Shown: positions 1 through 64,000 of the stretch, piece by piece | How the letters are laid out: every line of letters starts with the position of its first letter | Position numbering within the stretch: the first letter of the stretch is position 1 | NCBI GenBank assembly: GCA_021927905.1 | Contig: BLLK01000047.1 | Location: forward strand, 1,612,001-1,676,000 | From: Chaetoceros tenuissimus | Lineage: Eukaryota > Bacillariophyta > Thalassiosirophyceae > Chaetocerotales > Chaetocerotaceae | DNA: 64,000 bases | Reading direction: 5' to 3' | The notes under the pieces: generated by a model | The model's input: the letters and a program-made list of their open reading frames with translations, nothing else | Database searches by the model: none | What the model was told of the DNA's origin: nothing | Translations under genes and position numbers: made by a program

Positions 1-805
1 TTTCGTTGGGGAACTCCTTTGGAAGAAGATGACCACGGAACTCATGTCGCGGGTACATTCATATGATGTAAGTTTCGTCAAAGTTGAATCTCTTTTCTTT
101 CTTCATTTTCTCCTCCTAATGCTCTATTTTGAATTGATCTCATCTAGGGCACCAGACGCTGAGATTTATGACTATCGCGTTTTTGGAGAAGAAGGGTGGG
201 ACATTGATGATGCGATCTATACATCCATCATCGAAGCTTGCTTTGATGGTGTTGATATTATCAACATGTCACTTGGTGGGCGCTTCCCGTCACCAGCTAT
301 TCAGACTGCAGTTCAATATGCCCATAGCCAGGGCGTCATTGTTGTAGCTGCAGCTGGCAACGAAGGAGATGGTGACGATTTTACTGTTGAGAGATCTTTC
401 CCAGCACTATGGGATGAGGCTATTTCCATAGCAGCTGTGAAAAAGGAAAACAATCTACCTGCTGTCTACTTTTCCAATACTAATCCACAGGTTGACTACG
501 CTGGGATTGGAGTAGATGTTGTGTCTTTCAAGCCAGGTGGTGGTTTCCAGCAAATGTCGGGAACTTCGATGGCTGCACCTCACGTCTGTGGCCTGTTAAC
601 TGCTCTTTTGGATAAGGAACATGGTAACAAACACATGATGGCCAATATCTTCAATAAAAAGAGCCACGACGAAACCCTTCGCAACTTTATCAACAAACAC
701 TATTGTATTGACATCGGTCTTAAAGGAGCTGATCATAGTACAGGACTAGGATTCTTGACTTACCTGAACAAGAAAGAATTCGATAAAGCTTTTGACGACC
801 TTTGA
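1..805 (+). CDS. Subtilisin-like serine protease (S8), 3' part
   Basis: The 5' end lies beyond the window. The first bases encode HGTHVAGT, the catalytic-His motif of S8 subtilases. After a probable intron (about 68-147, GTAAGT donor, TAG acceptor) the frame reads APDAEIYDYRVFG, then INMSLGG, an oxyanion-type AAAGNEGD, and GTSMAAPH with the catalytic Ser, ending near residue 258 of this frame. By family this is a secreted or vacuolar endopeptidase; the N-terminus with the catalytic Asp and any signal peptide is not visible. Odd point: the His-motif frame hits TGA at 64-66, two bases before the best donor, so the two exons do not join cleanly as written. A non-canonical splice, an allele defect or a sequence error are all possible. 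The family call is secure; the exon boundary is not. Confidence 0.85.
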   Translation, partial: FVGELLWKKMTTELMSRVHSYDVSFVKVESLFFLHFLLLMLYFELISSRAPDAEIYDYRVFGEEGWDIDDAIYTSIIEACFDGVDIINMSLGGRFPSPAIQTAVQYAHSQGVIVVAAAGNEGDGDDFTVERSFPALWDEAISIAAVKKENNLPAVYFSNTNPQVDYAGIGVDVVSFKPGGGFQQMSGTSMAAPHVCGLLTALLDKEHGNKHMMANIFNKKSHDETLRNFINKHYCIDIGLKGADHSTGLGFLTYLNKKEFDKAFDDL

Positions 806-1088
806 GAAAAATGGGAAAAATATTATGAAACTGTTGGCTCAGTAAATAATAGAATAATATCTGATAATCTATAATCCTTGTGAGACTTTTGAAAGTGAAT
901 TTACTATTCTCTACTTCATAACCGTCATAACCGTTTTTCTCGCCAAAATTGCCCAAGAAAACCAGAGGCAATCATTCACAATCTATGTTATTTCTTTGTT
1001 TCGAGTGTATCTTTAGACGCACCACCAACTTACTATTTTCAACCTTCCATTTATCCATCGTTTCTTGGGAATTTGTTTCCTGTTAGGG

Positions 1089-1478
1089 ATGAAAAATCTT
1101 GTATTATTTTCCGTGGTAGCAATACTATTGCTTGAGTCCACAACTGCGTTTGGAACTTGGTCATCTATATTCAATTCAAACTGGGGAGATAACGATCCAC
1201 CTCCACCTCAAGCTAGAGACCTTACCTCAAACTTTGACAGAGAGGAGTGGACTGATAAACTTTCAAAATCAATGATTCGGGAAATATTAGAAGAAGAAGA
1301 CAGCGAAGACGACATAACAAATGAAGACAATGTCAGTGATGGCGAGAGTGATGTCGACCGGGAAAATGAAGTGGATGAGTTTGACATTGACTCGGATGTA
1401 GAATTTACAATTGAAGAATTTGATTCTGAAGATTTCGATTCAATTGGTAAAGAAGAGACCGTGGAAGCAACGATATGA
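1089..1478 (+). CDS. Small acidic secreted protein, unknown function
   Basis: 129 residues from the ATG at 1089. Residues 1-20 form a clear signal peptide (MKNLVLFSVVAILLLESTTA) followed by FG. The mature part is strongly acidic, rich in Asp and Glu, with serines scattered among the acidic runs in its C-terminal half, and it lacks cysteines. No domain is recognised. Acidic secreted proteins of this type occur in diatom cell-wall and endomembrane proteomes, but nothing here shows a specific role. The TTAF-G context after the hydrophobic core loosely resembles the plastid cleavage motif ASAF, though the residues after it are not transit-peptide-like. Intronless. Confidence 0.6.
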   Translation: MKNLVLFSVVAILLLESTTAFGTWSSIFNSNWGDNDPPPPQARDLTSNFDREEWTDKLSKSMIREILEEEDSEDDITNEDNVSDGESDVDRENEVDEFDIDSDVEFTIEEFDSEDFDSIGKEETVEATI

Positions 1479-1798
1479 AGTTGTGATTAAGAAGTGAAGG
1501 TGAAATGACAAATTGATGAAAAATGCATTCCTATTCTTTCCAGATTATGGTATATACTGCCAAGTAGATTCTGTTCTATAACACGTATACATCAGATTGA
1601 TCGATGAATACAAGTACGTCGAGATTTTTAAGTAAAAACAGATTGTAGTTTCCAGTGATGCAAACAAAACAAAAGGAAAATGGATTTATAGCATCCTTGC
1701 CATCACAAACACTTTTTCCGAGAGGGACAAGAAGTTTGCTTGGTTTCACTAATAAAAGTAACTTCAAACTCAGTAAAATTCACAGTTTCTGTGAAGAT
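1479..1798. other. Intergenic, left flank of the transposon
   Basis: No convincing coding sequence or RNA gene was seen. The last four bases, AGAT at 1795-1798, match AGAT at 12079-12082 just beyond the other end of the transposon and may be its target-site duplication. Confidence 0.4.
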
Positions 1799-2010
1799 TC
1801 ATCGGTGTAACCAAATTTTTGTGAGGTTTTGTGAGATTTCTTGGTTTCGTTTGATTTGAATCGATTTCCCCTAAGTACGTACGTAACCAGTAGTAATACG
1901 TCACAAATGGCCTATCTGTTGTGTTTTTCTAGTCTTGCCGTATCTTCACCTACAATCACTCGATCGGCTTCGTTCCAAAAGCAATCTTTCTATTACCTAC
2001 ACTCAATGTC
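1799..2010 (+). repeat. Left terminal inverted repeat of the transposon
   Basis: About 210 bp. Positions 1809-1926 match the reverse complement of 11947-12064 with one single-base indel; 1927-2010 match the reverse complement of 11320-11403 with a 4-base indel. The outer bases TCATCGG/CCGATGA are shared but two of the next few differ. Inverted orientation relative to the right copy makes this a TIR rather than a direct terminal repeat. It contains a GTACGTACGTA-type palindrome near 1875. Confidence 0.8.
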
Positions 2011-2128
2011 CACTTTTGGCTACTGTACATTAGGACTAGGTTAGGTATTTGAGTGTATTAGAGTGTATTCATTAGGTCGCTACGTGGATGTGTTGTATTT
2101 GTGTGTAGATTTTGAATTGTTTGTTCGT

Positions 2129-2881
2129 ATGAGTAAAAAGAAGACAACAAAGGAGAAGGAGTTGCCCGATGGAGTAGTAGCCATTCTTCTAGGAAAAGCT
2201 TCCAATGAGAAGAGTGGCTATCACCTATCATCGCAGATTGATGAGGAAAAATGGAACTCTCTATCTACGAATGAGAAGCAGCTGCTAATGATCGATTTTG
2301 ATAGACCAGAGTCCATACGCAACGTGACAGCTGGGTCAAGGTTTGAAAATCCAACTCCCAATCCTCCTCCTTCTATATTTGCAAGTTCTGATAGCTGGAA
2401 AAAGAATAAAAAGCAATTGACAGAGTGGTGGAGAGCTTCAAAGGAATCGTATACTGCGAAACTGAAAGAATTTTCAGAGTTGAATTTTGAAGAAAGAAAA
2501 ATTCTTCGTTCAAATATTGAGTCGATGAGAAATGAACAGGAAGAGTTGTTCAAGACTTTGATGGGCATTTCGCAATCTCCTGAAGCAAGAAGGGTTTCGG
2601 AAAACATTGTAGAAGACGAGCAACGTAGTCAAGTGATTTCAAATGAGGGTCAAGGTTTGTTTGATCTCTACGAAAATGATAGACTGAATGTGCAACCTTT
2701 GACTTTGGCAGACGACGAAGATGATGACGAAGATGAAAATGAAAATGACGATAGTGAAAATGAAGTCAGCCATGGGCATAGCTCTGGTATTTTTGGCAAA
2801 GACATATCAAATGTAGATGACCAGCGGGTTGGGAAGAAGCAAAGGATAGTATCAAAAAATTTGGCAACAAAACAAACCTAA
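2129..2881 (+). CDS. Transposon accessory protein, unknown
   Basis: 250 residues from ATG 2129, just inside the left TIR. Lys-rich start (MSKKKTTKEKELPDG), a central segment with SWKKNKKQLTEWW and a helical EERKILRSNIESMRNEQEEL stretch, then a long Asp/Glu run around residues 195-215 and a basic tail. The charge pattern suggests a DNA- or chromatin-associated protein. No domain is recognised. A stop at 2879 separates it from the next frame, which is in the same register, so the two may be exons of one gene or one read by splicing. By position it is probably a transposon-encoded partner of the transposase. Confidence 0.5.
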   Translation: MSKKKTTKEKELPDGVVAILLGKASNEKSGYHLSSQIDEEKWNSLSTNEKQLLMIDFDRPESIRNVTAGSRFENPTPNPPPSIFASSDSWKKNKKQLTEWWRASKESYTAKLKEFSELNFEERKILRSNIESMRNEQEELFKTLMGISQSPEARRVSENIVEDEQRSQVISNEGQGLFDLYENDRLNVQPLTLADDEDDDEDENENDDSENEVSHGHSSGIFGKDISNVDDQRVGKKQRIVSKNLATKQT

Positions 2882-2896
2882 ACTAGATTTGTGTCG

Positions 2897-3229
2897 ATGC
2901 TAAAGACATTGATTGATATTTGCGAAGATACGGAATACAATGACCGTGCTGATCCAATGAATCACTTTGTTCTCATCAACGTGAGAAATGTAAAATGGAC
3001 AAATGGACAACGTGGTCGAAAGAAGATGGCAAGAATGGAGAATATGAGAACCGATGTAGTGATTGCAGGTCGGGATTATAGCACTATCATCCAGACTGTA
3101 CAAACTCTTGGGTTTGCAGTTCTCAATGAAAGCAATGAAGGTAGCCAGATCAAGCCAGTGTATATCACTAAAACAAAGGAGGAGTCAATGAGGGAATGCT
3201 TCATCCGGTTTCAAGCAGAAGTAGAATAG
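2897..3229 (+). CDS. Small transposon-encoded protein, unknown
   Basis: 110 residues from ATG 2897, 15 bases after the stop of the preceding frame and in the same phase. It contains a basic patch (GQRGRKKMARM) between two ordered-looking segments (NHFVLINVRNVKW and DVVIAGRDYSTIIQTVQTLGFAVL). It may be the C-terminal exon of the 2129-2881 gene if an intron spans the intervening stop; I cannot place an unambiguous splice. Function unknown. Confidence 0.4.
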   Translation: MLKTLIDICEDTEYNDRADPMNHFVLINVRNVKWTNGQRGRKKMARMENMRTDVVIAGRDYSTIIQTVQTLGFAVLNESNEGSQIKPVYITKTKEESMRECFIRFQAEVE

Positions 3230-3628
3230 TGTAATTATGTAATTATAATATATCATAACTGTAATGTAAATTATATCTAATTTTCAAGGTTGAGGTGACT
3301 TTCGTAATCTGTAGTCAAAGCTTTTTCAGTAAAACAAAAATGAGAAAAAGAATCTGCTTCTTCCATTCCAACCAACAACCTCACGTAGACGTATGACCAT
3401 TAGGACGCATATACACTGTAGCGGTGACTTGCCTGGTCATCGAACAAACCGCTTAGTGAGGTCAGAACTTAGTACTAGTCACTACTCCTCTGTTGTACTT
3501 GATGAGAACCCCAATTCAAAAGTATATAAATTTATAGTCACCATACGGGTTCACGGTCTGTCTGATATTTCTTTCATTTTCGCAGCTCACATTTTCAGAA
3601 AAATATACATAGTACATTATGAATCTTA
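3230..3628. other. Space between convergent transposon genes
   Basis: About 400 bp between the stops of the plus-strand frames and the transposase. AT-rich, with TATA-like and polyadenylation-like stretches. An open frame at 3393-3632 has no family features and is probably not a gene. Confidence 0.4.
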
Positions 3629-6600
3629 CTAATTATATATATTTTGTAATTTCTTCATTGTTTCCTCGAAAACTCCCCTATCTATATTGAAGGCAGGATT
3701 ATCCATCTGACCATTGTCATCATCTGTAAAAGAAATCGTAAAGATTTCATTATTCTCCATGTATACAGAATCATCAAAGGTGAAAAATGCATCGCCAATC
3801 TCATCTTCAATAATTTCCAAAGGCTTTCCCTTTTGTGATTCATATCGCTCTCTGAAATTCTCTTTTGTTTCATCTTCCCAGTTCATCGGATTCTGTTTCT
3901 TTAATTCTTTCCTAGCAGCAATCAATGCTCTTACAACTTCTATCTTTTTAGGTCTCTTCTTCAAAGTCGTGCACAGAGTAGGGATATCCAATCCCTTATC
4001 ATCCAACTCTTCAATTAAAAGATTCAACTCGTACAAACATTTTTCCCTGGTATAAAGCTTTCTATCACCTGTAACCGCTCTTGTATCTTTTGTAGAGCGT
4101 CGAGTTTCATTAAGGGATCCATCGATGAAGTGCTTTTGGAAATATTCCTTTGATCTTTTGAAACCTTGACTAAGTAGATTCAGTACATCCGGATAGAGAG
4201 GTTCCCCCTCTGGATTAACAAAAGTTTTCACCTCTGATTCTTCATCTTCTCCTTCAGCTGCTTGCGTAAGAACCACTCTCTCTTCTTCCTGATCGTCATT
4301 GCTCACTCTATTCTTATATGGCCTCCTCCTCAGCCGCATAATAGAACCCATCCAAATATTTGAACTACGACACCAAAGATAAGGCTCAAGGAACGCCTTG
4401 TCTAACTTGACCATGCTCTTTCTACCAATTGACATAGATATTTTTGTATTGCTCTTGCTCTTGTCCTTGAGCCTCTTACTGTCATGCATTTCCATCAGCG
4501 TATCTTTTAATTTTTGAACTGTATTTCCCTTGAAATATTTCCCCAAGTAAACTCGTATATCTCGCATCGTCCACTCTACGCTCCTATCCGCAAAAATATA
4601 TTTTCCAAACTTTGTAACCTGAAATAATATAAAAGTATCCAATATTTTTCTCAGTGCATCCGACATGCATGTTCTTTCTATAAAAAAAATGCAAATCATT
4701 TCCACGTAATGATATGCATTGCTATTTATGCATAGCAGCAAAGCATACTTCATCGCTATGCAATATAAAAATGCATTTCTCGTATGTTCTGCCCGCTGAA
4801 GCAAGAACAGTATTTCGCAAAATCTCATTTCCAAAAGAATGACGAAAACAAGCGGATTCTTCTTGGCACGATACAATATCAATTTCATAACATCCTCGGC
4901 GCTAATTTCGACTGAGGATGCCAATTCTGTCCCATCAGCCAAATCAGTCCCATCATCCCAGACATTTGAATCATACGGATTCAATTCATCTTCGTCAGAC
5001 TCCCAATTAATATTGTCCCATAGCCCTCTTCTCTTTAGCCACGATACGCATCTGATTGCCGAAAGAATGTAGGCAAGATGCCTTTGAACCATCTCTCCTT
5101 CAGCCTGGTTCGGATCTGAAGGATTTAGAACGTAATTGACTGAGCCAGTTGATTTTCGGAATAGGAATGTAAGAAAAAATAGGTGCGTATGTTGAAATAT
5201 TGCACCTATTTTTTTATATAGTTCCAACATGAGATGGAACCCACCAAATACAGCTAGGATGCTCTTGTAAAAATTGGCGCCTTCGTCATCTTGGCTGGTT
5301 TCTTTCATTATCCGATGTGCTGCTGAAATAGGATGGCCATCTCCACCAAATCCTATTTTTAATTCAGACAAGCAAGGTACTTGGCCATTCATATTTCCAT
5401 CGTCATAGCCATCCAAGATAGCTTCAGATATTTGTTGTGTATAGTGTAGAAGGTCAATCACTGTTTCCTTCTTGTTCAAGTCTTTTCTCATTGGCACATC
5501 ATAAATTATTCCATCATTGTATCGATGAATACCTGCGTCTTCGCCGTCATTGTTTTCATTTTCATCATCTTCATTTTCATCTTCATCTCTATTATATGCT
5601 TCTCTTCCGGTGTATGAAGGCAGGTATACCGTAGAAGCCTTTGATACTTCCAAAACATCATTCACCAGTATTCTTTTCATTTGACTGTCAGATTGAAATG
5701 CGCCATCTTGTTCAGCTTTGATGATTGACTTTACAATGCAGATCGTATTGCTTGCAAGCGCTTTATTATCTTCGGATGTTGGCTTAATTAGATCATCATA
5801 TGAGTATCCTTCTTTCTTCCGGAGATCTTCCCAATCTTCGCTTGCTCTAGAGAGAGCATCATTTCCATTGTATTCATATACTCCAATCTTTTGGAGCTCA
5901 TGCGCTTTTACAATGACTACTTTTAAAATTGTAAATTGTTCATATCCTTGGCCTTTTTTTGAACCTTACCTACATTTGAAACCAAGATTATCAAAAAGTA
6001 GAATAGCATAAGAATACTTATTTAGTTTAAGCATCTTAAGATCTATTTCTACTTTTGATGATCTAGATTCAATATTTCTTGATTCAGTCTGTCGGCTATA
6101 CGAAGTACCAAGAAGTTGCGACCATCCATATCTATGCGTTTCTCCGAAAAGATTTTGAGCACGTGATCCTAGATTGCGCAGATCTGATCCCCGTCCATCT
6201 TCGAGCTTACGTATATTCTCACTTGAAACCATTATTTTTATGGAATCTGCAATCTTATTTATCGGATTAGTGACTCCCGTTGCAAGACCAACGAGACATC
6301 TATGCAGTAACGTATGCGAATCTTGTGCAGCTAATGATTCAAGTTTTTCAAACAAATTTCCGCCTTGAATTTTGTTAATATCAAAGTCTTCCTTGTATTT
6401 TTGAATCTTCTTCGGGTTCACAAAAGGTCTCAATCTTGCAAAAAGCCCAGGTAGCTTCTCTGTATCTGTATCTAAATCAGTAGATGCTATTGCAGGTGAA
6501 CCAGATGCATCCCGAAAGATGAGTGAAGCCTTGTTTTGCGGGTATAGATATTCTTCCATCTTCAATAGAAAATCCGTATGATTTCTTTTCTTTTCATAGT

Positions 6601-6748
6601 AGTTATAAAAATATCCGGATGCAATCTCTTGGCACTGCTTTAGAGGGCAGACTTGACTCATGGAGAAGGTTGAAAAGCATCGAGCACATAGCAAATGCTT
6701 GCAAGGAATCAATCGCCAAAAAATCACGTGCTCTTGAGCTATGAAAAT
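3629..6748 (-). CDS. DUF6589-like transposase, 5' end displaced
   Basis: Minus-strand gene. Exon 3629-5919 follows a 54-nt intron (5920-5973, donor GTAGGT, acceptor AAAAG), and an upstream exon runs from 5974 to the truncation at 6748. The upstream part carries the second half of a RING-like zinc finger (PCKHLLCARC, then CPLKQC). The main exon has an acidic low-complexity stretch, then LKIGFGGDGHPISAAHR and a VFGGFHLMLELYKK segment. Their order and spacing resemble the GDQ...VFGWFHL core of DUF6589 proteins, which belong to Kyakuja/Dileera/Zisupton-type transposons. The natural start (MSTTDNICSNCG) lies at 11291 in the other half of the element. Counting 39 bases there plus both exons gives 3105 bases, an intact multiple of three (about 1,034 residues). 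The call as transposase is inference from the fold-like motifs and the TIR context. Confidence 0.6.
6246..6748 (+). repeat. 503-bp perfect direct repeat, copy 1
   Basis: Identical, as far as I can read, to 10750-11252 (offset 4504). It lies within the transposase zinc-finger exon. The left boundary is natural sequence of the element (the transposase frame runs through it). The right boundary is abrupt, where ATTTTCAT of the minus strand meets cyclophilin coding sequence. Confidence 0.9.
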
Positions 6749-7074
6749 GTTTCAGTTCCGCATCGTTTTCACATTTCGTCAGTGCATAACAGGACATGCC
6801 GAATTGTACAAGGAATTTTTTTACGACTCGGAAAAAATGACTTTTATCGTAGTATCCTCTCTCAAATAGTTCAACAGCTCTATCATATCCATGTGGAGAC
6901 CATTCCTTGAGCAAAAGATTATTATTATTAGCATAACTTTAACATTGAAATATGTTTGAAACAATAATGTATGATTGATGATTGACTTACCCTTCTCAGT
7001 TCAAGTGTGAATTCTCCACCGTTCACAACGCTACATGTCACGTGGCTAACTTCCTTTGGATCTCTATCACCCAT
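6749..7074 (-). pseudogene. Cyclophilin-type prolyl isomerase gene, truncated
   Basis: Two minus-strand exons, 6991-7074 (28 codons from ATG 7074) and 6749-6905, separated by an 85-nt GTAAGT...CAAG intron joined in phase 0. The product reads EFTLELRR, EWSPHGYDRAVELFERGYYD, then FFRVVKKFLVQFGM, the conserved N-terminal half of a cyclophilin (peptidyl-prolyl cis-trans isomerase) including the catalytic-region FFRV. The protein stops after AELK where transposon sequence begins at 6748; the catalytic second half is not found nearby. An upstream in-frame stretch to about 7155 could add an N-terminal leader. This is a broken host gene as assembled, created by the junction with the repeat. Confidence 0.7.
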
Positions 7075-7421
7075 AGTTACATTTAATACATGAAAGATGA
7101 AGATATTTTTTCTATTAGAGATAGATCTGTTATTATTATACTTTTGACTTGTCACTTGTCACGTAAATTAGAGTTCTTTTTGTTCCTCACTCTGTATCGG
7201 CGTATCTTTTACCAAAAATCTTCGCCGAATACTGTACAGCTAGTCGTCTAGCCATGTAAAATCTGATTATTGTACAATATTTTTATTTGATAATACATGC
7301 TACATGCACTGATGTAATACGTAGACTACTTATAAACATCTTGCTTGCTTTAAAAGAATCCGTACATATTTAAAATGTTGCTGTGGTAAATTATAATCGC
7401 AATTAAAAGCAGCGATATAGT
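7075..7421. other. Intergenic
   Basis: AT-rich spacer between the cyclophilin remnant and the 3' end of the next minus-strand gene. An in-frame leader for the cyclophilin may extend to 7155. Nothing else is supported. Confidence 0.4.
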
Positions 7422-8426
7422 TCATTCTACAGTGAGTGACTGAGTTGCATCCAAGTAATCATAATATGCTTTTGCATCCTGTAACGAAGTGTTTGCAGAA
7501 GGTTGTCGTAAAGGATGCTTCTGCACATTTTCATCATTAATGACTGTTTTGGTCAATTCAGTTTCTTCCTTCTCGCTAACGCGTATCTTTCTCTTTTTGC
7601 TCGACTTCTTCATGACAGCCTCATCTTCCGCAGTGCCAGTTTTACTACTATTGAAATCAAAGGCGCAAGTTGACTCACTAGACGACTCATCCAAGGAAAG
7701 TTCAAGATCCTGAATTTGGCTATCTAATTTGAGCACAGACTTGTTTGGTTGTGGAGGAGTATATCCTTTGTCAAAGGACCCTTTAGTTCTATTGGACATT
7801 TCTTTCTTCTCTAATAAATGTTTCACAGAAGAGGCTTTATCAAAAGTATCGTCTCCATCATATTCACACATATTTTGCTTAGCCAAAGAAGTACTTTTTG
7901 CAAGATGTACACTTTTGCGTTTAGGACTGGCTACATTCTCTAACACAGATCTTGACATATCGGACAACATCCTTTTCTTGGATTGCAAACCACCATAGGA
8001 TTGCTTTCTATTGCCTCTTTTATGAGCAGCATTCACACTCTGACTTTCCATCTCGGTCTGATGCATCCAGTCTACTGAAGAAACCACGTCTCTTTCATGA
8101 TCACTAATAGAAGAATCATCACTTTCAGTCTTTACAGTATTAAACGAGGTGTCAGCTTCGTTATGTTCATGTGGGAATGTATCTATATCTTGTTCACTAC
8201 CCCCTTGTCGATAAAAGATAGGCCTACATTTCACTTCATCCCAACCAACAAGTTCTTCAATGTTTTTCTTATTGGTATTTCTTTTCTTCTTTTGAAATTT
8301 AGTTGCAAATGCAGTAGGGAGAAATGACCCAGCTGCCTTTTTAGATGATTGTCTAGAAGATGGTGCTCTATTCTTTCTCTTTTTTGTTAGCCAAACTCCA
8401 AGCTTTCCACCATATGATTTAGCCAT
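7422..8426 (-). CDS. Basic, Ser/Lys-rich nuclear protein, unknown
   Basis: 334 residues, intronless. The N-terminus (SYGGKLGVWLTKKRKNR) is the most family-like part, followed by many basic clusters (FQKKKRNTNKK, KKSSKKRKIRVSEK) that look like nuclear localisation signals. The remainder is low-complexity and rich in Ser, Asp and Lys. No cysteine or histidine cluster, membrane segment or known domain is visible. It lies divergently from the UDP-glucose dehydrogenase gene, 457 bp apart, within the 4-kb block that splits the transposon. I do not recognise the family. Confidence 0.55.
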   Translation of the reverse strand: MAKSYGGKLGVWLTKKRKNRAPSSRQSSKKAAGSFLPTAFATKFQKKKRNTNKKNIEELVGWDEVKCRPIFYRQGGSEQDIDTFPHEHNEADTSFNTVKTESDDSSISDHERDVVSSVDWMHQTEMESQSVNAAHKRGNRKQSYGGLQSKKRMLSDMSRSVLENVASPKRKSVHLAKSTSLAKQNMCEYDGDDTFDKASSVKHLLEKKEMSNRTKGSFDKGYTPPQPNKSVLKLDSQIQDLELSLDESSSESTCAFDFNSSKTGTAEDEAVMKKSSKKRKIRVSEKEETELTKTVINDENVQKHPLRQPSANTSLQDAKAYYDYLDATQSLTVE

Positions 8427-8883
8427 TGTAAAGAATATGAAGAATTTAAACCTTGTGGATATGCAGATGAATTCTAATTGCTCGATCTGGATTCCTTAGT
8501 GCTCAAACATAAGCCAGTGATCATCAATCATCAATGCACATCTTCATCTGCCCGCTCTCTTTTTTCAAAAAGCTGAAAGCTGCCTACAAATTTTGGGCGC
8601 GTTGAAGTGGGGGTGATATTTTTCACACGATCACACACCCCCTTTGAAATCCCAAGTCAACAACATAAAAACTAGACAAAGTAACGCATCTTTTGTTGCC
8701 CAATTAGAATTGGCGAGATAACCGTTAGAAAGCATCAGCGCGGATAAAAGGTCAGAACTCTCTGAAGCCTCTGTGCCAACGTCGCGAGACCTCTCAATTT
8801 CATTCCAAAGATTCGTTTTCTTATAGGCATTTTCATTTATTTTGCGAAAGGAGCACTTTATAAACTTTTAGATTAGATACAAA
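8427..8883. other. Divergent promoter region
   Basis: 457 bp between the starts of two divergent genes. It holds a G-rich patch (GGGCGCGTTGAAG near 8600) and pyrimidine-rich sequence before the UDP-glucose dehydrogenase ATG. No specific binding site can be assigned. Confidence 0.4.
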
Positions 8884-10520
8884 ATGAGCGACGAATACGA
8901 TGTCAAGATCTGCTGTATGGGAGCTGGATATGTTGGAGGACCAACCATGGCTGTAATTGCAAAGATGTGTCCAAGAGTAAGTTTTCTTGGGTTTTGGGAA
9001 AACGAGAAGATTGCCAATCAAGATTGACACCTTGGATATGCTCTTTGAATCTTGAGAAGTATAATTATACTTGAGTTTAAGTGGGGATTCATAATGTGTT
9101 TGAATATATATTCGCAAACTTGGGAACCGAATGAATTGTGCTATGAAAGAAATGTATTTACTAATGTCTTTGTTCTTCCCCCTAGGTACGCGTTTGTGTT
9201 GTGGACCTTAACCAAAAGCAAATCGATGCATGGAACACTGATGAACTTCCAATCTATGAACCTGGCCTTCTTGATGTAGTAAAGACTGCACGTGGTAGAA
9301 ACCTTTTCTTTTCCACTGATATTTCTGGCGAGATTCAAAAGGCAGATATTGTTTTCATCTCTGTAAATACACCAACTAAGACTCAGGGAATTGGAGCTGG
9401 ACGTGCAGCTAACATTAAGAACTGCGAACTTTGTGCACGTACTATTGCTGAAGTTTCCACTACCGACAAGATTGTTGTTGAAAAATCTACTGTTCCTGTG
9501 AGAACTGCAGAGGCTATCCGTCGTGTTCTCAAGTGTAACGACAAGGGACTTAACTTTCAGGTACTATCCAACCCTGAATTCCTTGCTGAGGGAACTGCAA
9601 TTGATGATCTTGAATCTCCAGATCGTGTACTCATTGGAGGATCTCAGAGTCCAGAAGGACTAGCAGCTGCTGAGAAGCTTGCATCTGTTTACGCAAACTG
9701 GATTCCTAGAGAGAGAATTTTGACCACTAACCTTTGGTCTTCTGAGTGTTCCAAGTTGGTAGCTAATGCTTTCCTTGCACAGAGAGTTTCTTCTATTAAC
9801 TCTATTTCAGCACTTTGTGAATCAACCGGAGCTGACGTTTCTGAAATTAGCCGTGCAGTTGGTATGGATGATCGTATTGGAAAGAGATTCCTTCAGGCTT
9901 CTGTTGGATTCGGAGGATCTTGTTTTCAGAAGGATATCCTTAACCTTGTATACCTTTGCGAGACTTACGGTCTTGATGAATGTGCTGAATACTGGAATCA
10001 AGTTGTTAAGATGAATGATTATCAGAAGAAGCGTTTCTCTGAGAAGATGGTAGCGAAGATGTTCAACACTGTGACTGGAAAGAAGATCTCTATTTTGGGA
10101 TATGCATTCAAGAAGGATACTGGTGATGTTCGTGAAACTCCTTCTATGTTTGTTGTAAAGGATCTTTATGCTGAGGGTGCACGCATCCACGTTTATGATC
10201 CACAAGTTAAGCGTGAAGATATGTGGTCTGAGATGGCATACACTTGTGGAATCAGCCCAGACACTGATCCTAAACTTGATGCAGCAGTGACTACTTCTCC
10301 TGATGCTTATGCAGCTTGTGAAGGATCTCATTCTGTTGCAATCTTGACTGAATGGGACGAGTTCAAGACTTTGGATTATGAAAAGATTTACAAGTCAATG
10401 TCTAAGCCAGCATTTATCTTTGATGGACGTAACATTCTTGATCACGACAAGCTTCGTGAAATTGGATTCGAGGTTCATGCAATTGGAAAGCCTGATCCTA
10501 ACGCTTTTGATGACCTTTAA
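8884..10520 (+). CDS. UGDH: UDP-glucose 6-dehydrogenase
   Basis: Oxidises UDP-glucose to UDP-glucuronate with two NAD+, a cytosolic step feeding acidic cell-wall and extracellular polysaccharides. Exons 8884-8976 and 9186-10520 join in phase 0 across a 209-nt intron (GTAAGT...CCTAG), giving 475 residues, close to the animal enzyme (about 494). Exon 1 encodes the NAD-binding Rossmann loop ([10 protein letters not shown]). Exon 2 has the conserved ESTVPV-like segment (EKSTVPVRT), [10 protein letters not shown], and the active-site block [10 protein letters not shown] with the catalytic Cys at residue 277. The C-terminal UDP-binding domain includes [13 protein letters not shown] and FDGRN. All expected catalytic elements are present. 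The gene lies wholly inside the 4-kb block flanked by 503-bp repeats. Confidence 0.97.
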
Positions 10521-10679
10521 ATGAGTTGTTGATGAGTCAAATTCCAAGCCAATATTTGACTTGCCAGAATGCTTTGACACCATATCCTAAATAATTTTAA
10601 TAAAAACCTTTTTTGAAAATTAATATAAAATGAAAAATGACAATCCACTTTTGTGTTTTTACTTTTCTAAAGCTTCGTA

Positions 10680-11291
10680 TTAGTATAGGAGATAAGTACT
10701 AGTACGATCAAGACTCATCATTTGCTTCGTTTTCATATTTAAAACCACCTCTGCAATCTTATTTATCGGATTAGTGACTCCCGTTGCAAGACCAACGAGA
10801 CATCTATGCAGTAACGTATGCGAATCTTGTGCAGCTAATGATTCAAGTTTTTCAAACAAATTTCCGCCTTGAATTTTGTTAATATCAAAGTCTTCCTTGT
10901 ATTTTTGAATCTTCTTCGGGTTCACAAAAGGTCTCAATCTTGCAAAAAGCCCAGGTAGCTTCTCTGTATCTGTATCTAAATCAGTAGATGCTATTGCAGG
11001 TGAACCAGATGCATCCCGAAAGATGAGTGAAGCCTTGTTTTGCGGGTATAGATATTCTTCCATCTTCAATAGAAAATCCGTATGATTTCTTTTCTTTTCA
11101 TAGTAGTTATAAAAATATCCGGATGCAATCTCTTGGCACTGCTTTAGAGGGCAGACTTGACTCATGGAGAAGGTTGAAAAGCATCGAGCACATAGCAAAT
11201 GCTTGCAAGGAATCAATCGCCAAAAAATCACGTGCTCTTGAGCTATGAAAATAGTGCCGCAGTTTGAGCATATATTATCAGTGGTAGACAT
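10680..11291 (-). CDS. RING-like N-terminus of the transposase, 3' truncated
   Basis: From ATG 11291 the minus strand encodes MSTTDNICSNCG, then PCKHLLCARC and CPLKQC: a RING-like zinc finger of the C-x2-C ... C-x-H-x2-C-x2-C ... C-x4-C type. The shared segment continues to PINKIA and then leaves the transposase frame at 10750, running to a stop at 10680 through unrelated sequence. The last pair has four residues between its cysteines rather than the usual two, so zinc binding is likely but E3 ligase activity should not be assumed. It supplies the start codon missing from the copy ending at 6748. Confidence 0.6.
   Translation of the reverse strand: MSTTDNICSNCGTIFIAQEHVIFWRLIPCKHLLCARCFSTFSMSQVCPLKQCQEIASGYFYNYYEKKRNHTDFLLKMEEYLYPQNKASLIFRDASGSPAIASTDLDTDTEKLPGLFARLRPFVNPKKIQKYKEDFDINKIQGGNLFEKLESLAAQDSHTLLHRCLVGLATGVTNPINKIAEVVLNMKTKQMMSLDRTSTYLLY
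10750..11252 (+). repeat. 503-bp perfect direct repeat, copy 2
   Basis: Identical to 6246-6748. Here the right boundary is natural element sequence (the zinc-finger frame continues to its start codon). The left boundary is abrupt, joining the region downstream of the UDP-glucose dehydrogenase gene. Confidence 0.9.
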
Positions 11292-11319
11292 AGGGCTAGG
11301 GTATTGGATAGTCACTAGA

Positions 11320-12078
11320 AGGTGGACATTGAGTGTAATAGAAAGATTGCTTTTGGAACGAAGCCGATCGAGTGATTGTAGGTGAAGATACGGCAAGACT
11401 AGAATAATCAGGTTGCGGTGCAAAGTGGGGCCGCGCCTTTCACCCCTTTGATTGGCAAGCCAAAAGACTGTTTGATTGTAGAACGAGCTTCCAAGAAGCC
11501 GGTCGTGTCCCCCGCGCTGAAGCGCTCACACCGTCGCAATGAAGGGCAACTACGTAACGTAAGATAGTATGTATTTTCAATCCCATTGATTCAAACCTTA
11601 AATGTGACAAAAAGCGAGGAATTGACTTGTCAATATGCATAATTTCGCTTGAATATGTTTTGAATTAATTTCTGCGACAGTCTGCAAAAAACGATAAATG
11701 TGTTTGTGCTCTTATATCTCCACACACAAGAGCACAATTCCAAAACCCTATATTGTCCCTAGTTAATATAGATATGAAGATTTCTAGTTGCTACTATCAA
11801 TACAGCATATTCTGAAATGGAGTTGATATTAGGTTTGGAAGTTTCGTTTCTGCGACAAAATTCAAAAAAAAAATGTAGGTCTCCAATAGGGCAATACTGG
11901 CTCTTTAACGTATATGACGCAGCTAAGGAATATCGGGGCGCTGCCCCAAAAACACAACAGATAGGCCATTTGTGACGTATTACTACTGGTTACGTACGTA
12001 CTTAGGGGAAATCGATTCAAATCAAAACGAAACCAAGAAATCTCACAAAACCTCACAAAAATTTGGTTGCTCCGATGA
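11320..12078 (-). repeat. Right terminal inverted repeat, interrupted
   Basis: Segments 11320-11403 and 11947-12078 together are the inverted counterpart of the left TIR at 1799-2010. The insertion at 11404-11946 splits it. Outside the insertion, differences from the left TIR are one single-base indel, one 4-base indel and a few substitutions at the outer edge. Confidence 0.8.
11404..11946. mobile_element. 543-bp non-coding insertion in the TIR (MITE-like)
   Basis: Recognised because the left TIR gives the uninterrupted site. No coding sequence. Near its two ends are imperfectly inverted copies of TGGGGC-x-GCGCC (about 11424-11436 and 11938-11950). The right end is also a short hairpin (GGGGCGCTGCCCC). 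It inserted in an A5 tract, with at most a 2-bp duplication (AA). TTTCTGCGACA occurs twice inside (near 11670 and 11847). These are features of a small non-autonomous DNA element; the family is unknown. Confidence 0.55.
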
Positions 12079-12126
12079 AGATAAAGTAAAGCGTCATTGA
12101 TCTTTTTTCCTTTTTTTTAAATAAAA

Positions 12127-12585
12127 ATGACTCCAAAAGATTTGAATTTGCCAGAGAATAGGGCGAGAAAAATCAAAGAGAGACAACAAAGTGGATCTGC
12201 TGTAAGAGATTTGTTATTTTCGGCTGGAGTTGAAATTGAATTCAAGCGTCCAGTGCGACAAAAAATTGAAACACATCAGAATAAAATAAGAAAACAGCTT
12301 CGGCTGTTGCAAGCTGAGAACAAGAAGCAAAAGGCAAGATTGGAAAGAAAACAGCTACAACATGAGAAATCATTATGTAAGCAAAAAGAGAATGCCTTTG
12401 GACATGTCAAGTCAAGATATGCAGAAGAGCGAACTCTTTGCACAGTTTCAACAGCTAGTTCCGTCAGTGAAACATCGAAGGCCAGTTTTCATTCAGAATT
12501 TGGATCTATTCCGAGGTACATCCTCCAACGCAGAATTCATGAGCACAACCTAAAAAGTGATGAAATCAGAGCGAAAGGAACATAA
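12127..12585 (+). CDS. Possible enkurin-domain protein (ENKD1-like), short
   Basis: 152 residues. PKDLNLPENRARKIKERQ resembles the PKDHEKENLRRIREIQ start of ENKD1-type microtubule/ciliary proteins; FGHVKSRY resembles their conserved SRV patch; and IPRYILQRR resembles the VP-x-YL-x-RR entry into the enkurin domain. A Lys/Gln-rich coiled coil (residues about 55-95) lies between. The C-terminal enkurin core is absent: the frame stops about 20 residues after IPRYI, and no obvious downstream exon was found. It may be a truncated gene, or an unrelated coiled-coil protein. Its start lies 45 bp outside the transposon end. Confidence 0.4.
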   Translation: MTPKDLNLPENRARKIKERQQSGSAVRDLLFSAGVEIEFKRPVRQKIETHQNKIRKQLRLLQAENKKQKARLERKQLQHEKSLCKQKENAFGHVKSRYAEERTLCTVSTASSVSETSKASFHSEFGSIPRYILQRRIHEHNLKSDEIRAKGT

Positions 12586-13122
12586 GTTAATAAATGATGT
12601 ATAGAAAATAATTTTCATGACAGTTCTGATAGTTGATTATTTGTATTCAAAAGGATCAGCATTCCTTCAATTTAGATACTATTTACTCGAAATCTCCCAT
12701 CTGAAGTATATGACACTTCATGGATGAATGCTTCTGTTTGGAAGTAGGAGTTTGTTGAACTAAACTCAAGTGTTGAGGAGAGAGAAGAAAACATCAATAT
12801 TTAAACAATTCTAAAGCCCTTGGCTTTCAGGTTTCCATCTGGCACTGATTTCCGATGTAGTATTCTCATTTCTCATGCAAAATCCTCCCATAGCTACTAT
12901 TTTCCAAATATTGTGACAAAATCAACTTCAACTTTCTCCGAAGGAAAAGTCGTAAAAAAGAAGCAAGGACAGCCACACAACACACACAGCAGAAACAACA
13001 AATGAGAAACAAACAATATACTACACTTTCATTTCCTATGATCCCTCTTGGCAAAATACTTGCATAAATTCAGTTGGAATACATCATTCTTCTTCAGGAG
13101 TAACACAGACTGATCCATAAAG
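12586..13122. other. Intergenic
   Basis: 537 bp with no supported gene. A short CA-rich stretch (near 12975-13010) is the only local repeat. An open frame at 12820-13005 looks random. Confidence 0.4.
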
Positions 13123-14109
13123 ATGAGGATAAAACAAGATCTTTTCATTTTATACTTTTCCCTAATAATCTCTACAAATTCCTTTCAGATCGGCGCGAAT
13201 TCCCAAAAATGGCAGGCGAGCAAACAAATCACTTCCTCTTGGGGAATCAAAACGATACAAATGTCAGGTCAGCAGGATCAATATAAGAGTAAATGTACCT
13301 CGTCCCCGGAACTTGAATCAAAATATTACGAGGGTATGGAAGAGAGAAAAAATAAACTCCATGCAGTTCTCACTGAGATTGGTATAGATCCAGTGTCCCT
13401 CACCGAGTCTGCACGGTATAAGGGTTCGGCTGCTCTACGAGCATATTCTTCATTTATTCTTCCAAAATCTGAGGGTGCTTTGGCTATGGCGAATCAACCC
13501 CAACGGGCTCAGGTCATTGCCAATAATATCTCATTTTTGATGAGGGAACAGCAATCTCATGAAAAAACTTGGTTACGGAATCATGATAAGGCCTTGGAAG
13601 AGATAAAAGATGTAGAATTCCATCCAATCACAATAATTCTCGATAATGTGCGATCGGCGGCTAACGTAGGGAATATTTTGAGATCTGCAGAGGCCGCGAA
13701 AGTGAAGCAATGTATTCTTGGAGGAACAATGACACCTTCGCCACCTAATAAGCAACTTCTAAAAACAGCCATGGGTGCAGCTGAGTATGTCCCATACAAA
13801 ACAAAAAAATCGACGCTAGAGGCGATCAAGGAATTGAAAGAAAATAACGTGAAAGTGATAGGGGTTGAAACAACATCGAAAAGTGTTTCTTTGTGGACAT
13901 CTGACTTTTTTCCTGTTGAAAAGGAAGGTGTAGCTTTTGTATTTGGAAACGAAATTATTGGAGTTGACACAACTTGCCTTGAGGAATGTGACGAGATTAT
14001 TATTTTGCCTACTCATGGAGTGAAAAATTCATTGAATGTTTCAAATTGCGCTTCGATTGTAATTTGGGAAGCTCTCCGGCAATTGGAAGAGAAGAAGAGA
14101 GATCCATAG
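13123..14109 (+). CDS. SpoU/TrmH-family RNA 2'-O-methyltransferase, probably organellar
   Basis: 328 residues, intronless. The SPOUT fold is clear in the C-terminal half: motif 1 NVRSAANVGNILRSAEA, motif 2 VFGNEIIGVD, motif 3 LPTHGVKNSLNVSNCASI. The last two build the AdoMet-binding trefoil knot, and the motif 1 Arg is the usual catalytic residue. By family it methylates ribose 2'-OH in tRNA (TrmH type, position 18) or rRNA. The N-terminus (residues 1-24, FILYFSLIISTNSF then QI) is signal-peptide-like with an SF site resembling the diatom plastid cleavage motif, so import into the plastid is plausible. Substrate not deducible. Confidence 0.88.
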   Translation: MRIKQDLFILYFSLIISTNSFQIGANSQKWQASKQITSSWGIKTIQMSGQQDQYKSKCTSSPELESKYYEGMEERKNKLHAVLTEIGIDPVSLTESARYKGSAALRAYSSFILPKSEGALAMANQPQRAQVIANNISFLMREQQSHEKTWLRNHDKALEEIKDVEFHPITIILDNVRSAANVGNILRSAEAAKVKQCILGGTMTPSPPNKQLLKTAMGAAEYVPYKTKKSTLEAIKELKENNVKVIGVETTSKSVSLWTSDFFPVEKEGVAFVFGNEIIGVDTTCLEECDEIIILPTHGVKNSLNVSNCASIVIWEALRQLEEKKRDP

Positions 14110-14170
14110 TGAATACTAATGAAAACTCCAAGTGTAATCTAGCAGAATGTTAATATATTAGCGTACTTAT

Positions 14171-15808
14171 TCAAATATTCACCTCGTCCGAAGATGTCAT
14201 CTTCAAAAGTTCTTTGTTCTCTTGTAGGATAGGATCTACAATATCGTTGATAAATTCAGTTACTTGTTCAGGGGCTCTACCGACAAAAAGTTTTGGATCT
14301 ATCAATGAGTCAATATCGTGAATGGATTTGAAAAGCGGATCATTTTTTATTCTCTTGAGTAAATCATTTGGTTTTCCTTCACCTTTCACTACACTTGCTG
14401 CATCCATAGAATGAACTCTGATAGCTTCGTGCAGTTTTTGTCTATCCCCGCCTCTCTCTACTCCTTTCATAAGAATTACTTCTGTTGCCATAAAAGGTAA
14501 CTCTGCCATTACATGGGCCTTTACAACCTCTGGCCAAACATGAAGACCATCAGAAATATTCGAAAGCAAGTTCAAGATAACATCAACAGCCAAGAATGAC
14601 TCTGGAAGGTACATACGACGAATAGCAGAATCATCGAGTGTGCGTTCAAACCACTGATTGGCGTGAGTATTGGCAGCAGCACTAGGAAGTGAAAGAACAT
14701 AACGTGCGAGGGATGTGACACGCTCCGATCTCATAGGATTTCTTTTATAGGCCATTGCAGAGGACCCTATCTGAGTCTTTGAAAATGGTTCTTCCACTTC
14801 TTTGAGATTGGAAAGCAATCGTATATCACCGCACATTTTATATGCACTTTGAGCAATCCCAGAAAGCACCGATAACACATTGTAGTCAATCTTTCGTGTG
14901 TAAGTCTGACCAGAAACTGGAATCGCCTTTTGGAAACCCATTAACTCAGTCACTCGCTGGTTTAGCGCTTTAACCTTTTCATGATCACCATTGAAAAGTT
15001 CTAAAAATGATGCTTGCGTTCCTGTTGTACCTTTCACGCCCCTCAATGGCAATGCATCTATTTCTCTATCTAATCTTTCAAGGTCAAAGACCAGGTCTTG
15101 AATCCATAGAGTGCATCGCTTTCCAATTGTGGTGAGCTGTGCTGGTTGATAATGTGTAAATCCAAGAGTAGGCATATCTTTATACTCAATTGCAAATTCC
15201 TTGAGGATATTTATTGTCTGTACAAGTTTCCTTTTGATGAGAATCATAGCTTCCTTGATCTGTATCAATTCAGTATTATCAGTTACGTAGCACGAAGTAG
15301 CGCCAAGATGTATTATTGGCATTGCAGTTGGTGCGACTTCCCCAAAAGCATGAACATGTCCCATAACATCGTGACGGAACTCACGTTCTTTCTTTGCTGC
15401 AAAGTCAAAGTCTATATTATAGATATTGGCTCTCATTTCAGATAATTGCTTCTCGGTTATATCTAATCCAAGCTCTTTCTGTGCCGTTGCAAGTGCAATC
15501 CAAAGCTTTCGCCACGTAGAAAATTTCTTGGCAGGAGAAAAAATAAAACTCATTTCTTTTGTAGCATATCTTGCCACAAGAGGGTGCTCGTACATTTTAT
15601 AATTTGACAACTTTTCATCTGGAAATGGCTCCTGAAATAAGGATCTTTCTTCCGCACAAATAGAATCGGAGCATGACGAGGCACCAACTTCAGATACTTC
15701 TACTTCAGAATTTACTATTATTATAGAAATATGCAATAAATTCAACAGTGTGTATATTGATATGCCTAGTTTCACAAAAAATCTCATCCTCTTTTCACTG
15801 TAACGCAT
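14171..15808 (-). CDS. ADSL: Adenylosuccinate lyase with N-terminal hydrophobic leader
   Basis: 545 residues from ATG 15808. It catalyses two fumarate-releasing steps of purine synthesis (SAICAR to AICAR and adenylosuccinate to AMP). The conserved core starts at YEHPLVARYATKEM, has HLGATSCYVTDN, and the fumarase-superfamily signature SSAMAYKRNPMRSE in the mobile active-site loop. The C-terminal domain is full length. Unusual: about 70 residues precede the normal start, including a hydrophobic segment (FVKLGISIYTLLNLLHISIIIV) that looks like a signal peptide or anchor. Either the protein enters a membrane-bound compartment, perhaps the plastid as in plants, or translation starts downstream. 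Convergent with the SpoU gene; stops are about 60 bp apart. Confidence 0.95.
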   Translation of the reverse strand: MRYSEKRMRFFVKLGISIYTLLNLLHISIIIVNSEVEVSEVGASSCSDSICAEERSLFQEPFPDEKLSNYKMYEHPLVARYATKEMSFIFSPAKKFSTWRKLWIALATAQKELGLDITEKQLSEMRANIYNIDFDFAAKKEREFRHDVMGHVHAFGEVAPTAMPIIHLGATSCYVTDNTELIQIKEAMILIKRKLVQTINILKEFAIEYKDMPTLGFTHYQPAQLTTIGKRCTLWIQDLVFDLERLDREIDALPLRGVKGTTGTQASFLELFNGDHEKVKALNQRVTELMGFQKAIPVSGQTYTRKIDYNVLSVLSGIAQSAYKMCGDIRLLSNLKEVEEPFSKTQIGSSAMAYKRNPMRSERVTSLARYVLSLPSAAANTHANQWFERTLDDSAIRRMYLPESFLAVDVILNLLSNISDGLHVWPEVVKAHVMAELPFMATEVILMKGVERGGDRQKLHEAIRVHSMDAASVVKGEGKPNDLLKRIKNDPLFKSIHDIDSLIDPKLFVGRAPEQVTEFINDIVDPILQENKELLKMTSSDEVNI

Positions 15809-16053
15809 CCACTTCAAAAATACTCAATGCTCTGAATTTATTCTCTCTCGACTAGGTTTTGTTAAACCTCTTATTTTCATGCTCTTCAGCAAAACTATGG
15901 AGATGACTATCAAATACAATTTTCATTTGTACCATGCACTTTGGTTGAATTTGAGTGGTAAGGAAAAGATGAGGCCAATTTCGACCGTCAAATAGTCCTA
16001 TTGGCATAATTTTAGCCATGTCATTGGGTATGATTTTTATTGCTCAATGATTT

Positions 16054-19000
16054 TTATTGCTCACTTTCTGTTGAATTGCATGTGATGAAGAGACCTTTTT
16101 GCTGAAAATTGCTCGCAAGCCTATATTCTCCACCGGTGACATCTCGAATGGTCAAATCCAGATGAAGGCTGTAACATCCTAGCTTCTGAAATTGAGGGCA
16201 GTGAAAGTCAAAAATAAAAGAAGCTGATGAATTATGATTTGGTGCCAAATCCACTGTCTCCACTAAAGTAGTTGTTTCTTTCTCATCCTCGACGTCATCA
16301 AGGTCGACATCTTTCTGAAGGGAACCTCGAAATGGAAACTTCAAAGTAGCACTCATTTGCGAAAATAACAATGTTGACTTTTTGATTAATTCACTTGGGA
16401 TGGATCCAGTTATCCGAAGCTGGAACACGTATCCTAATTGTATATTTGGCAAATGGTTTGGGGTCAATTTGCAATATGGTTCTGACTGATGACTTTTATA
16501 ATATGCAAGAGTGCTCACTGCTGGAATAGTTGTCAGTGAAGGAAAGTCCTTTGGGTAAGGATTACTACATTTCAAAATCGCATCCACTATATCACTGAGG
16601 AGAGATCCTCGAATCGATGGCTCAAGATTGTCGTCGAAATTTTCGACAATGCTATTCTGAAGTTTTGCAATAGTTTGAATAAGAACGCGATTCTTATCAC
16701 CGTGTGGTAAGCGCAAATGTTGATATTTGTTAGGAAGTGGATTCGTCTTCTTCGTGGAATTCAACATCTTTTGAGTACAATCTCCCATGAATTTAGAAAG
16801 TGCACATTGTGTCCTTATCGTAGTCCTGGTATGTTGACTACGGAAGAGACCATATTTTTCGTATAGATCTTGAAATCTTTTGGCTATCATGTAAAAGCAT
16901 TTTGGTAAGTTTCTATGATGAAGAGACGCCCTATCTAATTCTTTTGGCATCTGGTTTGATAAACGAAGTTCCGCACAAAGATTACAAATTGTGAGACAAA
17001 GTCGAAGGAAATCCTTACGTAGGGATATGTATTCGACTTGAAAAGACGCCTTATCTTCAATCAGAGAACTTTTCACAATCGCAGATTCTATATCAGACAA
17101 TGCTGTTGAGAGTGATGTAACTCCATCTCTTGCAGTACTCTCAGATTTGTAAATTTTAGCCAACAGTGATAGCCAATTGTACGTTGATGTCAACTTTGTA
17201 AAGGGAAGTACATGATCATTCAAGATTATCTCGGCCAATTTGAAGTTTGCAGTGGACATTGCTTTTTTTGATAGATTGAAAGCGTACCACGGAGAGTCGA
17301 TACTCTTGATTTGATTAATCACTCTTTCTACAGATCCGTCGAGGTCAGAACTTGAGTTTATACATGTAATCCTAAGTGCAGACCATTGCATTTGTACTTC
17401 CCTATCGCCACTCATGATGATTTCTTGGACACTAGTATCAACACTATCAATGTGTTTGTATACTATTCTATTTTGATGCGAAGCAATGACCTGTAATGTT
17501 TTTATTATATCTGCAATAGCTGAATTGGAAAGTCCTTCCTTTGTCATAGATTTCAAGAGTGTACTGACAGTTTCATTTGAAAATGATTTCGATCGACTCA
17601 TAACTTCAATGAGGTCTACAAAATCTGTTATGTTTCCTTGGTTCTCGAAAACCGTTCGAAATTGCACCATTACTCCTGCCATTAGATGTTGAGATTTATC
17701 ACCACTCCCACTCTCATAAGCCAAGGCTAAGGCAAGAATAAACGAAGACGAAGCTGCTATAGGGAAATCTGGGGAACCAAGCATCTGAGTCACACATTCT
17801 AACAGAGCATATTTCATACCAGTAAGTTGTTGATATTCTGGATCCTCCTCGCTTTCTTTTTCATTTAAAAGGAAATAAAACAAAACTCCTGCTGCGTCTA
17901 ATATACTAGACACAATACATGGCATTGGTAGTTCTGATGCGTCAACAACTTTTTCGTTCTCTTTTCTGACAATCTGCGGAAGCAATGTCGCAATGGCAAT
18001 CGTAAGAGTCATCAGTGTTTGCGATGTGAAAGCGCTATCTGCATAAAATCTGGCACCGTTGTAGCGCAGTATGAGATCAACAAGCATATCCCCAACATCG
18101 CAACTAGGGCAAAAATCTTTCGATATTTGTTTTTGATGAGACAGTTGTTGATACAAAATTACTTTTGAATCAGAGTAATCATTCAAATATCGCTGATTCA
18201 TTCTTCGCAGTCGTCTTCTTGGATTAGTGATGTGTTTACATCTGCAATTGTGCTCTTGGCCACAACGTTTTGCTTTTGATTCGACTAATAATGATACCAA
18301 TGTTTTCATTTCCTTGATGGCGAATATTTCTGTGTCTATTGCTGAATTCACCAACCCCTGTCGAGCTTCTAATGCTACATTGTTAGACATTGCTGAGTTA
18401 CATAATGCTCGCATTGCTGCTCTAAAATGAAGAATGCCATTTGCCAATAAGCTCTTCTCTTCGTGTGGTATTCTTATTTTTGGAAGTGTTAGACTGTTGG
18501 AAACAGTGTGAACAATAAATGCTCTCTGCCTTGGAGATATTTGGATGAACTCAGTGATTCTATAGTTAATTATATCCTTGACTCTCTGCGAAAACTTTAA
18601 CTTCAAATCATTTCCATCATCATCGTTAGCATCGATGTCGATATAGTCTGACGTTGGAATGTCACCACTGATTGCTATACTCAATACATGTAGAAGATCA
18701 GATGAACCACAATTTTCGTAGTTGCAACCTATCGCTTTTGCAGATGACATGGCTCTACTGGATAGAAATGGACCGAGAGCGTTGTGGAGAAAATCCCAAA
18801 ACGAAGAAGCTAGAAATTCATCTTCAAAACTCGATGGATCGTATTGGGAGTTTGCGAAGTGTCTTAGCTGTGTGGATTTGTCAAGAACATTCTCCAATGA
18901 TTTCAAAGAGTAATGATTCTTGAATAATATTAGTTCCGACTTTCCTTTCTCCTTTTCTTTTTCTTTGGCTCCCTCCATTGTTTTAATTTCAATAAAGCGG

Positions 19001-19299
19001 GCTGTCTGTGGTAATAGATACGATAGTAGACAGAAAGAAAGAAGTTTGGATACCAAAGAAAATTCTTCATCGGTTAGCATAGGAACTATATCGTATATGT
19101 CTTTCACTATAGCTGTCCAAGTTCGCTCAACATTAGACTTCCTTTTCTGCAATGCATTAGAAGAAGGGGAACTCCTATGGAATAGTGCGGCTTCCTGATA
19201 TTTCGTACGACATCGAATAGCTTCAATCAATTCGTTCAAAAGTTTGTCAGTATTTGTTGCGGCTATCTGAATTGTTTTTTCGTCATTATCGCCACCCAT
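16054..19299 (-). CDS. Large helical-repeat protein, possibly Integrator subunit 7
   Basis: 1,081 residues from ATG 19299, intronless. Mostly helical, ARM/HEAT-like. Residues around NLSKKAMSTANFKLAEIILNDHV, followed by YNWLSLLAKIYKSESTARDG, resemble the INTS7 segment in which small helical repeats precede FWL-x-SL. The last 170 residues are beta-rich (FQLRITGSIPSEL, FIFDFHCPQFQKLGCYSLHLDLTIRD), like the Ig-like C-terminal domain of INTS7. Length is similar to animal INTS7 (about 960). INTS7 is a scaffold subunit of the nuclear Integrator complex that cleaves snRNA and other Pol II transcripts. The match is by pattern only; another ARM-repeat protein is possible. Confidence 0.5.
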   Translation of the reverse strand: MGGDNDEKTIQIAATNTDKLLNELIEAIRCRTKYQEAALFHRSSPSSNALQKRKSNVERTWTAIVKDIYDIVPMLTDEEFSLVSKLLSFCLLSYLLPQTARFIEIKTMEGAKEKEKEKGKSELILFKNHYSLKSLENVLDKSTQLRHFANSQYDPSSFEDEFLASSFWDFLHNALGPFLSSRAMSSAKAIGCNYENCGSSDLLHVLSIAISGDIPTSDYIDIDANDDDGNDLKLKFSQRVKDIINYRITEFIQISPRQRAFIVHTVSNSLTLPKIRIPHEEKSLLANGILHFRAAMRALCNSAMSNNVALEARQGLVNSAIDTEIFAIKEMKTLVSLLVESKAKRCGQEHNCRCKHITNPRRRLRRMNQRYLNDYSDSKVILYQQLSHQKQISKDFCPSCDVGDMLVDLILRYNGARFYADSAFTSQTLMTLTIAIATLLPQIVRKENEKVVDASELPMPCIVSSILDAAGVLFYFLLNEKESEEDPEYQQLTGMKYALLECVTQMLGSPDFPIAASSSFILALALAYESGSGDKSQHLMAGVMVQFRTVFENQGNITDFVDLIEVMSRSKSFSNETVSTLLKSMTKEGLSNSAIADIIKTLQVIASHQNRIVYKHIDSVDTSVQEIIMSGDREVQMQWSALRITCINSSSDLDGSVERVINQIKSIDSPWYAFNLSKKAMSTANFKLAEIILNDHVLPFTKLTSTYNWLSLLAKIYKSESTARDGVTSLSTALSDIESAIVKSSLIEDKASFQVEYISLRKDFLRLCLTICNLCAELRLSNQMPKELDRASLHHRNLPKCFYMIAKRFQDLYEKYGLFRSQHTRTTIRTQCALSKFMGDCTQKMLNSTKKTNPLPNKYQHLRLPHGDKNRVLIQTIAKLQNSIVENFDDNLEPSIRGSLLSDIVDAILKCSNPYPKDFPSLTTIPAVSTLAYYKSHQSEPYCKLTPNHLPNIQLGYVFQLRITGSIPSELIKKSTLLFSQMSATLKFPFRGSLQKDVDLDDVEDEKETTTLVETVDLAPNHNSSASFIFDFHCPQFQKLGCYSLHLDLTIRDVTGGEYRLASNFQQKGLFITCNSTESEQ

Positions 19300-19657
19300 C
19301 GTGCTTTCTGAATTTTGGTAGAATTTCTTCAACTGTGTTTGTCTATTGTTTTTTTTTTTTGTAGAGATAAATTGCAGAGTCTATGGAGGAACTTATAAAA
19401 TGTCAATTGTGAGTTATGAGTTATTGAGGAAGAGGGGCGGGGGCAAAAGGCAACAGCGAGCTGCTCAAAAAGATATGATATCAAATAGCCATGTAATGAT
19501 AATGATAGCCAAGAAATCGTAGAAGAAAGTTATTATTAAAATGATCATGACTCGACTCGATTACATTTTTTGTTGCTGCAAAGGTAGATGATAAAACATA
19601 GTCAGTATTGGTAAGATTCCTACGTAGGTACATTTACAGGTCATATTTCTTATAAAA
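19300..19657. other. Intergenic
   Basis: 358 bp between tandem minus-strand genes. Contains a T13 run near 19350 and a G-rich patch near 19435. No gene seen. Confidence 0.4.
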
Positions 19658-21073
19658 TTATTTTCTTGGTGATTTGAACGCATTTGCGATCTCTTGAATT
19701 GGAGAAATTAGGGAAGAAGTAATACTCTTCGCACTTTTCCCAATTCTTTTTCTACGTTTCCATAATGAGTATGTTAGATATCCTGTTGCGATAACTTTGC
19801 CTCTATTCTGCCATCTATTCTCTGAGGTCCAGAGAAATTCCACTATTTGATTTTTTATCGAAGCATCGCCATCTTTCTCATCAATCGAACTTTCATGTTG
19901 TTCAAGTTGATGAATTTGTGACCAGTCTTGTTCTAGTCTCGAAGTTGCATGTTGTACTTTTGAACGAATTGCTTCAGAAGAAGTGTTCGGATGTTCTTCA
20001 ACACTTCGATCTTGATTCTTCGTAGTGTTAATATCTTTCACGTCGTCTAGTACATCTTGCATGGCGTCCATGACAAAGTCTGGTAGTGTCTTCTCCTCAC
20101 AAACGATTATAGCTTCGATATTACGACGCATTATTTCCACAGATGATTCATTTATATGAGGCGCTGAATGTACATTTTCCATTGCACCTAACACCTGATC
20201 AAAATTATTCCGTGAATTTCCAAAGCTCCTATTTCGAATAATGGTAAATATACAATCTGTGATGGATTCAACGGCCCTTTTCTCTTCTAGAAATGGGATA
20301 GTTTTTATCAATATTAAATTCAACACTTCGAAACAATAGTTGTACATTTTTTCATCAGTTCCTTCGCCTGCGTATTCTTCGTTCAAAAATTCTTTGTCGA
20401 AGTCAGGAGCTTTACTTGCATTCAGTAATACCGTAAAGAATTGGAGACTTGACAATATCGACGCTTGGATTAAACCTAAAGCATGGCAAAAGTTTGTATA
20501 TATTGTCAGTAACTCTATGGACATTAATATTGGAACATCTTCAAATCCTGGAGCTTCAATCCTATCTTGAGGTGTACTCTCGTTCTTGGTATACATTTCT
20601 AAAAACGGTTCCAAGTGGAGACATAGTTCCTCATCAATGTTTTGAGTATTTCTTTTTCTCCATAGTTCATAGGTGCTTTGAATTGCAACTGCCGCAGCTC
20701 GCTCTATGATCGAACGATTTGTAATCTCGTGCACCTTTGCATCAACAGTGATTCCAACAGTAAATGCTTTGGCATAGCTACTGTTGATGCTTGATAATTT
20801 ATCTTTCAGGTAACCGTATTTGATTAGAGGTAAAGTGATTTCAGAAACAGATTCATATCTTGTATCATCTAGATGTGTTGAGGCTAAAGCCTCATGATCT
20901 CGCAATATATCATTAGCTTTCGAAAGCGCACTTTCAAAGTTACGCAATGCAAAATCTGTTTCTACATCATCAATATTTAGCTGTGGAACCGATAAACCTG
21001 GCATAAGAGATGATGACTGGGATAAAAAGCTAGTTCTCTCTTTTTCAGTTCCACTGCCTAAAGTTTTCAACAT
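19658..21073 (-). CDS. Unknown protein with possible C-terminal membrane anchor
   Basis: 471 residues, intronless. The N-terminal two thirds are helical with TPR-like spacing (DFALRNFESALSKANDIL; FCHALGLIQASILSSLQFF). An acidic, polar linker follows. Near the C-terminus is a moderately hydrophobic segment (GKVIATGYLTYSLW) flanked by basic residues (KRRKRIGKSAK), the layout of a tail-anchored organelle membrane protein. PEX26/APEM9-type peroxisomal anchors have this layout, but I see no diagnostic motif. Function unknown. Confidence 0.55.
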   Translation of the reverse strand: MLKTLGSGTEKERTSFLSQSSSLMPGLSVPQLNIDDVETDFALRNFESALSKANDILRDHEALASTHLDDTRYESVSEITLPLIKYGYLKDKLSSINSSYAKAFTVGITVDAKVHEITNRSIIERAAAVAIQSTYELWRKRNTQNIDEELCLHLEPFLEMYTKNESTPQDRIEAPGFEDVPILMSIELLTIYTNFCHALGLIQASILSSLQFFTVLLNASKAPDFDKEFLNEEYAGEGTDEKMYNYCFEVLNLILIKTIPFLEEKRAVESITDCIFTIIRNRSFGNSRNNFDQVLGAMENVHSAPHINESSVEIMRRNIEAIIVCEEKTLPDFVMDAMQDVLDDVKDINTTKNQDRSVEEHPNTSSEAIRSKVQHATSRLEQDWSQIHQLEQHESSIDEKDGDASIKNQIVEFLWTSENRWQNRGKVIATGYLTYSLWKRRKRIGKSAKSITSSLISPIQEIANAFKSPRK

Positions 21074-21516
21074 TATTTTTCTGTGTTCTTGAGCCCTTCA
21101 ATAAAAGATGCGATCTATCGATACATGATACGTATGGCTCTGATCTGGATGGTCTGAATATGGATATAAATATGACCAATTGATTCTTCAATTCATCACT
21201 ACTACTTCGGGTATGTGCTAATTCGTATGTGCTAATTCGAATGTAACAGAGATGTACCTATTACCGATGATTCATATGATAACAATACTTTCACTTACAA
21301 GTACACAATACAGCAATACACATCCATCATCCATGTTTAATATTCATGTTGACACCTGTCATTTTTAAAGTCCTTCTCCTCCTTTCTTTTCCATTCCTTT
21401 TGTTTCTACTACCGCCTCGGCCGCTCATTCCAAAAACAGAAAACAACACAGCAACATCGCATATCTTTTTGATTTCATTAGACGAAGATACTCAGTTTAT
21501 TCATCAATTTGAGTAG
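21074..21516. other. Divergent promoter region
   Basis: 443 bp between the starts of the 19658-21073 gene and the mL46 gene. Holds a short tandem duplication (GTATGTGCTAATTCG twice near 21210) and a pyrimidine-rich tract near 21370. No binding site assigned. Confidence 0.45.
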
Positions 21517-22595
21517 ATGTCTCACTTGGCTAGAGTAACTCTAACTACAGGTCGTAAAGGCCTTTTGATTGGAGAAAGTCGGGTGGTTGCAGCTCTACCC
21601 AAACAAATACTTAGTTATCGACCAAAAACAACATATACAGAGAAACTTACATCACTTAAGCAATATGAGGCAGAAAAGAAAGCTGCAAAAGAACTTCGAA
21701 CAGAACTTCATAATAAAAAAGTTGAAAGGAAGGAAGGTTTGAAAACCAGACAAAATCCAGATAAAAAGAATTTTCTCAAAAAACAGTTTAGACAATGGTT
21801 TGATAATATTTCTTCCAAACAGGCATATTTAGATAGGGAGGCTAGAAGACAAGGCAAAGAATGGAAAATTAATGTTGCTGCTATGGTGGAACGACTGCCT
21901 GTTGTTACGCCAGATAGAGAGCAGTGGGAATCAGACTATATGCAATTGCAGTCGGAATTATCAAAATATGATGACATTGCATATCCAAAGGAACTTGGAT
22001 TTGAGGATCCCATGGATAGAAAGATTTACACAGAAGAGGAATTACTCGGTACGTATATATAAATTGTACTTATATTCGTTTGATGTCTTGCAAGGAAAGA
22101 CATCTCATTCTTTTCACTTGAACAGAGTTGCTTCCTGAGGGATTCAATCCTGCACCGAGAGAAACTGAGGCAGACAAATCTGGTGATATTCAGACTCTTA
22201 ATCGTCAACTCAAAACTAGAGTTTACTTTTCGTTGGAACAAGAAAATGGGTGGCAACTTCCCACAGTAGCATTGAATGAAAACGAAAGCTTTTTGGATGG
22301 AGCAAAACGCGCAGTAAAAGACATTGGAGGAGGAGATTTATCTTTAATTTGCTTGAGTAATTGTCCTATGGGAGTTACAGTGACGGAGTATAGTGAAGAG
22401 CAAAAAGCTGATTCTGGAGTTTTTGGAGAAAAGACGTTTTATATGAGAGTTCAATATGATGATGGAGATGTGAACAAAAATAAGTTAGATAAGCTTAATG
22501 ATTGGGGCTGGCTTGCTCGTGAAGAAATGGTTGAAAAAGTCAGTGCTGCTAGCGAGGATGAGAATACAGCTTTATTTTACAAATACATGTTGTAA
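21517..22595 (+). CDS. MRPL46: Mitochondrial ribosomal protein mL46
   Basis: Exons 21517-22048 and 22126-22595 (77-nt intron, GTACGT...AACAG, phase 1) give 333 residues. A component of the large mitoribosomal subunit with a Nudix-like fold. The conserved entry RLPVVTPDREQWESDY (motif RxPVVTP) precedes the first domain. After the splice come LPEGFNPAPRETEADKSGD and the Nudix-like WQLPTVALNENESFLDGAKRAV. The Nudix catalytic box (REVxEExGxxxE) is replaced, as expected of a ribosomal protein rather than a hydrolase. A basic N-terminus and Lys-rich helices suit mitochondrial import and rRNA contact. Confidence 0.88.
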
Positions 22596-23286
22596 TCCAG
22601 TCAAAAATAATTTGCTATTGAAAATATTTTTAATCACTGTTTTGGAGAATTTGTGAGAGTTGCATAAATAGTAACCTGACATCTTTAAAAATCCTGGGGT
22701 ATGGAAATTGACATCTATGACCGTCTCAATTTCACCACATTAAAGTTCTACTAGACCTGTATTCATTACCAGTCTTGATGATTATGACAAAGTATTTTTG
22801 GATGTTTGTCTTGTTGATGCCATGAAACCTATCGTTAGTAATAAAAGGTAGAACACACTCGGTAGAGCTCAGTAGGCAGTCCACAAAACAAGAGTATTTT
22901 CTCTTGTTGGTGGTAGCAGATAGACTGAATTCCATGCGGAGGTATGCATGAGGCATGCGACATTCCCTTGCTGGATCATGAAGTAGAGGGTATAGCCATT
23001 ATCAATCACATGGAACATCATTGGTTATTTTGTAAAGAATGTCCGACCGTATAAAAAAGACTAAAACTTTTTTATACGACTAAAACACTCTTTTTGACAC
23101 ATTTTGAAAAATGTCATGACTGGCTCGCGCACCTAAAAGCCCAATGAAGAAGTAAAGTGTAATAAATTATGGTAAAGCAAACAACCAAAACCCTTCATAA
23201 AACTTTACTCAAATTACTTGCAATACCGTACCGGTACAACCCTTTACATCCCGAAGCAAACAAAAGATTTCTTTCTATAACATAGG
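22596..23286. other. Intergenic with a perfect hairpin
   Basis: 691 bp without a supported gene. The main feature is the inverted repeat listed separately at 23048-23078. A CCGTACCGGTACA palindrome lies near 23228. Confidence 0.45.
23048..23078. repeat. Perfect 12-bp inverted repeat
   Basis: CGTATAAAAAAG, a 7-base spacer (ACTAAAA), then CTTTTTTATACG. It sits about 210 bp upstream of the bestrophin-like start codon. Could be a promoter element or a remnant of a small mobile element; nothing decides between them. Confidence 0.7.
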
Positions 23287-24788
23287 ATGTCTGCACGTAA
23301 TTTCAACAAAGCAATTTCGTTTCAGTCTGACATAGACAACATTGAGGAAGCAGAAATGGAGATCACTGAACGTGCGATGGAAAAATCTGGCTCCATGAGA
23401 ATGAGAAGACAAATGAAGAAAGCTGAAAGCTTCCGTAGAGCTGATGGTACTTTAGGCGAGAAACAACCAGCATGGGATAAAATCAGAAATAAGGAAGAGC
23501 ATCGTCGTAAACTTTTGAGAAGTGTAAGTACAAACGTCTTTAGACTTTAAAATTTGTCAGCTGTGGTGTAGAGCAGCGACTATGGTATGCCCTAGTCTAC
23601 CAAAGCCACCCGACATCTATACAAGCTCATTACTAAGCAATTTTGGAACAAAATAGGTTGAACAGCCATTTTTTCAAATCCTAACACATGGTCGTGGTAC
23701 ATGTTTGAGAAATCTTATTCTAGATCCATTGATTTGGATCACGATGTCTATTTTTGTTGGTTTACGTATCTACGCTCGTCAAGTTGAAGCAGCGCCAATT
23801 GCTGCAGAGCTGCTTGGAAAATCCGACATCAATATCCTTGGTGGATGTAAGTATTCGAAAATCTTCCTTTAACTTCGTGCAAATAAATGAAGTTTCTAAT
23901 GTTCCTGGCTCCATGTATTTCTTTACGATATACAAAGTTCTCTCGTTCTTCTTAGTTTTTTTCGTGAACCAGACCAATAGCCGTTTCCTTGAAATGTATG
24001 GATTTAGCAAGGCAAGCGCCGGAAGAACCCAAGATGTAGCAGGTATTGCTTCCACTCAGTTCCCTCCTCATCTTGCGCAGCAGATCAACCGTCATATGAA
24101 TGCTGCGCATGTCGCAGGTTATGTTGGATTGGGTGGACCATACAGTAAAAAACATTTCTTTGATCATTACAATAAGGAATGGAATCTCATGACTGAAGAG
24201 GAAATGGACTCTATTTCCCATTATAATATGGACTCAGGCGCAGATATGTTGAAAGAACTCGTCACTTGGTGCCAGCGTGATGTGGGGATCGCAAAAAAGG
24301 CGGGATACATTGATAGTGTAGAAGCAACGGAACTCCATGATCGTATTGTACAGTTTCGTGCCGCAATGGATGGTAAGCCATATATACATATTACCAAGAT
24401 ATTTCTTTGCGAATTTGATGACATGAAAATTTTTCTGACGAGTTTTCATTCTTCAGGTATCTATGATTACACTGACCAGCCTCCACATTTCTTTTACATT
24501 CATTTCCTGTGTCTCTTGTCCGCTTTCTATCTACCACTTTTTGCAATTGATAATGCGTATTCAACTGGTTGGGGAGCAGACACAGACTACGGCGTTGAAG
24601 TATTAAATGGAATCATTGTCTTTTTGCAATGTGTATTCGTGATTGGTCTCCGTTTGCTTGGACAAAAGATGGTTGATCCATATGGAGATGATTTAGAAGA
24701 TCTCAGCGTTAAAACTTATGTGGAAACCACACTCATCAATTGCAATATTATCTTGAACACTAAGGGATCCATGTACAATGCAGACTAA
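23287..24788 (+). CDS. Bestrophin-like anion channel
   Basis: Four exons, 23287-23523, 23657-23846, 23956-24372 and 24457-24788, in consistent phase (391 residues). The spliced product has the bestrophin layout: a basic, soluble N-terminus (79 residues in exon 1), a membrane segment DPLIWITMSIFVGLRIY, a helical middle rich in charged residues, two further hydrophobic segments (FFYIHFLCLLSAFYLPLFAI and LNGIIVFLQCVFVIGLRLLG) and the hallmark acidic DPYGDDLEDL, equivalent to the Ca2+-clasp region. Family members conduct Cl- or HCO3-, and in algae some sit in thylakoids. No plastid leader is seen. Intron 2 is derived from the neighbouring aminotransferase gene (see findings). The stop is 187 bp from the aminotransferase stop, convergent. 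Confidence 0.8.
23844..23931 (+). repeat. Copy of aminotransferase coding DNA inside bestrophin intron 2
   Basis: The first 73 bases match 25127-25199 with one mismatch; similarity continues to 23931/25214 with three more mismatches. The source is coding sequence of the minus-strand aminotransferase, so the intron carries it antisense. The copy includes the intron donor (GATGTAAGT in both places). The remaining 24 bases to the acceptor at 23955 are pyrimidine-rich and not shared. Confidence 0.92.
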
Positions 24789-24975
24789 TTTTTACAACAG
24801 TGTAGAACGAAATACAAAGAAATGAAGTTTTTATTCCTTGATGATTGAAGCTGAGTTTCATTTCGAACATGATTGGAAAATTTGAGAAGAGTGTCAAAAA
24901 CTAGATGAACTGAAAACAAAAGTTAAAATAGGTGTGTGTTCGTGTGTTACATACTGTTATGCATTATTGTTAGAC

Positions 24976-26442
24976 TTAAGTAGGCGTCTTTGATATTTTA
25001 CTCTTGTCGATCTTTGCAATCATTTGAGCTGCTTTTTTGAAGGCATCTATAAATTCGTCAGCATCTTCTATAGAGAAAGCTAAAGGCGGTTTGACGACCA
25101 AAACATTATCATGTGGGCCATCAATTGATGTAAGTATTCGAAAATCTTCCTTTAACTTCGTGCAAATGAATGAAGTTTCTAATGTTCCTGGCTCCATGTC
25201 ATTATTTACGATATCAATACCCATGAATAGACCTCGCCCTCTCACATCTCCAATATTTACATCTGGACAATCAGATAGATCCAAACTGAGAAATTTTGAC
25301 TTTAAATAATTCCCGACTCTTGCAGCATGCGCTGGAAGCTTATTCCTTTCAAGCTCGTCCAGCACTGCTAATCCGGCAGCACAACAAACTGGGCTTCCTG
25401 CAAATGTATTAAAATATTCAACACCCATACTCTCGAAAGCACTACTAACCTCTTCAGTTGTAATTACTGCTGCTAGAGGCATCCCGTTTCCAAATGGTTT
25501 GCCTATGAATAATATTCAATGATCACTTAGTGTTCAATTCAATAATAATACTTATTCCGAATTTGTAACCTCGAAATCTGACCTACCTATAGTAACTATA
25601 TCTGGGACGATGTCATTGCCACCATGTAAAAACGCCCAGAAACAATCATCGCCTAATCTTCCCAATGCAGTCTGAACTTCATCTGCAATGTACAATCCAC
25701 CCGCAGCTCGAACAGCATCGACACACTTCTTGAAATACATGGGTGGTGGAAGTATCACACCGCCGACACTTAGTCCTCCTTCTGTAATAAATGCGCATAC
25801 ATCTTCTCCTCGCTTTTTGTATGTGTTGCAAGCTTCGACAACATAATTTGCGTACTTGGATGCAGCATCATCACCAGTGTGAATCCCACGAAATGTATCA
25901 GGACAAGGAACTTTGATCACATTCTTCCCCAGACTATCATTGAAAGGCATATTGAACTCTTTGCTTTTGTACTTGTATGGAGAGACTGCTAAGGTGCTCA
26001 AAGTATGACCATGATAAGCAGTATCCACTACTATCATGTTGTTTGACTTTGTTTTTGCTTGAGCTAATCTCAGTGCCAAATCATTTGCTTCGCTTCCAGA
26101 ATTTACAAAGAAAACTTTACACAGGGGATCTGGAAGTAGAGATACAAGTCTTTCCGCCAACAATGCTGCATTTGGATGAAGATACCTTGTATTTGTGTTT
26201 AGAATTCCGACTTGTTTTTGTACTGCTGCAACGACTGCTTCATTTTGATGGCCAACATGACACACATTATTACGCGTGTCTAGATAGACATTTCCATGTT
26301 CATCAATCAATCGAGCCTTGTAACCTCCCATAATCATGAGAGGGTCAGAATTTTCGTAGGATACACTAACACTAGAAGAGAAAAACTTTTTTCTTTTTTC
26401 CAAAATTTCATCTTTGGTGTATTCACTTTCTTCTTTATCCAT
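24976..26442 (-). CDS. AGXT2L-type class III PLP enzyme (ethanolamine-phosphate phospho-lyase-like)
   Basis: Exons 25587-26442 and 24976-25502 (84-nt intron, phase 1) give 460 residues. A fold-type I PLP enzyme. It has GSEANDLALRLA (phosphate-binding), AYHGHT, DEVQTALGRLGDDCFWAF (the Asp that contacts the pyridine nitrogen, and the WAF typical of the AGXT2L branch), and the PLP Lys at residue 287 in GKPFGNGMP, formed across the splice. The C-terminal SIDGPHDNVLVVKPPLAFS segment matches the ETNPPL/PHYKPL subgroup, whose members eliminate phosphate from phosphoethanolamine or phosphohydroxylysine. Substrate not provable here. No leader peptide. Part of its last exon was copied into an intron of the convergent neighbour. 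Confidence 0.88.
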
Positions 26443-26826
26443 CTCCTCAGCTAGACTTACAATTCAGTCACCAATAGAACCTTTTCTTGCTCGAGATATT
26501 TGATGTGAAAATAAAAAGACCCAGTTTGGAGTTGCCTCCTATGTCCTATGCAATATGTGGAATGTGTTGATGCGATGAGGAATGGTTTTCACACTCTCTA
26601 CGTACGGAAGTACGTACATACATTCATACTCTTATTTAGTGAAATACGAGTAGCTACCTTAGAAATTTGCTGTGTCGTCGTCGTGAGTGAAGATAGATAA
26701 TGATGATGGATTAGATTAAATATACATTTGGCGACCAAACCAAACGCAGTCTTTGAATTGCTTTGTATGTAGTACGTAAAAGTAGCAAGGGAAAGCAATT
26801 GCATGTAAAATATGACTTAACCGAGC
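26443..26826. other. Intergenic
   Basis: 384 bp between tandem minus-strand genes. Contains a TACGTACGGAAGTACGTACAT palindromic cluster near 26605. No gene seen. Confidence 0.4.
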
Positions 26827-27852
26827 TCAAACAACGAAAGATCCAACTGCAATTGCTATGCTAGCCCCAATGACAGTGTTAATAAAGTTTACCACTTCAT
26901 TCGTCATCCACTCGAGCCCTTTTTTACCTTGCAAAGTTGCCCCAATTAAACTCTCTGCATTAGTTGCCATAAAGGCCGAGAATGTAGCAATTGCAATACT
27001 TGTCAAACCACCGTCAAGAAACCCAATAGAAGTTGCGTAAATTGGAAGCAAACATCCTCCAACAGCTGCCGCTAATGTCCCTTCCAAAGAGATTGCTCCT
27101 TCAGTGCCAGGTTCTACTCGTTCTAGTGTTGTTATAAGGAAAGTTGTTTTACCATATGCTTTCCCAATCTCAGAAGCAAAAGTATCTGCCAACTTTGTAG
27201 CCAAAGATGATACATACGCTAAAATCAAAAGATCATACGTTAAGAATCCAAAAAGTGGAGATGATTCAACGATAAATGGATTCACTTGAACCGAAGTCGC
27301 CGCGCAAATAAGTCCAGTTGCAGCACTTCCCCAAACGTTTTCTGGTCCACGTCTTCCTCCTCTTCCTTCTGCAATTCCTTTTGCTTCTTTTTCTTGAAAT
27401 TTCACTTTGGTCACAAGGCTTCCTAAACCCAGATATAAAACACAAGTCGTCCAACCTTGCCAACCAGTGGTGTTCCATAAAAATGTTCCGAGAGCCAGAC
27501 TATGAAAGAATCCTTCCGGTGTCAATAGCTTTTCTAGTTTTGATTTCAGTAAAGCAAAAAGGATGGCATTTATCCCAAATGCTGCTGACAATGGCACAGT
27601 GGAGGTTGTAGAAAAAAGAGTTTCTGATAGAGATGTCATGTCCAGGCTTAAGTTCAGAGATGTCGGACTCTTTACAGCCATAAACTCTTTTCTGAAAATG
27701 TCTATTCTATTTTTTCCCATATCTGCTTTAAGTTGATTCATATTTGGTACATTTGTTGAAAGCGCCCTGGATTTGGCTAGAGGAGCAAATGCATCAACAT
27801 TGCAACTCAATAGGAAAAGCGTTGAAACAAAGAAGCTGAATTTTGTCATCAT
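26827..27852 (-). CDS. VTE6: DUF92 phytyl-phosphate kinase-like, plastid membrane
   Basis: 341 residues. The N-terminus is a signal peptide ending in VDAFAP, matching the diatom plastid import motif ASAFAP with its essential Phe, followed by a Ser/Arg/Lys transit region. The body is hydrophobic with about six membrane segments and the DUF92 core: KLADTFASEIGKAYGKTTFLITT, PGTEGAISLEGTLAA and NAESLIGATLQGKKGLEW. The plant homologue VTE6 phosphorylates phytyl-phosphate to phytyl-diphosphate for tocopherol and phylloquinone synthesis, recycling phytol from chlorophyll. Function by homology; location by motif. Confidence in the family is high. Confidence 0.88.
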   Translation of the reverse strand: MMTKFSFFVSTLFLLSCNVDAFAPLAKSRALSTNVPNMNQLKADMGKNRIDIFRKEFMAVKSPTSLNLSLDMTSLSETLFSTTSTVPLSAAFGINAILFALLKSKLEKLLTPEGFFHSLALGTFLWNTTGWQGWTTCVLYLGLGSLVTKVKFQEKEAKGIAEGRGGRRGPENVWGSAATGLICAATSVQVNPFIVESSPLFGFLTYDLLILAYVSSLATKLADTFASEIGKAYGKTTFLITTLERVEPGTEGAISLEGTLAAAVGGCLLPIYATSIGFLDGGLTSIAIATFSAFMATNAESLIGATLQGKKGLEWMTNEVVNFINTVIGASIAIAVGSFVV

Positions 27853-28655
27853 GAAGAATCAGAGTATTATTTCTCTCGCAATTTTGTGCTTTGTAGCTGA
27901 ACTTATTTGAGTATTTACAATATCTTATTGCATCTAGATTAACACAAAGATATTATGATCTTTGGTTGAATAAGGTTACGCTTTTGCAGTGCTTTATTGC
28001 ATAGTATGGCATTAGTATCTTTTGAGAAATAGCACATACGTACGAGGTAGCACTCAAACATCAAACATCAAAAGATATCAACTTTGCATACTGTAGCTAT
28101 GTACGTACACACCAATCTGAAAGAAAAAGAAAGAGGAAGAAGTAAAAAGAGAGGTAGATTCGAAAAAATGACAAGCAAAAACAATGCCAGAAATGAAGTT
28201 TTGCTCAATTATACCGATTAGATATGCATGTCATAGTTACGTTCGGACTTCGGAATATATAACAATAAATTCGTTGAAATGATAAAGCTTCAATCTTGCT
28301 CCCTTGATACTATGATTTTCAAAAGAGCAGAGTCTAAAATATCACGGTTTCAAATGTCTTCTTTCAGTTCTAGAAACTTCACAATTTTGGAGAAATTTGT
28401 TGCATTGGAAACACTAAAGTCATCGTTCACATATATTTAAATAATTAACATTTATTATAGGAAACTGACACGTATAAATAATAACAAAAACCATTGTGAA
28501 ATCTTGACTGAGTATGGAAAAAGTTTTGCTTCGCAAAGCAGACCTCATAGATTTCAAAATTAACATTCACACCTTTCCTAAGGACTACCCCAAAGACCTT
28601 ACTAATGAAAAACGCTTTAACTTCTCTAAACTTCCACTTCATGACTTCCGTACCA
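27853..28655. other. Intergenic
   Basis: 803 bp between the VTE6-like start and the 3' end of the next minus-strand gene. AT-rich, with scattered GTACGTAC palindromes (near 28040 and 28100). Open frames at 28445-28708 have no protein-like character. Confidence 0.4.
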
Positions 28656-30404
28656 TCAAATTAGCATTTCACCATCTTCACCAGGGTCACCAAACAGTTT
28701 TGGAATAAATAAACCTTTTCTTTCTGTTGATGACGAACTTAACTTTTCAAGAGAGCGGCAGTCTGACTCCTTCGATGAGTCCAACCAAACATTTTCATCG
28801 ATAGAGTCTGGATTCGGTGTGCGAAAATTGCTCTCTGAAAGGTTTGAGGGTGATGTGAAAGGTATGTCAACAGTGGTGCTTCCTACACTTGAATGTCTGG
28901 TCATTCCCAACTGTGGAATCGAAGGATAATTGCCAATAGATTTTAAGTTTGATGGCATATCCCCAACGCTTTCACTTAAGGAATGAGACAAACGACTTGG
29001 TGTGACATTTCCTTGACTTGTACATTTCTTTCCGAATCTCGCAGCCGCTTCCTTGGCCATTTCAATCTGATCCTGAATGGAGCAGGTACTGGGAGATCTC
29101 TGTCTTGTCACTGTGTCATCATCCGCGAAAGATACGCTTAAGCAACGAGAATGGTGACGGGTAAGATAGGCACCGCATGATAGATCGTCTATATCAAACG
29201 AATCCTTTTTTGATGACTTCAACTCAGGATCCAATTCCATAACAGAGTCACCGTGCTCATCATCATATGGGGCTTTGGTCAATGACAATTTACGACAGCG
29301 TCTAGATTTCAATAGGATTGAATTACAATTCTTTGATGTATTCGGAGTCTGATAAGTTTGCCTGAAATCTTGAGGATTAGGAAGTTCATGCTCCACTTCT
29401 TCATGTGTCTCATTTTCGTCAAGACAAGAAGAAGAGGTTGACCCTGGACTTAGATCACCGATCATTTCTGCAGTAGAATTGCTTCTACGCTTTTTAGGTT
29501 GAAGATTAATCTTTTTCTTCCTTGAAATGCGTCTCTTTAAGGGAGAAGGGCATGTACTGGAACTACTCGAGTCGCTTTCGTCTCCTGTGGCATGTAATGA
29601 TGCATCTGACCTGATCGGTTTTAACAAGTACGATCTTGCAGCTTCCGCCATGCCACTTGCATCTAAAGATGAGTGCACTTTGTATGCATCCAGTTCCTCG
29701 TGTGCTTCTTCTTCTTCAAAGTCAGTATCCATTTCATGTCGTTCTTCAATGGATGTGTTCAGCATCAACTCTTGTGTAGGTGCATCAGGGAACTGTAGAA
29801 CAAATTTATTGGAATGGGGACTAGGAATCAAATTGACCATTTCGCCCACTGCATCTTCGTCTCTAGGCAAAATTATGACTGGTTCTTCCTTCTTTTGGAA
29901 CACGTGAGAGTTTGGTCTAATTCGGAGCCTAGGAACAGGACCAGTTTCACTTCTACTATCGGATGGTGCAAGCCTAAGACCACGATTGAGCCAAGAGACC
30001 TCTTCATCGATTGGCGCACGATCTCCATCATCTATATCCCAGCCCAGGCTCACATCATTTTCGTCATTTTCCAAATCACCCATTGATGGAAAACTTTGAA
30101 TGTCGTTCGCCATGAGGCCTTGCACAAAAGAAAGTGACTGGAGGTTGGAATACAGGCGTTCTCTTTCTTCTCTCTTTTTTCGTTGGAGGCGGTCCAATTC
30201 TGTGACAGATATCTGGCTTTGCATTTTATGTTGCAAATTGAGATCAGAGCTGAAAGCATCGGATGATGATGCAACTCGTACTCCGGTGGCATTGACATTA
30301 TCTTCGGCATTGTTGTCATTCGTGGTATTGGATGGAGTTTTAGTAGATGTGGAACCTATGCTAAAGCTGCATTTCCTTGTAGATGGAGAATTGAAGTTCA
30401 TCAT
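28656..30404 (-). CDS. Ser/Asp-rich, probably disordered protein, unknown
   Basis: 582 residues from ATG 30404, intronless. Largely low-complexity, rich in Ser, Glu and Asp. Patches that look ordered are EEVSWLNRGLRLAPSD and DALQFPDAP-like LQFPDAPTQELML. Basic clusters (KRRISRKKKINLQPKKRRSN) suggest nuclear import. Several R/K-x-x-S sites and SP/TP pairs could be phosphorylated. No domain recognised; probably a signalling or regulatory scaffold, which is inference from composition only. Confidence 0.55.
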   Translation of the reverse strand: MMNFNSPSTRKCSFSIGSTSTKTPSNTTNDNNAEDNVNATGVRVASSSDAFSSDLNLQHKMQSQISVTELDRLQRKKREERERLYSNLQSLSFVQGLMANDIQSFPSMGDLENDENDVSLGWDIDDGDRAPIDEEVSWLNRGLRLAPSDSRSETGPVPRLRIRPNSHVFQKKEEPVIILPRDEDAVGEMVNLIPSPHSNKFVLQFPDAPTQELMLNTSIEERHEMDTDFEEEEAHEELDAYKVHSSLDASGMAEAARSYLLKPIRSDASLHATGDESDSSSSSTCPSPLKRRISRKKKINLQPKKRRSNSTAEMIGDLSPGSTSSSCLDENETHEEVEHELPNPQDFRQTYQTPNTSKNCNSILLKSRRCRKLSLTKAPYDDEHGDSVMELDPELKSSKKDSFDIDDLSCGAYLTRHHSRCLSVSFADDDTVTRQRSPSTCSIQDQIEMAKEAAARFGKKCTSQGNVTPSRLSHSLSESVGDMPSNLKSIGNYPSIPQLGMTRHSSVGSTTVDIPFTSPSNLSESNFRTPNPDSIDENVWLDSSKESDCRSLEKLSSSSTERKGLFIPKLFGDPGEDGEMLI

Positions 30405-31531
30405 CAGGCAAGGTTTACTAACAATATGAGTTTTTGAATTCCTTCGCACGACCTAGTTGGTAGTACTGTACTTCGGTTGAAAATGTGGTATGTAGAATGT
30501 ATTTGAACTAGTTCCTGCTACTATGTCCGAGCAGTCTCTTCAATTGAATACCTTTCGCCTACCGTTTTGAAATTCCTTGCACTTCGCTGTAGAAATAAGT
30601 GTTCTACAATAAGTTTTTGAAGTGAAGAAACAACAAAGAGGAATGGCAGATTTGCTAGGTAAATATGAAGGTGTTGGATGAACTAATGTAACTACTACCG
30701 ATATGTTTGTTCAGTTGGACTCCTCTGCACACACCGATACAATTCTACTATGAAGGAGTAGGTACTTGTACTACGTATGGTTTTCTTATTATTGATATAC
30801 AAGACTGAAATGGCCTGCCAATCATGCTTACGTGGCAGTATGAGGATTATCTCCTCCAATCAAATTCAGACCTTGATCAGGAATAAGGAAGCGGTGACGC
30901 ACCTGAACCAAAAGCTCAAAACAAATACTAATTGTAGTACGTACGTATATGGTGTGCTTCTTTTTGTCTTTCGCCTTCATTGGTATCCCAGCTTCCAGAT
31001 TGAAGTTTTATTTTCGAAAAAAAAATGAAATCAAACCTTTAATCAACATATGCATGAATTTGATCTCACTTTTCCTTTCATGATGACAGCAATCATTCTT
31101 TTAATAAGATGATCTATACCGTAATGTAATTCTCAGGACGGCAATGTATTTTATTTGTAGTACTAAATCATTGTAAACATGAGTAGAACCTTATGGATGG
31201 GTCTCCTTTGCAAAGAGCAATATTTAAAATCCACTTGGTAAGCTTGGTATCCATTATGATTATTCGTGGACATTGATGGGAGCTACCTGAGTACCATGAA
31301 TTCATAATGAAAATAATCGTCTAGTGGAAAAATAATAACATTACGAATTGGAAACTACAAACGAAAATTAGCAGTGGAAATCGGTATCTATTTAGAATTT
31401 TATATCAGTTTTGATATTCACAAAATCCAATGTTGATTGAAGCATTACATTTGTGTGACGTCATTGTTTGATCTGAATGTACCAATGCATCGCTAAATAT
31501 GTCTTCAAGAAATCATACAAGGTTCTATTTT
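30405..31531. other. Long intergenic region
   Basis: 1.1 kb with no supported gene. It separates a divergent-looking 5' end (30404) from the 3' end of CCT7. AT-rich, an A9 tract near 31020 and GTACGTACGTAT near 30940. No RNA gene recognised. Confidence 0.4.
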
Positions 31532-33415
31532 CTAACCACGTCCTCTCATGTAACTCACGCCATTGCCCAAGTTTCCACTGCGACTTCCTCCCTTTTGTGC
31601 ATTTACAGCATCCATTGCATTGCCCATCATGTTGCTCATTGGTTTCTGTTGCATCATTTGTTGTTGAGCAGCTGCTCCACCAGGATCTTGTGATCTTGGA
31701 TTGACAACTGTCTCATCAATGGATAGAATCACGCAAGCAGCCTCTGCAGCTGCTGCAAGTGAATTGCACTTGTTGTCAGACGGCTCCCATACTCCAGACT
31801 CAAAAGTATCGCAGATATCTCCTTCTGCAATATCGACTCCGTACCATTTTCCATCATCATCTTGAGCGTGTTTTCTTCTCAATGCGGACAAGATGTCAGT
31901 TGCATCAAAACCAGCATTATCACAGAGCTGTTGAGGAACGACCTCGAGTGATTTTGCAAATGCTGAGATAATGAGCTGTCCCTTTCCTTCAATAGTCAAA
32001 GCGTAGTCGCGAAGGTATTTCGAAACTTCCATTTCTACTGCTCCTCCACCAGCTACAACAGCCTTGGATTTGAGGCATCTCTTGACAACCATGAGTGCAT
32101 CATGAACACTACGTTCACTTTCGGCAATGAATTGCTCTGATCCTCCACGTAAGACCATAGTACTTGTCAAACTTTGCGGGCAATCTTCAAATACGTTGAA
32201 TCTTTCATCTCCAACTCGCTTTTCTTCGAATTTTCCACAAGTTCCAAGGATTCCATCGTAAAGCCCGTTCGTACTAGTCTGAACAGTTCCCCCAGTAGCC
32301 TTGGATACTCTCTTCAAATCCCCATCTTCAACACGTCCTGCACAGAATAATCCTCTATCAGCAAAGTATTGTGTAGCCAAATCTCCAATAGGCAATTTAC
32401 TCAAAACAATATTCGCTCCGCATTTGACACACGCATCAAGTTTGTCATAAATCACCTGCCACTCTGCATCCACAATGGACTGATACTCTTCAGGACTTTC
32501 AATTCGTACTTCTGCGTTTTCCTTTTCAGACTTGAGCTCCAACTCTACATTCAAAAGCAAAATCTTTGGATTCTCAAATTTCTTCTTCATCTGTTCAAAA
32601 CCCGCATAGGAAAAAGTTTTCTTGAACGCTACTCCCTTGACCAAAAAGGAAGATCTAACATCTCCACCAGGGATTCGCTTGATAGCAACAAGAGTCTTGA
32701 TTTCATCCAATGCACCCGCATCATCCAAAGCTTTGACAGCTTCCACAATCATTGGCGAGAAGAGATCCTGGTGTCCTGAAATCAATTTTGAATTGAGAGA
32801 AGTAGAAGCACACTTGATGAGCATCTCATACCCCTGTTCCGTATTCATGTCATATGGGATCGACAATTCCTTCACCTTCTCCACGGCAAGTTTAGCAGCA
32901 GCTCTTACATTTCGGATAATGATTTGAGGATGAACACCTTCTTCTACAAATGGTTTGATAGCTTTGAGCATCGATCCAGCTAGTAGTACTACAGATGTAG
33001 TTCCATCTCCGACTTCTGCATCTTGGGACATGCTAATGTCTACAAGAGTTTTAGCAGCTGGGTGTGCAATGTCTAGAAGACGCATGATGGTCGCTCCATC
33101 ATTTGAGATTGTAACTTTTCTTCCATCAAAGATGAGTTTGTCCATTCCGCGTGGTCCTAGAGTTGTTTTGACTACATCTGCTACTGCTTGACATGCATTG
33201 ATATTGGAAATGAGTTGTGGTTTACCCTATTACATTAGAATGATTGAATAGAAGGGTGAGCGAAAATCGCTTGGAAATGAGTAGCAGACTTTAGTTTACG
33301 ATTGCAATAGATGCAATAGAACGCTCATTTCTGTTTTTGAAATTTTGCAGAGGGTTCTTACCTGTGAGGTATCTGTTCCTTCACGGAGAATAATAATGCC
33401 CGGTCTGCCTGCCAT
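31532..33415 (-). CDS. CCT7: Chaperonin TCP-1 subunit eta
   Basis: Exons 33362-33415 (18 codons) and 31532-33226 (135-nt intron, phase 0) give 582 residues. One of eight subunits of the cytosolic CCT/TRiC chaperonin that folds actin, tubulin and others. Exon 1 encodes [12 protein letters not shown] and exon 2 starts [31 protein letters not shown], the eta-type N-terminus. ATP-site motifs are present: [25 protein letters not shown], and AGGGAVEME. The C-terminus is about 35 residues longer than in animals, with Gln/Met-rich and Gly/Arg-rich stretches ending SYMRGRG. Otherwise ordinary. Confidence 0.95.
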
Positions 33416-33791
33416 TTTATTTTCAGTCTAGCTCTTTTTTCTTTTGTATGCTTCCTTTGACTGTGCAAAGTACCAAATTCCAAAGAGAATGTTATCTTCT
33501 AATTGATTGCAATTGGTAAGATTGGCATTGTACTGAAAGCAAAGTACGGTTGAAATTCAAATGAGCGACGAGCGACAGTCGGTACCCTAGCTATTTAGTA
33601 AAAATGCAACGCATAGCCAGTAAAGGAGGGACCAACGGCTCAATCGCTGAAGAGAAGGAGCACACGATTGGTAACCCTCTTTTTTTTCCAATGAAATTGA
33701 ATAAAACCTTGTACCTTAATAGAAGTGTATGTCTTCCCTTTGTCTATCAACTTGCGGCTCTCATTACCTTAAGCACAATTAGATCTAAAGT
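33416..33791. other. Divergent promoter region
   Basis: 376 bp between the start codons of CCT7 and the GT60 gene. An open frame from 33604 could be a 5' leader but lies out of phase with the GT60 frame. No specific element assigned. Confidence 0.4.
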
Positions 33792-35706
33792 ATGGAAGGA
33801 GGAAGCACTTCTTCGAGTCCCAAAAGCTCGGAAACGAGAAAGAAACGCATTCGTAAAAAGACCTCTAAAATGAACGATACATTATCACTATCCCCAAATG
33901 CAAAGATTCAATCAACAGCAATAAGTCTCATTGGCTGCATCTTCTTTCTATACATGTATGGTCTTACATCATCTGTTCTTTCACTGCCAGATATCAGACT
34001 TGATCAAGGTCTGCTTTTTAGCATGAATAAAAAGCATGCCATGAATATTTTCAATGAGAACCAAGATGATGATTTAGAAGCAGCAGAAGAAGATAATGAA
34101 AATGCAGATGATAAAGAGACTAATGCTGTTGTTGATGATAAACTTGGTGTACCAGATTCTACCTGGCCAGTAACTTCCACTAATAAAGAGAAAGATAAAT
34201 GGATTACCTTGCCTCATCCTGGTGAAGCTTCAATGTCTGTCACTCTTCCTCCATTTTGGAGTAAACCGATTCATAACAATAAACTCATGACTCGTGAACA
34301 GGCAATGCGAGTTGGAACATGTATTGAACCAGATGAAAATGGAAACTTTCAACGTGGAGATAAATGTCCACTTCATCAAAGAACTATTTTTGTAGCAATT
34401 GCAAGTTACAGAGATTGGCAATGTAAGCATACTGTTACTTCCATATTCCATCGTGCAAAGTATCCAGAGAGAATTAGGGTAGCTGTTGTTGATCAGATTG
34501 TTGATGGAGATGACATTTGTGATGAACCAATTCATGAAACATGTAAGACTATGCCGGATCAGGATATTTGTAAATATCATAGTCAAATTGATGTCTACAC
34601 TATGGATGCACCTTTAGCTGTGGGACCTGTGTTTGCAAGACACATTGGACATAGACAATATCGAGGTGAATATTATACCATGCAGTCGGACGCGCATGTA
34701 ACCTTTACGCAAGATTGGGACGTTGATATTATTGAACAACAGGAAGCAACAGGGGATGAAATGACCGTCTTGACTACATACTTGACTGATATTGTTGATT
34801 CTATTGACGAAAAGACTGGTAAATCACTTAGACACACTAGACCAATTATGGTGAGTTTATGCTCGCAAATGTATGTGAAGTGTAATTTCAAACCAAAATG
34901 ACTAACACTTTAATTGTAATGAACAGTGTAATACTGACTATGAGGGAGGACCGCAGGGAAAACACTTGCGCCATCTTTCACAGCCTGAACGAATGCCGCC
35001 ACCAGATTTAAAAATGCCTCAGTTGCAACCATGGTGGGCTGCAGGTTTTAGTTTCTCACGTGGACATTTTGTCGTCAATGGTAAGCATTTTTGTTTTAAA
35101 TTTGACGAAACAATATTGATAACACATCTCACATCACTAAAATTTGACGTGAAGTTCCATATGACTTTTATCAGCCAATGATTTTCCAAGGAGAGGAGAT
35201 GTCAATTGGAATCCGTGGATACACCATTGGGTATGACTATTACGCGCCCCAGCGCAGCGTCTGCTTCCATCATTACGCTTCTCTGAATCCGGATAGAAAT
35301 AAGGTGCCTCACTTCTGGGAGAATTCAAGCATATATGCAGGGTAAGTGTCAATTCCATCATCCTTCCTTGTATTTGTTTATATTTTTGGCTTACATTCCT
35401 GTCTATAGAACTGGTAAAAAAGCGATGGCTCGTTTATTAGGTATTGTCCATATGAATCCCGAAACTCCCAGGACATTTTGGGGTCATGAAGAGGAGGATA
35501 TGTATGGAATTGGAGGTGTCCGTTCTCCTGAGAAGTTTTACGAAACATTTGGAATCGATGTAGTTGCGAAGAAGACTGAAAAGAAGTTATGCCAATTCGT
35601 TGAGGCTGGACAGATGCATCGGCAGTTCATTCCAAAACTGCGACCAGATGGTATGGGAATAGATTACACAAATATCAGTTACAAGTATAAATATAGAGGT
35701 GGATGA
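33792..35706 (+). CDS. GT60 GlcNAc-transferase-like, type II membrane protein
   Basis: Four exons, 33792-34850, 34927-35080, 35155-35341 and 35409-35706, in consistent phase (565 residues). A basic cytoplasmic tail and one membrane segment (AISLIGCIFFLYMYGLTSSVLSL, about residues 37-60) precede an acidic stem, the topology of Golgi glycosyltransferases. The catalytic domain has TIFVAIASYRDWQC, QSDAHVTF (DxH metal-binding motif), and, across the splices, VPYD...FQGEEMSIGIRGYTIGYDYY and HHY. This is the GT60 family, founded by the Dictyostelium Skp1 hydroxyproline GlcNAc-transferase; membrane-bound relatives modify mucin-like proteins. Here a secretory-pathway role is more likely than the cytosolic Skp1 role. 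The 35155 acceptor was chosen because it restores VPYD-x-Y. Confidence 0.85.
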
Positions 35707-35780
35707 ACATCGCTCGGTAATTGGATGTCAAGTAATCGTAAAGAAACATTTTACCTATAAGAAGTTTCCCTACTTCAAAA

Positions 35781-37996
35781 TTACGAGTACTCTGCAACGA
35801 AGCCAGGAAGATTTGAACGTTTTGTCACAATTGCCTCTTGTGTTAATTCTTTGACATTTTTGTTGGCACTAGCAGGAATCAGCTCAAAGTCAACTGATTC
35901 GAAGTAATTGTCACATAGATCCTTTGCATGGAGATAATAAGGTTTGATGACTTCACTTTTGACTTTCCATTCCCCTTTCATTTGTTTAATTACAAATTCG
36001 GATGACCCCTCTATTATCAAATTCCTAACTCCCAATGACAGTGCTTTACGAAGACCCAAGACTGGATTTTTTGGAAACAAAGGCTAGTCAGTATAAGTAA
36101 CAGTAATAGTGACAAAAGTCACTGAGAAATGAAAGACTCACCCATCCCTGAATACGCTGCTGCAAATTGTGCCCCATCTTTACCTTCTGAATAGTACCTC
36201 CCTGACCATATTGTCTCGTCTGACAATTCATCGTATAAAATAGCAGCAGACGCTCCGATTATAGGCCCCTTGGCTGCCCCTCCGAACCGCAAATTGTAGG
36301 TTCTTGTAGGTGATAACTGTATTTCTGACTCTTGTGCACTTGGTAGCTCAATTTCCATTGGAATATCATCAGTATCAGTATCATCTGCGATCTTTGTACT
36401 TGTAGAAAAGCGCTCCGCTGAACTAGAAAAGGTCATGCCATCGGGTTCTGTTTCTTCTTCGAAGTATTCTGATTCTGAAATAAAATCAAGTTCACAATTT
36501 TCGTCAAGAGCTTCAAATCCCATTGAGTATTTTTCGTCCATGGCAACATTTGCTAACTGATCTGCACGAGAATTTTCCGCACGTGGAATATAGTCAATTG
36601 AAAAAAAATCGAACTTCTTCTTTTCTTCATTCACTTGTATACATAGGTCTTTCAAATGATCCTTTTTGATGGCCCATAATCCATTGACTTGATTCACAAC
36701 CAAGGATGAGTCACCTTCAGCAATTAGTCGCTTTATTCCCACTCTGTTTGCAAACTGCAATCCAGATATAAGTCCATTGTATTCTGCAACATTGTTTGTT
36801 GTTTCATCTAGGAACTGGAATCCTCCCCATAATTCGTGACCGGTTTCTGCATCATAAATGACAGAACCAGAACCAGCAATTCCGGGATTTCCGCGTGACC
36901 CTCCATCAAAGCGTAGAATGTAATTTTTTGACGGAAAAAAAGAGGGGAGGGTAATGACATTTTGTTGTTCTTCAAATTGTTGCTGTGCGTTTTCCAAGTA
37001 TTCAACATCCATTGTCAATGGCTGCTCATCCATTATCATATCTTCATTCCTGTCAAAAGAAGAAATTTCTAACAAACTATCTTCTAAAACATTGTCTATT
37101 GCTTCCATCTTTGTTGTATCATGTTCAATGAATTCTTCAAACCCAAATGATCGGTTTAGGTTCAAGGCTTTCTCTGCAATCTTTTGAACGACACTAATTT
37201 GTGAGTGAGGTATTCCCCAAACTTCGCATTCCTCTAGATACTTTTCCATGAATGTCTTGATAGACAAGAAAGATTTTTTCAAGGCTTTGTTCTTCACAGA
37301 GAAGTTTCCTTGCAGTTGATTCACAGTCGATCCCTTTGCATCACCTTGAATTATTAACCGCTTGACACCAATCTGTATTAGATTCGATAGAATTGACCTT
37401 ATAGAATTCATTTCTGCCTCTTGCGCTGATTCTCCTGTCACATAGGTAAGAGCTCCATTCCAAACTATCTTATTGGTATTTGAATCATACAATGCTAGAC
37501 CACATGATGCCTTTCCAAAATGGTAATCCATTATGCCATGAAATCTGAGTACATAGACAGTATTAGAATCAATCCTTTCCCTTAAAGGAACAGATCCACT
37601 AGACTTTCGCTGTTTCTTTTTTGATTTTTGTGCCTTGTCATTGCCATCCACATTTTGAGGTGAAGGCTTGGATATTTGATCCAAAAGTCTATTCACCAAG
37701 TCTTGCTTCAGACCAGATGTATCCATATTCCTAGACTTCAATTCTTCTCTTAGTTCAGCTACTCTCATTCTGCGGACTTCTGTTCGAGTCAAGGAAGAAC
37801 TTGATCTAGAGGCCATCAAAGAGGTAGATGACAGGTGATCCACTACCATCCTGTTCATTGCTGGATCATTTTTCAAGCCATCAGTAAAGAGGGTGGACAG
37901 AATCTGCACTCTGTGAAACTGCCTACCAACTCCCAGACTAAAGGCTCTCGAATATTTATTCAAGACGAAAGCCATTACTAGCATTGAATACTGCAT
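35781..37996 (-). CDS. SAP domain plus three RNase H-like domains
   Basis: Exons 36142-37996 and 35781-36061 (80-nt intron, GTGAGT...CCAG, phase 1) give 711 residues. Order: a leader with SRAF near residue 20 (possible organelle import); a SAP motif (about 75-115, MRVAELREELKSRNMDTSGL) for DNA/RNA binding; RNase H-like domain 1 (about 150-270); domain 2 (about 345-490); an acidic linker; domain 3 (about 550-710, crossing the splice). Domain 2 keeps the catalytic set: FDGGSRGNPG, NNVAEYNGL, AEGDSSLV and NSRADQLAN. Domain 1 starts LRFHG and domain 3 LRFGG, losing the first Asp, so both look non-catalytic. Bacterial-type RNase HI removes RNA from RNA/DNA hybrids. Its stop is 74 bp from the convergent GT60 stop. 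Confidence 0.85.
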
Positions 37997-38248
37997 GCCA
38001 AGTCAAGTGAAATACATAAACATTACAAATTATAGAGGAGTATAGAGAGAGAGGTATGTGATACGCATGTGAGATGGTAAGTATGTGAGATAAAGAGTCG
38101 AAGGTCGCTTTCGTCTGGACGACGTCCGACGTCCCGTCGCTCATTTTCTTCTTAGAGGATCTGAGGTTCATTGTTGATCCTAACTCTCACTTCGATATCT
38201 CTCTACGCCGTCTTCATAAATTTCAAATCAGCTCTAAAAAGTAAGAAT
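37997..38248. promoter_or_regulatory. Divergent promoter region, SAP/RNase H and Fes1 genes
   Basis: 252 bp between opposing start codons, so both promoters must lie here or overlap the 5' leaders. A GA-rich stretch (GTATAGAGAGAGAGGTATG near 38040) and GACGACGTCCGACGTCCCGTC (near 38118) are the only distinctive sequences. No element assigned. Confidence 0.4.
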
Positions 38249-39430
38249 ATGTCATCTCAAGCGGAAGAGCAGTGGCCATGGTTGGGTCTATTGAAGTGGA
38301 GTCTAACCTATGTAGACGGAACGGTTCCAAGTGAAGAAAGTGAAGACTTCAAAAAGATGTCAAAAGAGGATATTGCATTTCTAGAAGAAGTTATGAAGAA
38401 TGGAATCATTGATGAAGGCGATAGAATGAAGAAAATTTTGAAGCATTTAATAACATACTTTGAACATATCCAGGGTGGGTCAAGTGCCAAAGCTGTAGAA
38501 GAAGAGAAGACTTCACAAGATGAGAAGGATGAGTTTGCCGATCCGCTATCTGTAAATGAGATTGAAGAGTTACTTCAAGAGTTGCAGGATATTGTGGAAC
38601 AGATTGATTTTGCAAAGTCGTTCAGTACAATGGGAGGAATCCCTTTCTTGATTGGCTGTGCATCCCAGTCTACTAAAGTGCCTACAAATATTAGAGCAGC
38701 ATGTCTGGAAGTACTAGGAACCATGACACAAAACAACCCTGCTGTGCAATATACCATGCTAGAACAAGGAAATATTCCAAAACTTGTAGATATTTTCTTT
38801 GCTGAGTATCTGCGGGGTGATGCTGATGATGCTTCCATGATACAGGCAAGAGCACTGCAAGCAATGTCTTGTTCTGTTCGAAATCACGACATTGGGGAAA
38901 AGATTTTCTGCATGAACACTGAAGCACGAAAAATGGTTGAAGCATCCCTTGGTTTATATTCACATGAAATTGAATCAGAAAAGGGCAAAGAGGCATTACC
39001 AAAACCAAGTGATAATATGAGAAGAAAAGCTTTATTTTTCATGCAAGCATTGGTAACATCTGACAGTGCTGATTCGGAGCGTATTTGCCTTTTTAACAAT
39101 GCGATCCAATATGTTGCTTCAAGATTTATTGACAAAGGTACCGAAAGTAACGCTGATATTCGGGAAATGGCATTGTCTATGCTGACTAGAATTCTTGACC
39201 AGAAAAAGAGTGTCAATGCCGTCTTGGATGTCAAGAGCTATTTGGTTACACTTGGCATCAAGTCCATCGCAGAAATGCGAAAGCTAAAAGGTGACGAGAA
39301 AGATCTATTTGGTGAAGAATTAAGATTATGGGAAATGTTGATTTCACAATTATCGAGGGCAGTGAGGGATGAAGCAAATCCTGATCATGAAGCGAGCTCG
39401 TCTTCATCACCTCTATTACTTGGTTCGTAA
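38249..39430 (+). CDS. Hsp70 nucleotide exchange factor Fes1/HspBP1-like
   Basis: 393 residues from ATG 38249, chosen because family members begin close to the WPWLGLLKWSLTY segment. A cytosolic armadillo-repeat protein that releases ADP from Hsp70. Visible: the Fes1-type N-terminus (LLKWSLTYVDGT), then LQDIVEQIDFAKSFSTMGGIPFLIGC and IRAACLEVLGTMTQNNPAVQYTMLEQG, the conserved ARM repeats, and further helical repeats to the C-terminus. Slightly longer than yeast Fes1 (290), closer to HspBP1 (about 360). Intronless. Confidence 0.85.
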   Translation: MSSQAEEQWPWLGLLKWSLTYVDGTVPSEESEDFKKMSKEDIAFLEEVMKNGIIDEGDRMKKILKHLITYFEHIQGGSSAKAVEEEKTSQDEKDEFADPLSVNEIEELLQELQDIVEQIDFAKSFSTMGGIPFLIGCASQSTKVPTNIRAACLEVLGTMTQNNPAVQYTMLEQGNIPKLVDIFFAEYLRGDADDASMIQARALQAMSCSVRNHDIGEKIFCMNTEARKMVEASLGLYSHEIESEKGKEALPKPSDNMRRKALFFMQALVTSDSADSERICLFNNAIQYVASRFIDKGTESNADIREMALSMLTRILDQKKSVNAVLDVKSYLVTLGIKSIAEMRKLKGDEKDLFGEELRLWEMLISQLSRAVRDEANPDHEASSSSSPLLLGS

Positions 39431-39773
39431 AACTAAATATTTAAAAAGGCAAAATATTCATTATCATTATTGAAACTTGTTTTTTTTTTTTTTCGGGGAC
39501 TTCCATCATCATAAAATAATTCTCTTTTTAACAAATTTCATTGTTTTCCATGTAAAAAGAGTCGTATAAAGACTGTCAAAACTTCAACAAGTCAATAGCT
39601 TTCAAGATGAAATTCAGGTACTGAGTCAGTCATTCCTCTCCTCATTCCTCATCATAGTTTTCTTTTTTCACTTCTTCTTTTCACATCGCTATTAGCTAGG
39701 TATATCATCTATTGATGCTTATACGATCTACATTGAAAGCATAAAATAAACAACTGTGTAAAACCGTATACAC
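39431..39773. other. Intergenic
   Basis: 343 bp between tandem plus-strand genes, with a T14 tract near 39480 and pyrimidine-rich DNA near 39660. No gene seen. Confidence 0.4.
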
Positions 39774-40961
39774 ATGTTTTTTAGCATCAAAAGTTTTATG
39801 GTAATGAATGCAATCCTTGCTTGCCAAAGGACAACAATCACTAAAGCCTTCAGTCAATCTAGAAAATTAGTAACTCCTCTTGTTGCGTCTCGCCTATCAA
39901 ACGTCTTTGCAACGAAAGAACATAACCAGAAACAAAGAAATTGCTCATATCAAAATAACATCCGCAGTCTTTACTCTACACCAACCGATTTAGAAGAAGT
40001 TGAAGTGATGTCGGAAGCATTGTCTTACCCTATTAAAATGTCTGAGGCTGAGAGATACCTCTTCGACCTGAATGGATATATTATCATCCGTAATGTTTTG
40101 ACTCCAGAAGAAGTCGCTGCAGCAAATGCTGTCATTGACAAACACCAAGCTGAAATGATTGAACGAAAAGAAGATGCACTTAGAAATGCTGTGAAGGGAA
40201 CAAAAATGTATGGAAATGGTACTGGAAGAAAAGATTTAGGCGGAGTTCTGGAATGGGGTGAGGACTCAAAAATATTCAAATCTATTCTTGTCCATCCGCG
40301 ATTGTTACCTTTGTTTCATGGAATTTTGGGAAAGGGGTATAGAATGGATCACTTGCCATTCTTGATTGCACAAGATAAGGGTGCAGAGGGATTTGCACTT
40401 CACGGAGGCACTGTTGATTGTAGCACTGGAATGTACAATCCTGAGCTTGCGTACACTTGCCATAATGGATTCATTCGTTCAGCACTTTTGGCATGCAGTG
40501 TAGTTCTTACAGATCACGACCCTGGATTCGGAGGATTCTGTGTTGTGCCGGGATCACACAAAAGTAATTTTAAAATGCCAGAAGGTATGGTTGACGGTGA
40601 AAAATACAGTGAGTTCATTCAGCAACCAGCAACAAAGGCAGGTGATGTCGTTCTATTCTCAGAAGGTACAGTCCACGGTGCATTGCCGTGGACCCAAGAT
40701 ACTCAGCGTCGTGTCTGTTTGTACCGATTTTCACCGGCTACAAATGTATACGGCCGCTCATACTTCACCGAGAATGGAAAGTGGCCAGAAAAGATGTATG
40801 AAGGTTTGACAGATGCTCAGCGTGCAGTCCTTGAACCACCATACGCAAACCGTCTTGATAGACCTGAAATTGGAGATGATGCAGAGGCTGTCAGTGTATC
40901 GACAAGAAATGAAAGAAAGAAGCAGCATGACAGAGAAATGTTTGGAACAAAGTACTTTTAG
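39774..40961 (+). CDS. Phytanoyl-CoA dioxygenase (PhyH) family oxygenase
   Basis: 395 residues, intronless. A non-haem Fe(II)/2-oxoglutarate oxygenase. The PhyH core runs from FDLNGYIIIRNVLTPEEVAAAN to the end. Candidate iron ligands are His in ALHGGTVD (with the following Asp) and the distal His in GTVHGALPW, with Arg in RRVCLYRFSP for 2-oxoglutarate. GGFCVVPGSHKSNF is the usual loop. An N-terminal leader of about 60 residues starts with hydrophobic MVMNAILACQRTTITKAF, possibly an organelle signal. Substrate unknown: diatoms have many PhyH paralogues. The nitroreductase gene is convergent, with stops 33 bp apart. Confidence 0.85.
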   Translation: MFFSIKSFMVMNAILACQRTTITKAFSQSRKLVTPLVASRLSNVFATKEHNQKQRNCSYQNNIRSLYSTPTDLEEVEVMSEALSYPIKMSEAERYLFDLNGYIIIRNVLTPEEVAAANAVIDKHQAEMIERKEDALRNAVKGTKMYGNGTGRKDLGGVLEWGEDSKIFKSILVHPRLLPLFHGILGKGYRMDHLPFLIAQDKGAEGFALHGGTVDCSTGMYNPELAYTCHNGFIRSALLACSVVLTDHDPGFGGFCVVPGSHKSNFKMPEGMVDGEKYSEFIQQPATKAGDVVLFSEGTVHGALPWTQDTQRRVCLYRFSPATNVYGRSYFTENGKWPEKMYEGLTDAQRAVLEPPYANRLDRPEIGDDAEAVSVSTRNERKKQHDREMFGTKYF

Positions 40962-40994
40962 GTGACAAGAAATTAATATCTATAAAACATTATT

Positions 40995-41711
40995 TTAATC
41001 ATGTCGCACAATTACATCTGGAACAGATTTCTTTTTGGTAGGAGCCTCCGGTATCTTTGCTGGAGTGCCAAACCATAGAATGCCGATGCTGTATTCATTT
41101 TCTTCAAATCCCAAGATTTCTCTAAATTTTTCGTCAAAATTTACAGCCCCAGTCCCCCACTTAGTTCCCATACCTGAGTTGTGAATTGATAGACAAAGAT
41201 TCTGAACAGCGCAACAACAGGCTGCATAATCCTCTCTAGAAAGGCTATTTTCTACATCCATTGATAGGATTTCTTTATCATCTTTGTAGTCAGTTCGACA
41301 CGAAACCACAATCCAACCTGGCATTTGTAGCCAACGTTCAAGCTTTCGCTGTCCAGCTTTCTCTCCTTTTTTCTTTGAGACGATTTCAGCATTTAATTCG
41401 CATACCTTGCGTATAGTTTTTGGCCCTAATAAATGAAATTTCCATGGTTCTGTTCTATTGTGATTCGGAGCATAGATTGCAGATCTAATCGCTTTATCTA
41501 TGATTTCATCAGCATTCTCGGGAAGATCTTCCTTAAAGCTGTTAATAGTCCTTCTGGTTTGAAGTATGGTATCAAAATCTCGCTCATCATGAACTGAAGT
41601 CTCAGAGGAACGTAGGAGTAGTAGTGATGACTGGGTTCCTGGCAAGAGGGAACTGATCACAGAGGAAAACAATGCTGAAACTCTGCCAATTATCGATGAT
41701 GCCGTATTCAT
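40995..41711 (-). CDS. Nitroreductase-family FMN oxidoreductase
   Basis: 238 residues, intronless. Starts with a short hydrophobic leader, then the family entry DTILQTRRTINSFKED, the FMN-binding APNHNRTEPWKFHLLG, an internal AACCCAVQNLCLSIHNSGMGTKW helix and a C-terminal GILWFGTPAKIPEAPTKK. Members reduce nitro groups, quinones or flavins with NAD(P)H. The specific substrate cannot be read. The four-Cys run CAVQNLC/ACCCAV is noteworthy but not a known metal site. Confidence 0.85.
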   Translation of the reverse strand: MNTASSIIGRVSALFSSVISSLLPGTQSSLLLLRSSETSVHDERDFDTILQTRRTINSFKEDLPENADEIIDKAIRSAIYAPNHNRTEPWKFHLLGPKTIRKVCELNAEIVSKKKGEKAGQRKLERWLQMPGWIVVSCRTDYKDDKEILSMDVENSLSREDYAACCCAVQNLCLSIHNSGMGTKWGTGAVNFDEKFREILGFEENEYSIGILWFGTPAKIPEAPTKKKSVPDVIVRHD

Positions 41712-41998
41712 GTTTACTTTTATGTATGTCGGATGTCTACTCTGAAATCATATGCCAATCATCCCAATCAGAATAAAAGGTGGACTCGACTCATTTGACT
41801 GTTAACGAAGCAACCGTTAATATGCAAAATTCTATTATCTGGTTAGTGACTAGCCAGGATAGTACTTCTGTACGCGACGTTTCCGAAGAAAATCTTTCAC
41901 AAATGATGAGAGAAGAACAGAGCATCTTGCTCTCTCTCCTTTTCAACTACATAGACATAAATAGTTAGGTATTTAGGTATTTAGGATATGATTAGAAA

Positions 41999-44365
41999 AT
42001 GCTACATTTCCTAGCAAATGCTTTCAATAGCATACTTCCATCTACGAAAAGCGCACATGAAGATAGTGAAGCAAATGAGCCTCACAATACTAGTTTAGGT
42101 GTTATCCTGCCGCCGCTGCCGCCGCCGCCCAATGCTACTACGAATCAGCACAACAAGTTTGCTGTTACTGGTGCTCTTGTCACCACTACTAATGCTGCTA
42201 CTACTACCGACACGCGTGTATCTCCTACTACTGTTACTGCTACTACAACTTTAGGTACTTCTTCTTTACAACAAAACCGCAACAGTGATAATATGGTTAC
42301 CAATAGACATTTTCCGCCATATCCTTCTCAAGAACAAGTATTACCACAATCTCCTCTTCCATCTAGATCTTTGGCAATGACATCCTCCTCATTACAGCAA
42401 TATTCAGATATCCTAAATCAGGAAAGAGAGAGTCCATATTCAGATATCCTTAGACAGGTAAGAGAGAGAAAGAAGCCATCTGTAACAAAAAAGCAAGCTA
42501 CAATTGCAAAGCATGATAAGCCATCTACATTGTCTTCAACCAAGAAGCAAGCTAGAACTCCAAAACGTAACAAAAAGTACTCAGATTATGTTGGAGTTAG
42601 TTGCCACAATCCAGGTCCTACTCAATCTGTGCTCAATGCGCCAACAGTATCTACACCAGGTCCTACTCAATCTGTGCTCAATGCGCCAACAGTATCTACA
42701 CCAGGTCCTACTCAATCTGTGCTCAATGCGCCAACAGTATCTACACCAGGTCCTACTCAATCTGTGCTCAATGCGCCAACAGTATCTACACCAGGTCCTA
42801 TTAGTACAAGAGAATATCAAATTGTACCAGATAAAGATGTATGCACGACCTATGTTGGAGTATCTTACACCAAGAAAACTATGAAATATAAAGCTTATAT
42901 CAAACAGAATGCAAAACAGTACCATCTCGGATGTTTCCAATTGGAATGCGATGCTGCAAGGGCCTATGATCAAGCTGTAAAAATAGTGATGAGTACTGCA
43001 AGTACTAGTTATAATCGGAAGAAAAACTTTGATTCAGATGAAGAATACAATGCAGCACGGAAAAGGGAGATCGATGAAATAGTAAAGAAGAACATGGACA
43101 TTTATAAACGCGAGGGGAAAAATTTTGATGAAAAAATGTTCAAAGAGACCTTGGTGACTACTTTCGATTTAGAGAATAGAAAGAAGGATCGAATTTTCAC
43201 AAAATTCAATATGCATATGCAACAGAACAATATGTATTGGCCTCCGCCACCTCATATGCACCATCCATATCATGGATATCCAATGGGTATGTATGGATAT
43301 GCTCCTCCGAACTCAGTTCCTACTCAACCTGTGCACAATGTGCCGCCAGTATCTGCACAAGGTCCTACTCAACCTGTGCACAATGCGCCGCCAGTATCTG
43401 CACAAGGTCCTACTCAACCTGTGCTCAATGCGCCGCCAGTATCTGTACAAGGTCCTACTCAACCTGTGCTCAATGCGCCGCCAGTATCTGCACCACATTC
43501 TACTAGTACAAGAGAATATCAAATTGTACCTGAATCATATGCTGAGATTAGTTCACATTCTACTAGTTCAAGAGAATATCCAAACGAAGATCATCTTCCA
43601 TATGCTGAAACGAGATCACATACTTCTACGCTTGTACGCGCAGTCACAATAACTCCATCAAACATTCCAGATAAAGACGTGTGGTCTATCAAGGAGCTGA
43701 CTAAATTGGGTGAAGCTATTCAGAGAACAAAATCTAACAAAACAACTCCAACCCAAAAATTTCGCGAAATGACAAGTATTGTTGGGACACGTAGCTATAA
43801 AGAAGTCAAAGAGTGTTATAAAGAAGTTCGTGATCTTGGAGGAGGAATAGATGGATATATTGTCCATGTGCATGGACGAGAGGGATTAGCGAACGGAATC
43901 AGAAAAGATGAAATGGGGGAACATGATGTCATCTATGCTCAAGGCGTAAGCATAATGAAATCGCATCACGAAGGGCTGGTAAAACTACGTTCTTACATCC
44001 AAAGCAGATTGCAAACAGAATTGTTACATGAAGACATAGCAGTGCAAGTAGTTTTTTTGGTTTTAGGGTATGGCGGAAAATTTTACGAAAAAGTCCAGAA
44101 ACAGGGTGATCGGTACCCACTTTATTATCCAATGTCACGGGAGAAGGCAGTAGAGTTGACGATAAAGAGAGTCGAAACTGTTGAAAAGCATGAAAATTTG
44201 AAGATTGCTAGACTAAGCCACATTGACGATGTTGAAATAGCATATCCTGCTCCACAGGGGGGCAGCGACCAGCTCTTAGAGACATGTTGGACAACTATAC
44301 ACAAAATCCAAATGATCAAGAGGCACAAGATACGATCGAACAGAATATGTATCCAGTCCTGTTGA
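41999..44365 (+). CDS. AP2-like / Myb-like / DUF6824-like regulator, first frame
   Basis: Order of parts: Thr/Pro-rich N-terminus; four perfect 15-residue PTQSVLNAPTVSTPG-type repeats (42611-42790); an AP2/ERF-like DNA-binding domain (about residues 285-335, YVGVSYTKK ... YHLGCFQLECDAARAYDQAVK); a Tyr/Pro-rich linker with four more related repeats (43316-43495); a Myb/SANT-like helical segment (about 558-615, DVWSIKELTKLGEAI); and a region (about 640-735, HDVIYAQG ... GYGGKFYEK ... YPMSREKAVELTIKRV) resembling DUF6824, common in diatoms. Probably a nuclear transcription regulator. The last 30 codons after GGSDQL look random: the real frame probably shifts at the G6 run near 44257-44262 into the following frame. 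Confidence 0.7.
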   Translation: MLHFLANAFNSILPSTKSAHEDSEANEPHNTSLGVILPPLPPPPNATTNQHNKFAVTGALVTTTNAATTTDTRVSPTTVTATTTLGTSSLQQNRNSDNMVTNRHFPPYPSQEQVLPQSPLPSRSLAMTSSSLQQYSDILNQERESPYSDILRQVRERKKPSVTKKQATIAKHDKPSTLSSTKKQARTPKRNKKYSDYVGVSCHNPGPTQSVLNAPTVSTPGPTQSVLNAPTVSTPGPTQSVLNAPTVSTPGPTQSVLNAPTVSTPGPISTREYQIVPDKDVCTTYVGVSYTKKTMKYKAYIKQNAKQYHLGCFQLECDAARAYDQAVKIVMSTASTSYNRKKNFDSDEEYNAARKREIDEIVKKNMDIYKREGKNFDEKMFKETLVTTFDLENRKKDRIFTKFNMHMQQNNMYWPPPPHMHHPYHGYPMGMYGYAPPNSVPTQPVHNVPPVSAQGPTQPVHNAPPVSAQGPTQPVLNAPPVSVQGPTQPVLNAPPVSAPHSTSTREYQIVPESYAEISSHSTSSREYPNEDHLPYAETRSHTSTLVRAVTITPSNIPDKDVWSIKELTKLGEAIQRTKSNKTTPTQKFREMTSIVGTRSYKEVKECYKEVRDLGGGIDGYIVHVHGREGLANGIRKDEMGEHDVIYAQGVSIMKSHHEGLVKLRSYIQSRLQTELLHEDIAVQVVFLVLGYGGKFYEKVQKQGDRYPLYYPMSREKAVELTIKRVETVEKHENLKIARLSHIDDVEIAYPAPQGGSDQLLETCWTTIHKIQMIKRHKIRSNRICIQSC
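42611..42790 (+). repeat. Minisatellite A: four 45-bp units
   Basis: Four apparently identical 45-bp units, each beginning CCAGGTCCTACTC, in frame in the regulator gene (15 residues per unit), with a partial fifth start at 42791. Perfect identity at synonymous sites points to very recent expansion. Confidence 0.95.
43316..43495 (+). repeat. Minisatellite B: four 45-bp units
   Basis: Four 45-bp units beginning G(G/T)TCCTACTCAACC, about 525 bp downstream of array A and related to it (both encode PTQ-x-V-x-NAP-x-VS). Units differ by a few substitutions, so this array is older or less homogenised. Confidence 0.95.
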
Positions 44366-45024
44366 CGCAATTCGTAGATAATCAAAATCGACCTGCGGAT
44401 CAAGTTGGGGACCTTTGTCATTGTTGTCTTGAAAGTCCAGATCGTATGGAAAAAGAAAACGATGATACAGGCAAGCCGTGTGTCAAGGCTTTTTTGGCTA
44501 TGAATCAGGACACAAGAGAAATGGATCATTTGGCACATTGTCACGAAGAATTACCTGAATTAGTACCTCAAAATGATGCAAGAGGGACGGTGGATCTATT
44601 TGCATCTAATATTGCCATTGACAACTCACACAATTCTTCATGGTGGCTCCGATCTGTAGTGGAATGCGCAAATGCTGGGTTAGACCACGCTGAAGGAAGA
44701 GAATATATTGAAGAATTGGAAGGTGCTGAGATTTATCTTCATCTCATAGAACATTGCCAACAGACACAAAATATGACTTGGCCGCCGGCAGCTCCAGGTT
44801 TTGAGAATTTACAACACTACAGACTATCGCAAGAGCCCATTGTGGCTACTTGTGTTTTGAAACTCGTCATTGGAGGGGTAACTGGTATCTTTCATCCAAA
44901 TACCACAATTGACATTGTACGAATAGATGGGGATCCATATAATATTAGGATTAGAGAGGCGGGTCAAGTTCAAAGACGTACTCCTATCGGTCGTCCGCGT
45001 CCTTTCCGTCGTCCTGGGGTTTGA
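44284..45024 (+). CDS. Second frame of the AP2/DUF6824 gene, or separate unknown protein
   Basis: 246 residues from ATG 44284, overlapping the end of the preceding frame by 82 bases in the -1 register. Composition is protein-like (WWLRSVVECANAGLDHAEG; IYLHLIEHCQQTQNMTWPP; VLKLVIGGVTGIFHPNTTIDIV). No domain is recognised. Upstream of the ATG the frame stays open back to the GGGGGG run at 44257-44262, so one extra G (or a -1 slip) would fuse it to the regulator, giving about 1,000 residues. Alternatives are a genuine separate gene or an unrecognised intron. Confidence 0.55.
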   Translation: MLDNYTQNPNDQEAQDTIEQNMYPVLLTQFVDNQNRPADQVGDLCHCCLESPDRMEKENDDTGKPCVKAFLAMNQDTREMDHLAHCHEELPELVPQNDARGTVDLFASNIAIDNSHNSSWWLRSVVECANAGLDHAEGREYIEELEGAEIYLHLIEHCQQTQNMTWPPAAPGFENLQHYRLSQEPIVATCVLKLVIGGVTGIFHPNTTIDIVRIDGDPYNIRIREAGQVQRRTPIGRPRPFRRPGV

Positions 45025-45159
45025 TGAAGAAGAAATTGTATAAGTATAATTCTGCGAGTGCATCATTGTTGGGGATACAAGGTGCACTTATATATTATAT
45101 AGTATCAAATAATGTAAATATTGCTATTATCAGCATATGCCTTATCATCACAGAAAACA

Positions 45160-48100
45160 ATGCTTCGAACGGAAGTAGAACTTCAGAATGAGGCATTTAC
45201 CGTCTCTCAAATAATGGACACTGAATCATCGCAGGTGACAGGGAATGATTTCTTGTTGTCGTTGGAAGCAACATCGAAAAAGAAGCCTTCAGATACATTT
45301 GCGACATGGTTTGATAAGAAAGGAAACCCGCTGTCCCACTACACTTTTCAAGATCTTTGGGATGAAGCAGGATTTAATGCATATCACCTTCGTGTTGATA
45401 TGAAACTCAAGAAAGGAGATCGCGTGCTGATTTGTTACAATACTGGTCTGGATTTCTTCGCCTCGTTCCTTGGATGCTTGCGAGCAGGATTAGTTGCTGT
45501 TCCTGTTTATCCTCCAAATCCCTCAAGTCTGAAAAAAGGTTTAGAAAGTATCGCAAAAGTCATTGAAGATTCTGATGCACAAACTGTGTTGACAGATAGT
45601 AAAATTGATCTGCTTAGAAAGAATCCACTAGGGAAATATAAAAGACTCTGGCCAAGTAATGTTTCATGGAAAGTACTTCCCAAGAAGAGAAAACTTGGTG
45701 AAGATCACCTCAGTCATTTAAAGTCCATCATTGATAAAGACGCCGGGGCTTTGGATGATATCGCTTTTCTACAATATACGTCTGGTAGTACAGGATATCC
45801 AAAAGGAGTCATGGTTACATTTCGCGCACTCAAAGCCAATGTAAATGCTATGAAGGAATGGACATCGCAGTGCATGGAATCCAATGGAGTGTCTTCTTCG
45901 TTTGAGGACTTTTCAATATTCTCGTGGTTACCTCAGTATCATGACATGGGATTGATAGGAGTAGTGATTACATCATTTGCTGCAGGGTGGAGATGTTATA
46001 TGGTCTCTCCAATTGCATTTATACAAAATCCACTGTTATGGCTTGAAATGATGTCAAAAGTTCGCCCGAAATGGACAATAGCTCCAAACTTTTCTTACAG
46101 ATTGACTGCGCGGAAGTTTTTAGAGGCAAAAAGGAGACTAGGACGAGAACCAATTCCAAATTTAGATCTTTCCTCTCTTGTGGGATTACACAATGCTGCC
46201 GAGCCTATTCAAATTGATACAAAGGAGATATTCGAACAGGCCTTTTCGTCATATGGATTAAATTTGAACTGGTTTGTAAGTGGGTACGGTCTTGCAGAGA
46301 GCGTGGTAAATGTTACCAATCTAAATCAATACAAGTTATCAACTCCAAGGGGTAGTCGAGGTACACAACTGGTTGCTGTGGGACACAAAGATTCATTTCC
46401 AAAGGGTCTTACTCTGGCGATTGTAGACGTCGAGACTAAAGAACCAGTAGGTGACAATGAAGTTGGTGAAATTTGGCTAAATGGGCCATCTAATACTGCC
46501 GGGTATTTCCAGAAACCGAAGTTAACCGAAGAAGTCTTTCATGCAACTCTTTGTCATGATTCTAAATTCTACCTACGTACTGGTGATCTTGGATTCTTTG
46601 AGAATAATTACTTGTACATCTGCGGTCGTCTGAAAGATATGATAATTGTGAACGGTGTAAATTACTATCCTCAGGATATAGAGCATGCTGTAGAGGAAGC
46701 ATCTAGTGCTATACGAGCAGGTTGTGTAGCAGCATTTGCATCAAATGAACTAGAAAATGATGGCAACTTGGAGGTTGTATTTGAAATAAGACAAAGCGCT
46801 GTGAACGATGCCCACAATATTGTAGTGAAAGTTCGACAGAAAATTGTGGAAAACTTTGGTATTATTCCATCGCGGGTTGTAGCGATCAAAGAGAAAACAA
46901 TTTGCAAAACTACAAGTGGAAAAATTCAAAGAAGAGCTACGAGAAGTAGCCTTCATGAGGCTAAATTCACCATCATATCAGAGCACTCAGTGGATATGGC
47001 ATTGCCTTCTTTATCAGACCATTCCAAGGGCAAAGATACAGTCGGCACAAATTCTTCAGATACATTTGACGAAATACTTGACTTGTATTTGGGGGATAGG
47101 AAAGGATTGGATAGTGAATGGGACAATTTAGGACTGTCTTCTATGATGTCTCTTCAGTTGAGAGACTCAATTAATGATCACTTTCAAGTTTCTCTCGATG
47201 CGGACTGTTTCGAAAAATATTCAACTCCAGAGACACTGAAAAAGTTTGTGCTTGGTCACAATGGCACACCTTTGAAAATTGAGCTGAAGGAACTTTCTAC
47301 TCTAGATACAATTTGTCTTCCAAACATTGTAGTTGCGCTTTTGCAAGCTATTTGCTCGATAATCATAGTTCTCTTATTCTCATTTTCCATCGTCCCAGCT
47401 TGGTACTTTGGTAAAGGCATGATCAAAATTGGTGGAACTATTTCAACTACTGTTTTGGCTCCGTTTATTGTTCCAGTCTGGATGCTCTCCTTTTCCATTA
47501 CAACTATCGCCCTGGAATGGATTGTGATTTGGAAATACAAAGAGGGTTACATTACTACCAAGAGCGCCAAGTACGTTTCATGGTGGATGGTAGATCGCTG
47601 CGTTAGTCTTTGGGAATTCTGGGTAGGCCAGTTCATTTTGAAGACACCTCTTATAGCTTTGTTTTATACTCTAATGGGCTGTAAGATCGGGTCGAATGTC
47701 ACTATAGAAGCATTTTTAAGAGAATTCGACCTTGTTGATGTAAGAAAGAATTCGACTCTGAGTTACCCAATCAAATGTCGAGCATTCAACGAATGGAATG
47801 AAAATTTTGCATCAATTAATTTCCGCCAAATAGTCATTGGAGAAAATTGTACAGTGAAAGGAAAGATACATTGTGGATGTATTGTATGTCCTGGTTCTGT
47901 AATTGAAAAGCTTAGTGTTGTGCCAGAAGGCTCCTACATTCCTCCGGCCTCTTTTGTTACAGGTAATCCAGCATTTATTGGATCAGGAGTGGCAAATCAG
48001 AGTATTCCAAACTCATATTCGTGCATTGTTTTGGGCACGCTCAAGTTACTTTGGCTTCTCCTTGAATTGTATTACTTTTTTGGAGCCATATCCCTTGGCC

Positions 48101-49506
48101 AATATTTATGGATAGAGAAAATTTCTGGCACTTGGCGATACACACCAATTTTCTTTTGGGTAGCCATATTACTCTGGTTTGGGTGTACATCCATTGTCTC
48201 CAGTATTGTGATCAAGTGGGTGTTCATTGGGAAGCGTAAAGTTGGGAGAAGGGAAAAAAAATCCACACTTCGAGAATTTTTTGATTGGGCTGCTGATTGG
48301 CATTTCCGTCATAGTTTAAGTTTCTTCGTCAGCTTCACGGTACATTCTCGTATCTGGAATATAGTGCTTATGATGCATGGAATGGATGTCGACTTGTATT
48401 CCAAGTTTAATCCTCAACATTTTCTACCTTCGATAGTAGACCTTGTAAAAATGAGGAAGTCTTTCACTCACACTGTTTCCCTGGACCTCGTGACAGATGA
48501 GAGTTATCACGGACTTAACTTATCTTCTGCAAGTATTGGCTACGGTGTTCATCTTGACGCTACAGCGTCAGATGTGTTGGAGGTAAGAAACTCCGTAATC
48601 TTCCCTCTCACTCTTTGTACTTCTTCCCAAAATGAAGTTGGTATAAGTGATGGAATAATGGCCAAACACAAAAGAAGTTCGCTTGAGTTTATGCGAGAGG
48701 AACTCCTTTCGCTTGTGAGTCATGTTTGCTATATTGTTGTATTTGCAGCATCCTTAATTCCTTCCTACGAGTTTTGGAAAGGCTTTGTGTCCCAGCATAC
48801 ATCAATCTGGGATATCAGTGTAGTCTTGGCAGGTTCTTTTATTTGTCATACGTTTGTCTTCACTTCCATTTTTGCGATGATTCAGAAGATGCTTTTACCA
48901 CGACCTTTAGAAAGGATGAAGTATCAAAACGTAGCACTTTTCAGCATTCTCCAAACCATTGCATACAACTTTCAAGTTTACACTATGATTGTGACGGTAC
49001 AAGGAAGCCCTCTCTACAATGTTTTCCTTCGTTTACTTGGATGCAAGGTAAAAGAAGCTATCGTATTTGGTGAAATATATGAATTTTCACTCATCACTAT
49101 AGCAAACAAGAGCATTATTGACAACGCAATGATTACAGGTCATTATGTAGTTTTCAGTGATGCCATGGTTGGTCCTTCTACAGTAGAAGGACTAGTAAGC
49201 GAAGGATGTTTTGTTGCCAATGCTTCCTTTTCATCCAACTCTCGATTGACAGCATCATTGAAATCATATGTCGGAACGTACCAACAATTGGAGAATGATG
49301 ACCATAATGTCATAAAGATGGACTCGATACAAGCAGATCAAGTCAACGACATTGAAAATCAGCAAGCGATAGCAAATCAGTCTGTTCATGACGCAAGTGA
49401 TGAATCTAGAAAAGTTGAGGAGAATGTTGATTCCATCAGAGTTTGGTTGAAAGGTGATGGCGCTTTGAGTAAAGTGGAAGAGCCGTTTTCTCTCGACTCT
49501 TTATGA
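45160..49506 (+). CDS. FAAL - carrier protein - six-TM left-handed beta-helix fusion (Pls-like)
   Basis: 1,448 residues, intronless. Part 1 (about 1-600): a fatty-acyl-AMP ligase-type adenylation domain with LQYTSGSTGYPKG (about 203), MGLIGVV, PNFSYRLTARK, GLAESVVNVT, RTGDLGF and GRLKDMIIVNGVNYYPQDIE, typical of FAALs rather than acyl-CoA synthetases. Part 2 (about 630-700): a phosphopantetheine carrier with LGLSSMMSLQLRD, Ser 661 as attachment site. Part 3 (about 715 to end): six hydrophobic segments alternating with hexapeptide-like left-handed beta-helix stretches (MGCKIGSNVTIEAF; GCKVKEAIVFGEIY), as in the C-terminus of epsilon-poly-lysine synthetase and related NRPS-like proteins. The enzyme may load an acyl or amino-acyl group on the carrier and pass it to an acceptor at a membrane. 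No signal peptide. Product unknown. Confidence 0.88.
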   Translation: MLRTEVELQNEAFTVSQIMDTESSQVTGNDFLLSLEATSKKKPSDTFATWFDKKGNPLSHYTFQDLWDEAGFNAYHLRVDMKLKKGDRVLICYNTGLDFFASFLGCLRAGLVAVPVYPPNPSSLKKGLESIAKVIEDSDAQTVLTDSKIDLLRKNPLGKYKRLWPSNVSWKVLPKKRKLGEDHLSHLKSIIDKDAGALDDIAFLQYTSGSTGYPKGVMVTFRALKANVNAMKEWTSQCMESNGVSSSFEDFSIFSWLPQYHDMGLIGVVITSFAAGWRCYMVSPIAFIQNPLLWLEMMSKVRPKWTIAPNFSYRLTARKFLEAKRRLGREPIPNLDLSSLVGLHNAAEPIQIDTKEIFEQAFSSYGLNLNWFVSGYGLAESVVNVTNLNQYKLSTPRGSRGTQLVAVGHKDSFPKGLTLAIVDVETKEPVGDNEVGEIWLNGPSNTAGYFQKPKLTEEVFHATLCHDSKFYLRTGDLGFFENNYLYICGRLKDMIIVNGVNYYPQDIEHAVEEASSAIRAGCVAAFASNELENDGNLEVVFEIRQSAVNDAHNIVVKVRQKIVENFGIIPSRVVAIKEKTICKTTSGKIQRRATRSSLHEAKFTIISEHSVDMALPSLSDHSKGKDTVGTNSSDTFDEILDLYLGDRKGLDSEWDNLGLSSMMSLQLRDSINDHFQVSLDADCFEKYSTPETLKKFVLGHNGTPLKIELKELSTLDTICLPNIVVALLQAICSIIIVLLFSFSIVPAWYFGKGMIKIGGTISTTVLAPFIVPVWMLSFSITTIALEWIVIWKYKEGYITTKSAKYVSWWMVDRCVSLWEFWVGQFILKTPLIALFYTLMGCKIGSNVTIEAFLREFDLVDVRKNSTLSYPIKCRAFNEWNENFASINFRQIVIGENCTVKGKIHCGCIVCPGSVIEKLSVVPEGSYIPPASFVTGNPAFIGSGVANQSIPNSYSCIVLGTLKLLWLLLELYYFFGAISLGQYLWIEKISGTWRYTPIFFWVAILLWFGCTSIVSSIVIKWVFIGKRKVGRREKKSTLREFFDWAADWHFRHSLSFFVSFTVHSRIWNIVLMMHGMDVDLYSKFNPQHFLPSIVDLVKMRKSFTHTVSLDLVTDESYHGLNLSSASIGYGVHLDATASDVLEVRNSVIFPLTLCTSSQNEVGISDGIMAKHKRSSLEFMREELLSLVSHVCYIVVFAASLIPSYEFWKGFVSQHTSIWDISVVLAGSFICHTFVFTSIFAMIQKMLLPRPLERMKYQNVALFSILQTIAYNFQVYTMIVTVQGSPLYNVFLRLLGCKVKEAIVFGEIYEFSLITIANKSIIDNAMITGHYVVFSDAMVGPSTVEGLVSEGCFVANASFSSNSRLTASLKSYVGTYQQLENDDHNVIKMDSIQADQVNDIENQQAIANQSVHDASDESRKVEENVDSIRVWLKGDGALSKVEEPFSLDSL

Positions 49507-50228
49507 GGTATTACTGAAATAAATATTCATTATTTCAGTAAACTAAACTAGTATGACATTCGAAAAAGGAAATTGGTGTTGTGGCATTACGATCGATCTT
49601 TTCCAAATCTTTTTACAATGTTTCATGGAACTGCATCTGCAATGAAACATATTGACAGGCAAATGTTGTTTTTGAATGAAAATCCTGACAAACGAATAGA
49701 ACAGATTATGGACATGCCAAGTGTCGTACCATATGATCCATACTTGTTCGTCAAAAGAAGCTCGCATGCTATCTTGCTATGATCACGCAACTTTCCAGTT
49801 CTTTGGCAATTTGAAGAAATGCCAATTATCATACCTGTATTTGGTATGTGCTTTCAGAAGCTCGAACTCAAAGTCGCTTCATTGGTCAATCCGGCTACTG
49901 AGACGTGTCTTACGTATCTTCATCGGAGGCTTTGGTATTGAAAGTGTGGAACCAATTACTGTCAAAGAGAGATGTGACAGCAGATAGAGTAGAGTTGACA
50001 AAGCTTTCACTCTAGCAAAGTACTTTCGCTTAATATTTATATTTCCTCATCGTGTTTGTATTTATTAAAAATTGTCTTGCATGAAGGCGACACACAAAGA
50101 ATGAACATGAATTTTGTGTAACTGGATTCGATCCCAAAGAAGTAATGATTATAAACCAGACTGGAATGCTCAGTCTATTATTTACCAGAAAAATCAAGAC
50201 CACTTCATTTTAGTTCTACAGCAGAGAA
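49507..50228. other. Intergenic with possible decayed coding remnant
   Basis: Protein-like stretches appear in different frames: around 49620-49755 (FHGTASAMKHIDRQMLFL, then VVPYDPYLFVK), 49751-49830 (KEARMLSCYDHATFQFFGNL) and 49818-49850 (MPIIIPVFG). Together they suggest a broken host gene or an exon-rich gene I cannot resolve. I do not recognise a family. The remaining DNA is AT-rich with nothing evident. Confidence 0.3.
49511..49541. repeat. Perfect 12-bp hairpin just after the FAAL-fusion stop
   Basis: TTACTGAAATAA, a 7-base loop (ATATTCA), then TTATTTCAGTAA, starting 4 bases after the TGA at 49504-49506. It would lie in the 3' untranslated region, with AATAAA-like sequence inside the stem. 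It could influence 3'-end processing, or be a remnant of a small mobile element. Confidence 0.75.
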
Positions 50229-50720
50229 CTAACCAAATACCTTTCTTGTCATGATACTGTAGAAATCTTCAAAGGAGACTTGGCCGTCATCATCGCTATC
50301 AGCACGCTCAATCATCTCCAATAACTCTGCATCAGTCATGTTTTCTCCCAAGTCCTTTGTCACCCTCTTCAAGTTTTGAAGAGTGATGTACCCTGACTTA
50401 TCGTCATCGAAAAGATCAAAAACTTTTCGAATGTCTTCTTCTGTTTCTCCTTCTCCTAATTTCATCGTCATGAGGTCCAAGAATTCTTCAAAATCAATGT
50501 CGCCTGTTCCATTCTTATCAATGTCGTTAATCAGTTGGAAAACTGTTTCATTCTGGGCTTTGAAGCCAAGTGACTCCATTGCTGTTTTGAGTTCTGTCGG
50601 GTCAATTGTTCCACTGCCATCAGTATCAAAGAGATCGAATGCTTCTCTAAGTTCTTCAATCTCTTGTTCGTTTAAACCAGGTCTTGAAGTTGATGCAGTT
50701 TTTAGGTTGAGAGTCGCCAT
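50229..50720 (-). CDS. Centrin
   Basis: 163 residues from ATG 50720 ([10 protein letters not shown]), the usual length; an in-frame extension upstream is probably untranslated. A calcium-binding protein of basal bodies, centrosomes and nuclear pores. Four EF-hands are visible: [39 protein letters not shown] and [13 protein letters not shown], all with acidic ligands in place. The sequence [17 protein letters not shown] and the C-terminal YSIMTRKVF mark centrin rather than calmodulin. Confidence 0.93.
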
Positions 50721-51418
50721 TGGAATTTTTTTTGTGGAGAAATGGAGTTGGAGGAGATTAGAAGTCACCCTCTGCTTTTTGTTGACTTGACACTTGGATT
50801 CGAAATTTTCAAATGTCGGTAGAATTTATTTTTTTTAATTATTTTCTGAAAGGTTGAATGCTTCTAATGAAAAGGGATGGAAAAAGACAATGTTCGTTAA
50901 ATATTAATTGTATTCAGGATTTTGTAGGTCAGCTCAGTACGCTGCACAAATGCTCAGAGATACTAGTGAAAGTGGCTCAAGTTGGTAGCACGGGATGATA
51001 ACTCAAACCTGTAAAGACATTCGCAAATCATCAGAATGGAAGAGAAATGAGCGAAATGACTCAACAGCATATTACTTCGTTGGCTGCATATGGAGAGACC
51101 TGTGGAAAACGTACTTTTCGTGGTGATACAACTGCGCAATATTCTGGAGGAATTGAGAATCCCGCAGATTGTCAGCGATGCCAGGGGACAAAGTATACTG
51201 GGGCAAAAAAACAAACAAAGAAGACGCAATTCTACAGAGTCGTCAAATAGGCGACACAAGAATATTTTAAAATGGTATGTGCCTCCGACTTGAAATATCA
51301 AGGCTATGCTATGCCTATGCCCCTACCATACACAGGATCGATTACAACAAAATACCTGACTTGATTCCATTGAAACTTTTCTATATGAATATTAGTTTAG
51401 GATTTTAGAGTTAGAGAG
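50721..51418. other. Intergenic
   Basis: 698 bp upstream of centrin and downstream of DNAAF4. A 67-codon frame at 51047-51250 with two CxxC-like pairs was considered and not accepted. No RNA gene recognised. Confidence 0.4.
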
Positions 51419-53080
51419 TTAGCTACTTTCTTTCTCTTCTAACCCAAACAATTCTACATACAACTCTTTCTCCTTTGAGGACTCCTCGAATAAATTCGCA
51501 CACTCTTTTGCAACAATCGATCGTCCCAGGCACGCCTTCACTAATGCTAATCTTGATTCGGAACCTCTCGAAGGTATGTTACTCAAAAGGGAGAAATTAG
51601 AATCCGATAGTCTACCTTCATTATTTCTCAAAGTCTCGAGAACATGGGTGCAGTCTTTGATACATTTATGAAAGTCGCCCATGATGAGAAATACTGCAGA
51701 TCTATTTGTAAATGCTTCCAAAAGATTGCTCTCTTTCTCAATGGCTTTTCCATAATTAGTAAGACTGGTATTAAAGTCACGATTACTAAAGGCTTCATCT
51801 CCCTTCCTCTTCATTATACGGGCTTCAATAGATGCTTCCAAGCCTGCAATTTCTTTTGTCAAGGTGGCATCAGGACCGAGTTCGTCAAGAACTTTTTGCA
51901 TGACTCCTAGTGCTTTCTGTAAATTTTCCAATCCTCCTTTGTAACATAGTGCTGAGACTTTTCGTTTGAGCACCTTGGTAAAAGAGCTCTGATCTACCGT
52001 TGCCTTTAATCTTTCCAACACTTTATCACAGTCTACAATACATAGATCTGGTTCTTCAATCATGATGAAGCATAGAGAACGATTCATGAAAGCTTTGATG
52101 ATTGAATCGTCCTTTTCAATACATTCAGAGTAGGCATTGATTGCAGCAAGATAGTCACCATTTTTGAAAAATTCATCTCCTCTAGCTTTCAGCCAAGTGG
52201 GATCTGAATCACTGATTGTGGAGCTATCCGTATTGAAGTATTTGTTTGCTTTAAGAAATGGTCGATTCTTTGCAATGAATACTCTCTCTTGAAGGACTGT
52301 AGACTCTCGCGCAGGAGTTTTGAAGAATCGTGGAGAATGCTGAAAATTAATGACTGCCATTTGGCGAACTGGAGGTAAGTAATCATTGCTCAAATTCGTA
52401 CTTTGATTTTGTCCTTGTCCAATTTCAGCGAGTTGCTGATATACTTTATTCTCTGCGTGCTCCTTCTCCACCCTTTTCAACTCCTCAATACGAGCCTGTT
52501 CTCTCTTTTCGATACCAATCTGATGTGAACAAAGTAGTCAGAGAAGCAGTTGTAGAAAAGTTGATTTTACAATTATTGGAAACAAAACTAGACTTACCTG
52601 ATGTTTGAGTGTAGTTCTTTCTTCTTCGACACGTCGCGACCGAGCGTCTTCATGCAACTGCGAAATCTCTCTTTCTCTTCTGAGTATGGACTGCTGCCTT
52701 CTAATTTTAATTTCCTCCTTTTTTGCTTCAAATAAAATTGTGTCCCAATGTTTCGATACAGCCTTTTTCGCTCTGATCTTGAGTGCATTTCCGTCATTTT
52801 CGATTCTCGTTTCAGTAGGAACGATTGCTTCAAGAGTATCGAGAATCAAAAGGAATCCGTGGGGTTGAGATATTTTGACGAGTAAGTCAGCTACAAACAC
52901 ATCAATAGTCTTGCTCGACTTTCCTCTTATATTCACCAAGAAAGTGATGTGGTCCTGAGTTTGTTCATGTTTCCATTGGAATTCTGCAGGCATTGTCGAA
53001 TTGGAGGGTGTGGATAGTGATTGAGAAAAAGTAAACAGCTCCGAAATTGAAGTCATCTCCAATTCGAATTCGAATTTCAA
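51419..53080 (-). CDS. DNAAF4: Dynein axonemal assembly factor 4 (DYX1C1-like)
   Basis: Exons 52598-53080 and 51419-52519 (78-nt intron, GTAAGT...CATCAG, phase 0), about 527 residues. Cytosolic co-chaperone for pre-assembly of ciliary dynein arms. N-terminal CS (p23-like) domain: FQWKHEQTQDHITFLVNI, DVFVADLLVKISQP, then KKAVSKHWDTILFEAKKEEI (family pattern). A charged helical linker follows (IEKREQARIEELKRVEKEHAEN). The C-terminal half has TPRs (KARGDEFFKNGDYLAAINAYSECIE; KRKGDEAFSNRDFNTSLTNYGKAIE). The start is uncertain: ATG 53080, 53056 or 52994. Presence implies flagella in the life cycle. Confidence 0.88.
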
Positions 53081-53390
53081 GGATTATAAATGCTGTCAGA
53101 CACTGAAAATTCACACCTACTTCCTGTTTTTCAAAGTATTTTTTGAGAGTAACCGATACTTTACCTATTAGTTTGAATCGCTGCCTCAACCAAGGCCTCA
53201 AACCTCATTCGAAACATGGTAATTTCAAATAGTGTAAGTAGATTTTCCATATCTTCCATCACCGTCAGGAAAAGGAAGTAGAAAAACATGAGAGACCTGA
53301 GTAGCTTATGAGTATGACAGAAGATCTAATAGACTTCACTGTGCCGAAAAGTAAAAATGTATATCCTCTCATCAATCCAAAAGGTTTTTT
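53081..53390. other. Intergenic before tRNA-Ala
   Basis: 310 bp. Nothing is supported, except that the minus strand just 3' of the tRNA has a T4 run (CCTTTTGG) suitable as a Pol III terminator. Confidence 0.5.
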
Positions 53391-53463
53391 TGGAGGCTAC
53401 GGGAATCGAACCCGTGACCTTCTGCATGCAAAGCAGACGCTCTACCAACTGAGCTAAGCCCCC
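53391..53463 (-). tRNA. tRNA-Ala (anticodon UGC)
   Basis: 73 nt on the minus strand, no intron. Acceptor stem GGGGGCT pairs with AGCCTCC, including the G3:U70 wobble that identifies alanine tRNAs. D-arm GCTCAGTTGGTAGAGC (A box), anticodon loop with TTTGCAT (UGC), T-arm CGGGTTCGATTCCCG (B box), discriminator A. CCA is not encoded. The internal A and B boxes and a downstream T4 run indicate Pol III transcription, so a nuclear gene. Confidence 0.97.
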
Positions 53464-53621
53464 TTCTTCCGTTTACTTGTCTCTATTGAAAAATATGATT
53501 ACATATAAATCTTGTCAATTTTCGAACTTTGACTGCATCTATTCCTTCTGCAGTATATGTATTGATTGTATTAGCTATTCAAAAATATCTACACGAATGA
53601 TAATATTCAAGTATGTTATAC

Positions 53622-55388
53622 TTAGGGCCTCTCTTGACATTTTTTTGAGCAGCAACCGCGAAATGATTCAGAGCATTTAGCGCATTGAACCATTCTCTTG
53701 TGACAATCAACATTCATACAATTACTAAGAAGATTCGTCTTTCCATCGCAAGTAATGCATTGACCCAAAGCATCGTCAGTAATTTGTCTACCAACTCGAC
53801 CATCAAATACATAGTTAGTTCCCTTGAACATTGGTTCCTCTTCTGGAGCTTGATCATTTAATGTTCTATCATAGGCTATAATTCCTCCAGCTAATCTTGC
53901 AACATTGGTGAATCCCATCTCTTGAGTCAAGTATGCACCCACCTTGACACAGCGAATACCTCCGGTACAATATGTCATGATAGGTGTATCCTTTGGTTTG
54001 TCTTTCAGTTTGTCTTTGAATGCATCCCAACTATCCCTAAAGTTTTCTGTGGCGAGTGGTTCAGCACCTTCGAAAATTCCAACGTTGGTTTCATAAGTAT
54101 TTCGACAATCAAAAATTAGAGGTGCCTTTTGAATCTTTTCATCATCCCCAGATTGCTTTGCTTCCCTAGCTTCTTGCAGCTTTTGGTGCCATTCTAGTGG
54201 AGGCATGTCATATCCTGCAGATTCCCAATCAAGTGTATGATCTAATCCATCGGCAACAACCTTTTGACGTACTTTCAACATGAGATTCTTAAAAGGCGGA
54301 CATTCCTATGTACAACAGATCTATGAGATACAGCAGATACAAGCCTATTGACGTAAAACATACTCAATAGATCTCACCTTTCCATCTATGTTACCAGCTA
54401 CTGCGAACTCTTCGATGGTAAGTGGAATTGGGTCAATGTTGATTCCATTCTCAATATGCTTTCCCATTTCAGGGATAGAATGGCAGCACTTTCGAAAATT
54501 TTGAATTCTTTTTATCATACATGGATAGATCAATCAATTAGGCAAACATATACCGAGAATAGATGAAAAACTTCAAAAAGGAGTTACTTACACATTGGTA
54601 GGAACCGCCATTTGTGCGTTGATACCTTCATTTGCAATATACACTCTCCCAAGACAATCAAATGGTTCCCACGCTTTCTTTACAAATATCATAAAGTTAT
54701 CAGGATCTTCAATTCCAAATGGAGGGAATGAGTAGAAGGAAAGCATTGTCATATGTGTTGTGTCTTTTGGACTTGGCATATTATGCAAGTAAAGTGGCTG
54801 CGGTAATTCAGACTCCACATCTTTTTCAATATGAATGAGTAGACATGGTCTTTTCAATTTCAATGAAACATTTTCTGCAACCTGTTCATTATAGGACTTG
54901 AAGAAATCAAGCGCTTTAAGGAACGACTTCTCAACATCAGTGTCATTATTCAAAGTCCAAAACTGTTGAAACGGATCAACACCGTCTTCAATTTTTTCTT
55001 CAGGGGCGTAAATAGATCCATCTTCCAACACTTTTGGGAGACCGACCCTATAGTTTATTGCTGATGATCCAAGGACTCGAAAGTATGATTTAATTTCGTC
55101 AGTCAAACCTCGAATGCTTTTAACTCCGTCACTCTCTACATCTACGAATATACGGCCACGCTTTTCTTTTTTGATACCGAGCTCTTTGACTAATATTGAT
55201 TCAATAGATACTCTTATTTCAAACAAAGTTGTTACTTCACTTTGAGATTCAGCATTTAGAAGGGATCTCAGTTTCAAGTTTCGTGATTTTTCTATTTCAA
55301 GGAGTTCCTTTCTAGTCAAGGGTTTAAACTCTTTGACGGAGTCTCTCAGAAACGAAAGATATGCAGCAATTTGTTCGTCAACAGCCAT
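53622..55388 (-). CDS. TrhO/UPF0176-like rhodanese-domain protein
   Basis: Three exons, 54592-55388, 54378-54507 and 53622-54305, in consistent phase (536 residues). The start MAVDEQIAAY was chosen; an upstream in-frame stretch to 55499 is probably leader. The TrhO-type N-terminal domain includes FYSFPPFGIEDP and CLGRVYIANEGINAQMAVPTN; then a rhodanese domain with LIFDCRNTYETNVG and the active-site loop TYCTGGIRCVK; then a Cys-rich tail (CITC ... CMNVDCH ... CAKC ... CCSKKC), probably zinc-binding. Bacterial TrhO hydroxylates tRNA wobble uridine 34; the animal relative is TSTD2. About 250 extra residues precede the canonical domain. tRNA modification is inferred from family. Confidence 0.88.
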
Positions 55389-55793
55389 TTCAATACAACG
55401 GGAGATGATCGCTACGATGAGTTGAGTGTATTCAAAAAGTGATAGTTTACAATGAACTACCTTATAACAAGAACAGTTCAAAATATTCCATATCTTCAAA
55501 TCTGTTCAAATCTCGTTTTTTTGATAGGAGAGAACTGCTCCACAAACAAAATGGATGGCCTTCGAAGAACGCGCGCTGAGATGAGAACCCCAAACCACAT
55601 CTATCTAACGGCTAACGGATGATGATAGATCGATCATCGAGAAGAACAAAAGTGAACCTGATACAATTCATGTACTCTGTGAACAACCTGAACTTCTTCC
55701 ATTTTATTCATTGAAGAAGTCATAAAGCTAAGAGGTTCTGCTATACAATATACATCTGGAGCCATTTCTGATAAATAGTGAGAGAGAAGAAAG
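55389..55793. other. Divergent promoter region
   Basis: 405 bp between opposing starts. GAACGCGCGCTGAGATGAG near 55567 is the only GC-rich patch. Nothing else is supported. Confidence 0.4.
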
Positions 55794-56282
55794 ATGAAAA
55801 AGGCTGCAAAATCGGTAAAGAATACAGCGAAAAGCACCGCAACAAAACTCATACAAGTTCCACAAAAAGTAGGAGCGAAAATATTGTCGGTACCAGAAGC
55901 TGTGATAGGGACATTATCTAAGAAGCAAAGTGAAGACTCAAGACCAGAATGCAGAAGTACGATAGATTTCATAAGTAGAGAAATAATTGAAGAACAAGAT
56001 CGCAATCAACTTGTGCGACAATCACAGACTGAATGTATGAAAGAGGTTACAACCCATCTTGTATCATACTTGGGACAGCATCCAGAAGCAACTTACGAAG
56101 AATGGATAGCCTCTCTCCATCCAGATAATGCAGAATATTCTGATGGTAGGATTGATCACAGATTTTATGTGGAAGATAGCGATCATAGAAAATTATGGAA
56201 TGAATGCATGGAGGAAGTTTTAAATTGTCCAGATCGTATTGTGAAGACAAGTACAGAACCACCAAGTTACAATCGCAAGTAA
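55794..56282 (+). CDS. Small conserved-looking protein, unknown (diatom-type)
   Basis: 162 residues, intronless. Lys/Ala-rich basic N-terminus with an amphipathic character (MKKAAKSVKNTAKSTATKL), then an ordered C-terminal half with HPEATYEEWIASLHPDNAEY and IDHRFYVEDSDHRKLWNECM. The W-x-x-LHP and DHRFY-x-x-SDHR-x-LWN pattern looks like a conserved lineage-specific family, but I know of no function. No signal peptide or membrane segment. Confidence 0.65.
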   Translation: MKKAAKSVKNTAKSTATKLIQVPQKVGAKILSVPEAVIGTLSKKQSEDSRPECRSTIDFISREIIEEQDRNQLVRQSQTECMKEVTTHLVSYLGQHPEATYEEWIASLHPDNAEYSDGRIDHRFYVEDSDHRKLWNECMEEVLNCPDRIVKTSTEPPSYNRK

Positions 56283-56671
56283 TATTTATATTGCTTTTAT
56301 TGTAGGCATCTGAGCAACAGCTATTGAATCAGCTTCTGTACAAAGTACTTGAGCAAAGGGAATACATACTTTTTTAGGAGAAGAATCGGAAATACTTTGT
56401 CTTTTTTACAGCAAAGTTCACAAACATTTCACATAGACACATTTTAAACATGAAGCATAGTGGTCATCCTCTTGAAATAGCATTTCTAATTATCATTATC
56501 TTTCAACAAAAAGAAGTACAAAGTGATCGAGCACAATGCATCTATGACATTACTAGTTTATACAATAATCGTAAATCACTTCAATATAAAAACGCAAACA
56601 TCATAAACATCGCCAGAATTTGAATGCTCATTGGCCTTATTTATGATTCTTCATTTACCCCATTTTGTGAA
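56283..56671. other. Intergenic, between convergent genes
   Basis: 389 bp, AT-rich, without a supported gene. Confidence 0.4.
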
Positions 56672-57484
56672 TTATTTTACTCTACGGCGTTGCCTTGGTT
56701 GCGATCTCTCAGATTCAACAGAGTCTTCTCTGTGCTTCTTTCCCTCCTTTCCTCCTTGATCGCTTTGACTTTTCTTCTCTTTGTTTTGCCCCAAAGTCAA
56801 ATCATCTCTATCATCACAGAGCGAAATTCTTGCAGCGCTCCAAAGGGCTTTTCCAACACTACGAACATTCCATTCATCACCTAAGGCTTTTGCAAGTCTA
56901 CTACATTCTCCATTCATTTGCAAATATGCCTTCATTGTATACTTGCGATCTCCTGTTATTGCTTCCAATACCTCATCGTCCATAAATGCAAATATCTCAG
57001 GTTTGTAAAGACTTAAAATAGCAGATGCACTAGCAGGTCCTATACCATTGAGATCAGAGACTATTTCTTCCAAAGCAGCCTTGATATCTTTTTCAGAAGA
57101 CTCATTGTTCAACTTAGCCGCTTTCTCAAATGCACTTTCAGTTGCAGTCTTTACCAATGCTTTTGGGTTGGATTTGATCTTTTTCCATAACATAGGTCTT
57201 GCCTTTCCTTTTGCAAATTTCCATTCAATGACGGTTATCAACTCATCGTATGAGCAAAATGCATGATTCTCATCATTTCTCCACTTTTCTGCAAATGATT
57301 CACATTGATTATTGAGAGTATGTAAATCTTTATGTTTTATTTTGAGCATTTCATCATATTGGTTGAGAATAGCCTCACAAGTAGATGCCATGTCATTGAT
57401 GGAGGCTTCATTTTTAGATGAGATTGCTTGATCAAGGCTAGTCAAACAACGGCTGGCTGCTTTTACGCCAGGTCTTGGTGCCAT
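56672..57484 (-). CDS. Conserved helix-hairpin-helix protein, unknown
   Basis: 270 residues from ATG 57484 (MAPRPGVKAAS). Central region YDELITVIEWKFAKGKARPMLWKKIKSN, then a helix-hairpin-helix LNGIGPASASAILSLYKPEIFAFMDDEV, and a GDRKYTMKAYLQM segment. This order (IEWK-x-x-KGK-x-RP, L-x-GIGPA-x-ASA-x-LS, F-x-DDE) matches a widespread eukaryotic, especially fungal, family without assigned function that is distantly related to HhH-GPD folds. The Lys and Asp of DNA glycosylases are not evident, so enzyme activity should not be assumed. Highly basic/acidic C-terminal tail ending RQRRRVK, nuclear-type. Confidence 0.7.
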   Translation of the reverse strand: MAPRPGVKAASRCLTSLDQAISSKNEASINDMASTCEAILNQYDEMLKIKHKDLHTLNNQCESFAEKWRNDENHAFCSYDELITVIEWKFAKGKARPMLWKKIKSNPKALVKTATESAFEKAAKLNNESSEKDIKAALEEIVSDLNGIGPASASAILSLYKPEIFAFMDDEVLEAITGDRKYTMKAYLQMNGECSRLAKALGDEWNVRSVGKALWSAARISLCDDRDDLTLGQNKEKKSQSDQGGKEGKKHREDSVESERSQPRQRRRVK

Positions 57485-57898
57485 GCTTTTTGAGGTTGAA
57501 ACAGAATACGAGGTTTTTATTCCAAAAATGCAAAATATAATTAGAGTGAGAGGTTGCATACCAATTATGTATGTATTCGAAGTAATCCTCATCTCATCAA
57601 AATGCAAGAGTGTAGTCATCATTGGCAGAGGCAGCAGGCGAGGAGGGACAATAAGTAATAAGTATGTATTTACAGGAAACGTATTTTATAATTGGCTGAG
57701 TTCTATCCCCTAATTTAGAAGGTACCAAGTTGAGTTGAGCCTTTGTTCACTTGCTGAACTTTTATACTTGTTCACTACTCACTACTTTCACTTGTACTAA
57801 AAGTACCTTACTGTACTGTTGATGGTAGGCGTAGATGCTAAAAGCACAAACGAAATAAATCAAAAGCATTCTAGTGCAAATCTAATATAACGATTACG
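57485..57898. other. Divergent promoter region
   Basis: 414 bp between opposing starts. The HhH gene frame stays open upstream to 57622, probably as leader. AGTACCTTACTGTACTG-type short repeats near 57800. No element assigned. Confidence 0.4.
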
Positions 57899-59662
57899 AT
57901 GGCAGAAACACTCACTGACTCCCTATTGGATGATCTGGACGACTTGTCAGATGTAGAAGAGGAGCAAGAGGAGCAGGAGGAGCAAAAAGTGGCAGATGAT
58001 GAAGCATCCTCCTCAGATCCTTCATCTACTACACTTCCACAAAGAAAAAGACTCATTGATGACTTCAAATTACAGAATCACTTGGAGTCTATCAGACAGG
58101 CTATGGAAACAAACAATATTGATGCAAAAAATGAAGGGCAATATCAACTCATGACAGCTAGCAATAAATTCCTCATTGCTGCACAGAATGAACTCCACAC
58201 GGCGCATTCAGAGTTAATTAACTCTTACAGTCCAAAATTTCCTGAATTAGAAGATTTACTACCTAACCCAATTGCTTACAAGAATGCAATCAAAGTAATT
58301 CAAAATGAAATGGATCTGACACTTGTCACTGATCGTCTTGAAGAGGAAGCGAAATTGAGTCCGAACCAAATCATTACTTTATCAGTGGCTTCCAGTACAA
58401 CCCAAGGAGAAGCGTTGAATGACGCACAACTGGAGCATGTGAATGACTGTATCGAACATATTGAGCAAATTATTGACATTCAAAATCAACTTATATCGTT
58501 TGTTGAGAAACATATGGAAAACCTTGCGCCAAACGTATGTACATTAATCGGCGCCACACTTGCAGCAAGAATGGTTGCGACAGCTGGAGGGATGAGTGAA
58601 TTGAGCAAGATTCCATCTTGTAACTTGCAGGTTCTAGGTCAAGTTAAGGCCACCTCTGCAAGTCGCGCTGGTATGAGTACATCAATATCTGCGGCAACTG
58701 CTGCCTCAAACGGAAGTGCTATGAAGGGTTACAAACCTCACGAGGGAATGTTATCCGAGTCAGATTTGTATAGACGTGTACCAGGGCATTTACAACGTAA
58801 AGCTTTGAAAGTCATCGCAGCGAAATTAGCACTTGCAATCCGATGCGATTATGTGAATTTGGAAGCGGGACGAAAAAGAAATAATGAAAGTGGCAAAAAG
58901 TTTCGTGCGGAGATTGAAAAGAAGTTCGCAAAGCTGGAAGAGCCAGATTTGGCACCTGTGGTGAAAGCCCTACCAAAGTAAGTCACCTGTGGCTTGTAAT
59001 TGTTTGCAACAAGGAAGTGTTTCATGCACTAATTTTTGAAAAAAAATTGCAAGAATTGTCACGGTAGAGCATTATTTACTAACTTCTTTACCTTCATCAT
59101 TGCAAGAATGTGCATTCACAAGAATGCTTAGAGGATATACTGTGTATTGCGTGATTTGAGTTTATTGCTTCTTTTATTACCATACTTAATAGCTCATGTG
59201 ATTTCTTCTTTTTACAGGCCTGATATGGAAACAAAGAAACGTAGAGGTGGAAGACGCATGCGACAACTCAAAGAACAGTTTGCGGAAACAGAAATGATGA
59301 AACAAGCTAACCGTCGAGGATTTTCAGTTGAGACAGGTGAGTACGGCGATGATGCAATGGGTCTTACGCTAGGTATGCTAGAGAAAACAAAAGATGGATC
59401 AGGAAATATTCGCCATATGGCAGGTAGCGCGGCAAATAAGCGAAAGATGAAACAGTCAAATACAAAGGCAGCCAGAAAAAGAGCAGCTCAAATGAATGCT
59501 GGTGGTCAGACAAATGGTCTGGCAACAAGCATGGTGTTCACACCTGTGCAGGGAATGGAATTGGTCAATCCTGACGCAGCACGAGAGAGGGTCAAGACTG
59601 CAAATAACAATTGGTTTTCTGAAAATTCTGGATTCCAAAGCGCGGTGCCAAAAAAGAAATAA
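57899..59662 (+). CDS. PRPF31: U4/U6 snRNP factor PRP31
   Basis: Exons 57899-58977 and 59218-59662 (240-nt intron, GTAAGT...TTACAG, phase 2) give 507 residues, the family length. PRP31 bridges U4/U6 and U5 in the tri-snRNP. Visible: acidic N-terminus (DLDDLSDVEEEQEE), the coiled-coil segment YKNAIKVIQNEMDLT, then the Nop domain (VEKHMENLAPNVCTLIGATLAARMVATAGGMSELSKIPSCNLQVLG) that binds 15.5K/U4 RNA, RRVPGHLQRKALKVIAAKLALAIRCD, and the PRP31 C-terminal KKRRGGRRMRQLKEQ...RRGFSVETGEYGDDAMGLTLG, phosphorylated in other species. Confidence 0.95.
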
Positions 59663-59712
59663 ATTAATTTATTATACTAGGGGTACTGTACACCAATAGG
59701 CAGGCTGCTACT

Positions 59713-61827
59713 TCATTTTCGCCCTGAACGAATAGTTTCGCCATGAGGAATGGATGAAAAGTTTGTATCAAAATGTTCACCACTTGTTTCTAGATCATGA
59801 ATAGCTTTGTCAAGAAGTGTTGGTGGCTCGATGAAACTTTCATTTGCCAAAGGAAACGTGCCCCAATGTATTGAAACGCTTTGATGTGATTGGATATCTT
59901 TATGAATGCGTAAAGCTTCTTCTGGATTACAGTGTGAATCGCGCATAAAAAATCGTGGTTTATACGCTCCGATAGGAATTGCAGCAATATCGAATGGTCC
60001 AAGATTATCACCGATCAAACGATGCAATGGAAATGACTCAGGATATGCTGTATCTCCAGCAAAATAATAACTTAGCGGATCATTAGTAGTCTCTGTTTGC
60101 TTTTCACTTTCATTTACTAAAGCATGCATAGCCCAACTGCACCAGAGCCTTGTATTTCTATCAAATGGAGACCTACTACACCAATGCTGAGTTGGTGCGC
60201 ATGTAAGTACTAGTGCATCTTCTTCATTTCTTTCATTTGATAAGAATTCTTTCACTGAATACCCCCCTCTTGCGAAATCATTCAATCCATGTTTCTTAAT
60301 GTTGCCATCGTGACCTTTTTTAAACATGACACTTTGCCACCACTCCAATTCCACAATATCCTCATCTGGGATCCCAACATCTTTCAACCAATCTTTAATC
60401 CCCATGGGAACAGCCCAAAACTTGACCTTATTTTCATGATGTAATTGTTCTACACTTCCGAGATCAAGGTGATCGTAGTGATCGTGAGAGATTACCACTA
60501 CATCAATCTCACCCAAATCATCTGGCGTCAAAGAAGGTTGCTTCCATCGAGGTACTCCAAAGAATTCCTTATCTTGGAACCATTGTATTGGAGATGCTTT
60601 GTTTGAAAATATTGGATCTGTCAAAACTTTGAAAGTATCAGAGAAATGAACAAGAGTAGTTGCATGTCCTATCCAAGTGAGATTAACCTGATTCTTGTGG
60701 GGATGTAATGCATCAGCCTTTAGGTCCTCCTTTGTTCTTTCGTTTACAAAACTAGACTGCTCTTTAGTCGCATTGGATAATGATTCATCTAGAAATCCGA
60801 AAAATCTTGTCTTTTTCCATCTCCATACTTCTACAAATGGTTTCAAGCCATTTGTACTTATGCTATTCCATGGATTCACAAATCTCTGCGAAATAGGATC
60901 ACGACTCGTCAATGGTAACCCCGTATCTGTAAACCATTCGCTTTTAAACGGCTCTTCAATAGTTACAACGCGTCTAATGTATCGCGACGATAATCTATTC
61001 AAGCGCCCTTTGATCAATTCACGCCGAAGTCTGCCTTTATTTATGATGGACTGGACTTCACTAGTTGTTCTCGTCTTCCATTTGAGCCTTGCATCATTTG
61101 ATCTCTGTCGGAATCTATTCATCATCTTCATGGATCTACTCTCAATGCTTGATCTATATAAACGAATTCTATCCTGCTTCGACAGTCGCCATTGCTTAAA
61201 TCGTACCCTCGTTTGCTCTTGCTTAGAAACCCTCCATTGCCTAAATTTGGCCCTAGTTTGAGAAGAGGAGTCCAGCAATCTTTGCCTCTTTGATTTCAAC
61301 GCAACAATGACTTTCTCCCTTCTTTTCATATTTTCCATACCTTCTTGGGAAGGAAAGATCTTATCAAAAATATTTTCAAAGAAGATATAAGTTCTAATGC
61401 TTTGATTGTGATGTAAAGACAGCATTGGATATTTCATCAAAAGAATTCTGTTTCTACCTATGGCCGACGATGGAGCAATTAAAGAATATCCTCGGATTTG
61501 TTTGATAGCAAAATTCCCAAGTGGACTACAATGAACGTTTGTGGCTTTAGATGAAAGAGCATGTTGTTCATTCATCACATGCTTTCGCCATGGAACTAGC
61601 CTATCTTTTGATCTGAGACTTTTTGTCCCTAACTCGCCAAAGATCGACCGGCGTAACATAGCTAAATTCAAATCAGGAAATACAATTTCATGTGAACGAA
61701 GTAAAAATGATGTGAATTGTGAATTTGATGGAGATACGAAGATGAGAGAGCTTAAGATAGTGAAAGACTCTGGAGTTCTCAAGGGGGGTGTATTTAAGGA
61801 AAAAATGAGGTCCAACAGCCCCCTCAT
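59713..61827 (-). CDS. NAPE-PLD-like metallo-beta-lactamase with long basic N-terminus
   Basis: 704 residues, intronless. The C-terminal half is a zinc-dependent hydrolase of the N-acylphosphatidylethanolamine phospholipase D type: LTWIGHATTLVHF, VISHDHYDHLDLGS (metal site HxHxDH), PTQHWCSRSPFDRNTRLWCSWA, FAGDTAYPE and SIHWGTFPLANE. NAPE-PLD releases N-acylethanolamines at membranes. About 330 residues precede the domain: a possible mitochondrial leader rich in Arg and Ser, and a basic coiled region with near-repeats of FRQWRVSKQ and FKQWRLSKQ (about 200-220). That extension is absent from animal enzymes. An internal start (for example MLRRSIFGELG) is possible. Confidence 0.85.
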   Translation of the reverse strand: MRGLLDLIFSLNTPPLRTPESFTILSSLIFVSPSNSQFTSFLLRSHEIVFPDLNLAMLRRSIFGELGTKSLRSKDRLVPWRKHVMNEQHALSSKATNVHCSPLGNFAIKQIRGYSLIAPSSAIGRNRILLMKYPMLSLHHNQSIRTYIFFENIFDKIFPSQEGMENMKRREKVIVALKSKRQRLLDSSSQTRAKFRQWRVSKQEQTRVRFKQWRLSKQDRIRLYRSSIESRSMKMMNRFRQRSNDARLKWKTRTTSEVQSIINKGRLRRELIKGRLNRLSSRYIRRVVTIEEPFKSEWFTDTGLPLTSRDPISQRFVNPWNSISTNGLKPFVEVWRWKKTRFFGFLDESLSNATKEQSSFVNERTKEDLKADALHPHKNQVNLTWIGHATTLVHFSDTFKVLTDPIFSNKASPIQWFQDKEFFGVPRWKQPSLTPDDLGEIDVVVISHDHYDHLDLGSVEQLHHENKVKFWAVPMGIKDWLKDVGIPDEDIVELEWWQSVMFKKGHDGNIKKHGLNDFARGGYSVKEFLSNERNEEDALVLTCAPTQHWCSRSPFDRNTRLWCSWAMHALVNESEKQTETTNDPLSYYFAGDTAYPESFPLHRLIGDNLGPFDIAAIPIGAYKPRFFMRDSHCNPEEALRIHKDIQSHQSVSIHWGTFPLANESFIEPPTLLDKAIHDLETSGEHFDTNFSSIPHGETIRSGRK

Positions 61828-62798
61828 TTTTGGCCACTCATCTTTTCATCTCTTTGTTTCTCCAACAACCACAAGCAGATTCTCTGTTGGCATATTTTAC
61901 AACTTGTTCAGATATGATTGTCTTTTGAACTACAAGCAAAAATGATATGAAGTCCTATTTACTCTGGGGACGAGTACTGGACTCTGACTGGTACGTGAAA
62001 CGCGCGACCTTTACTTGAGCAAGATACATACTAACATAGGCGGTGAGGAAGAAATTACATTCCCGAGCAGTTCAGGACTTCACATCTTGTCTGCAACTTG
62101 TCAAGGGTGAGTGCAAATACTGAATGTTTGCTAAAATGGCGATACATGCTGTTATTTCACCATTCTTGGCTGTACATGGGGGTTTTAGTGAACAATCTCT
62201 GAGCCTATTTGTTGAATGGTTTCGAAAAATTAATCTTTATGATGATAATACGGAGTTCGGACTAGAGTTTCTGATTATTAGGGGTAGTAGCCTATTTTGA
62301 AGAGAAAGTTCCTTGGCTGTCTGAGAGATTTTTTTCGAAACTATTTTCGTACACTTTCTGAGTTTTCCTATTTTATGAACTTGTTTTCTCACTTTTCTCC
62401 TCATTATTCAGTTTCACAGTACGAGTATGAACCATAGACATGATGGAAGAGCTTTACATGATATTCAGATAGACTTCAGGCATGTATAGAAGGTCTCATT
62501 CTGCAGTATCATTTGCCCAAATGGACTCATGGTGGATTGAAGTCGAACTGACTAGTCTTAAGAGGTTATGAGGCGCAATGTTTTTGTTCCGTGAGACTAT
62601 CTTCTTGGAAGCAAAGGTATTTCTTCGTTTCTGGATCAATTTCTACTTACGCAATAGAGCTATACTCATCACAATTTCATTTGGAGATGAAAATCACTTG
62701 GTACCCATCCGTATAAATAAAATCTACATAAGTATAATACCATACTTCTCTGAACTAGTTTGATAATTTTATGATCATATTCTACATATTTGCAATAT
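61828..62798. other. Intergenic
   Basis: 971 bp between the start of the NAPE-PLD-like gene and the 3' end of the RIC8-like gene. Open frames here (62578-62763 and others) are AT-rich and lack protein character. No RNA gene recognised. Confidence 0.4.
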
Positions 62799-64000
62799 TC
62801 ATCCTTTTGGAATCTTGTACAACCCCTTGATGCCAAGCATATGAACAGCATTACCAAAGCCACATCTTAATACAAATTCATTGGGATCTTTACGACAGAC
62901 AGTCCATAATAATTCACTGGCGCATCTTTTCACATTGGATTCTGTGTAAGTCATGAGTTTGATGATTTTCCATCTAATACTGCCAACAGGTGCATCAAGC
63001 GGTTGCATATTCTTCTTTGCCCCCCTCTTCTTCTCCGGTGTATCCAGTACCTCTTGTTTGTATGCTTCTACTTTTGCAAGGAATCTTTGCTCCTCACTTG
63101 GAGGAAATATGTAATCCTTCACTTCTTGGCGAATATCCTCATTATTTGCGGCAAGCTCATTCAACACAATCAATATCGGTAAAGCCGCTGCCCCATTTTG
63201 TTCACTCTGAACTTCTCCAGCGTTCTCAATGACAATATTATTGACTTGGAGAAATAGTATCGACAGTAGCTCTTGAATACAGCGATTGACAATAAGAAAC
63301 CTTCCATATTCCTTTGGTGCATTCATGAGAAGAAGGAGCGACGCTAATTTACAGTCATGACATCTTTGAATGCGGTTGGGGAGCTTCAGTAGATCTACCA
63401 GTATGATACCAAGCTGCGTCATGATTCCATGATTTTCCTTTTCGATACGATCAATTACTTGTTTTGGGGTTGTACTTTTCAATGCAAAGATAACTCGAAG
63501 GATCTCAATGATCAAATCAGCCCTTCTATCTGCAGGATCTAGGACCGGTGATGCAATACTAGGCTCAGCTCTTAACGCCCACGAAAGTGTCACAATCAAT
63601 ATCGTGAAAAGATTGACATTGTAATCAATCTGCCCATCTTCCACAACGATGGCTTCTTTTGCATACCTTTTCAAGCTTTTATCCAAGTCTTCCACAATAC
63701 CTGAGATGCAAGATACAATATTATGAACAATTTTGATAAGACCAAGAGTGACATTGATGGAACAACCAGATTCTGGAGAAATGACTAATAGTTTCGCGAT
63801 GGTATCTACACCATCTAAAGGCGAAATAAATGCCTTTAGAGCTTTCTTACAACACGGTTCTGGCGCCTGAGAATAGATTGAATGAAATAATACAGTACAG
63901 GTTTGTCTCGCAATATCATCCATACCATTTATTATGGCATATTCAATTACTTTCAGATGGACAGATACCATTCCTAGGCTACATAGACATTCAGTACTTG
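62799..64000 (-). CDS. RIC8/synembryn-like G-alpha chaperone, 5' part outside window
   Basis: At least 400 residues, open to the right edge (the frame continues upstream of MVSVHLKV as ECLCSLG). Armadillo-like helical repeats throughout. Near the C-terminus is the RIC8-type segment FPPSEEQRF ... MQPLDAPVGSIRWKIIKLMTYTESNVKRCASELLW, then FVLRCGFGNAVHMLGIKGL, matching the family pattern of a LT-x-x-x-x-x-VK segment and a GFGNAxGxL ending. RIC8 proteins fold and exchange nucleotide on heterotrimeric G-alpha subunits. No introns seen in this part. Assignment by pattern. Confidence 0.65.
   Translation of the reverse strand, partial: STECLCSLGMVSVHLKVIEYAIINGMDDIARQTCTVLFHSIYSQAPEPCCKKALKAFISPLDGVDTIAKLLVISPESGCSINVTLGLIKIVHNIVSCISGIVEDLDKSLKRYAKEAIVVEDGQIDYNVNLFTILIVTLSWALRAEPSIASPVLDPADRRADLIIEILRVIFALKSTTPKQVIDRIEKENHGIMTQLGIILVDLLKLPNRIQRCHDCKLASLLLLMNAPKEYGRFLIVNRCIQELLSILFLQVNNIVIENAGEVQSEQNGAAALPILIVLNELAANNEDIRQEVKDYIFPPSEEQRFLAKVEAYKQEVLDTPEKKRGAKKNMQPLDAPVGSIRWKIIKLMTYTESNVKRCASELLWTVCRKDPNEFVLRCGFGNAVHMLGIKGLYKIPKG

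Follow-up and report, generated by a model that had tools for sequence, protein, structure and literature searches.

The origin of spliceosomal introns is an open question, since the source of a young intron can often not be traced. The predicted second intron of a bestrophin-like gene of Chaetoceros tenuissimus shares nearly its whole sequence with a coding exon of the neighbouring aminotransferase gene, and we asked how this intron came to be there. The window, i.e. the whole stretch of DNA that was analysed, comprises 64,000 nucleotides, and all positions given below refer to it.

Self-comparison of the window indicated that positions 23844-23931 (the copied tract, plus strand) and 25127-25214 (the source tract) form a direct repeat with a spacing of 1283, in which 84 of 88 bases are identical and four are mismatched. 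BLAST aligned the pair over 92 columns with 94.6% identity (E 6e-36; E 1e-33 in the self-comparison of the window) and, by opening one gap, carried the copied tract on to 23935. A chance origin of this repeat is excluded. Both copies start with GATGTAAGT, a sequence that is found four times in the window when both strands are counted. The earlier note, which had aligned the first 85 bases of the intron with 25130-25214 at about 95% identity, is confirmed by this alignment. No second intronic copy was found by self-comparison in the 64 kb, the only other copy being coding sequence.

The remaining self-comparison matches with E at most 1e-3 fell into three groups only, namely 45-bp tandem arrays at 42.6-43.6 kb, a 503-bp repeat pair and inverted pairs joining about 1.8-2.0 kb to 11.3-12.1 kb. 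The arrays consist of 4.2 copies of a 45-bp unit with 100% matches (42611-42800) and 3.9 copies of a 45-bp unit with 96% matches (43318-43493), both inside a 788-aa open frame with a sub-threshold AP2 match. The 503-bp direct repeats (6246-6748 and 10750-11252) are 100% identical, flank a UDP-glucose/GDP-mannose dehydrogenase frame at 9201-10520 and overlap the minus-strand open frames 5966-6727 and 10680-11423; the pair suggests that a duplication or conversion took place very recently. The inverted duplicates between 1798-2016 and 11319-12079 (131-132 nt at 97.7% and 86-90 nt at 94.4%) join both sides of the 2-12 kb region that holds the 503-bp repeats.

The source tract lies on the minus strand inside exon 2 (24976-25502) of the aminotransferase gene, which is convergent with the bestrophin-like gene. 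Exon 1 of this gene spans 25587-26442 with the start codon at 26442, the single intron is 84 nt long (25503-25586, GTAGGT..TAG) and the protein has 460 aa. The best PDB match was ethanolamine-phosphate phospho-lyase 6tor (E 2e-114) over nearly the whole length, an alignment that takes in the copied codons (minus strand, ..ETSFICTKLKEDFRILTS..). None of the 25 NCBIfam models listed reached its own curated cut-off, so the source gene is described as ethanolamine-phosphate phospho-lyase-like, the enzyme name being only a resemblance. Since the source tract is part of a conserved coding exon, the aminotransferase gene served as the source, from which the bestrophin copy derives, as had been proposed before. 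The plus strand of the source tract carries GTAAGT at 25130, the single occurrence of this hexamer on the antisense strand of the aminotransferase gene, and it is there that the copy begins. The claim that the copy brought its own donor agrees with this position and with the opening of both copies by the same sequence.

The bestrophin-like gene is encoded on the plus strand by four exons. Exon 1 (23287-23523, start codon at 23287) is followed by intron 1 (23524-23656, 133 nt, GTAAGT..TAG, placed by frame and splice sites) and by exon 2 (23657-23846), which ends in ..GGA T. Exon 3 (23938-24372) begins TT CTC TCG .. and is read as F L S F F L V F F V N Q T, while intron 3 (24373-24456, 84 nt, GTAAGC..CAG) separates it from exon 4 with the stop codon (24457-24788). 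The spliced model predicts 397 aa plus stop and matched Pfam PF01062 (Bestrophin) with 49.9 bits, above the gathering cut-off of 24.2. A PDB search with a bestrophin fragment gave no match, and the full protein gave weak matches, the best being bestrophin-2 (E 0.22). The segment FLSFFLVFFV presumably resembles a transmembrane helix of animal bestrophins, a likeness that was not counted as evidence. Intron 3 lies within the open frame 23754-24788 and is free of in-frame stops, so its retention would add 28 residues.

The extent of intron 2 was examined by scoring spliced models with the Pfam profiles Bestrophin (PF01062) and Bestrophin_2 (PF25539). Twenty donor/acceptor pairs are frame-compatible (8 GT-AG and 12 GC-AG); the scoring covered six of them, all of the GT-AG type. 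The Bestrophin/Bestrophin_2 bits were 49.9/35.8 for 23847-23937, 53.1/34.4 for 23841-23937, 47.0/29.8 for 23841-23892, 45.2/29.1 for 23847-23892, 39.5/25.0 for 23847-23955 and 39.1/24.9 for 23851-23980. Among these six pairs, both models ending at 23937 lead both profiles. The 109-nt intron with its acceptor at 23955, as the earlier note had it, was rejected, scoring 39.5 bits with PF01062 vs 49.9 bits with the acceptor at 23937. In the exon 3 frame the 18 nt before 23955 encode LSFFLV, and splicing at 23955 drops these six bestrophin-domain residues (GG-FFFVNQT vs GG-FLSFFLVFFVNQT). With the acceptor at 23937, PF01062 favours the donor at 23841 by 3.2 bits whereas PF25539 favours 23847 by 1.4; the former is a weak GTGGAT, from which the copy would begin 3 nt inside the intron, and 23847 was chosen because it is a consensus GTAAGT. 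Since the acceptor 23937 is best on both profiles, intron 2 most likely corresponds to 23847-23937, a predicted intron of 91 nt (GTAAGT..ATACAAAG). The joined flanks would then read GGTGGAT/TTCTCTCG, with the intron at the phase-1 position GGA T^TT.

With this revised acceptor the predicted intron is all copy except for its last 6 nt, or, by the gapped BLAST alignment, its last 2 nt. The copy therefore ends 0-3 nt from the donor and 2-6 nt from the acceptor; the copied tract is practically the intron itself, which fits a gain better than the 109-nt version did. The end of the intron, ACAAAG (23932-23937, plus strand), has no ungapped match in the source, although its ACAA is aligned to the source by BLAST with one gap, and it supplies the acceptor AG. 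No informative match to ACAAAG was found elsewhere in the window. At the left junction GAT (3 nt) is present in both target and source, so that the microhomology reported earlier at the 5' side stands. At the right junction the source reads GATATCAATACC vs GATATACAAAG in the intron, and there is no clear microhomology. No flanking direct repeat was found at intron 2 (0 nt match on both sides); the exon sequence is not repeated at the other end, hence there is no target-site duplication.

Several features of the sequence suggest that this insert is removed from the transcript. Its retention would introduce an in-frame stop (GGCKYSKIFL, then stop), and the 91 nt would also shift the frame. The probability of finding GTAAGT and AG at fixed places, calculated from window frequencies, is about 2.8e-4 x 0.06 (~2e-5); few unspliced inserts would therefore be expected to resemble intron 2. 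Given the stop, the frameshift and this low chance, intron 2 is very likely spliced with the domain frame restored. Three candidate branch sites of the YTNAY-like type, TTAAC (23869), CTAAT (23896) and TTTAC (23922), are all located in the copy, their A's lying 65, 38 and 12 nt upstream of the intron end.

Two readings of these data deserve the most weight, and the weights given to both are judgements and not computed values. On balance we favour, by a modest preference, that intron 2 is a recently gained spliceosomal intron that arose via local templated insertion. A break or a stalled fork would have opened the bestrophin-like exon at GGTGGAT^TTCTC, and a 3' end would have paired through GAT with the aminotransferase exon 1.28 kb downstream, on its antisense strand. 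Synthesis on this template would have run for about 88 nt, and a few bases that are untemplated or of unidentified origin (ACAAAG, or AG alone) would have been added before the end was rejoined. With the antisense GTAAGT, the branch-like motifs in the copy and the AG at the junction, such an insert could have been spliced precisely from its birth and would so have escaped selection, and the intronless ancestral site would read GGTGGATTTCTC-like. If spliceable exon inserts are the only ones to survive, the close agreement between the ends of the copy and those of the predicted intron is as expected. Since GTAAGT is single in the aminotransferase antisense, a gain would have needed luck, filtered by selection. 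The filler-DNA model of the earlier note is partly upheld: a template identifiable elsewhere was found at 25127-25214, the junctions show GAT on the left, no flanking direct repeat and no clear microhomology on the right, and the source, the donor, the GAT and the youth of the copy all stand, while the 109-nt extent probably does not.

The other reading, which we regard as possible though clearly less probable, is that an older intron already occupied this position and that during repair or replication its donor, GATGTAAGT, paired with the same 9-mer on the antisense strand of the aminotransferase gene, the body being overwritten by the copy and ACAAAG left behind. Under such a replacement the copy would begin with an exact match of 9 nt without any need of luck, and this 9-mer is found only four times in the two strands of the window; changes internal to an intron also need no selection for splicing at birth. 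It does not predict, however, that the copy stops 2-6 nt from the acceptor. In addition, the acceptor of intron 2 is AAG without a pyrimidine tract, whereas the other three introns of both genes end in TAG, CAG and TAG; as a leftover it would be poor for an old intron, although the yardstick consists of these three other introns only. No related gene or empty-site orthologue was found in the viral and prokaryotic contigs searched by protein scans that require exact 8-residue patterns; a eukaryotic orthologue is not expected in such collections, so its lack there says little.

That the tract was copied from the aminotransferase mRNA or cDNA, by a reverse-transcribed patch or RNA-templated repair, and not from DNA, is improbable. 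PMC11390984 deals, as far as its available text goes, with RNA-mediated end-joining repair, and the tract lies wholly inside an exon, so that an RNA template is possible. Nothing demands it, however: no exon junction is crossed and a DNA template is located 1.28 kb away in cis. It is very unlikely that the copy is an unspliced insertion disrupting a bestrophin allele, or an assembly error. If the insertion were young the gene could still look intact, but the donor and acceptor at the insert ends restore the bestrophin frame, for which the chance is the low one given above, and a 92-nt copy with 4 substitutions would be an atypical assembly fault. Least credible of all is a reverse splicing event in which a cryptic intron with its donor at 25130 was transposed from a bestrophin read-through transcript: the genes are convergent, such a transcript would read the plus strand of the source and the copy begins exactly at a GTAAGT, but the source has no AG at the intron end (GATATCAATACC vs GATATACAAAG) and the common exonic GAT would be an accident.

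The substitutions between the two copies are in agreement with the recent date that had been proposed for the copy. In its first 73 nt there is one difference, which is synonymous in the aminotransferase (F397), and the other three differences, each of which would change a residue, are clustered at 23917-23921. Three of four substitutions within 5 nt gave p ~0.018 in a simulation, a post hoc test. A second template for the differences at 23917-23921 was sought and rejected; the longest exact match elsewhere was 11 nt, and since 47 of 150 random spans gave at least 11 nt this match is not meaningful. Ages were calculated with the rate of 4.77e-10 per site per generation that the available text of PMC6604790 gives for Phaeodactylum, assuming 1.3 neutral-equivalent copies per site. 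The estimate from one change in 73 sites is about 2.2e7 generations (95% range 5.6e5 to 1.2e8), and that from all four changes in 88 is 7.3e7 generations (range 2e7 to 1.9e8); both values serve only to illustrate that the copy is recent.

If the preferred reading of a gain is right, intron 2 would join the introns attributed to break repair, with a source that is unusually clear, local and antisense to coding sequence. Introns derived from organelles reportedly also consist of identifiable DNA from elsewhere, the source there being an organelle and not the antisense coding DNA of a neighbour. Target-site duplications are a feature of introners and intron transposons, from which intron 2 differs in having none (0 nt on both sides). 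A tandem genomic duplication intron of the AGGT type was also considered and rejected, as the match lies in another gene, at a distance of 1283 nt, and not in the adjoining exon. In the sections available of PMC9860276, introners resemble intron 2 as recent introns with a second genomic copy, but here that second copy is host coding sequence and not an intron, and one intronic copy is present in 64 kb.

In Daphnia pulex, neointrons have been attributed to double-strand break repair, with direct repeats marking staggered breaks (PMC4202315). According to the accessible part of that paper, among 90 new introns only four inserted segments had potential source matches, one being an rRNA gene and the other three explicable, per its authors, by microsatellite proliferation; besides those four, one mitochondrial case is cited from an earlier study. 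Like the Daphnia introns, intron 2 is short and recent, interrupts a coding exon and is ascribed to insertion at a repaired break; unlike them, it has an obvious source nearby and lacks a flanking repeat. The filler DNA model with a sought template was likewise applied to gained introns of Drosophila, for which the text available of PMC3296678 gives weak full-coverage mitochondrial matches (cut-off E 0.1, figure example 0.032), the better matches (E up to 1e-4) covering 60-70%; in contrast, intron 2 has a match of E ~1e-33 over nearly the whole intron to a nuclear coding template 1.28 kb away. Templated insertions by MMBIR or alternative end joining are similar in the copied insert and the short junction microhomology (PMC8421209, PMC7407515, as excerpted); in the cancer genomes of PMC8421209 microhomology was 2-12 bp, with an average of 3.7 bp, at 80% of the junctions examined. 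The MMBIR search, as described in the excerpt, covered inverted copies with templates within 100 bp, whereas here an 88-nt copy stands in direct orientation 1.28 kb from its template. Among the literature matches listed, in the parts of their text that were available, none described an intron made from the antisense coding sequence of a neighbour, which is no claim of absence from print.

A broader proposal is that introns may be born in one step from the antisense coding exon of a neighbour, with donor and branch candidates prefabricated, and that such DNA near breaks would form a recurrent, ready-made intron reservoir in the lineage. We hold this to be doubtful. With the known repeats and the pair masked, the window contained 2 exact direct matches of at least 16 nt vs 0-3 in ten first-order random sequences; the lack of an excess argues against many such events in the window and against the recurrent part of the proposal. 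For intron 2 itself the sequence reveals the template, its strand, its distance and the left junction, and the donor is accounted for by the source. Should intron 2 be missing from close relatives, it would be a clear natural case of an intron that arose by local templated insertion.
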